This document shows, piece by piece, positions 1-32,766 of a stretch of 32,766 nt of DNA (positions are counted from its first letter, which is position 1; the number at the start of each line of letters is the position of its first letter). The stretch comes from Clostridiales bacterium (GTDB lineage Bacteria; Bacillota; Clostridia; Peptostreptococcales; Acidaminobacteraceae): assembly GCA_021107455.1 (NCBI GenBank), contig JAIOSU010000037.1, forward strand, positions 1 through 32,766, in the 5' to 3' direction. Position numbers and translations under genes: made by a program. The notes under the pieces were generated by a model. That model was not told the origin of the DNA, searched no databases, and saw nothing but the letters and a program-made list of their open reading frames with translations.

Positions 1-51
1 ATCTTGAGAATGCACTTAATATTACAAAGTGATTACAAACGAAAAAAACTA

Positions 52-80
52 TTGCATAGATTATTTTATTCGGCTAGAAT
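52..80 (+). promoter_or_regulatory. Sigma-A promoter of the exporter leader
   Basis: TTGCAT (52-57) and TAGAAT (75-80) are separated by exactly 17 bases, close to the vegetative consensus TTGACA-N17-TATAAT. Transcription would start near 87, leaving about 60 bases of untranslated RNA before the leader ORF at 149. It is the only convincing promoter ahead of the ABC exporter genes. No operator-like palindrome is obvious around it, which fits control after initiation. Confidence 0.7.
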
Positions 81-148
81 GTTTATAGATTAGGACATAG
101 TGTTCTAACAAAGGTGAAATACAAATTCTAAAGAAGGAGGTTATAAAC

Positions 149-274
149 ATGATGACTTTAACCAAGACTAACGCATTACAATTCAGTTCAGCATTTATTG
201 GCAGTGGCACTACAAGTGCGTCCAAATTTAGAAACAATCAATTAAATATGTTTATGACCTGCGGTCGATTATAG
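149..274 (+). CDS. 41-residue leader peptide upstream of ABC exporter (BmrB-like by position)
   Basis: This short ORF has a very strong ribosome binding site (AAGAAGGAGG, 131-140) and starts with two consecutive ATG codons. It encodes 41 residues rich in Thr, Ser, Asn and Phe, with no membrane segment, and ends in CGRL. I do not recognise the peptide sequence. Its position is telling: between a good promoter and an intrinsic terminator, ahead of a heterodimeric multidrug ABC exporter. That matches the Bacillus subtilis bmrB leader, whose translation couples ribosome-targeting antibiotics to read-through into bmrCD. Codons 26-28 encode Lys-Phe-Arg, a basic-X-basic triplet of the type known to stall macrolide-bound ribosomes. 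The regulatory role is inferred from layout, not from homology. It could instead be a small functional peptide. Confidence 0.6.
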   Translation: MMTLTKTNALQFSSAFIGSGTTSASKFRNNQLNMFMTCGRL

Positions 275-330
275 GATTTTGGATAAATGAAACATTTGAT
301 CTGAAGAAATCATAGTTGATGAACCACAGG
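258..330 (+). promoter_or_regulatory. Candidate antiterminator pairing
   Basis: CCTGCGGT (258-265), inside the last codons of the leader ORF, can pair with ACCACAGG (323-330), the left arm of the first terminator. Seven of eight positions are Watson-Crick pairs, with a single C-A mismatch. A ribosome finishing the leader would cover 258-265 and let the terminator form. A ribosome stalled upstream would leave it free to sequester the terminator arm. A small local hairpin, GACC (256-259) with GGTC (263-266), competes. Inferred by eye without free-energy calculation. Confidence 0.4.
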
Positions 331-354
331 CATAATTCGTCTGTGGTTTTATTT
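322..354 (+). terminator. Intrinsic terminator 1 after leader ORF
   Basis: AACCACAG (322-329) pairs with CTGTGGTT (341-348) around an 11-base loop, followed by a T-rich tail through 354. It lies about 48 bases after the leader stop codon and before the exporter genes, so it would attenuate them. A perfect 14-bp palindrome, ATTTTGCGCAAAAT (351-364), directly follows. Confidence 0.7.
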
Positions 355-435
355 TGCGCAAAATTTGTCTGAATTTTAGTGCAATTCAACTTTGAAATAA
401 AGTTGCCAAACGGTCTGGGCTAAGTCCAACCGTTC

Positions 436-461
436 AAAAACCACGCTTGCGTGGTTTTTTT
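436..461 (+). terminator. Intrinsic terminator 2 before ABC exporter
   Basis: AAAAACCACG (436-445) pairs with CGTGGTTTTT (450-459) around a CTTG loop and runs into seven T residues (455-461). An additional hairpin sits directly upstream: AACGGT (409-414) with ACCGTT (429-434), plus inner TGGG/TCCA. The terminator ends about 35 bases before the exporter start codon, so the genes would need read-through or an unseen promoter. Confidence 0.75.
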
Positions 462-495
462 ATGTTTAACAGAAGGAGAATTAGGGGGTAGTAAA

Positions 496-2238
496 ATGAA
501 AAACGTAATCAAGTACATGAAAGGGTACCGGGGCATATTCTTGCTCGCTATCATTTCAATCGTAGTCGCCACAACAATGCAGCTCGCCACGCCCATACTG
601 ATAAAATACGCCATTGACTCCATCATAGGGAGTGAATCACCAGGGAATATGCAATTCCTTATGGATGCATTCGGCAAGAATTTAATGAGTGTTGTGTGGA
701 TTGTCATTGCAATCAATTTAATCAGAGGCATATTTTTGTTCTTAAAGGGTTATCTGTCGAATTATGCGGCAGAGAACATCGCTCAAAATATGAGGGAAAA
801 ACTTTACAGACAAATTCAGTACATGACTTATGAGTACCACACCAAAAAAGAAACCGGTGACATGATCCAGCGTTGTACATCAGACGTTGAAACGGTCAGA
901 CGTTTTCTCGGGGTTCAGATCGTCGATCTTGCAAGAATCATCTTTATGATTTTTCTTTCAGTCTTCATCATGATGAGCCTCAACCTGAAACTCACTGTAT
1001 ACGCAATAGCGCTTATCCCGGTCTTATTCCTATTCTCTTACATATTTTTTACGAAAGTGCAAAAGAATTTCAAGAAATCAGACGAAGCGGAAGGTGCTCT
1101 GACAACAGTTTTACAGGAGAATCTGTCAGGTGTGCGTGTCGTTAGGGCATTCGGCAGAGAAAAGTTTGAAATCGACAAGTTCCAAAAGGTCAATCAAGAT
1201 TACAAAGAAAAGACTTATAGACTGATCGAAATTTTGGCGATGTTCTGGTCCTCATCGGATCTGCTCACACTGATTCAAAGTGGCATCGTGCTGGTGGTCG
1301 GTTCTAGAATGGTCATTACTGGAGAAATCACAATCGGTACTTTGGTTGCATTCATCACATATGAATCCATGCTGCTCTGGCCGGTGAAGCAGTCTGGAAG
1401 ACTACTCAGCGAACTTGGAAAAACAACAGTAGCCGTGAAGCGTGTGGAAGAAATCCTTACAGAGGAAATAGAGTCTGACCTTCCAAACGAAACAGAACCG
1501 GAAATCGAAGGACATATCGTTTTCGATAATGTGAACTTCTCATATCCGGATGGAAAAGTCGCTCTGAGAGAGATTAGTTTTGAGATTGAAAAGGGCAAGA
1601 CACTTGGTATACTGGGTTCTACGGGGTCTGGAAAATCAACAATGGTCCATTTGCTGCAAAGACTTTATGACTATGAAGGCAGCATAAGAATCGATGGTCA
1701 TGAACTGAAAGACATCAAAAAACAATGGATTCGTCAAAAGATCGGTCTCATCTTGCAGGAACCGTACCTTTACGCAAAAACAGTCCGACAAACCATCGGG
1801 ATTGTCAAAAAGAACTTTATCAATCAGGACAAAAAGTAAGCCGAAAGAATCGCTTCCATTCATGACAACATCCTTGAATTCAAGGAAGGGTATGACACAG
1901 TGATCGGAGAAAAAGGTGTGTCACTTTCGGGTGGACAAAAACAAAGAGTTGCCATATCCAGAACGATTATCGATCAGGACAAACGCATTCTTATATTCGA
2001 CGATTCACTGAGTGCGGTGGACACCGAAACGGACATGAAAATCCGTAGGGAACTTTCAAAGCGAAACAAGGATGTCACCACCTTGATCATAAGCCATAGA
2101 ATATCAACACTTTCTGAAGCGGATTACATTATCGTGCTCAACGAAGGAGAAATCGTACAATTCGGTACTCATACCGAACTCATAGAAAATGAAGGACTAT
2201 ACAAACGCATCTGGGATCTGCAGAAGATGGCTGTCTAG
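496..2238 (+). pseudogene. ABC multidrug exporter subunit (BmrC-like), interrupted by an in-frame stop
   Basis: Read through one stop, this is a 580-residue half-transporter: a six-helix exporter domain (about 1-310) fused to an ATPase domain. The ATPase has Walker A GSTGSGKST (about 374-382), signature LSGGQ (477-481), Walker B ILIFDD and an H-loop His in ISHRIS. The residue after the Walker B Asp is Asp (about 503) instead of the catalytic Glu, typical of the degenerate subunit of heterodimeric exporters such as BmrC. The frame is broken by TAA at 1837-1839 (codon 448), between the Q-loop region and the signature. Both sides stay in one frame and continue the family pattern, so it is a single nonsense change, not a frameshift. 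The truncated product would lack signature and Walker B. Start chosen at ATG 496 behind GGGGG; an in-frame ATG-like start at 451 lies in terminator 2. Alternatives are a sequencing error or stop read-through. Confidence 0.85.
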
Positions 2239-2255
2239 GACAGGGGGAATTTAAC

Positions 2256-4106
2256 GTGGAAAATCAAAACAAAGAAATGAAACTAAAATACGACAAAAAC
2301 ATCTGGAAAGAAATGTTTGCTTACTTCAAGCCTTTTAAGAAAGACTTTATAATCCTGTGTGCATTCATGATATCACTGGCACTCATTGACATTTCGTTTC
2401 CACTGTTGACGCAATTTGCAATCGACACTTATGTCATTCCAATGGATATCGAGGGTCTCTCTAGAGTTGGTCTGGCTTATTTGGCACTGGCAATAGCACT
2501 ATCATCAATTGTCTTTTTATTCATTCGTCATGCTGGAAAAATTGAAATGAATTTGCTTTACAAAATGAGAAAAGACAGCTTTGAAAAATTGCAAAAATTA
2601 TCGTTCAGCTACTACGACAAAAATGCCATAGGCTGGATGATCGCAAGAACAACTTCAGATGCACAAAAAATCTCAGAGACACTGGCTTGGGGATTGGTGG
2701 ATCTCGTTTGGGGCGTATCCATGATGTTTGGAATCTCCGTCGTGATGCTCATCGTCAACTGGCGACTGGCTCTTGTGACACTCATTACAGTGCCGATACT
2801 TGCGTTCATCAGCGTCATGTTCGAAAAAAAGATGTTGGTGGCATACAGAAATGTACGTAAGATCAACTCAAAAATTACTGGACTGTTCAATGATGGCATA
2901 GTAGGGGCAAAGACTACCAAGACCTTGGTGAGGGAAGAATTGAACCAAGAAGAATTCGGCGAAGTGACCACTGACATGAAACGCACATCAGTCAGGGCGG
3001 CATCGTTTTCAGCAGGTTATCTACCAGTCGCACTCTTCGTATCGGCAATAGGAACAGTACTCACGCTTTATTTCGGAAGTATCTTTGTAGTCGATCAAAT
3101 CATCACTTATGGTAAATTGGTGCTTTTCATCACTTATGCAAGACAGTTTTTCGACCCGGTTCTCGAACTGGCGAGAATCTATACTGAAATGATCAGCGCA
3201 CAAGCTGCGGCAGAACGCGTGATGTCACTGATCAACGAGAAAGAGGAAATCGTAGAATCCGAACAGGTCCTTCACAAATACGGCAACCACTATGAGCAGA
3301 AAACCGAAAACTGGGAGCCCGTGGAAGGCAATGTGGAATTTAAAAATGTGGATTTCTACTATAAAGAAGGGGAGTATATCCTTAAAGACTTCAACTTGAA
3401 TGTCAAAAAAGGACAGACCATCGCTCTTGTCGGTGAGACGGGTTCCGGAAAAAGCACTATAGTCAATCTCGCCTGCAGATTCTATGAACCTACTGAAGGT
3501 CATATTCTTGTGGATGGCATTGATTATAGGGAGCGTTCACAAAACTGGTTGCATGCGAATATCGGTTATGTGCTGCAATCGCCACATTTATTCAGTGGCA
3601 CAATCAAAGATAACATCCGTTACGGGAAACTGGATGCCACAGATGAGGAAATCATCGAAGCCGCCAAAACCGTCAACGCACATGATTTTATATCCAAACT
3701 GGAAAAAGGCTACGACACAGAAGTTGGAGAAGGAGGAGGTCTTTTATCAACAGGTGAGAAACAATTGATTTCCTTCGCACGTGCAATTATTGCGAAGCCT
3801 AGATTGTTCTTCCTGGATGAGGCGACGTCTTCAATCGACACGGAAACAGAAGCAAAAATTCAATATGCGATCGATCGGGTACTTGAAAACAGAACGAGCT
3901 TTATCATCGCTCACAGACTGTCCACAATCCGAAACGCCGACCGCATACTGGTCATCAAAAAAGGTGTTGTCATCGAAAATGGCGATCACCATGAACTTAT
4001 GGCACTTAAAGGTCATTATTATGAACTTTACACCAATCAATTTGTTGAAGAAGGTGAGAGGGAGATCCTCAATCACCAAGATAAAAGCGTACTGAAAAGT
4101 GCGTAG
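2256..4106 (+). CDS. ABC multidrug exporter subunit with catalytic Walker B (BmrD-like)
   Basis: This 616-residue membrane half-transporter is the presumed partner of the preceding gene, pumping drugs or lipids out of the cell at the expense of ATP. An exporter transmembrane domain occupies about residues 20-330. The ATPase domain has Walker A GETGSGKST (393-401), a degenerate signature LSTGE (497-501), Walker B LFFLDE with the catalytic Glu (about 522), and the H-loop His in FIIAHRLS. A canonical Glu here with a weak signature, against the reverse in the upstream gene, is the asymmetric arrangement of heterodimers such as BmrCD, where this subunit completes one functional ATP site. It starts at GTG 2256 behind CAGGGGGA, 17 bases after the upstream stop, so the two are co-transcribed. 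The gene itself is intact, though its partner is interrupted. The substrate cannot be read from sequence. Confidence 0.9.
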   Translation: MENQNKEMKLKYDKNIWKEMFAYFKPFKKDFIILCAFMISLALIDISFPLLTQFAIDTYVIPMDIEGLSRVGLAYLALAIALSSIVFLFIRHAGKIEMNLLYKMRKDSFEKLQKLSFSYYDKNAIGWMIARTTSDAQKISETLAWGLVDLVWGVSMMFGISVVMLIVNWRLALVTLITVPILAFISVMFEKKMLVAYRNVRKINSKITGLFNDGIVGAKTTKTLVREELNQEEFGEVTTDMKRTSVRAASFSAGYLPVALFVSAIGTVLTLYFGSIFVVDQIITYGKLVLFITYARQFFDPVLELARIYTEMISAQAAAERVMSLINEKEEIVESEQVLHKYGNHYEQKTENWEPVEGNVEFKNVDFYYKEGEYILKDFNLNVKKGQTIALVGETGSGKSTIVNLACRFYEPTEGHILVDGIDYRERSQNWLHANIGYVLQSPHLFSGTIKDNIRYGKLDATDEEIIEAAKTVNAHDFISKLEKGYDTEVGEGGGLLSTGEKQLISFARAIIAKPRLFFLDEATSSIDTETEAKIQYAIDRVLENRTSFIIAHRLSTIRNADRILVIKKGVVIENGDHHELMALKGHYYELYTNQFVEEGEREILNHQDKSVLKSA

Positions 4107-4120
4107 AAAGGAAGTAAGAT

Positions 4121-4246
4121 ATGATGCAAGATTTGCAATTAATGATGCTCGGATACGAAAAGCCTACATACAAACAAAAGAAACACAATTTGGAGTATGA
4201 GCTGTATTTGAAATCAGAAAATATAGTCAGATTAACAAAGGGTTAG
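4121..4246 (+). CDS. Small 41-residue ORF after exporter operon, unknown
   Basis: A 41-codon ORF begins 14 bases after the exporter stop with ATG-ATG, preceded by AAAGGAAG (4107-4114). The peptide is Met- and Leu-rich at the start (MMQDLQLMMLGYEK) and then basic and polar with several Lys and Tyr. It has no hydrophobic segment or cysteine. I do not recognise it. The Shine-Dalgarno sequence and tight spacing support translation as the last gene of the exporter operon, but an ORF this short could be chance. Confidence 0.4.
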   Translation: MMQDLQLMMLGYEKPTYKQKKHNLEYELYLKSENIVRLTKG

Positions 4247-4272
4247 AATGACGTTAGAATCCTCTAGAACAC

Positions 4273-4301
4273 TTGCGGACAGAAGAATTTTAGGATAATA
4301 T
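4273..4301 (+). promoter_or_regulatory. Candidate promoter of PspC-domain gene
   Basis: TTGCGG (4273-4278) and TAATAT (4296-4301) lie 17 bases apart. The -10 sits inside a perfect 12-bp palindrome GATAATATTATC (4294-4305). Upstream is a direct repeat of GTTAGAAT (4242-4249 and 4253-4260). The -35 match is moderate, so this is tentative. Confidence 0.4.
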
Positions 4302-4333
4302 TATCACAAGAGATTATAAAGGAGGAAAACGTC

Positions 4334-4600
4334 ATGGCCACCAAGAAATTATGTAAAATGGAAAGTGAAGAGAAAGTATCGGGAGTCTGTGCGGGACTTG
4401 CACATTATTTTAGCATAGATGTGACAATCGTACGACTTGTATGGGTACTCGCGATCATATTCGGTGTGGGATCACCAGTTTTGATCTACATTGTGCTCGC
4501 AATCATATTGCCGACATGTGACCCTAACGAGGTCAAGTTCACCGACGTCGAAGAAGACGAAATCGATGAGTATGATGATTCGGACAGATATGAAAGATAA
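4334..4600 (+). CDS. PspC-domain small membrane protein
   Basis: An 88-residue protein with a PspC domain at residues 5-62: a basic start KKLCKMESEEKVSGVCAGLA, the typical AHYFSIDVTIVRLVW stretch, and one hydrophobic segment (about 33-60) ending ILPTCDP. The C-terminal 25 residues are strongly acidic (DVEEDEIDEYDDSD). PspC-domain proteins sit in the cytoplasmic membrane and are linked to envelope-stress responses, though in Firmicutes many such short proteins have no defined role. It has an excellent Shine-Dalgarno (AAAGGAGG) before ATG 4334, its own candidate promoter and a strong terminator behind it, so it looks monocistronic. No other Psp genes are nearby. Confidence 0.85.
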   Translation: MATKKLCKMESEEKVSGVCAGLAHYFSIDVTIVRLVWVLAIIFGVGSPVLIYIVLAIILPTCDPNEVKFTDVEEDEIDEYDDSDRYER

Positions 4601-4612
4601 GGCTTTTCAGAT

Positions 4613-4656
4613 AAACGCATCCGTAATCCGGTAGGATTATGGGTGCGTTTTCTTGT
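4613..4656 (+). terminator. Strong intrinsic terminator after PspC gene
   Basis: A 17-bp stem joins 4613-4629 and 4634-4650 (AAACGCA...TAATCC with GGATTA...TGCGTTT) with two G-U pairs and a GGTA tetraloop, followed by TTTTCTTGTT. It isolates the PspC gene from ruvA. A TATAAT at 4666-4671 just downstream could serve as a -10 for ruvA, but no good -35 is visible. Confidence 0.85.
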
Positions 4657-4694
4657 TAAATGGGTTATAATAGAAGAAAAATACGGAGCGTAAG

Positions 4695-5297
4695 ATGTTT
4701 GATTATATAAAAGGCACACTGAACCATGTGGAATCCGATTTCATAGTGGTTGAAAATCAAGGTATTGGCTACAAAATTGCGACATCCACTCCTTCAATTT
4801 CGGATTTTAGCAGTCCGGGTGAAGCCGTTGTCGTCTTCACAGAAATGATAGTTAGAGAAGATTTGATTGCCCTCGTGGGATTTTCCACAAGGGATGAACT
4901 TCATATGTTTCAATTGTTGACTTCTGTTAGCGGAGTGGGTACGAAGGTCGCTATTGGCATCCTGTCATCCATTCCATTCAGTCAGTTGGCGTTCATTATA
5001 GGTACTGGTGACATCAAAGCGTTGACCTCTGCTCACGGCGTAGGTAAAAAAACTGCTGAGCGTATTGTCCTTGAACTCAAGGACAAAGTGGCGAAATTTG
5101 GACAAATCACTCAAGATTCGATGGATACCCCAGCATTTGGTGGGCTCGCCACAGATCAGGGGGATGCACTCGCTGCACTGGTGACACTCGGATACACTAA
5201 AAGTGAGGCACAAGGCGTACTTAAGAGCATGGATCTAGCAGGCATGTCGGTAGAAGACATCATAAAATCGGCACTCAGAAAACTAATGACACAATAG
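4695..5297 (+). CDS. ruvA: Holliday junction branch migration complex subunit RuvA
   Basis: A 200-residue cytoplasmic DNA-binding protein, the usual RuvA length. RuvA tetramers bind four-way junctions and load the RuvB motor for branch migration during recombination repair. An N-terminal OB-fold ([20 protein letters not shown]) is followed by two helix-hairpin-helix motifs, [14 protein letters not shown] (about 75-88) and [18 protein letters not shown] (about 109-126). A flexible linker and a C-terminal RuvB-interacting domain (about 150-200, with [12 protein letters not shown]) complete it. It begins at ATG 4695 behind GGAGCGTAAG and is followed after 13 bases by ruvB, the standard pairing. 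Confidence 0.97.
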
Positions 5298-5310
5298 CAA
5301 TGGAGGTTAC

Positions 5311-6357
5311 ATGGAACGCTTTGTCACTCCCAAACACATAGAAGAAGATCATATTCAGGAAAAGTCCATCAGACCTAAACAAATTGATGAATATATAGGG
5401 CAAACCAAAACAAAGGAAAAACTCGGAATCTTCATGAAAGCCGCAAAGCTCCGTGGAGAATCCCTCGACCACGTCCTTTTATACGGTCCTCCTGGACTAG
5501 GCAAGACGACACTTTCCGCAATCATCGCCAATGAGATGAACGTAGGAATAAAGATCACATCCGGGCCGGCAATCGAAAGACCTGGGGATTTGGCAGCCAT
5601 ATTGACTGGACTCAAGGATGGAGATGTCTTATTCATAGACGAGATCCATAGACTCAGCAGACACGTTGAGGAAGTGCTTTATCCAGCCATGGAAGATTAC
5701 GCGATTGATATTGTAATCGGTAAGGGACCAGGAGCGAGATCGGTCAGGCTTGATCTTCCAAAATTCACGCTCGTCGGAGCGACCACCAGGGCAGGACAAT
5801 TGACTGCACCTCTGCGCGACAGATTTGGCGTCATATGCAAACTGGACCTATATGGTGTCGATGAACTCGCGGAAATCATCAGAAGGTCTGCAGATGTCCT
5901 GAATATTCCTATTGATGAAGATGCGACTATGGAAATGGCAACAAGAAGCAGAGGAACACCAAGAATAGTCAACCGACTCCTTAAGAGGGTCAGAGACTAT
6001 GCTCAGGTGAGAGGTTCTGGCATCGTTACTAGAGAAATTGCGAAAAAAGCACTGGATATGCTGGAAATCGATCCTATTGGTCTAGATGCCGTGGATCGAA
6101 ATATTCTGGAATGCATCATCGAATTTTTTGACGGTGGACCCGTTGGAATTGATACACTAGCAGCTACAACAGGAGAAGAAAACACTACAATAGAAGATGT
6201 CTATGAACCGTATCTGATGCAAATCGGTTTTATTCACCGTACTCCTCGTGGCCGTGTGGTCACAAACAAAGGAAGGATGCACCTTGGATATGAGGCTGTG
6301 ACTACAGGTGAGCAACTGGTTTTTGTTGTGGATGAAGATCTTCAGGAGGTATTATGA
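5311..6357 (+). CDS. ruvB: Holliday junction DNA helicase RuvB
   Basis: A 348-residue AAA+ ATPase that forms hexamers on either side of a RuvA-bound Holliday junction and pumps DNA. Visible are Walker [10 protein letters not shown] (59-67), Walker B LFIDEIHR (107-114), the sensor 1 region VGATTRAG (about 155-162) and the arginine finger in LRDRFG (168-173). A C-terminal winged-helix domain follows (about 255-335; [26 protein letters not shown]). ATG 5311 is preceded by TGGAGG. Its stop codon overlaps the start of the SpoIID-like gene by four bases (ATGA), so the genes are translationally coupled. Confidence 0.98.
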
Positions 6358-7985
6358 GAGCAGTAAGACCACTGAAAATAATAGTAATGATATTTTTGAT
6401 TTCCCTAGTGATGGGACAACTTGCTTTTGCGGATGCGGAGCCTTCAGTTGATATCGGACTTTCCTATGGGAGTGTGAACATAGGTTATTTTGACGTCCAG
6501 AGTTCCGGTGGTTTTGAGTTCGGAATCGACAATAAATCCAGTGGATTCATCTCTCTGATGGATCTCAGTGCATTTACCAGGCTGAACATCCAAAAAGATG
6601 ACGGAAATCATCTTAAGCTTGGAGAATCATTCCCGACTTATGAGTTAGCAAAAGTTGAGCTTGAACGGATGAAAGTCATTGACGGCTCGGTCTATTTGTC
6701 TTATGATGGACAATGGCATATCCTGTATGGCGATTATGCTTCAGTAGAGGAAGCGCAAATGACTGCGGCAAGTGTAGGTCTCAAATTCGGGATTGAACTT
6801 GTTCAACCGTTGAGTTCAAACAGTTTATTCGTGATTATTTATTCTGACGGACAACTCGTTTTGTCATACAATTCATCCATTCCGGAAATGATGTTCAAAA
6901 GTGGATTCTTCACTTATGAGAGCGTTCAGTATAGAAATGGTTTTTTAGTGAAACGTCTTCCTGGCAGTGATATGACGTTCATCAATCGCGTCAGTATGTC
7001 GGAATATCTATATGGAGTGCTCCCTAAGGAAATGAGTGGGGATTGGCCTATTGAAGCTTTGAAGGCACAAGCTGTCGCTGCGAGAAACTATGCGATTCAG
7101 AGCCTTGGTAAATATAGTGAATATGGATTCGATGTATGTGATACAGTGAAAAGCCAGGTATATGGAGGCTATTCAGTAGAAAAACCGATGAGCAATCTGG
7201 CAGTGGATGCCACTGCAGGTATGGTGCTCACCTACCAAGGTTTGATTGCTCAGTGTTATTATCATTCACATAGTGGTGGGTATACTGATGCACCAGAAAA
7301 CATTTGGTCGGCGGCGATTCCATATCTCAAGCCAGTTGAAGATCCATTTTCTTTAGGGTCACCGAACACGGATTGGCAGCTTGTCATGAACAATGTCGAA
7401 ATCGAGCAGAAATTGCTGATAGCAGGATACAACATCGGAAAACTTCAGAAGATCAGAATCCTACAACGTACAGAAAACGGTAGAGCGGTTACCGTTCAAT
7501 TCGTCGGAACCATGAGCTCAGCTACGCTATATAAAGAGAAATCACGTACAATTCTTGGTACGACCGTACTCAAAAGTCTGATGTTCAGTTTTGACCCGGC
7601 TACAGCCGTGACAAGAATTCCTGAAAGGTTACCTGCACCGGGAGTTGTTTTGGCGCCCAAAATTGCACTAAGCATAGAGGGTGCATATGCAGAATATGAG
7701 TCAAAAGACGCGATCCGTGTGGTGACAAGCAGAGGGACAACCCTGTCAAGAATCAACAGGATACAGCCACCGCAACAAATTGTGACCACGACAGTGGATG
7801 TATTTGAAGAAGTGGATGCAACCAGCGGTTCTGTGACTTTTTATGGTCATGGTTATGGACATGGTCTTGGAATGAGCCAATGGGGAGCCAAAAAAATGGC
7901 TGAACTCGGCTTTGATTATACAAAGATTTTGGCACATTATTACAATGACACGATCATCGAGTCAATATATAATAAACAGAATTAG
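6354..7985 (+). CDS. SpoIID/LytB-domain cell-wall protein
   Basis: A 543-residue exported protein. The first 27 or so residues form a signal peptide or anchor (basic MRAVRPLK, hydrophobic core, LAFADA). The SpoIID/LytB domain begins near residue 200 with [21 protein letters not shown] and [14 protein letters not shown], and ends with [20 protein letters not shown] near 500-520. SpoIID is a lytic transglycosylase acting on denuded glycan strands during engulfment of the forespore; LytB is an amidase enhancer. The N-terminal 180 residues contain a SPOR-like stretch, and the C-terminal half contains an insert around 420-480 that is longer than in SpoIID itself. So this is a paralogue in a housekeeping operon, not certain to be the sporulation gene. 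AGGAGG inside the ruvB end supplies its ribosome site. Confidence 0.88.
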
Positions 7986-7997
7986 AAAAGGTGGAAC

Positions 7998-9020
7998 ATG
8001 AGAACTAAAGACTTTTATTTTGATTTGCCAGAGCATTTGATTGCGCAGACGCCGTTACTTGATCGTTCTGAGTCACGTCTGATGCATGTGAGTCGTGCTA
8101 CCGGCGAAATTTCGCATCGAAAATTTTACGATTTTTTGGATTATATGTCTCACGGGGATTGTTTGGTACTCAACAACACCAAAGTCATCCCTGCGAGACT
8201 TTTTGGTGTCAAGGATACCGGCGCCACTGTGGAATTCCTTCTTCTAAAAAGGTTGAATATGAACCAGTGGGAAACACTAGTCAAGCCTGGAAAAAAAGCG
8301 AAGATAGGCACTGAGTTCATTTTTGGTGAAGGCAAACTGAAATGCACAATAATCGGAATCGGTGAAGAGGGCACTCGAATCATCGAATTCAGTTATGACG
8401 GTGTTTTCGAGGAAATTCTAGATGAACTGGGCACGATGCCATTGCCCCCATATATCACTGAAAAATTGGATGATCCAGCTCGTTACAATACCGTATATGC
8501 CAAACATAACGGTTCAGCAGCAGCACCGACAGCCGGTCTGCATTTCACACCGGAACTGCTTGAGGCTGCACGCAAAAAAGGTGTTAGAATCGCCTATGTG
8601 ACGCTTCACGTTGGACTTGGCACATTCAGACCCGTAAAAGTGGATGATGTGAATGAACACAAAATGCATTCAGAGTATTATGAACTCGATGAGGAGAACG
8701 CTGAGATCATCAACAGCACTCGAGCCAACGGAGGTCGAATCATCTCCGTGGGAACCACTTCCACAAGGACACTGGAGACCATAGCAGACGAAAACGGATT
8801 GGTCAAAGCAAAGAGTGGATGGACAGAGATATTCATTTATCCGGGGTACAAGTATAAAGTGGTGGACGGACTCATCACCAACTTCCACTTGCCTGAATCG
8901 ACGCTGATCATGCTCGTGAGCGCACTTTCCGATAAGGAAACTATATTAAAAGCATATGAAACTGCAGTTGCGAAGGAATATCGTTTTTTCAGTTTTGGCG
9001 ATGCAATGATGATTATATGA
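7998..9020 (+). CDS. queA: S-adenosylmethionine:tRNA ribosyltransferase-isomerase QueA
   Basis: A 340-residue cytoplasmic enzyme that transfers and isomerises the ribosyl part of SAM onto preQ1 at tRNA position 34, giving epoxyqueuosine. Family hallmarks are the start [20 protein letters not shown], the [15 protein letters not shown] segment (about 54-69), [15 protein letters not shown] (about 174-188), [11 protein letters not shown] and [11 protein letters not shown] (about 251-261), and the ending [15 protein letters not shown]. Full length. It follows the SpoIID-like gene by 12 bases behind AAAAGGTGG, and precedes tgt, which supplies its substrate. Confidence 0.97.
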
Positions 9021-10185
<1,165 letters not shown>

Positions 10186-10247
10186 GATATTTAAATGAGC
10201 TTTATATAAAATATGAAGCGAATAGACATTTTAAGGAGAGAATAATT

Positions 10248-10556
10248 ATGGAAAGTACTTTAGGATTAATTCTTTATATGGGTTTCTTCTTCGGACTGAT
10301 GTATTTCTTGCTCGTCAGACCTCAAAAGAAGAAGACAAAACAATTGAACGAACTTAGAAGCAATATTCGTTCCGGTGATGTTGTAGTTACTATCGGAGGA
10401 ATCGTCGGAAAAGTGATGAGTGTCAAAGAAGATGAATTCGTACTTGAAGTAGGCGCTGCAAAAACGAAATTGACTTTCAAGAAATGGGCTATATCAGCGA
10501 TTGAAAAAGCTTCTGCAGAAGAAGTTGCTTCAGTTGATGTAGAGACGATTGAATAG
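10248..10556 (+). CDS. yajC: Preprotein translocase accessory subunit YajC
   Basis: A 102-residue single-span membrane protein. Residues 5-24 are hydrophobic (LGLILYMGFFFGLMYFLLV), followed at once by the family motif RPQKKKTKQLNELRSNIRSGDVV and the IGGIVGKV segment. YajC associates with SecDF and the SecYEG channel. The start at ATG 10248 is preceded by AAGGAGAG. secD and secF lie 2.2 kb downstream, separated by the SCIFF pair and a carbonic-anhydrase-like gene. A terminator follows immediately. Confidence 0.95.
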   Translation: MESTLGLILYMGFFFGLMYFLLVRPQKKKTKQLNELRSNIRSGDVVVTIGGIVGKVMSVKEDEFVLEVGAAKTKLTFKKWAISAIEKASAEEVASVDVETIE

Positions 10557-10571
10557 TTTTTGATCTGACTG

Positions 10572-10610
10572 AAAAAGACTTGCTCATCATGAGATAAGTC
10601 TTTTTTATTT
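10572..10610 (+). terminator. Intrinsic terminator after yajC
   Basis: AAAAAGACTT (10572-10581) pairs with AAGTCTTTTT (10596-10605), and an inner CTCAT/ATGAG stem surrounds a single-base loop region, so the hairpin is long with a small bulge. A T-rich tail (TTTTTTATTT, 10601-10610) follows. It separates yajC from the SCIFF genes. Confidence 0.8.
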
Positions 10611-10620
10611 GAAGGAATTA

Positions 10621-10629
10621 TGTTATAAT
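10621..10629 (+). promoter_or_regulatory. Extended -10 promoter for SCIFF genes
   Basis: TGTTATAAT at 10621-10629 is a perfect extended -10 (TG-n-TATAAT). The -35 region falls in the T-run of the preceding terminator and matches poorly. The predicted start near 10636 leaves about 43 bases before the scfA start codon. Confidence 0.55.
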
Positions 10630-10678
10630 ATCTTGTATTTTAGAGGTGAGACATTTAAATCATTTGGGAGGAACAACC

Positions 10679-10819
10679 ATGAAACATATCAAAACATTAA
10701 ATACGGGGTCTTTAAAGAGTTCCGCTGCACACGGTGGATGTGGGGAGTGTCAAACATCTTGCCAATCAGCTTGTAAAACTTCATGTACGGTAGGCAATCA
10801 AGAGTGCGAAAATAAATAA
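10679..10819 (+). CDS. scfA: SCIFF peptide precursor (six cysteines in forty-five residues)
   Basis: A 46-residue ribosomally made peptide with the almost invariant SCIFF leader MKHIKTLNTGSLKSSAAHGG and six cysteines at 21, 24, 28, 32, 36 and 43. The family defines a RiPP precursor in nearly all Clostridia whose Cys residues are joined to acceptor residues as thioethers by the radical-SAM maturase encoded next door. Thr35-type acceptor chemistry is known from the Clostridium thermocellum homologue; here Thr and Ser residues lie between cysteines (CQTSCQSACKTSCT). GGGAGG (10665-10670) precedes ATG 10679. A terminator separates it from the maturase, so the peptide is probably made in excess. 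Its biological role is unknown in the literature I can recall. Confidence 0.95.
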   Translation: MKHIKTLNTGSLKSSAAHGGCGECQTSCQSACKTSCTVGNQECENK

Positions 10820-10832
10820 TTAGAACTATTTA

Positions 10833-10860
10833 AAAAGCAGAGTGTACTCTGCTTTTCTTT
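10833..10860 (+). terminator. Terminator between SCIFF peptide and maturase
   Basis: AAAAGCAGAG (10833-10842) pairs perfectly with CTCTGCTTTT (10847-10856) around a TGTA loop, followed by CTTT. It stands between the precursor and enzyme genes with no promoter visible after it. It therefore likely lets only part of transcription continue, giving more substrate than enzyme. Confidence 0.75.
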
Positions 10861-10878
10861 ATGCAGACGGAGGAAAGT

Positions 10879-12231
10879 ATGATTCATAAGTTTATACAGG
10901 GTGATCTTTATTTTGTGCTGGACGTCAACAGTGGTGCAGTTCACGTGGTAGATGAGATTGTCTATGACGTTTTGGAGTATTACCCTAAACAATCACCAGT
11001 CGAGGTGATCAAGTCACTCAAAGACCGTTACTCTGAATCAGAGATCAGAGACGTTCTTGAAGATGTGGATTATTTGATTGAAAATGACATGCTGTACACG
11101 GATGATACTTATGTGAATTCCATTGAGTTCCAGCAAAGAAGTCCGATTGTAAAGGCGATGTGCCTTCATATTGCCCATGATTGCAACTTAAGATGTGAAT
11201 ACTGTTTCGCATCGCAAGGGGATTTTGAGGGGTCCAGATCCATGATGTCCTTTGAAGTCGGTAAAAAAGCACTCGACCTTTTGGTTGAAAAATCGGCAAA
11301 CCGTAGAAATCTTGAAGTGGATTTCTTTGGTGGTGAACCACTCATGAATTTTGAAGTGGTCAAGCAGCTGGTTCAGTATGGCAGAAGCATCGAAGCAGAA
11401 CATAATAAGAATTTCAGATTTACACTCACAACCAACGGAGTGCTTTTAAATGATGAAAACATTGCTTACATCAATGAGCACATGGAAAACGTCGTTTTAA
11501 GTATCGATGGCCGTAAGGAAGTGAATGATAAAATGAGATATACCATCAGCGGAGGGGGATCATATGATGTGATCGTTCCGAAATTCAAGCAATTGGTGGA
11601 CTCTCGTGGAGGAAAATCCTATTATGTGAGAGGGACTTTCACCAAGAACAATCTTGATTTTGCAGCGGATGTCATCCATATGGCGGATCTAGGATTCTCT
11701 AGTACTTCCGTGGAACCTGTAGTGGCCAGTCCATCAGATCCATACGCTCTCACAGATGAAGATCTTGAAATCATCAACAAAGAGTACGATAAGTTGGCAG
11801 AAGAGATCATTGCCAGAAAAAATACTGATAAAGAATTCAATTTTTTCCACTTTGCAATTGACATGTCACAGGGGCCTTGCGTTATAAAGCGTCTTTCAGG
11901 CTGCGGTGCGGGTTCTGAATACCTCGCAATCACACCCGAAGGTGACATATACCCATGTCATCAATTCGTAGGAGATGACCATTTCAAAATGGGCAATGTC
12001 ATGGCTGGCATTCTCGATTTCGGACTGACAAAAGAATTCAAGAACGCTCATGTCTACAATAAAGAAAAGTGCAGAAGCTGTTGGGCGAAGTTCTATTGCA
12101 GTGGTGGTTGCCATGCCAACGCTTACAATTTCAACAATGACATCTATGTTCCTTATGATTTGGGATGTGAGATGGAAAAGAAGCGAATTGAGAATTCCAT
12201 ATACATTTATGGAAAGCTGAATCAGGAGTAA
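10879..12231 (+). CDS. scfB: Thioether cross-link-forming SCIFF peptide maturase (radical SAM/SPASM)
   Basis: A 450-residue cytoplasmic radical-SAM enzyme that forms Cys thioether links in the SCIFF peptide. The first 90 residues form a peptide-recognition-like domain (MIHKFIQGDLYFVLDVNSGAVHVVDE, RRE type). The radical-SAM core carries CNLRCEYC with cluster cysteines 102, 106 and 109, then the FFGGEPLMNF motif and TTNGVLL. The C-terminal SPASM region has CGAG, IYPCHQF, CRSCWAKFYCSGGCHANA and a final LGCEME, enough cysteines for two auxiliary [4Fe-4S] clusters. I start it at ATG 10879, preceded by GGAGG, because this gives the conserved N terminus; an upstream in-frame ATG at 10861 lies in the terminator tail. 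Pairing with the precursor makes the assignment firm. Confidence 0.95.
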   Translation: MIHKFIQGDLYFVLDVNSGAVHVVDEIVYDVLEYYPKQSPVEVIKSLKDRYSESEIRDVLEDVDYLIENDMLYTDDTYVNSIEFQQRSPIVKAMCLHIAHDCNLRCEYCFASQGDFEGSRSMMSFEVGKKALDLLVEKSANRRNLEVDFFGGEPLMNFEVVKQLVQYGRSIEAEHNKNFRFTLTTNGVLLNDENIAYINEHMENVVLSIDGRKEVNDKMRYTISGGGSYDVIVPKFKQLVDSRGGKSYYVRGTFTKNNLDFAADVIHMADLGFSSTSVEPVVASPSDPYALTDEDLEIINKEYDKLAEEIIARKNTDKEFNFFHFAIDMSQGPCVIKRLSGCGAGSEYLAITPEGDIYPCHQFVGDDHFKMGNVMAGILDFGLTKEFKNAHVYNKEKCRSCWAKFYCSGGCHANAYNFNNDIYVPYDLGCEMEKKRIENSIYIYGKLNQE

Positions 12232-12251
12232 CATGGTAAGGAGGCGGTATC

Positions 12252-12758
12252 ATGATCAGAACTTTTAAGGCTTTTTCGCCTGAAATGGATGAGACAAACT
12301 TTTTAGCTGAGACTGCTGTGCTCATCGGGCAAGTTTTTATGGAAGAACATGCAAACGTTTGGTATAATACAGTAGTTAGGGGTGACGTGGAACCTATTAA
12401 AATCGGCAAAAACTCCAATGTGCAGGATTTGGTGATGGTTCACACGAGTAGTGGTTTTCCGGTTACGATCGGAAATGACGTCACAATAGGTCATAGCGCT
12501 ACAATTCACGGCTGTACGATTGAATCCAATGTACTCGTTGGAATGGGTGCCATTATACTAGATGGTGCCCATATCGAAAGTGACGTGATAGTGGGTGCAG
12601 GATCGCTTATTCCCCCGGGCAAGAGAATTCCATCGAAGTCTTTGGTTATGGGCTCGCCAGCTAAAGTTGTCAGAACGCTTTCAGAGGAAGAAATAGAGAG
12701 CATTGGAAAATCTGCACACCATTATGTGGAATTGTCAAAACAATACATTCAGAAATAG
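12252..12758 (+). CDS. Gamma-carbonic anhydrase-family hexapeptide protein
   Basis: A 168-residue left-handed beta-helix protein of the gamma-carbonic anhydrase (YrdA/PaaY-like) family. Hexapeptide repeats run from about 30 to 140. Candidate zinc-binding histidines are in VMVHTSSG and in IGHSATIHGC, the conserved three-His pattern spread over adjacent subunits of a trimer. It ends with a helical tail (EEEIESIGKSAHHYVELSKQ). Many members are annotated only as carbonic anhydrase-like, and their activity varies. The start is ATG 12252 behind AAGGAGGCGG, 20 bases after the maturase, and secD follows 12 bases later, so it shares the operon but no functional link is evident. Confidence 0.9.
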   Translation: MIRTFKAFSPEMDETNFLAETAVLIGQVFMEEHANVWYNTVVRGDVEPIKIGKNSNVQDLVMVHTSSGFPVTIGNDVTIGHSATIHGCTIESNVLVGMGAIILDGAHIESDVIVGAGSLIPPGKRIPSKSLVMGSPAKVVRTLSEEEIESIGKSAHHYVELSKQYIQK

Positions 12759-12770
12759 GGAGGCTTCCAA

Positions 12771-14066
12771 ATGAAAGGAAAAAATACGCTCTTATTTTTC
12801 CTAATTGTCGCATTGATTGCGGGCACAGCATTTGTCGCAGTCAATGGTTTAACGATCGGTTCGTTAGCAATTGAACCAGTGGGCGATGCCATGAAATTAG
12901 GACTGGACATTAAGGGTGGCGTTGTAGTTGTCTACGAAGCGCAAACCGAAGAGGAAGGTGCTGATCTGGCACGAACCATGGAACAAACCAAACAAATCAT
13001 CAGTAGACGTGTCAATGAACTTGGACTGACTGAACCTATCATAACACTTCAAGGTGATGATCGAATCAGAATCGAACTTCCGGGTGTGGATAATGCCCAG
13101 GATGCCATTGACATCATAGGAAAGACAGCACTTCTCGAATTTGGACTCGTTACAGGTCCTGTTCCAGCTATTGAAGGATTGCCTGCAACTACTATCGATT
13201 ATGAGACTATTCTTACAGGTACGAATATTTCAGATGCTTTCGTGTCACAAGATGAATTCAATGCACCTGTCGTGTCACTTGAATTTGATGCAGTAGGTAC
13301 AGACTTGTTTTTTGAAGGCACAAAAAAAGCTATAGACAATCCGGACAAATCAGGACAAATCGCAATTATTTTAGATGGTGAAATTATTTCAGCACCATAT
13401 ACGAGAATCGTTATTTCAGATGGTAAAGCCATTATTCAAGGCAGCTTCAGTTATGAATCAGCCAACAATTTGGCGATGCTTATCAGAGGCGGTGCCCTCC
13501 CGGTTCAACTTGATGAAATTCAAACTTCTGTCATCGGACCAACACTAGGACTTGACTCGCTCAAATCGGCGATTAATGCAGCTATCGTAGGATTGTTGTT
13601 GGTTGTCGGTTTCATGATCATTTTTTATAGAATTCCAGGGATTATCGCTTCAATCGCATTGACGCTTTATGCTTGTATCATTGTTTTTGCGATGATCGGT
13701 TTCAACGCGACATTGACACTTCCAGGTGTTGCCGGTATTGTACTCTCGCTTGGTATGGCAGTGGATGCCAATGTCATCATATTTGAAAGACTCAAGGAAG
13801 AAATGAAATCTGGTAAATCGCTCAGAGCGAGTATTGATAGCGGCTTCCATAGAGGAATGCGCACAATCATCGACTCAAACGTTACGACATTCATCGCAGC
13901 ACTCATCTTATTTGCTTTTGGTGAAGGTCCGATCAAAGGTTTTGCAGTCACTTTGATGATCGGTATCGTTTCGAGTATGTTCACGGCAGTAATAATTACC
14001 AAAACACTTTTAAAACTGTCACTTGGATTTTCAGATCGTAAAAAACTTTATGGATCAAGGGGGTAG
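12771..14066 (+). CDS. secD: Protein translocase subunit SecD
   Basis: A 431-residue inner-membrane protein that works with SecF to use the proton gradient to complete protein export. An N-terminal membrane helix (about 7-27) is followed by the LGLDIKGGVVVVYEAQ motif and a large extracytoplasmic domain (about 45-260). Five further membrane helices span about 265-420, including the TLPGVAGIVLSLGMAVDANVI segment with conserved Asp-Ala-Asn. The periplasmic domain is shorter than in Escherichia coli SecD (615 residues), as usual in Clostridia. ATG 12771 follows GGGAGGC. It overlaps or abuts secF at its TAG. Confidence 0.97.
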   Translation: MKGKNTLLFFLIVALIAGTAFVAVNGLTIGSLAIEPVGDAMKLGLDIKGGVVVVYEAQTEEEGADLARTMEQTKQIISRRVNELGLTEPIITLQGDDRIRIELPGVDNAQDAIDIIGKTALLEFGLVTGPVPAIEGLPATTIDYETILTGTNISDAFVSQDEFNAPVVSLEFDAVGTDLFFEGTKKAIDNPDKSGQIAIILDGEIISAPYTRIVISDGKAIIQGSFSYESANNLAMLIRGGALPVQLDEIQTSVIGPTLGLDSLKSAINAAIVGLLLVVGFMIIFYRIPGIIASIALTLYACIIVFAMIGFNATLTLPGVAGIVLSLGMAVDANVIIFERLKEEMKSGKSLRASIDSGFHRGMRTIIDSNVTTFIAALILFAFGEGPIKGFAVTLMIGIVSSMFTAVIITKTLLKLSLGFSDRKKLYGSRG

Positions 14067-14071
14067 TGACG

Positions 14072-14962
14072 GTGAGAAATATAAATGTGACTAAAAGATA
14101 TAAATTGTGGTTTTCCATTTCAGGTGCTATCATCCTTGTCGGTTTGATCATAATGTTGATGAATGGCCTTAATTTTGGAATCGACTTCACAGGCGGAACA
14201 ATGATGCAAATCGATCTTGGCAAAACTGTTGAAGTATCTGAAATAAAAGATGTCATTGCGGATTTTGATCTGAATGCAGATATAGTACACGCAGGAGCGG
14301 AAAGCAATGAAGTGATCATCAAGACCAAAGCTTCCCTGAGCAACACTGAGAGAATTGAAATATTCGAGGTTCTCAAAGCGGAGTACGGCCTCGCCGATGA
14401 AGCTTTTAGAGGTGCGGAGCAATTCGGACCAGCCATTGGAGCTGAAATAAGAAATCGTGCACTTTTGGCGGTTGTCATCGCATCCGTAGCTATGCTTTTA
14501 TACATCTCTGTAAGATTTGAGACAGTATTTGGCCTTGCGGCTGTCATAGCACTTATTCATGACGTTTTGATCCTGCTTTCAATTTACGCGATTTTCAGAA
14601 TTTCAGTGAACTCATCATTTATCGCGGCAATCCTAACAATTGTTGGTTACTCAATCAATGATACCATTGTCGTATTTGACAGGGTTCGTGAGAATGTGAA
14701 AAGAGAAAAGGGTAAATCCCACTTTGAAGTGGCTGACATGTCCATCAGTCAGACTATAACTAGAACCATCAACACATCACTTACAACTTTGGTTGTTATC
14801 GGATCGCTTTTCGTATTTGGTGTGTCGTCCATCAGGGAGTTCGCATTCCCACTTCTCGCAGGAGTTGCTGTAGGAACTTATTCCTCAATATTCATCGCGA
14901 GTCCAGTATGGGCACTCTTAAGACATAAAATCAGCAGAAAAGACGCTTACGCTGCTAAATAA
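14072..14962 (+). CDS. secF: Protein translocase subunit SecF
   Basis: A protein of about 296 residues with a first membrane helix (about 11-30), the signature FGIDFTGGTMMQID, an extracytoplasmic domain (about 45-130) and five more membrane helices containing GYSINDTIVVFDRVREN. It is the partner of SecD; here the two are separate genes, not the SecDF fusion seen in Bacillus. Two GTG starts are possible. GTG 14066 overlaps the secD TAG and lies only two bases after GGGGG; GTG 14072 has an eight-base spacing and is preferred, losing two residues. A terminator follows the stop. Confidence 0.95.
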   Translation: MRNINVTKRYKLWFSISGAIILVGLIIMLMNGLNFGIDFTGGTMMQIDLGKTVEVSEIKDVIADFDLNADIVHAGAESNEVIIKTKASLSNTERIEIFEVLKAEYGLADEAFRGAEQFGPAIGAEIRNRALLAVVIASVAMLLYISVRFETVFGLAAVIALIHDVLILLSIYAIFRISVNSSFIAAILTIVGYSINDTIVVFDRVRENVKREKGKSHFEVADMSISQTITRTINTSLTTLVVIGSLFVFGVSSIREFAFPLLAGVAVGTYSSIFIASPVWALLRHKISRKDAYAAK

Positions 14963-14975
14963 TAGGGTATCAATG

Positions 14976-15009
14976 AAATGCGCAGTGGCTTTGTATCACT
15001 TGCGCATTT
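14976..15009 (+). terminator. Hairpin after secF, probable terminator
   Basis: AAATGCGCA (14976-14984) pairs with TGCGCATTT (15001-15009), with GTG/CAC extending the stem inward. An outer TAGGG/CCCTA pairing is also possible. The T-run after it is short (TTTT), so termination may be partial. Confidence 0.55.
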
Positions 15010-15042
15010 TAGCCCTATGTACATAAAAATTGGAGGTGTATT

Positions 15043-15444
15043 ATGCAATTTTATATCGTATTGTCCTTAATATTCGGAATATTGATCACTTTGTTCGCGC
15101 TTTTCAACTCGGCTGTTGTCGCAGTGAATTTCTTTTTTGCCGAAGTACAGATTCCACTTGCTCTCGTAATCATCGCTTCCGCTTTGATTGGTGCCATTAC
15201 TATGCTTATTTTCGACACGTTCAGACGTATCAAAGCCGGTAAAAATATGAAAGACATGACAAAAAAAGTGAGTGGATTTGAAAAAGAAATGTCTGCAAAG
15301 GATGAGACCATCCAAAAACTTGAAGATACACTCAAACAAAAAGAGCAGATTCTCAACAGTCAGGTTGAGATTATCGATGCACTTAAGATGAATCAAGAAA
15401 AGACAACAGTAAACAACGAAAATGAAAATGAAACGGTGATTTAA
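15043..15444 (+). CDS. LapA-domain membrane protein with coiled coil
   Basis: A 133-residue protein with two hydrophobic segments (about 2-22 and 34-58) typical of the lipopolysaccharide-assembly-protein-A domain (DUF1049), then a basic turn and a charged helical tail. The tail (about 65-120) has heptad-like KKVSGFEKEMSAKDETIQKLEDTLKQ character and is probably a coiled coil in the cytoplasm. In Gram-negatives LapA helps regulate lipopolysaccharide synthesis. Here, in an apparent Gram-positive, it is simply a small membrane scaffold of unknown role. ATG 15043 follows TTGGAGGTG. Its TAA overlaps the recJ start by one base. Confidence 0.85.
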   Translation: MQFYIVLSLIFGILITLFALFNSAVVAVNFFFAEVQIPLALVIIASALIGAITMLIFDTFRRIKAGKNMKDMTKKVSGFEKEMSAKDETIQKLEDTLKQKEQILNSQVEIIDALKMNQEKTTVNNENENETVI

Positions 15445-17744
15445 TGATATTTCAAAACGCGATATGGCAGTACCCGAAAATTGATGACAATAAAATAAAA
15501 GGCGTGATGAAAGTTTACAATTGTTCTGAAATTGTGGCTCAGTTGCTGATTGAACGCAAACTTGACACTAAAGAAAAGGTGGATCGGTTTTTGAATCCGA
15601 CACTTGAGGATTTACACGACCCTTTTCTGCTTTCGGATATGCCGCTTGCTTTTGAAAGAATCAAACTTGCAATAGAGCGCAAGGAATCCATCTGGATTTA
15701 TGGCGATTATGATGTGGACGGGATTACTAGTATAGTAATCCTCAGCAAGTATTTTGAATATGTCGGTCATCCTGCAAATTTTTATATTCCGAATAGGCAA
15801 GATGAAGGGTATGGCATCAGTGAGCAAGGACTGGAATGGATCAAATCGGAAGGTGGCGAACTTGTCATCACAGTGGACTGCGGAATTACCGCGGTTGAGC
15901 AAGCCCGGTTTGCATCGGAAATTGGACTTGATTTAATCATAACGGATCATCATGAATGTCAAGACGTTTTGCCTGATGCTGTTGCAGTAGTGAATCCGAA
16001 ACGTGGCGGATATCCATTTGACATGTTGGCCGGATGCGGAGTTGCGCTCAAATTGACTCAAGCCATGCTCGGGGAGGCGTTTTACTCATTTTATCCAAAT
16101 GTGATTGATATTGCCGCCCTTGGAACAGTAGCTGACATAGTGCCACTGGTCGATGAGAACAGAATCATCACACGAATCGGCCTCGAATACATGATGCACA
16201 CTTCAAATCCTGGAATCCAAGCCTTGATTTCCGAGGCGAATCTGACTGGCAAGGAAATTACATCCGGTCATATTGGATTTGTGATTGCACCAAGAATAAA
16301 TGCTTCTGGACGTATTGGCAACCCGAGCATCTCGGTTGAGATGTTGCTTGAAGATGATTATTTCAAAGCACTCGAAATTGCCAAAAAACTGAGTGAACTC
16401 AATAGTGAAAGACAAGCTCAAGAACGTGAGATCATGGAAGAAGCTGAAAACTATATTCAAAATTCAATTGATCTCGATCAAGCTAGAATTTTACTCGTGA
16501 TAGGAGAAAATTGGCATACTGGTATCATCGGAATTGTTGCATCGAAGCTTTCTGAAAGGTATTCCAGACCTACTGTGGTCCTCAATATAGACGGTGATAG
16601 CGCCAAAGGATCAGCGAGAAGCATTGAAGGCATCAGTATTTATGAAGTGCTGTTCTCATTCAAACACTTATTTGATAAGTTTGGGGGGCATGAGCAGGCT
16701 GCAGGACTAAGTCTCAGTCTTGAGAATGTCGAAATTTTAAAACATTCATTGCTGGAATATGGAATTCAGAATATTCCCAAATATAAATTGGTGGCATCGC
16801 GTCGTGTCAATGGCATTTTGAAGCCACACATGGTGACCCATCAATTGGTGGATGAGATAGAGAGTCTAAAGCCATTCGGTGTGGGCAATCCTAAACCACA
16901 ATTCGTATTTGAGAATTTGAAAATAGATGACTACCGATTGATCGGCAAAGGACAAAATCATCTGAAAATGGTTGTCAATGACGGGGTGCGTGTCTATGAT
17001 GCTCTTGCATTCAACAAGGCCGAATCAATCTCCGCACTTAGAAAAACAGATCGTATTCACCTTTTGCTCAATCTGGAAAAAAACAATTTCATGGGTGTTG
17101 AAACCATACAGCTTCTGGTTCAGGATTTGATCAAAGACAAGATGCCGATCAAGGAACATCTTGAAGCGAAGGTTCAAAACGCAATATATGAATTTTACAA
17201 GATAAATCAAACAGTGAGCATTGATTCAAAATTTACATCTGTGGATACATTTGATATAATGTTTCATGGTGCATGTGATTGGCCTTTGCTTGTTTATTCA
17301 CTGGAAGGGCTGATCGAGTTCAAGGATTACGTGATGCGAAGCAATATCACGAATTATACGATTCATTTCAATCACTTGGTGGAAAGAGAACGCCGAGAGG
17401 GTTATCTCGACGTGATTTTTATGCCTGTTGAATTTGGTGGTGAATCCGCATTCTACATTGATGGCGGACGATCGATCTCCAGTTTTATTCCCAACAGGGA
17501 AGATCTTGTATATTTTTATAAACAGAGTGCCGGATTCAAACAGACGACACTGCTTGTATTGGCTGACAAACTCAGAATGACTCAGTGTAAAATTTTATTT
17601 TGCCTTGATTTATTGAATCAGATGAACCTGCTCAACTATGAAATTTTCAATTCGTCACTTCAATTGAATTTTTTACCTAAACCTAAAAATAAGATGGATT
17701 TGGAACAAGTGCCTTTGTTTCAAAGTCTTTCTAGAGAAATATAA
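15444..17744 (+). CDS. recJ: Single-stranded-DNA-specific exonuclease RecJ
   Basis: A 766-residue cytoplasmic 5'-3' exonuclease of recombination and mismatch repair. The DHH phosphoesterase domain has DYDVDG (88-93), TVDCGIT, the DHH motif (168-170, ITDHHEC), CGVALKL and [11 protein letters not shown]. The DHHA1 nucleic-acid domain has GGHEQAAG (about 414-421), followed by an OB-fold (about 450-560). The C-terminal 200 residues are a Firmicutes-type extension (ending in a short winged-helix-like region) not present in E. coli RecJ of 577 residues; family members with similar length exist in Clostridia. Start at ATG 15444 overlaps the previous stop, so translation is likely coupled. Confidence 0.95.
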
Positions 17745-17769
17745 ATTGAGTGAAATTAAGGAGGAACAC

Positions 17770-18288
17770 ATGGATATTAAATCAAAGATCAGAGTAATAG
17801 AAGATTTTCCAAAAGCGGGAATCAGTTTTAAGGATATAACGACATTGCTTCTTGATGGAGCGGCATACAGGGAAGCTGTACTTACATGTATCGATCAGCT
17901 TAAAGATGTCGAATACGATGTGATCATCGGACCAGAAGCCAGAGGATTCTTGCTCGGAGCACCTATGTCAGTAATAACTCAAAAGGGTTTTATACCGGTT
18001 AGAAAGCCTGGAAAATTGCCAGCTGAGACCATTCAACATGAATATGTCCTCGAGTATGGCACCGATATTTTAGAGATTCATAGAGACGCCATAAAACCGG
18101 GGGCAAAAGTACTGGTTGTGGACGACTTGCTCGCTACAGGCGGAACAGCCAAAGCTGTGTGTGAACTCGTTGAAAAATTGGGTGGTGTGGTAGCCGGACT
18201 CGCATTTCTCATCGAACTGGACTTCCTTGATGGAAGAAAAGTACTTGAAAAGTACGATGTATTTTCAGTAGTCTCATATGAGTCTTAA
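17770..18288 (+). CDS. apt: Adenine phosphoribosyltransferase
   Basis: A 172-residue cytoplasmic purine-salvage enzyme that makes AMP from adenine and PRPP. The N terminus [22 protein letters not shown], the [11 protein letters not shown] segment and the PRPP-binding motif [16 protein letters not shown] (about 114-129) are all family hallmarks. An in-frame ATG lies at 17746, but AAGGAGGAAC ends six bases before ATG 17770 and that start gives the standard length, so I use it. The gene sits between recJ and rel, a very common clostridial order. Confidence 0.97.
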
Positions 18289-18295
18289 AAAACAG

Positions 18296-18324
18296 TTGTA
18301 ATGCCTCTGATAAATCTGTAAAAT
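18296..18324 (+). promoter_or_regulatory. Candidate sigma-A promoter for rel
   Basis: TTGTAA (18296-18301) and TAAAAT (18319-18324) are separated by 17 bases, each four or five of six to consensus. Transcription would start near 18331, immediately before the 18335-18363 hairpin, giving the rel messenger a structured 5' end. Confidence 0.45.
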
Positions 18325-18334
18325 AAATGTAAAG

Positions 18335-18363
18335 TAGTCCGTTCAAATATTTTGGACGGACTA
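18335..18363 (+). terminator. Hairpin between apt and rel
   Basis: TAGTCCGTTCAAA (18335-18347) pairs with TTTGGACGGACTA (18351-18363), a 13-bp stem with one G-U pair and a three-base loop. The downstream tail (TTATTAATA) is AT-rich but lacks an unbroken T-run. It may end apt transcription inefficiently or act as a leader element of rel. Confidence 0.5.
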
Positions 18364-18398
18364 TTATTAATACGTAGAAAGTTGTAGATGGTGTGGTT

Positions 18399-20573
18399 AT
18401 GAACTTAGAAGGATATTTGTCAAAAGTAAAAAAATATGCGCCATATGTGAACCTTGATCAAATTGCCAAGGCTTATGAGTTTGGCGACAAGGCACATACG
18501 GGACAGCTGAGAAAAGACGGAACGCCTTTCTTCAACCACCCAGCCAGTGTGTCTTTGATTCTTGCGGAACTTGAGATGGATGAAGAAACCATTATCGCCG
18601 CACTTTTACACGATACAGTGGAAGATACGGATGTTACTTTACAGGAAGTCAAAAAGCTATTTGGAGAAGAAGTTGCCACCTTGGTGGACGGCGTTACCAA
18701 ACTTGCCGTCATCAACTATGAAACCAAGCAGGAACAACAAGTTGAGAACCTTAGAAAAATGTTTTTGGCCATGTCTGGGGACATCAGAGTCATTTTGATC
18801 AAACTTGCTGACAGACTTCACAATATCAGAACACTTGGTGCGATGACACCGGAAAAGCAGAAGGAAAAAGCAGAAGAAACACTAGAGATATTCGCACCGA
18901 TCGCGCACCGTCTAGGTATCTCCAAAATCAAATGGGAACTGGAAGATCTTAGTTTAAAACATTTGGATCCTGAAGGCTACCGCGAACTTGTCAGAAAAGT
19001 GGACAGAAAACGTACAGAGCGCGAATCTATAATCAACGATTATATCCATCAAATCAGGAAGTCTTTGACTGACCTGAATTTGAAGTTCGAAATATATGGA
19101 AGACCGAAGAATTTTTATAGTATATATAAGAAAATGAAGTATGGACACAAAGAATTCGATGAGATCTACGATCTTACCGCTATTCGAATTGTGTGTGAGG
19201 ACATAAAGGATTGTTATAGTGCTCTTGGAGCCGTACACACACTTTGGAAGCCGATTCCTGGTCGATTCAAGGATTATATCGCCATGCCAAAACCCAATCT
19301 ATACCAGTCCCTGCATACGACGCTCATGGGCAATGGTGAACCTTTTGAGATTCAAATCAGAACCAGAGAAATGCATGAAATCGCTGAATTCGGTATCGCT
19401 GCTCACTGGAAGTATAAAGAAGGTTCTAAAAAATCACATAATGAGATGGAACAAAAGATTTCATCATTTAGACAAATGATGGAATGGCAAAGTGACCTCA
19501 AAGATCCAAGTGAATTCATGAATTCACTTAAATTGGACCTTTTCAATACAGAAGTTTTCGTGTTCTCACCAAAGGGTGAGGTTGTGGATTTGCCAGTTGG
19601 CTCCACACCAGTAGATTTTGCTTACAAAATCCACTCCGAAGTCGGAAACAAATGCGTTGGAGCAAAAGTCAACGGAAGAATCGTTCCACTCAATTACCAG
19701 CTTCAAAATGGTCAACGCATTGAAATCATGACGGCAAAGAACTCAAATGGACCATCAAGAGACTGGCTCAAGTTTGTAAAGAGCACCCAAGCCAAACAAA
19801 AGATCAAACAATGGTTTAAGAAAGAACGTCGAGAAGAAAATGTTGAAAATGGAAGAGACATCATAGTCGGTGAACTCAGAAAGCAGAATTTACCGGTTAA
19901 AGCGGTTCTCAATGAAGATTATCTTGACCAGATTTTAAGAAGACTCAGTCTAAAAAATATTGATGATATGTATAACGCAATCGGTTATGGTGGTATACTC
20001 ACCAGTCAGGTTGTTCCAAAGATCAAAGAAAAGTATTTTAAAGAACAAAGGGATGAGCAAGCCAAAAACAAACCAATCGCCGAACGAGTTGAAGAGATGC
20101 CCAAGAAGAAAGTTGTCAAACGAAATGAGACGGGCATAGTCGTCAAAGGCATTGATGACATATTGGTGCGATTCGCAAAATGTTGTTCTCCGGTTCCCGG
20201 TGATGATATTATCGGATATGTGACAAGAGGCCGTGGAGTGACGATTCACAGAAGCGACTGTGAGAACTTCGAGAAAACAGATGACTCTGAAAACAGATAC
20301 ATCGAAGTGGCTTGGGCTGACAATAACGCATCTTCGTACACAACCAGTGTTCAGGTCGTTTCATCAGACCGAAAAGGACTTCTCTCAGAAATCACGATTC
20401 TTATGCAAGACATGGATATGATGATGACAGGAATCAATGCAAAAATTGATAAAAACGGTATTGCAATAGTGAATATCTCAATTGAGATTTCAGACATTGA
20501 AGAATTGAATAAACTTATGCGTAAATTGAAAGCGCTTGAGGAAGTCATAGAAGTCAAGCGTGTGAGTTCTTAA
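18399..20573 (+). CDS. rel: Bifunctional (p)ppGpp synthetase/hydrolase Rel
   Basis: A long RelA/SpoT-family protein of about 724 residues that makes and degrades the stringent-response alarmone. The HD hydrolase domain has [11 protein letters not shown] and [10 protein letters not shown] (about 43-75), intact, so hydrolysis should be active. The synthetase domain contains [16 protein letters not shown] and [11 protein letters not shown] (about 225-260) and [14 protein letters not shown] domain ([24 protein letters not shown], about 385-445), a zinc-finger-like region with [20 protein letters not shown] and a C-terminal ACT domain (about 650-724) complete it. ATG 18399 is chosen; GTG 18393 is in frame and also possible, and neither has a strong Shine-Dalgarno. 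dtd follows after 13 bases. Confidence 0.95.
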
Positions 20574-20586
20574 GTGGGAGGCGAAG

Positions 20587-21036
20587 GTGAGAGCAGTAAT
20601 ACAACGGGTTAACCGCTCTTCTGTCATAGTGGACAGCAAAGTGGTCGGCGAAATCGGAAAAGGACTCAATGTCCTACTTGGTGTTGAAGAAGGCGATTCT
20701 GAAAAGGACGTCACATATATGGTTGAAAAAATTGTCAATTTGAGAATTTTTGAAGATGATCAAGAAAAAATGAACTTATCTTTGTTGGACGTGAAAGGTG
20801 AAATGCTTTGCATATCCCAATTTACGCTGATGGGAGATTGTAGAAAAGGCAGACGACCTAGTTTTAGCAGTGCGGCCAGACCGGATGAAGCCAATGCATT
20901 GTATGAAAAATTTGTGCAGGCAGTTGGAGATGCGGGGATCAAGGTTGAGACTGGAACGTTCCAGGCACATATGATTGTCGATATCGAGAACGATGGTCCG
21001 GTAACTATGCTCGTGGACAGCAAAAGAGGGTTTTAG
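20587..21036 (+). CDS. dtd: D-aminoacyl-tRNA deacylase
   Basis: A 149-residue cytoplasmic proofreading enzyme that frees D-amino acids from tRNAs. Characteristic features are the start [33 protein letters not shown], the [17 protein letters not shown] motif (about 78-94) and the [11 protein letters not shown] motif carrying the Gly-cisPro specificity element (about 135-145). It starts with GTG 20587 behind GGGAGGCG. The gene follows rel, as in many Firmicutes. Confidence 0.97.
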
Positions 21037-21055
21037 TAGAATATAGGAGGCACCA

Positions 21056-21685
21056 ATGTTACTTGAAAAAATTGCAGTGGGATCATATGCTGCAAATTGT
21101 TATATCCTCGGTGATGAGGGTTCAAAGGAAGCTATAGTTGTTGATCCCGGCGCTGAGGCAGATAGAATATTTAAAAAAATCACCGACAAATCACTTGTTG
21201 TCAAATATATAGTGCTCACTCATGGTCATGGAGATCATATCGGTGCTGTTGAAGCACTTAAAACTATGACCGGTGCGCAGGTTCTGATTCATCATGATGA
21301 TGCGTATATGCTTGAAGATCCCAGTAAGAATTTCACGAGTTCCATTCATGGCAATTCAATCGCTTTTAAAGCGGATCGAACTATCGGAGACGGTGATGTC
21401 ATTCAAATTGGTAAAATCAAGATCAAAGTTTTGCACACACCTGGTCATACTTATGGTGGTATATGCCTATATGTTCCAAGTGAAAAAATTGTCATCACTG
21501 GTGACACTTTGTTTTATGGATCGGTTGGACGTTCTGACCTCGAAGGAGGAGATCACAAGCAAATGATCAGTGGAATCATAAAGCAATTGATGAAACTGGA
21601 GGATGAAGTGATTGTTTACCCTGGACATGGCGCAAGCACTTCCATTGGGTTTGAACGCAGAAAAAATCCGTTCATCCAAGGATAG
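21056..21685 (+). CDS. Metallo-beta-lactamase-fold hydrolase (glyoxalase II-like)
   Basis: A 209-residue cytoplasmic hydrolase. The zinc-binding motif THGHGDHIGAV (about 59-69) matches HxHxDH; further metal ligands are in HTPGHTYGGICLY, TGDTLF and the C-terminal YPGHGASTSIG. Length and motif order fit the YqgX/GloB2 subfamily of small glyoxalase II-like proteins, whose physiological substrate is generally undefined. ATG 21056 follows TAGGAGGC. It sits between dtd and hemZ, the conserved clostridial position. Confidence 0.93.
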   Translation: MLLEKIAVGSYAANCYILGDEGSKEAIVVDPGAEADRIFKKITDKSLVVKYIVLTHGHGDHIGAVEALKTMTGAQVLIHHDDAYMLEDPSKNFTSSIHGNSIAFKADRTIGDGDVIQIGKIKIKVLHTPGHTYGGICLYVPSEKIVITGDTLFYGSVGRSDLEGGDHKQMISGIIKQLMKLEDEVIVYPGHGASTSIGFERRKNPFIQG

Positions 21686-21693
21686 GAGAAGCC

Positions 21694-23151
21694 ATGATTG
21701 TATATGAACATGGGAACACCTTGAATTACGAATTGAAACTGATTCTGGAATTGTTTTTACCTCAATCTCAAATTCAGTACACTGAGGATAAAGACAATTT
21801 TCATAATGCCGTCACCGGCGGAGCTTTCGGACTGACCGTAGAAACAGATAAAGAAGTGACGGTTATAAGTTCTATTGAGGCGTTTTCAGCTAAGGTTCTT
21901 GAAGAGAGGACCTTATTTGCGTTGGAGGACTCGCCAAAAAACCAGTTCAAGAAACATATTTACCAGTTGATGTCACAGTCTTTTGAATCACTCAGCAAAT
22001 GGGGGACCCTTGTCGGTATAAGACCGGTAAAAATCGTCCATGAACTTTTGGATAAAAATGTTCAACTTCATGAGATCAAACCAATGATTGCTGAGGAATA
22101 TCTGGTGTCACCCGAAAAAATCGATCTGTTGATTGAAACAGCTCTAAGGGAAAGACCGCACCTTTATCCTCATAACCCCGATTTGATTTCACTATATATC
22201 TGCATTCCGTTTTGCCCGACGAGATGCTTATATTGTTCATTCCCTTCAAACGATCTACAAAAAAAAGGCAAACTTCTACCAATTTATTTGGATAAACTGA
22301 TTGAAGAACTTGATTTCGCAGTGGGAGAATTGAAAAGAAACGGTAAGACCATTGATTGTGTCTATGTAGGAGGCGGAACCCCGACTTCACTGGATGAAGA
22401 TCAACTGGAGCGTCTTTTAAGCCGAATCGGTGAGCATGTGAATATAGATGAAATCAAGGAATTTACAGTGGAAGCGGGAAGACCGGATACGATTACACTG
22501 AAAAAACTGGAAATCATGAAAAGTTATGGCGTGGACCGGATCTGCATCAATCCTCAGACTATGAACGACCAAACTTTGATTACAATAGGTAGAGACCACG
22601 GAGCGGATCAAATTACCGATGTGATGCGACTCGCGAGAAGTGTGGGATTCAAGACCATCAATATGGATTTGATCATGGGACTTCCAGGTGAAACCGTGGA
22701 TGATGCTGAAAAAACGGTGGAGAGCATCATCAAAATGGCCCCTGAGAATATAACGGTTCATACTCTGGCAGTCAAGCGTGCATCTGCACTCAACGAGTCA
22801 CGAGAAAGTGTGGAACTGGCTCATGACTCAACGGTTGAAGCCATGCTTGTGCGTTGTGACGCAAGACTCAGAGCGGTAGGGCATACGCCTTATTACATGT
22901 ACAGACAAAAGAAGATGATCGGTCATCTTGAAAACATTGGATATGCGCTAAAAGGACACTCGTCCCTTTACAATATGAGAATCATGGAAGAAAAACATAC
23001 CATCATCGCACTTGGAGCGGGAGCTGTTTCAAAACTCTGTTATCCTGAAGAAAACAGACATGAAAGAGTAGCCAATTTCAAGGGTCTTGAAGATTATATC
23101 AATCGTTTTGAAGAAGTTCTGGAAAAGAAGAAAGTAATCAATTCATTATAA
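21694..23151 (+). CDS. hemZ: Coproporphyrinogen III oxidase-like radical SAM protein HemZ
   Basis: A 485-residue radical-SAM protein. After an N-terminal region of about 165 residues without a recognised domain, the core has CPTRCLYC (within ICIPFCPTRCLYCSFPS), the three-cysteine cluster motif, then VYVGGGTPTSLDEDQLERLL (GGGTP for SAM) and MDLIMGLPGE. A HemN-like C-terminal region follows (about 370-480). B. subtilis HemZ is described as an oxygen-independent coproporphyrinogen oxidase, but many clostridial homologues occur without heme genes, so the reaction is not certain. It starts at ATG 21694 behind AGGAGAAGCC, nine bases after the hydrolase. Confidence 0.9.
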   Translation: MIVYEHGNTLNYELKLILELFLPQSQIQYTEDKDNFHNAVTGGAFGLTVETDKEVTVISSIEAFSAKVLEERTLFALEDSPKNQFKKHIYQLMSQSFESLSKWGTLVGIRPVKIVHELLDKNVQLHEIKPMIAEEYLVSPEKIDLLIETALRERPHLYPHNPDLISLYICIPFCPTRCLYCSFPSNDLQKKGKLLPIYLDKLIEELDFAVGELKRNGKTIDCVYVGGGTPTSLDEDQLERLLSRIGEHVNIDEIKEFTVEAGRPDTITLKKLEIMKSYGVDRICINPQTMNDQTLITIGRDHGADQITDVMRLARSVGFKTINMDLIMGLPGETVDDAEKTVESIIKMAPENITVHTLAVKRASALNESRESVELAHDSTVEAMLVRCDARLRAVGHTPYYMYRQKKMIGHLENIGYALKGHSSLYNMRIMEEKHTIIALGAGAVSKLCYPEENRHERVANFKGLEDYINRFEEVLEKKKVINSL

Positions 23152-23168
23152 TTAAGTTGGAGGCCAAA

Positions 23169-24953
23169 ATGGGAGAAGCATTAAACGGATTAAAGCGGAC
23201 GCATTACTGCGGAGAGATGAAAGAAACACATATCGATGAGCAAGTGACACTTATGGGGTGGGTTCAAAAAAGAAGAAACCTCGGTGGCTTGATTTTTGTG
23301 GATTTACGCGATCGTACAGGAATTTGCCAAATTGTTTTTGATACAGCTGTTTCAGAAACTGCTTTTGAGAAAGCCAATGGCGTTAGGGGTGAGTATGTCA
23401 TAGCGATCACCGGAACTGTGAAAATGAGAGAATCCATCAACGCGAACATCCCTACGGGAACGGTTGAAATTTTTGCCGATAGCATCAAAATTTTGTGTGA
23501 GGCGGATGTGCCACCGATTCATATCGATGACAACGACGAAGCCAACGAACGCCTCAGACTGAAATATCGTTATTTGGATCTCAGAAAACCCAAAATGCAA
23601 AAGAATCTTATGATCAGACATCAAATCGCATCTTCAGCACGTCGTTTCTTTGATAGCAACGGATTTGTGGAAGTTGAGACACCTGTGCTCACCAAACCGA
23701 CACCTGAAGGTGCAAGGGACTATTTGGTACCAAGTAGGGTCAATCCAAACAAATTCTACGCATTGCCACAATCACCACAACTTTTCAAACAGTTGTTGAT
23801 GGTTTCTGGAATGGACAGATATTACCAAATCACCAAATGTTTCAGGGATGAGGATCTTAGAGCTGACAGACAGCCTGAGTTCACACAAATCGATATTGAA
23901 ATGTCTTTTGTGGATGAAGACGATGTCATGGCCATCAATGAGAAGATGCTTGCAAATATGTTCAAAGAAGTTGCCGGACTGGATATTCAGACACCATTCC
24001 TCAGATTGTCTTATAATGAAGCCATGACCAGATATGGTTCCGACAAACCGGATACGCGTTTCGGATTTGAACTCAAATCACTCAATGAAGTGCTCAGTGC
24101 ATCCGAGTTCAAGGTGTTCAGTGGAGCGATTGCTTCTGGTGGTGATGTCAGAGGTATCAACATCAATGGATATGGAGACCGTTTTTCTAGAAAAGATATC
24201 AGTAAACTTGAAGATTTCTGTAAATCTTATGGTGCCAAAGGCCTTGCCTGGGTAAAAATACAAGAGGAAGAAGTTTCCTCGCCAATTGCCAAATTCCTTA
24301 CCGATGCGGAAATGAAAGGGATCATTGATACATTTGAAGCTAAACCAGGTGACCTGATTCTTATGGTCGCTGACAAACCTTCGGTGGTATTTGACTCTCT
24401 TGGAGCGCTTCGATCGGAAATTGCACGACAACTTGAGATTTTAGATCCAAAGGTATACAATTTCCTATGGGTAACTGATTTTCCACTCTTTGAATATGAT
24501 GAGGATGAAGATCGCTTTTTTGCAAAACACCACCCATTCACGTCTCCAAAAGATGAGGATGTCGCAATATTGAATTCAGATCAAGGTGCATGTCGCGCAA
24601 AGGCATATGACATCGTCCTTAACGGGTATGAAATCGGCGGAGGATCTATCAGAATCCATGATTCGAAGGTTCAGGAAAGTATGTTCCAGGCACTTGGATT
24701 CACTGAAGAAGAAGCGAGAGAAAAATTTGGCTTCTTCATTGATGCGTTCAAATTTGGCGCACCTCCTCATGGCGGTATCGCATATGGCCTCGATAGAATT
24801 GTCATGCTCATGGTAGGAACCGATAACATCAGAGACGTCATAGCGTTTCCAAAGACACAAGATGCAAAATGTTTGATGACCAATGCGCCAAGTGTGGCAG
24901 AGGACAAACAACTAGATGAGCTTTATGTCAGCATAAAGCCTTTTGAGAAATAG
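23169..24953 (+). CDS. aspS: Aspartyl-tRNA synthetase
   Basis: A 594-residue cytoplasmic class II aminoacyl-tRNA synthetase of bacterial type. An N-terminal anticodon-binding OB domain (MGWVQKRRNLGGLIFVDLRDRTG) is followed by the catalytic core, with motif 1 near FVEVETPVLTKPTPEGARDYLVPSR, motif 2 CFRDEDLRADRQPEFTQID, and motif 3 APPHGGIAYGLDRIVMLM. A GAD insertion domain (about 290-415) marks it as bacterial. ATG 23169 behind TTGGAGGC is used; an in-frame TTG at 23157 is the ribosome site itself. Whether it also charges tRNA-Asn cannot be told here. hemZ ends 17 bases before it, with no hisS between. Confidence 0.97.
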   Translation: MGEALNGLKRTHYCGEMKETHIDEQVTLMGWVQKRRNLGGLIFVDLRDRTGICQIVFDTAVSETAFEKANGVRGEYVIAITGTVKMRESINANIPTGTVEIFADSIKILCEADVPPIHIDDNDEANERLRLKYRYLDLRKPKMQKNLMIRHQIASSARRFFDSNGFVEVETPVLTKPTPEGARDYLVPSRVNPNKFYALPQSPQLFKQLLMVSGMDRYYQITKCFRDEDLRADRQPEFTQIDIEMSFVDEDDVMAINEKMLANMFKEVAGLDIQTPFLRLSYNEAMTRYGSDKPDTRFGFELKSLNEVLSASEFKVFSGAIASGGDVRGININGYGDRFSRKDISKLEDFCKSYGAKGLAWVKIQEEEVSSPIAKFLTDAEMKGIIDTFEAKPGDLILMVADKPSVVFDSLGALRSEIARQLEILDPKVYNFLWVTDFPLFEYDEDEDRFFAKHHPFTSPKDEDVAILNSDQGACRAKAYDIVLNGYEIGGGSIRIHDSKVQESMFQALGFTEEEAREKFGFFIDAFKFGAPPHGGIAYGLDRIVMLMVGTDNIRDVIAFPKTQDAKCLMTNAPSVAEDKQLDELYVSIKPFEK

Positions 24954-24965
24954 AAAGGAGTCAAT

Positions 24966-25412
24966 ATGGATAGAACAGGAGTAGTGGTGGGAGAAATGGG
25001 TGCGTACTCAAAAGTTAAACTGTTGAGACATACGGCTTGTGGGAACTGCGGCGCTTGTCAACTCGGAGATGACCAAAAGGATGTCCATTTGGTGGCAAAA
25101 AACGACGTACACGCTCATGTTGGGGATATGGTTGAAGTGGCTATGGCTACTGACAGCGTTCTCAGTGCGGCATTTATAATGTATGTCATCCCTTTGATCG
25201 CACTTTTCGCGGGATTGACGGCAGGATATTTTCTATTCCAGTCTTCACCTAACTCAGAAATGTTTTCAGGACTGCTCGGTCTCGTTTTAATGGTAATGGC
25301 ATTTTTCGTCATCAAAATGAACGACAAGCATTTTATGAAAAGTGAGAAGTATACGGCACAAATCATGAAGATCCTTCAAACGGAACACGAAGGCATCATA
25401 CCATTACAATAG
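24966..25412 (+). CDS. RseC/SoxR-reducing-system family membrane protein
   Basis: A 148-residue membrane protein of the RseC family. An N-terminal domain has CGNCGACQLG (about 24-33), a Cys-x2-Cys-x2-Cys pattern that could bind a metal or Fe-S centre. Two membrane helices follow (about 63-84 and 94-114), and then a short cytoplasmic tail. RseC is linked to reduction of SoxR in Gram-negatives and is encoded with the Rnf/Rsx electron-transport genes; in Clostridia RseC homologues occur alone or with Rnf. No rnf genes are in this window. It begins at ATG 24966 behind AAAGGAG, 12 bases after aspS, and precedes the sigma-54 activator by 17 bases. Confidence 0.85.
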   Translation: MDRTGVVVGEMGAYSKVKLLRHTACGNCGACQLGDDQKDVHLVAKNDVHAHVGDMVEVAMATDSVLSAAFIMYVIPLIALFAGLTAGYFLFQSSPNSEMFSGLLGLVLMVMAFFVIKMNDKHFMKSEKYTAQIMKILQTEHEGIIPLQ

Positions 25413-25429
25413 TGAAATAGGGGGAACAC

Positions 25430-26827
25430 ATGCATCTGGATTCTATACTTTTATTGGCCAGCAAAGGCATACTGGATACAATTGAAGAAGGTGTTCATAT
25501 CGTCGATCGTGCTGGTATTACGATTCTTTACAATAAAGCGATAGAAACCATTGAAGGTCTCCCCCAAAATCAAGTGATTGGGAAACATCTGCTCGATATC
25601 TTTCCGGATTGGACCAAGGAAAACAGCACACTTTTGACTGTGCTCAATACTGGAGAGCCCATATACAACCGTGAACAGAGTTATCTCAATTTCAAAGGCA
25701 AACGCATTCGCACAGTCAATACGACCATTCCAATTTTTGACGGAAATCAGCTTGTTGGAGCGGTGGAAGTGTCAAGAAATATGACGACGGTCACCGATAT
25801 GACCAAACAAATCATAGAACTTCAGCAAAAGTTGATCAAACCGGTCAAAAGACAGAAGGGTATCAAACAATATCATTTTGATCAGTTGATCGGTAAGAAC
25901 CATAAATATCTGGAAGCGATCAAGATTGCCAAACGTGCCTCAAAATCCAGCTCTAGTGTCTTGATTTATGGTGACACTGGAACTGGTAAAGAACTGTTCT
26001 CACAGAGCATTCATTTTGCCAGTGATCGTGCAAACATGCCATTCATCGCACAGAACTGCGCCGCAATCCCAGAAAATTTACTTGAGGGGCTCTTGTTTGG
26101 CACATCTAAAGGCTCTTTTACAGGAGCTGAAGACCGTCCTGGATTATTTGAACAAGCTGAAGGCGGGACACTGCTGCTCGATGAGATCAACAGTATGAGT
26201 CAGACACTTCAAGCTAAAATCCTCAGGGTGCTCCAGGAAAACTATGTCAGAAGAGTCGGCGGCAACAAAGATATTCCAATCAATGTAAGAATCATAGCAG
26301 CCACCAACGAAGAACCGGAGACACTTATTGAAAAAGGTCAGTTCAGAAAAGACCTCTTTTATAGATTGAATGTCATCAATATCAGAATTCCAAGTTTGAA
26401 TGAACGTGTGGATGACATACCGATTCTCGTTGATTTTTTCATACGTGAATATAATGAAAAGATGAAAAAAGATGTCTGGATGGTTTCCGATGAGATTATG
26501 GAGGCGTTCAAACGCTACAACTGGGCAGGGAACATCCGCGAACTCAAGAACTTCATAGAATCCGCCATGAATCTGGTCACAGACGATCATGTCATAGGTA
26601 AGGAACACATGCCATCACATGTCTCGGAAGTGCTTATGAAGAAAGAGCGGTATATTCCGACACAGACGACAACGGTTGACGATCTCAACAAACATCTTGA
26701 ATCCATTGAAAAAGACATCATCGATAAAACACTGAAGCAGTACAATAACAATATCAGCAAGGCAGCTGAGCATCTCAAGGTTTCAAGACAGAATCTGCAG
26801 TATAAAATAAAAAAATATTATGAATAA
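25430..26827 (+). CDS. ordR: Sigma-54-dependent transcriptional activator (PAS-AAA-Fis, RocR/OrdR-like)
   Basis: A 465-residue bacterial enhancer-binding protein. A PAS sensor domain covers about 15-125 (GVHIVDRAGITILYNKAIETIEGL). The AAA+ domain has Walker A GDTGTGKE (181-188), the sigma-54-contact loop GSFTGA (228-233, a Ser variant of GAFTGA), and Walker B LLLDE (about 248-252). The C-terminal Fis-type helix-turn-helix (NISKAAEHLKVSRQNLQYKIKK, about 440-463) binds DNA. It resembles RocR, the B. subtilis arginine/ornithine activator, in length and layout, and the clostridial OrdR that controls ornithine fermentation. The neighbouring ord operon has a -24/-12 promoter and three upstream palindromes, making it the natural target. 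The symbol rests on context and is less sure than the family. ATG 25430 follows AGGGGGAAC. Confidence 0.85.
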   Translation: MHLDSILLLASKGILDTIEEGVHIVDRAGITILYNKAIETIEGLPQNQVIGKHLLDIFPDWTKENSTLLTVLNTGEPIYNREQSYLNFKGKRIRTVNTTIPIFDGNQLVGAVEVSRNMTTVTDMTKQIIELQQKLIKPVKRQKGIKQYHFDQLIGKNHKYLEAIKIAKRASKSSSSVLIYGDTGTGKELFSQSIHFASDRANMPFIAQNCAAIPENLLEGLLFGTSKGSFTGAEDRPGLFEQAEGGTLLLDEINSMSQTLQAKILRVLQENYVRRVGGNKDIPINVRIIAATNEEPETLIEKGQFRKDLFYRLNVINIRIPSLNERVDDIPILVDFFIREYNEKMKKDVWMVSDEIMEAFKRYNWAGNIRELKNFIESAMNLVTDDHVIGKEHMPSHVSEVLMKKERYIPTQTTTVDDLNKHLESIEKDIIDKTLKQYNNNISKAAEHLKVSRQNLQYKIKKYYE

Positions 26828-26830
26828 TCG

Positions 26831-26860
26831 AAACCTCCACTCTACAAGGGTGGAGGTTTT
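26831..26860 (+). terminator. Terminator after sigma-54 activator
   Basis: AAACCTCCAC (26831-26840) pairs with GTGGAGGTTT (26850-26859), extended by T-G and C-G pairs around a TACAA loop. The T-run is short (TTTT, 26857-26860), but the stem is strong. It separates the regulator from the EAL gene. Confidence 0.7.
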
Positions 26861-26879
26861 ACTCATATATAATGGCGGG

Positions 26880-26908
26880 TTAACATGAAACTAACATGGG
26901 TATGTTAT
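26880..26908 (+). promoter_or_regulatory. Candidate promoter of the EAL-GGDEF gene
   Basis: TTAACA (26880-26885) and TGTTAT (26903-26908) are 17 bases apart. If real, transcription starts near 26915 and the in-frame ATG at 26885 cannot be the start, supporting ATG 26933. Confidence 0.4.
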
Positions 26909-26932
26909 CATTCTATCGAAGGAGTTGAGAAT

Positions 26933-28723
26933 ATGCTTGTAATGACCGCGCCAATCATTGATCGCAGGGCTGTATTGTTTCATAAAATCCTCATCGAGGA
27001 GAGCGTAACCACTTACTATCAGCCAATAGTCAGTTTGAAAACAGGTGCCGTGATGGGCTATGAAGCGCTATCAAGAGGGCCACAAAACACTGAATTTTAT
27101 TCGCCTACAGAAATGATCAAAGCCGCTCATGACTATGGTAAGCTATGGGAACTGGAAATGCTATTTAGACAGAAAGCACTGGAACGGGCAGTTGAGATCA
27201 GTCCAGAGAAATATCTGTTTATCAACGTCGATCCGGACATTATCAAGGACGATAATTTTAAAACTGGTCTTACCAAAGAGTGTTTAAATGCTATTGGAAT
27301 CTCAGAAAAAGCAATTGTGTTTGAGATAACAGAAAGGACTTCCATAAATGACTATGTATCCTTTCAAGTTGTGTTGGACCACTACAGAAATCAGGGGTAC
27401 AAGATTGCCATCGACGATGTGGGATCCGGCTATTCTGGACTCAAGACCATCAACGAAGTGCGTCCGGATTTCATCAAGATCGATATGGATCTCATAAGAA
27501 ATATTGATAAAGACGCATTTAAACAAGCACTGCTCAAAGCATTTGTCGATACAGCCATCAAGACAAATATTAAACTGATTGCAGAGGGCATTGAAACAAA
27601 AGAAGAACTCAAAACACTCATTTTACTAGGGGTTCATGCTGGACAGGGCTATTATCTTCAAAAACCGTCGCCAAAGTTTGAGGATCTTGAACTTGCAGTG
27701 ATCAAGCGCATTGAGGACTATAATAAGATTTCCACCAACCTAAACGCATATGCCCAGGATTATCATTACATCTCGAACCTTGTGAACAGCCACAAACACT
27801 GCACATTTGAATCCATGATTGAAGCTCAGACCGTCAAACAACATCTCGAAAAAGAGAATTTGAACAGTGCTTGTATCTGCGAACACGATTATCCAGTCGG
27901 ATTGGTCATGAAGCATAACATAGACTCTAAACTGTCAGGACGCTATGGCTATTCGCTCTATTCAAATCGGCCGGTCTCAAAAATCATGAATACTACTCCC
28001 TTGATGGTCGATTCCTATACCCCTATAAGCGTAGTTGCCAAGCGTGCCATGGAACGTTCAGATGAAGAACTTTTTGATGATATCATAGTGACTAAGGCAT
28101 CGAAATATCTTGGAATTGTCTCTATGAAAAAAATATTTGAATATACGCTTATGTTTGAGAAAAATAATGCCAAGGAACACAATCCCCTTTCAGGACTCCC
28201 TGGTAATCCAATCATAAAGCGGGTCATGTCGGATCTTGTAACATACAAGAACAACTCCTGTATCTGCTATCTGGATATCAATGACTTTAAAATATACAAT
28301 GATGTCTATGGTTTTGAAAGCGGTGATAATATGATCCGGTTTTTGGCGCAGCTCATACAGGATGTCGTAAAAAAGATATTTCCATTTTCTAGTTTCATCG
28401 GTCATGTGGGTGGCGATGATTTCATCATGATCATCGATGGCGAGACGAAGGAGTATCATCAGGTGCTTCAAAACATCCTGGATGAATTTGAAAGAAATAA
28501 AATCTTTCTTTTTTCCGACAAGCATATCATGAACAATAAGATTGTTTCAGAAGATAGATTTGGTGTGATGAGGGAATTTCCCCTCACAAAGCTTTCAATT
28601 GCCGGAATAGCTGGAGATTTGTCGAAATATAGAACTTCTGAAGCTTTAAGTGAAGCTTTGGCTGCGCTTAAAAAAGAAATTAAACAGAATTCAGAGAGCA
28701 GTTTTAAAATAATAATGAAATGA
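26933..28723 (+). CDS. EAL-CBS-GGDEF cyclic-di-GMP signalling protein
   Basis: A 596-residue cytoplasmic protein with no membrane segment. An N-terminal EAL phosphodiesterase domain (about 20-265) keeps the motif EAL (44-46), INVDPD, FEITERT, IDDVGSGYSG with the metal-binding Asp pair, FIKIDMDLI, LIAEGIET and GQGYYLQKPSP, so cyclic-di-GMP hydrolysis is plausible. A middle region (about 300-430) contains a CBS-type pair (SKIMNTTPLMVDSYTPISVV and the following repeat). A C-terminal GGDEF domain (about 440-590) has GGDDF (493-497), an acceptable active-site variant. Both activities may exist, or one may sense nucleotide. ATG 26933 is preceded by GAAGGAG (26918-26924); an in-frame ATG at 26885 falls in the candidate promoter. 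It lies between the sigma-54 activator and its presumed operon. Confidence 0.88.
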   Translation: MLVMTAPIIDRRAVLFHKILIEESVTTYYQPIVSLKTGAVMGYEALSRGPQNTEFYSPTEMIKAAHDYGKLWELEMLFRQKALERAVEISPEKYLFINVDPDIIKDDNFKTGLTKECLNAIGISEKAIVFEITERTSINDYVSFQVVLDHYRNQGYKIAIDDVGSGYSGLKTINEVRPDFIKIDMDLIRNIDKDAFKQALLKAFVDTAIKTNIKLIAEGIETKEELKTLILLGVHAGQGYYLQKPSPKFEDLELAVIKRIEDYNKISTNLNAYAQDYHYISNLVNSHKHCTFESMIEAQTVKQHLEKENLNSACICEHDYPVGLVMKHNIDSKLSGRYGYSLYSNRPVSKIMNTTPLMVDSYTPISVVAKRAMERSDEELFDDIIVTKASKYLGIVSMKKIFEYTLMFEKNNAKEHNPLSGLPGNPIIKRVMSDLVTYKNNSCICYLDINDFKIYNDVYGFESGDNMIRFLAQLIQDVVKKIFPFSSFIGHVGGDDFIMIIDGETKEYHQVLQNILDEFERNKIFLFSDKHIMNNKIVSEDRFGVMREFPLTKLSIAGIAGDLSKYRTSEALSEALAALKKEIKQNSESSFKIIMK

Positions 28724-28724
28724 G

Positions 28725-28794
28725 GTGCAAGAAAATTTGCACTTAATGCTAAAAAGCAAAATATTTTGCATAAAAAGTGCAAATTATTTTGCTT
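28725..28794 (+). promoter_or_regulatory. Three palindromic upstream activator sites of the ord operon
   Basis: Three 18-bp near-palindromes of one consensus lie in a row: GTGCAAGAAAATTTGCAC (28725-28742), AAGCAAAATATTTTGCAT (28754-28771) and GTGCAAATTATTTTGCTT (28777-28794). The shared core is GCAA-N6-TTGC; in the middle site GCAAAATATTTTGC is a perfect 14-bp palindrome. Centres are 29 and 23 bases apart and lie about 140-195 bases upstream of the predicted sigma-54 start. That is the typical distance for enhancer-binding proteins. The binding protein is inferred to be the activator at 25430-26827. Confidence 0.7.
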
Positions 28795-28899
28795 TTTACT
28801 TTGCAGACAATTCTAAATATTCAGATTATTCATTGTATGGATATTTGTACATTGTGTTTTTGGAACTGGTTGAGCGCTTTTGTCTCGAAATGTATTCAG

Positions 28900-28915
28900 T
28901 TGGCATGAGTCTTGC
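28900..28915 (+). promoter_or_regulatory. Sigma-54 (-24/-12) promoter of the ornithine operon
   Basis: TTGGCATGAGTCTTGC matches the consensus TGGCAC-N5-TTGC in all but one position: GG at 28902-28903 and GC at 28914-28915, with the required 12-base offset. Transcription would start near 28926, about 36 bases ahead of ord. No good sigma-A promoter is visible between the EAL gene and ord. Confidence 0.88.
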
Positions 28916-28961
28916 GTATATAACCATATAACAATGAAATATTAAAATGGAGGTTTTCAGT

Positions 28962-30014
28962 ATGAGAAAAGAAACTGTAAAAGTGGCAATATGGGGCTTC
29001 GGCGCAATGGGAAGCGGAATGGCAAAGATGCTTTTGACGAAACAAGGTGTTGAAATCGTTGGTGTTTGTGATAGAAATCCGAGCAGAGTAGGAAAAGATA
29101 TCCATGAACTTTTAGGAGTTGAGCGTGGAGACCGTAAACCTGTAATCGTAAATCCTGAAATCGACGAAGTGATCAGCGAAGGTTCTTGTGATGTTTGCCT
29201 TTGTGCCACTGATTCGTTCACTGAAAAAGCATTCCCTAGACTCAAGCACGTTCTTGAAAAGAAAATCAATGTCATTTCCACAGCAGAAGAAATGGCTTAT
29301 CCTAAAGCACAAAATCCGGAACTTGCAGCTGAGCTGGATAAAATCGCAAAAGAAAATGGCGTATCCATCTTAGGAACAGGCATCAACCCAGGACTAATCA
29401 TGGACCTTCTTGTAGTTGTACTCACTGGTTGTATGACTGATGTGACACATGTAGAAGCAAAGCGAGTCAATAGCTTATCACCATTTGGTCATGCTGTAAT
29501 GGAAGAGCAAGGCGTTGGAATCACTGTCGATGAGTTCAACAAGGGCGTAGAAGATGGTACACTTGCAGGTCACGTTGGATTTGCAGAGTCCATTAATATG
29601 ATCGCTGATGCTATCGGTTGGAAAGTAGACGGAATCAAGACTCAAATGGCACCTATCGTAACAACAGTAGACAGACAAGCACCACACGGCTTTGCTGCTG
29701 CTGGAAATGTCGCTGGCGTAAGCATGACTGGTCAAGGTTATGTTGACGGTGAAGTGAAAATCGACATGATTCACCCACAACAGATCGAGCCAGAAATGGA
29801 AGGCACATACACTGGGGATTACATCACACTTAAAGGCACACCTGAAGTCAACATGACGATCAAGCCTGAAGTTGAAGGTGGACTCGGAACAATCGCAATG
29901 TGTGTCAACATGATTCCACAAATCATCAACTCAGAACCAGGTCTCAAGACTATGCTCGATTTACCAGTACCAAGAGCAATCATGGGCGATATGAGAAACT
30001 GGATCAAAGCATAA
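28962..30014 (+). CDS. ord: 2,4-diaminopentanoate dehydrogenase
   Basis: A 350-residue cytoplasmic NAD(P)-dependent dehydrogenase. It oxidatively deaminates (2R,4S)-2,4-diaminopentanoate to 2-amino-4-ketopentanoate in ornithine fermentation. The N-terminal Rossmann motif VAIWGFGAMGSGMAKMLL (about 7-24) has GxGxxG, followed by VGVCDRNPSRVGKD. The remaining domain matches the dihydrodipicolinate-reductase-like fold of the family (GTGINPGLIMDLL, about 138-150). ATG 28962 follows TGGAGG with eight-base spacing; the in-frame ATG at 28947 overlaps that site and is less likely. It is the first gene of the operon behind the sigma-54 promoter, matching its place ahead of ortA-ortB-oraS-oraE in Clostridium sticklandii. 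Confidence 0.95.
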   Translation: MRKETVKVAIWGFGAMGSGMAKMLLTKQGVEIVGVCDRNPSRVGKDIHELLGVERGDRKPVIVNPEIDEVISEGSCDVCLCATDSFTEKAFPRLKHVLEKKINVISTAEEMAYPKAQNPELAAELDKIAKENGVSILGTGINPGLIMDLLVVVLTGCMTDVTHVEAKRVNSLSPFGHAVMEEQGVGITVDEFNKGVEDGTLAGHVGFAESINMIADAIGWKVDGIKTQMAPIVTTVDRQAPHGFAAAGNVAGVSMTGQGYVDGEVKIDMIHPQQIEPEMEGTYTGDYITLKGTPEVNMTIKPEVEGGLGTIAMCVNMIPQIINSEPGLKTMLDLPVPRAIMGDMRNWIKA

Positions 30015-30031
30015 ACGAAAGAGGTGTTTGA

Positions 30032-30343
30032 ATGAACGCTAAAAAAGGCGAATGGGTAAAAATTTACAGAGTAATTTTGAAGCCTGAGGAAAGAGCTCCC
30101 CAGGTGCCTGACGATACAAAACTTGTACCACTGGAAATGTGGGTCAAAGGGTTTATAACCGCTGATGCAGAGCTTGGAGATATCGTTGAGGTCAAGACGA
30201 TTACAGGTAGAATGGAAAGTGGCAAACTCGTGGAAATCAATCCGACTTATACACATTCTTTTGGTAATTTCGTACCTGAATTGTTACAAATAGGATTGGA
30301 TCTTAAAGAAATTCTGTTTGGAGGTGATTCGGTTGAAAGATAA
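30032..30343 (+). CDS. ortA: 2-amino-4-ketopentanoate thiolase, alpha subunit
   Basis: A 103-residue small subunit of the PLP-dependent thiolase that splits 2-amino-4-ketopentanoate with CoA into acetyl-CoA and alanine. It carries the typical KKGEWVKIYRVILKPEERAPQVPDDTK opening, the MWVKGFI segment, a GDIVEVKTITGR stretch and a YTHSFGNFVPELLQIG end. The N-terminal half is a beta-rich fold without motifs I can tie to catalysis; activity needs OrtB. ATG 30032 follows AAGAGGTG, and its 3' end overlaps the ortB start by 11 bases. Confidence 0.93.
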   Translation: MNAKKGEWVKIYRVILKPEERAPQVPDDTKLVPLEMWVKGFITADAELGDIVEVKTITGRMESGKLVEINPTYTHSFGNFVPELLQIGLDLKEILFGGDSVER

Positions 30344-31748
30344 TTCATATAATGCGGTGATGAGCCGAAAAAATGAGATCATGAAAAATGCCATAGGCAT
30401 TGATTATTCCACTTTTGAGAACGAAGGCATCAGCTTCGAATATGAGCGTATGATGCGAGAAACCGGATACACTCTTGAAGAAATGCAAAAGATTCAAGGA
30501 GAGACTGGCGTTGGAAACACCCCAATCTTTGAACTCAGAAATATGACAGCGCTCGCTAGAAAATATTCTGAACCTGGAAAAGGTGCGAGAATATTCATAA
30601 AAGATGAAGGCGGAAATCCATCCGGAAGTTTTAAGGCAAGACGTGCGGCAAATGCAGTATATCATGCCAAAAAACTCGGCTACAAAGGTGTCATCGCGGC
30701 AACCAGCGGTAACTATGGAGCAGCTGTGGCATCCCAAGCGGCAATGCAAGGCCTCAAATGCATAATCGTACAGGAAACGTATGATTCAAAAGGCATGGGA
30801 CAACCTGAAATTGTTGAAAAAGCGAGAAAATGTGAAGCTTATGGCGCTGAAGTCATGCAACTCTCAGTTGGTCCAGAACTCTTCTATGAGTTCTTGTTGT
30901 TGCTCGAGGAGACTGGATACTTCAATGCGTCACTCTATACACCATTCGGTATCGCAGGTGTTGAAACCCTCGGTTATGAGCTTTCAATGCAAATGCGTGA
31001 AAAATATGGTAAGGACCCGGATGTAGTGGTTTGTACCAATGCAGGCGGTGGTAACCTTACTGGTACAGCGAGAGGTCTCATCAAAGCTGGAGCCACTGAC
31101 ACTCAAGTTGTCGCAGCATCAGTTGATCTTTCCGGACTTCACATGGCAAGCGATAGCCAATTCAATCGCAAGTCGTTCACAACTGGTCATACAGGTTTTG
31201 GCATACCGTTTTCAACCTATCCGGACCGTTCAGATGTACCGAGATCGGCTGCTCGTCCAATGAGATATATGGACAGATATGTCACTGTGACACAAGGTGA
31301 AGTATTCTATATGACTGAAGCACTGGCACAAATTGAAGGACTTGAAAGAGGACCGGCTGGAAACACAGCACTTGCAGCGGCTTTCAGTATTGCAAGAGAA
31401 ATGGACCAAGATCAGATGATCATTGTTCAAGAGACTGAGTATACCGGAGCAGGCAAACATATTCAACCACAATTGTCATTTGCAAGAGACAATGGTATTG
31501 AAATATTCTTCGGTAATCCGGTGGATCAAGTGCCGGGAGTAAACATTATTCTACCAAAGACACCAGATCTCATAAAAGCAATTGATTTAGATATGACGAA
31601 AACCAGAAAATCTGTCGTAAAGAATGCGATCAACGCCGATCAGGCAACTCGTGTCAACGAACAAGATATACAGTTTCTAGTTGCAGAGACAAAGACAGAT
31701 AGAACATTTGTAACAGAAACACTTAAGGAACTCGGAATAGAATTTTAA
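30333..31748 (+). CDS. ortB: 2-amino-4-ketopentanoate thiolase, beta subunit
   Basis: A 471-residue PLP-dependent subunit of the tryptophan-synthase-beta/threonine-synthase fold. The PLP lysine is Lys101 in NPSGSFKARRAANAVYH, and the phosphate-binding glycine-rich loop is TNAGGGNLTGTARGL. It provides the catalytic centre of OrtAB. I use TTG 30333, eight bases after GGAGG (30320-30324), giving the conserved start MKDNSYNAVMSRKNEIMKN. In-frame TTG 30318 and GTG 30324 overlap the ribosome site. It overlaps ortA, so translation is coupled. Confidence 0.95.
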   Translation: MKDNSYNAVMSRKNEIMKNAIGIDYSTFENEGISFEYERMMRETGYTLEEMQKIQGETGVGNTPIFELRNMTALARKYSEPGKGARIFIKDEGGNPSGSFKARRAANAVYHAKKLGYKGVIAATSGNYGAAVASQAAMQGLKCIIVQETYDSKGMGQPEIVEKARKCEAYGAEVMQLSVGPELFYEFLLLLEETGYFNASLYTPFGIAGVETLGYELSMQMREKYGKDPDVVVCTNAGGGNLTGTARGLIKAGATDTQVVAASVDLSGLHMASDSQFNRKSFTTGHTGFGIPFSTYPDRSDVPRSAARPMRYMDRYVTVTQGEVFYMTEALAQIEGLERGPAGNTALAAAFSIAREMDQDQMIIVQETEYTGAGKHIQPQLSFARDNGIEIFFGNPVDQVPGVNIILPKTPDLIKAIDLDMTKTRKSVVKNAINADQATRVNEQDIQFLVAETKTDRTFVTETLKELGIEF

Positions 31749-31776
31749 TGCGGATAAAATTAAGGAGGATCAATTC

Positions 31777-32154
31777 ATGAAAGGTTTTTTAAAGAGAGAC
31801 GACGACTTCGCGGAAAGACGTCAACACCTTGCTGATCTAACGGATGAGCAATTGAAAGAAAAGTTCTGGAGTTTGGTGGAAGAAATCGTGGATCCACTTA
31901 TGGAACTTGCAGAAAAGAACACCTCACCTGCCATCGAGCGTTCTGTACTACTCAGAATGGGTTTCTCAAGCCTTGAAGCAAAACCACTTGTTGATGGTGC
32001 TGCGGATAGAGGACTTGTGGGTCATGGCGTTGGGCACGTTGTTTACAGAATTGCGAAAGAGAAGAACCTCGACATCAGAACTGCTGGTCTCGAACTTATC
32101 GAAGGCAAGCACTGGGACGACGCTGTGGCAATCTTTAAGGGAGGTGCAAAATAA
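31777..32154 (+). CDS. oraS: D-ornithine 4,5-aminomutase, S subunit
   Basis: A 125-residue small subunit of the adenosylcobalamin- and PLP-dependent aminomutase. It converts D-ornithine to (2R,4S)-2,4-diaminopentanoate. The sequence is helical and charged (RRQHLADLTDEQLKEKFWSLVEEIVDPLMELA) and ends with the family-typical VVYRIAKEKNLDIRTAGLELIEGKHWDDAVAIFKGG. ATG 31777 follows AAGGAGGATC, and its stop overlaps the oraE start by one base. Confidence 0.95.
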   Translation: MKGFLKRDDDFAERRQHLADLTDEQLKEKFWSLVEEIVDPLMELAEKNTSPAIERSVLLRMGFSSLEAKPLVDGAADRGLVGHGVGHVVYRIAKEKNLDIRTAGLELIEGKHWDDAVAIFKGGAK

Positions 32155-32766
32155 TGCTGGATATCAATAAGAAAATTGACGTGAAAGAAATCCTTAAGGA
32201 TTTGGAAAATTATAGACCAACGAGACGTGGATGGACTTGGAGAGAGAAAAGTGACAAGCAGGTTTATGGTCCTTTTGAATATACAGATATGTCCACACCT
32301 CTTAAAAACTACATCGGTATTCCTGCAGCTCAATACTTTGGCAATATCGATCCACAACCAAACAATACAATCACTACTGAAATCGCATCTGGTCGTTTCG
32401 AAGACGATATAAGAAGAATGAGAATGGCAGCATGGCACGGAGCGGATCATATCATGGTAATCCGTACTGCTGGACAATCCCATTTTGATGGTTTGATCGA
32501 AGGTACTCCACAAGGTATCGGCGGTGTTCCAATTTCAAGAAAGCAAGTTAGAGCACACAGAAAAGCGCTTGACCTGATCGAAGATGAAGTTGGCAGACCA
32601 ATCAATTACCACTCATATGTATCAGGAGTAGCAGGTCCTGACGTAGCTGTAATGCTCGCTGAAGAAGGCGTAAACGGAGCTCACCAGGATCCTCAATACA
32701 ATGTGCTTTACAGAAACATCAACATGGTGCGTTCTTTTGTCGATGCGGCAGAGTCTAAAAAAGTCA
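32154..32766 (+). CDS. oraE: D-ornithine 4,5-aminomutase, E subunit (5' part)
   Basis: The first 204 codons of the large aminomutase subunit, open to the window end. The start MLDINKKIDVKEILKDLENY and the blocks YRPTRRGWTWREK, IRRMRMAAWHGADHIMVIRTAGQSHFDGLIEG and INYHSYVSGVAGPDVAVMLAEEG are characteristic of OraE, which binds PLP and adenosylcobalamin. The full protein is about 730 residues in the family, so the cobalamin-binding C-terminal domain lies outside. ATG 32154 overlaps the oraS stop. GAGGTG is its ribosome site. Ornithine racemase, which would make D-ornithine from L-ornithine, would be expected downstream. Confidence 0.95.
   Translation, partial: MLDINKKIDVKEILKDLENYRPTRRGWTWREKSDKQVYGPFEYTDMSTPLKNYIGIPAAQYFGNIDPQPNNTITTEIASGRFEDDIRRMRMAAWHGADHIMVIRTAGQSHFDGLIEGTPQGIGGVPISRKQVRAHRKALDLIEDEVGRPINYHSYVSGVAGPDVAVMLAEEGVNGAHQDPQYNVLYRNINMVRSFVDAAESKKV

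Follow-up and report, generated by a model that had tools for sequence, protein, structure and literature searches.

A probable ribosome-gated transcription attenuator, built from competing and covarying RNA pairings, ahead of an ABC exporter pair

The stretch of DNA analysed here, hereafter the window, is a whole contig of 32,766 bases (G000:C123) from a genome of 3.5 Mb. It carries, on the forward strand and behind a leader region, the ABC exporter pair named in a preliminary description of the same DNA. Both genes are found, but the first (496–1839) is interrupted by an in-frame TAA at 1837–1839, within the region of the nucleotide-binding domain, and the same frame reopens beyond it to 2238. 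The second gene (2256–4106) encodes 616 aa. Intact copies of the first gene exist in relatives, with an open frame of 580 codons in the relative L032, and the stop codon of the window reflects either gene loss or an assembly error. In the PDB, the exporter subunits find their best matches in full-length chains of the P-glycoprotein type. When only half-size bacterial chains are considered, TM288 gives the second subunit 375.6 bits, 6raf_A (presumably TmrAB) 366.8, and YheH/BmrD 325.6, whereas the first subunit, scored on the intact gene of L032 in place of the interrupted one of the window, reaches 343.4 bits with SAV1866, 307.3 with 5mkk_B, and 294.7 with YheI/BmrC. None of the 25 best NCBIfam models listed for each subunit reached its cut-off. 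Since other half-size exporters outscore YheI/YheH for both subunits, the earlier label "BmrCD-like" can be kept for the broad class, but orthology is not implied. The target genes are, as judged from their sequences, members of the heterodimeric ABC exporter class. A tblastn search of plasmids with the second subunit (E <= 1e-100) returned 135 records, all below 60% identity and the best at 52.4%. On the 3' side of the exporter, positions 4334–10556 hold an ordinary housekeeping run. It opens with the gene of a PspC-domain protein and a terminator-like hairpin (4613–4650) behind it, and continues with two genes that are presumably ruvA and ruvB, a SpoIID-domain protein, queuosine genes, and YajC.

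Upstream of the exporter, the boxes of the previously claimed leader promoter can be read directly at 52–80 (TTGCAT-17-TAGAAT). The putative -35 box (TTGCAT, 52–57) agrees with the consensus at 3 of 6 positions and the -10 box (TAGAAT, 75–80) at 5 of 6, with a 17-nt spacer between them. The match is weak, however, and because a promoter scan of the window did not list this pair among its promoters, the promoter is the weakest item of the leader. In relatives, a consensus-based pick gave inconsistent positions, the likeness there being one judged by eye. On the 5' side of the promoter lies a direct repeat, TTACA-N6-TTACA (22–37), whose reverse strand reads as a WalR-type box (TGTAAT-N5-TGTAAT), a type matched by the WalR consensus motif in an excerpted report (PMC9210968). 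The close leaders are 19 from the family of the window plus that of Proteiniclasticum aestuarii (L056), 20 in all. In the 220 nt that precede the leader start, 16 of them contain a repeat of the form T(T/G)ACA-N6-T(T/G)ACA (0.04 in shuffles), as do 5 of 42 distant leaders (0.06 in shuffles). Through this repeat, an OmpR-family regulator may provide a further input at the level of DNA.

The leader contains, as first described, an ORF of 41 codons (MMTLTKTNALQFSSAFIGSGTTSASKFRNNQLNMFMTCGRL) that starts with ATG at 149, ends at 274, and is preceded by a strong Shine-Dalgarno (SD) sequence (AGGAGG, 135–140; SD energy -13.8). The two intrinsic terminators proposed for this region were recovered by a terminator scan as terminator-like hairpins with U tracts at 321–349 and 436–459. 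Terminator 1 (321–354), present in all 20 close leaders, is made of segment 3 (321–331), segment 4 (339–349), and a U tract, and starts 46 nt beyond the leader stop. Terminator 2 (436–461) is made of segments 5 (436–445) and 6 (450–459), and 18 of the 20 close leaders have a second terminator. Six terminator-like sites were counted in 5 kb, against 3.0 in shuffles (sd 1.8). The leader as a whole (87–495) folds with a z-score of -3.39, with 1 of 100 shuffles folding at least as well, and when left free it is dominated by its terminators, with pair probabilities of 0.98 for 3:4 and 0.92 for 5:6. The fold with 258–286 forced single-stranded, which had been proposed as a check, loses the antiterminator by construction. 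Rfam gave no match at threshold in the window, and the best sub-threshold hit within 1–600 reached 22.7 bits against a gathering cut-off of 55, with leader models appearing below threshold only.

Orthologues of the second subunit (E <= 1e-190) are found in 24 of the 41 genomes of the family, that of the window included. Two of them, G002 and G028, were left out of the count for contig ends, and 19 of the 22 assessable genomes with the exporter have a leader of this build; the exporter stands without any such leader in G012 and G016, and with an unsupported one in G017. Further upstream of the leader, the sequence differs by eye between genera. A scan of genome contigs supplied 80 further loci, the best 80 of 582 relatives. 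The full set consisted of 101 loci (the window and L032–L131). Removal of the repeats L053, L054, L055, and L130 and of the duplicate short contig L033/L052 (55 nt upstream) left 95 loci. Of these, 17 are not assessable, 12 for want of an aligned first-subunit start and 5 with less than 200 nt upstream. An SD-preceded ORF plus a terminator was found by rule in 60 of the 95 loci, and 18 of the 78 assessable ones are without this combination.

The strongest result of the comparison is a predicted helix that the preliminary description did not contain and that is the best-supported part of the leader. Segment 1 (139–150) begins with the final GG of the SD and reaches into the start codon. It is complementary at 12 of 12 positions to 248–259 in segment 2 (248–265), close to the end of the ORF, and would form one strand of an anti-antiterminator with 12 contiguous pairs. 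In the window alone, this 1:2 pairing has p = 0.000 against 200 shuffles. Across 19 close leaders (L039 being left out for a gap), 94% of cells are paired at the first nine positions of the helix, compared with 34–45% when one strand is slid by 1 to 4 nt. Base changes are compensatory at several of these pairs: pair 5 is A-U in 15 leaders, G-C in 3, and G-U in 1; pair 6 is C-G in 10, U-A in 8, and U-G in 1; and pair 7 is A-U in 12, G-C in 4, G-U in 2, and unpaired in 1. Over the 60 loci, with ORFs chosen by rule and their last 60 nt as the partner, own partners pair with a mean of -16.2 kcal/mol against -11.8 after reassignment, and 0 of 20,000 reassignments reach the value of the own partners. 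The same count, 0 of 20,000, was obtained for the 43 loci outside the close set, which still include one locus (L042) of the family of the window. Locus by locus, p <= 0.05 against dinucleotide shuffles is found in 37 of 60 and p <= 0.01 in 26 of 60. Some choice went into the 0 of 20,000 obtained for the 20 close leaders, because their segments were placed by eye and the element of each entered by hand; the 60-locus shuffle and reassignment tests of 1:2 and 2:3 used rules only. Both kinds of test leave the relatedness among loci in place. In distant loci, the helix is often AGGUCGUG with CACGACCU.

The candidate antiterminator already proposed, 258–265 with 323–330, is present with 7 of 8 positions paired and a C-A mismatch at 262/326. 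This 2:3 pairing has p = 0.02 against 200 shuffles in the window alone, p <= 0.05 in 29 of 60 loci, and p <= 0.01 in 17 of 60. Reassignment of partners, again with the last 60 nt of each ORF, reached the own pairing in 0 of 20,000 trials over the 60 loci and in 1 of 20,000 over the 43 outside loci. Within the 20 close leaders the test is not significant (2,462 of 20,000), because CCUGCGG opposite CCACAGG is nearly invariant there, mismatch included. Five of the 29 loci with p <= 0.05 (L065, L066, L081, L082, and L084) are arranged otherwise: the best partner of the terminator arm falls entirely 3' of the chosen ORF, so that these leaders may follow another design or the ORF may have been picked wrongly. 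The 1:2 and 2:3 helices share 258–259 and overlap by two or three bases (258–260), and their junction on CC(U) is kept among close leaders. By the preliminary description, relatives without a conserved leader ORF or a covarying pairing would have spoken against the attenuator. The idea withstood this check: in 20 of 20 close leaders the ORF frame runs without a stop up to the pairing element, and the antiterminator covaries over the 60 loci. Since relatives show the same arrangement with compensatory base changes, it is more than chance.

Each of the two other frames contains at least one stop in 20 of 20 close leaders, and the SD-preceded ORFs of this set range from 26 to 60 codons. The leader ORF is thus conserved as a reading frame with its own SD, and is predicted to be translated. 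Element 2, which in the window contains CCTGCGG (258–264), begins in frame 1 in 17 of the 20 close leaders, giving Thr/Ala/Ser-Cys-Gly and variants, in frame 0 in two, and in frame 2 in one, whereas in distant loci with CCT adjoining a 1:2 run of at least 7 it begins in frame 0 (Pro) in 10 of 13. Because the element is read in different frames by different clades, selection appears to keep the RNA pairing rather than the peptide. In 19 of 20 close leaders, 17–25 nt separate its start from the last base of the stop codon, so that a ribosome terminating there would roughly cover or touch the element; in L039 the distance is 41 nt.

A further complementarity, also missed before, may link the two terminators. 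Part of segment 4 (GTGGTTTT, 343–350) can form 8 bp with 437–444 in segment 5. A second terminator within 140 nt of the first is present in 33 of 63 loci (the 60 loci plus L132–L134), including 18 of the 20 close leaders, and these 33 were used for the 4:5 test. Reassignment reached the own pairing in 0 of 20,000 trials over the 33 loci, in 2 of 20,000 over the 18 close leaders, and in 2 of 20,000 over the other 15. Per locus, p <= 0.05 is found in 12 of 33, and in the window alone the pairing is not significant (p = 0.12). When 2:3 is enforced in the window, 4:5 reaches 0.97 before segment 6 is made, whereas 5:6 beats 4:5 at equilibrium (0.89) once it has been made; the 4:5 relay, like 2:3, must therefore act during RNA synthesis. 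The signal may come in part from duplicated terminators, and because a duplicated terminator would show the same 4:5 complementarity, the relay between the terminators is held as possible and at lower confidence than the other pairings.

Pair probabilities were followed in the window as the 3' end of the RNA was advanced, taking the highest value for each helix and rough guesses for the ribosome footprints. Without a ribosome, 1:2 stands at 1.0 for 3' ends from 262 to 325 and at 0.98 at 330, 2:3 rises to 0.95–0.97 for 3' ends from 335 to 342, and from 346 onwards 3:4 is at 1.0. A ribosome on the start abolishes 1:2 and brings 2:3 to 0.99–1.00 for 3' ends from 330 to 342, before 3:4 takes over at 346 (0.92). 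The trajectory with a single ribosome at codon 10 hardly differs from that without any, and adding a second ribosome on the start makes it resemble the one with a start-bound ribosome. When the ribosome sits on the stop, 2:3 stays at 0 for all 3' ends, largely as a consequence of the mask, and 3:4 is already at 0.55 at 342. In the close set, placing a ribosome on the start raises p(2:3) just after segment 3, a value that depends on the 3' cut point of the RNA, in 19 of 20 leaders, and by at least 0.2 in 15. This probability is high in L036, L133, L049, and L050 with or without a ribosome on the start, and near zero in both cases in L056.

Comparison among relatives thus reveals a conserved ORF frame and three predicted, competing pairings with covariation. 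The leader is a real, conserved attenuator, and very probably a ribosome-gated one. It is likely that it acts as a ribosome-gated transcription attenuator of the heterodimeric ABC exporter in which the chain 1:2/3:4/5:6 is opposed to 2:3/4:5. The first chain would be the OFF state, and the ON state would consist of 2:3 and then 4:5. A ribosome finishing the leader would cover segment 2, and terminator 1 would form. If no ribosome is loaded, segment 1 would capture segment 2 once this is made and hide the SD, and terminator 1 would form again. A ribosome held at or near the start would keep segment 1 busy and leave segment 2 free for 2:3 and 4:5, with both terminators skipped; in an alternative ON state, a ribosome stalled further in would be joined by another on the SD. 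That finished translation means OFF and a ribosome held at the start means ON would follow from the modelled structure. The earlier claim, in which a ribosome at the leader stop favours termination and one stalled upstream favours read-through, draws its support from comparison and folding. Since equilibrium briefly favours 2:3 without a ribosome, OFF without translation would need a kinetic persistence of 1:2 in the window, where 1:2 is complete about 60 nt before the brief stretch that favours 2:3; in several leaders, the OFF outcome without translation holds at equilibrium. The competition of the pairings in the cell, OFF without translation, the role of 4:5, and ribosome-stalling drugs as the inducer are what we infer from this design.

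Other readings have to be weighed against this one. The leader could be the same kind of attenuator with a 1:2 helix that merely shuts the leader SD after transcription, so that the decision would lie between 2:3 and 3:4 alone. This version is unlikely but deserves a place, given that 1:2 and 2:3 overlap by those two or three bases and are not fully exclusive, that in the window 2:3 takes over from 1:2 at equilibrium for 3' ends from 335 to 342, and that masking the start has little effect in four relatives. Against it stand the gain of at least 0.2 in p(2:3) upon start masking in 15 of 20 leaders, and the preserved junction of the two helices. Appreciably less probable is a peptide-specific arrest leader, in which a nascent peptide with a C-terminal Cys-Gly and an inner (I/T)SA(S/P) stretch would sense a drug or metabolite and the RNA pairing would be secondary. 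Both sets of residues are common to many close leaders, but the Cys-Gly is encoded by the pairing element, distant clades that read another frame have Arg-Pro instead, and the leader peptides are otherwise poorly conserved among relatives. The window and L032 have the same final 17 codons, stop included, whereas 10 of the first 25 differ and 6 of these changes alter the residue. The (I/T)SA(S/P) and C-terminal CG pattern was accordingly rejected as a peptide-level arrest motif.

The least credible reading, and one to which we give very little weight, is that two ordinary insulating terminators stand next to an unrelated small ORF, the complementarity arising from look-alike terminator arms and SD-like sequences. 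Terminator arms do have A/U runs in common, and a terminator duplicated from its neighbour would yield 4:5 complementarity without any function. Partner reassignment, however, controls for shared composition and still gave 0 of 20,000 for each pairing, and dinucleotide shuffles kept 1:2 at p <= 0.05 in the 37 loci mentioned above. The genomic placement of the elements argues in the same direction: a strict pattern of elements 2, 3, and 4 matched 13 of the 41 family genomes at one site each, 12 of them at the exporter, and its reversed form matched none of the 41. The thirteenth genome (G026) was matched in a stretch rich in TTATCCACA, which was taken for chance. The strict pattern is too narrow, missing G001, G021, and G062 as well as the divergent G009, G013, G027, and G036. 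An Arg-Pro-type pattern scanned over 299 genomes of the phylum hit one genome, at one palindromic site, and was uninformative, since its reversed control matched more genomes. A hairpin (GCACU-ACA-AGUGC, 207–219) can be drawn in the middle of the ORF, over the (I/T)SA(S/P) stretch common to many close leaders. It is no stabler than shuffles (z from -1.65 to 1.41 over the 20 leaders), and a pause site there is possible but unsupported.

The proposed chain of pairings can be read as a trp-like relay in which ON would need a ribosome held early. In the E. coli trp attenuator, neighbouring segments form an alternating chain and the ribosome is the gate. Unlike that system and the leu and phe attenuators, the window leader has no run of one amino acid that could provide regulatory codons, and its segment 1 is the SD.

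The published systems closest in kind are compared here on excerpts of the cited reports. The bmrB leader of bmrCD in B. subtilis, whose report also mentions the trp attenuator, has a 53-codon ORF with a GTG start, and its terminator, antiterminator, and anti-antiterminator all lie within nucleotides 60–162 of bmrB (PMC4191407). When translation of the leader was blocked, read-through was lower and induction was lost, so that the outcome "no translation means OFF" was shown in B. subtilis; the authors left the role of the anti-antiterminator unclear (PMC4191407). The present leader resembles it in the ORF ahead of a heterodimeric ABC exporter and in the three alternative structures, and a need for leader translation, for expression and induction, is what bmrB displays. 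In contrast to bmrB, with its terminator inside the ORF, the ORF of the window ends at 274 and terminator 1 starts at 321; the window leader moreover has 41 codons, an ATG start, an SD used in the anti-antiterminator, and two terminators. The bmrB logic invoked by the preliminary description would therefore carry over as a mode of working but not in its published geometry.

In the vmlR leader of B. subtilis, a three-codon uORF lies in the anti-antiterminator, a ribosome held on the uORF start blocks that structure and leads to the antiterminator and to read-through, and initiation at the uORF is essential (PMC9226507). The window leader would work in a similar way, and both leaders place an ORF in an anti-antiterminator that overlaps the antiterminator, in the window through 258–259. 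In the vmlR excerpts the SD is single-stranded before the hairpin, the target is an ABC-F gene, and a hairpin sequesters the SD of the main gene, whereas the window has 41 codons spanning the helix, its SD inside the helix, and an exporter as target. The cplR leader of Clostridioides difficile is uORF-dependent, antibiotic-induced, and terminator-based, with anti-SD elements (PMC10201436). It is thus, like the window leader, a clostridial terminator-based leader with a uORF and anti-SD elements, but its uORF has three codons, its terminator hides the SD of the main gene, and its target is an ABC-F gene. Two adjacent intrinsic terminators are also found in the drug-resistance attenuator ermK of B. 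licheniformis, whose target is a methylase (PMC4335068). Finally, an ABC-leader upstream of a multidrug export operon in lactobacilli is a predicted attenuator (PMC2965389). It likewise precedes a multidrug ABC exporter and, compared by description, its excerpt presents an analysis of a premature terminator with a leader ORF unmentioned.

The general kind of leader is already known; what differs here is a long ORF, an SD and an ORF end that provide the two strands of the anti-antiterminator, and two terminators that are seemingly chained. Full-text searches of an open-licence collection listed no description of this leader. The antibiotic-sensing leaders described in the excerpted reports mostly control ABC-F and methylase genes, and here a leader class stands before exporters and is present in several clostridial groups. 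Wiring that places the SD inside a helix would explain in structural terms how expression can come to depend on translation of the leader, and points to a way for a single ribosome to govern two successive terminators. Residues that look conserved (Cys-Gly, Arg-Pro) are here an RNA pairing element read in different frames. The most complete version of the model approaches an even chance without quite attaining it: a six-segment domino attenuator whose first domino is the leader SD, which would sense an early-trapped ribosome, treat absent and completed translation alike as OFF, and act on two terminators serially, as an exporter leader class of Clostridia and beyond in which the RNA pairing is kept while the peptide drifts and changes frame.

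Outside the close set, loci in which 1:2 and 2:3 both have p <= 0.01 include L071 from Tissierellia, L104 and L117 from Clostridium, and L073. The last of these belongs to a 1.16-Mb contig from Calditrichales, a group remote from Clostridia, and shows the same leader build (p = 0.005 for 1:2 and p = 0.005 for 2:3); leader and exporter may have been transferred horizontally as a unit in this case.
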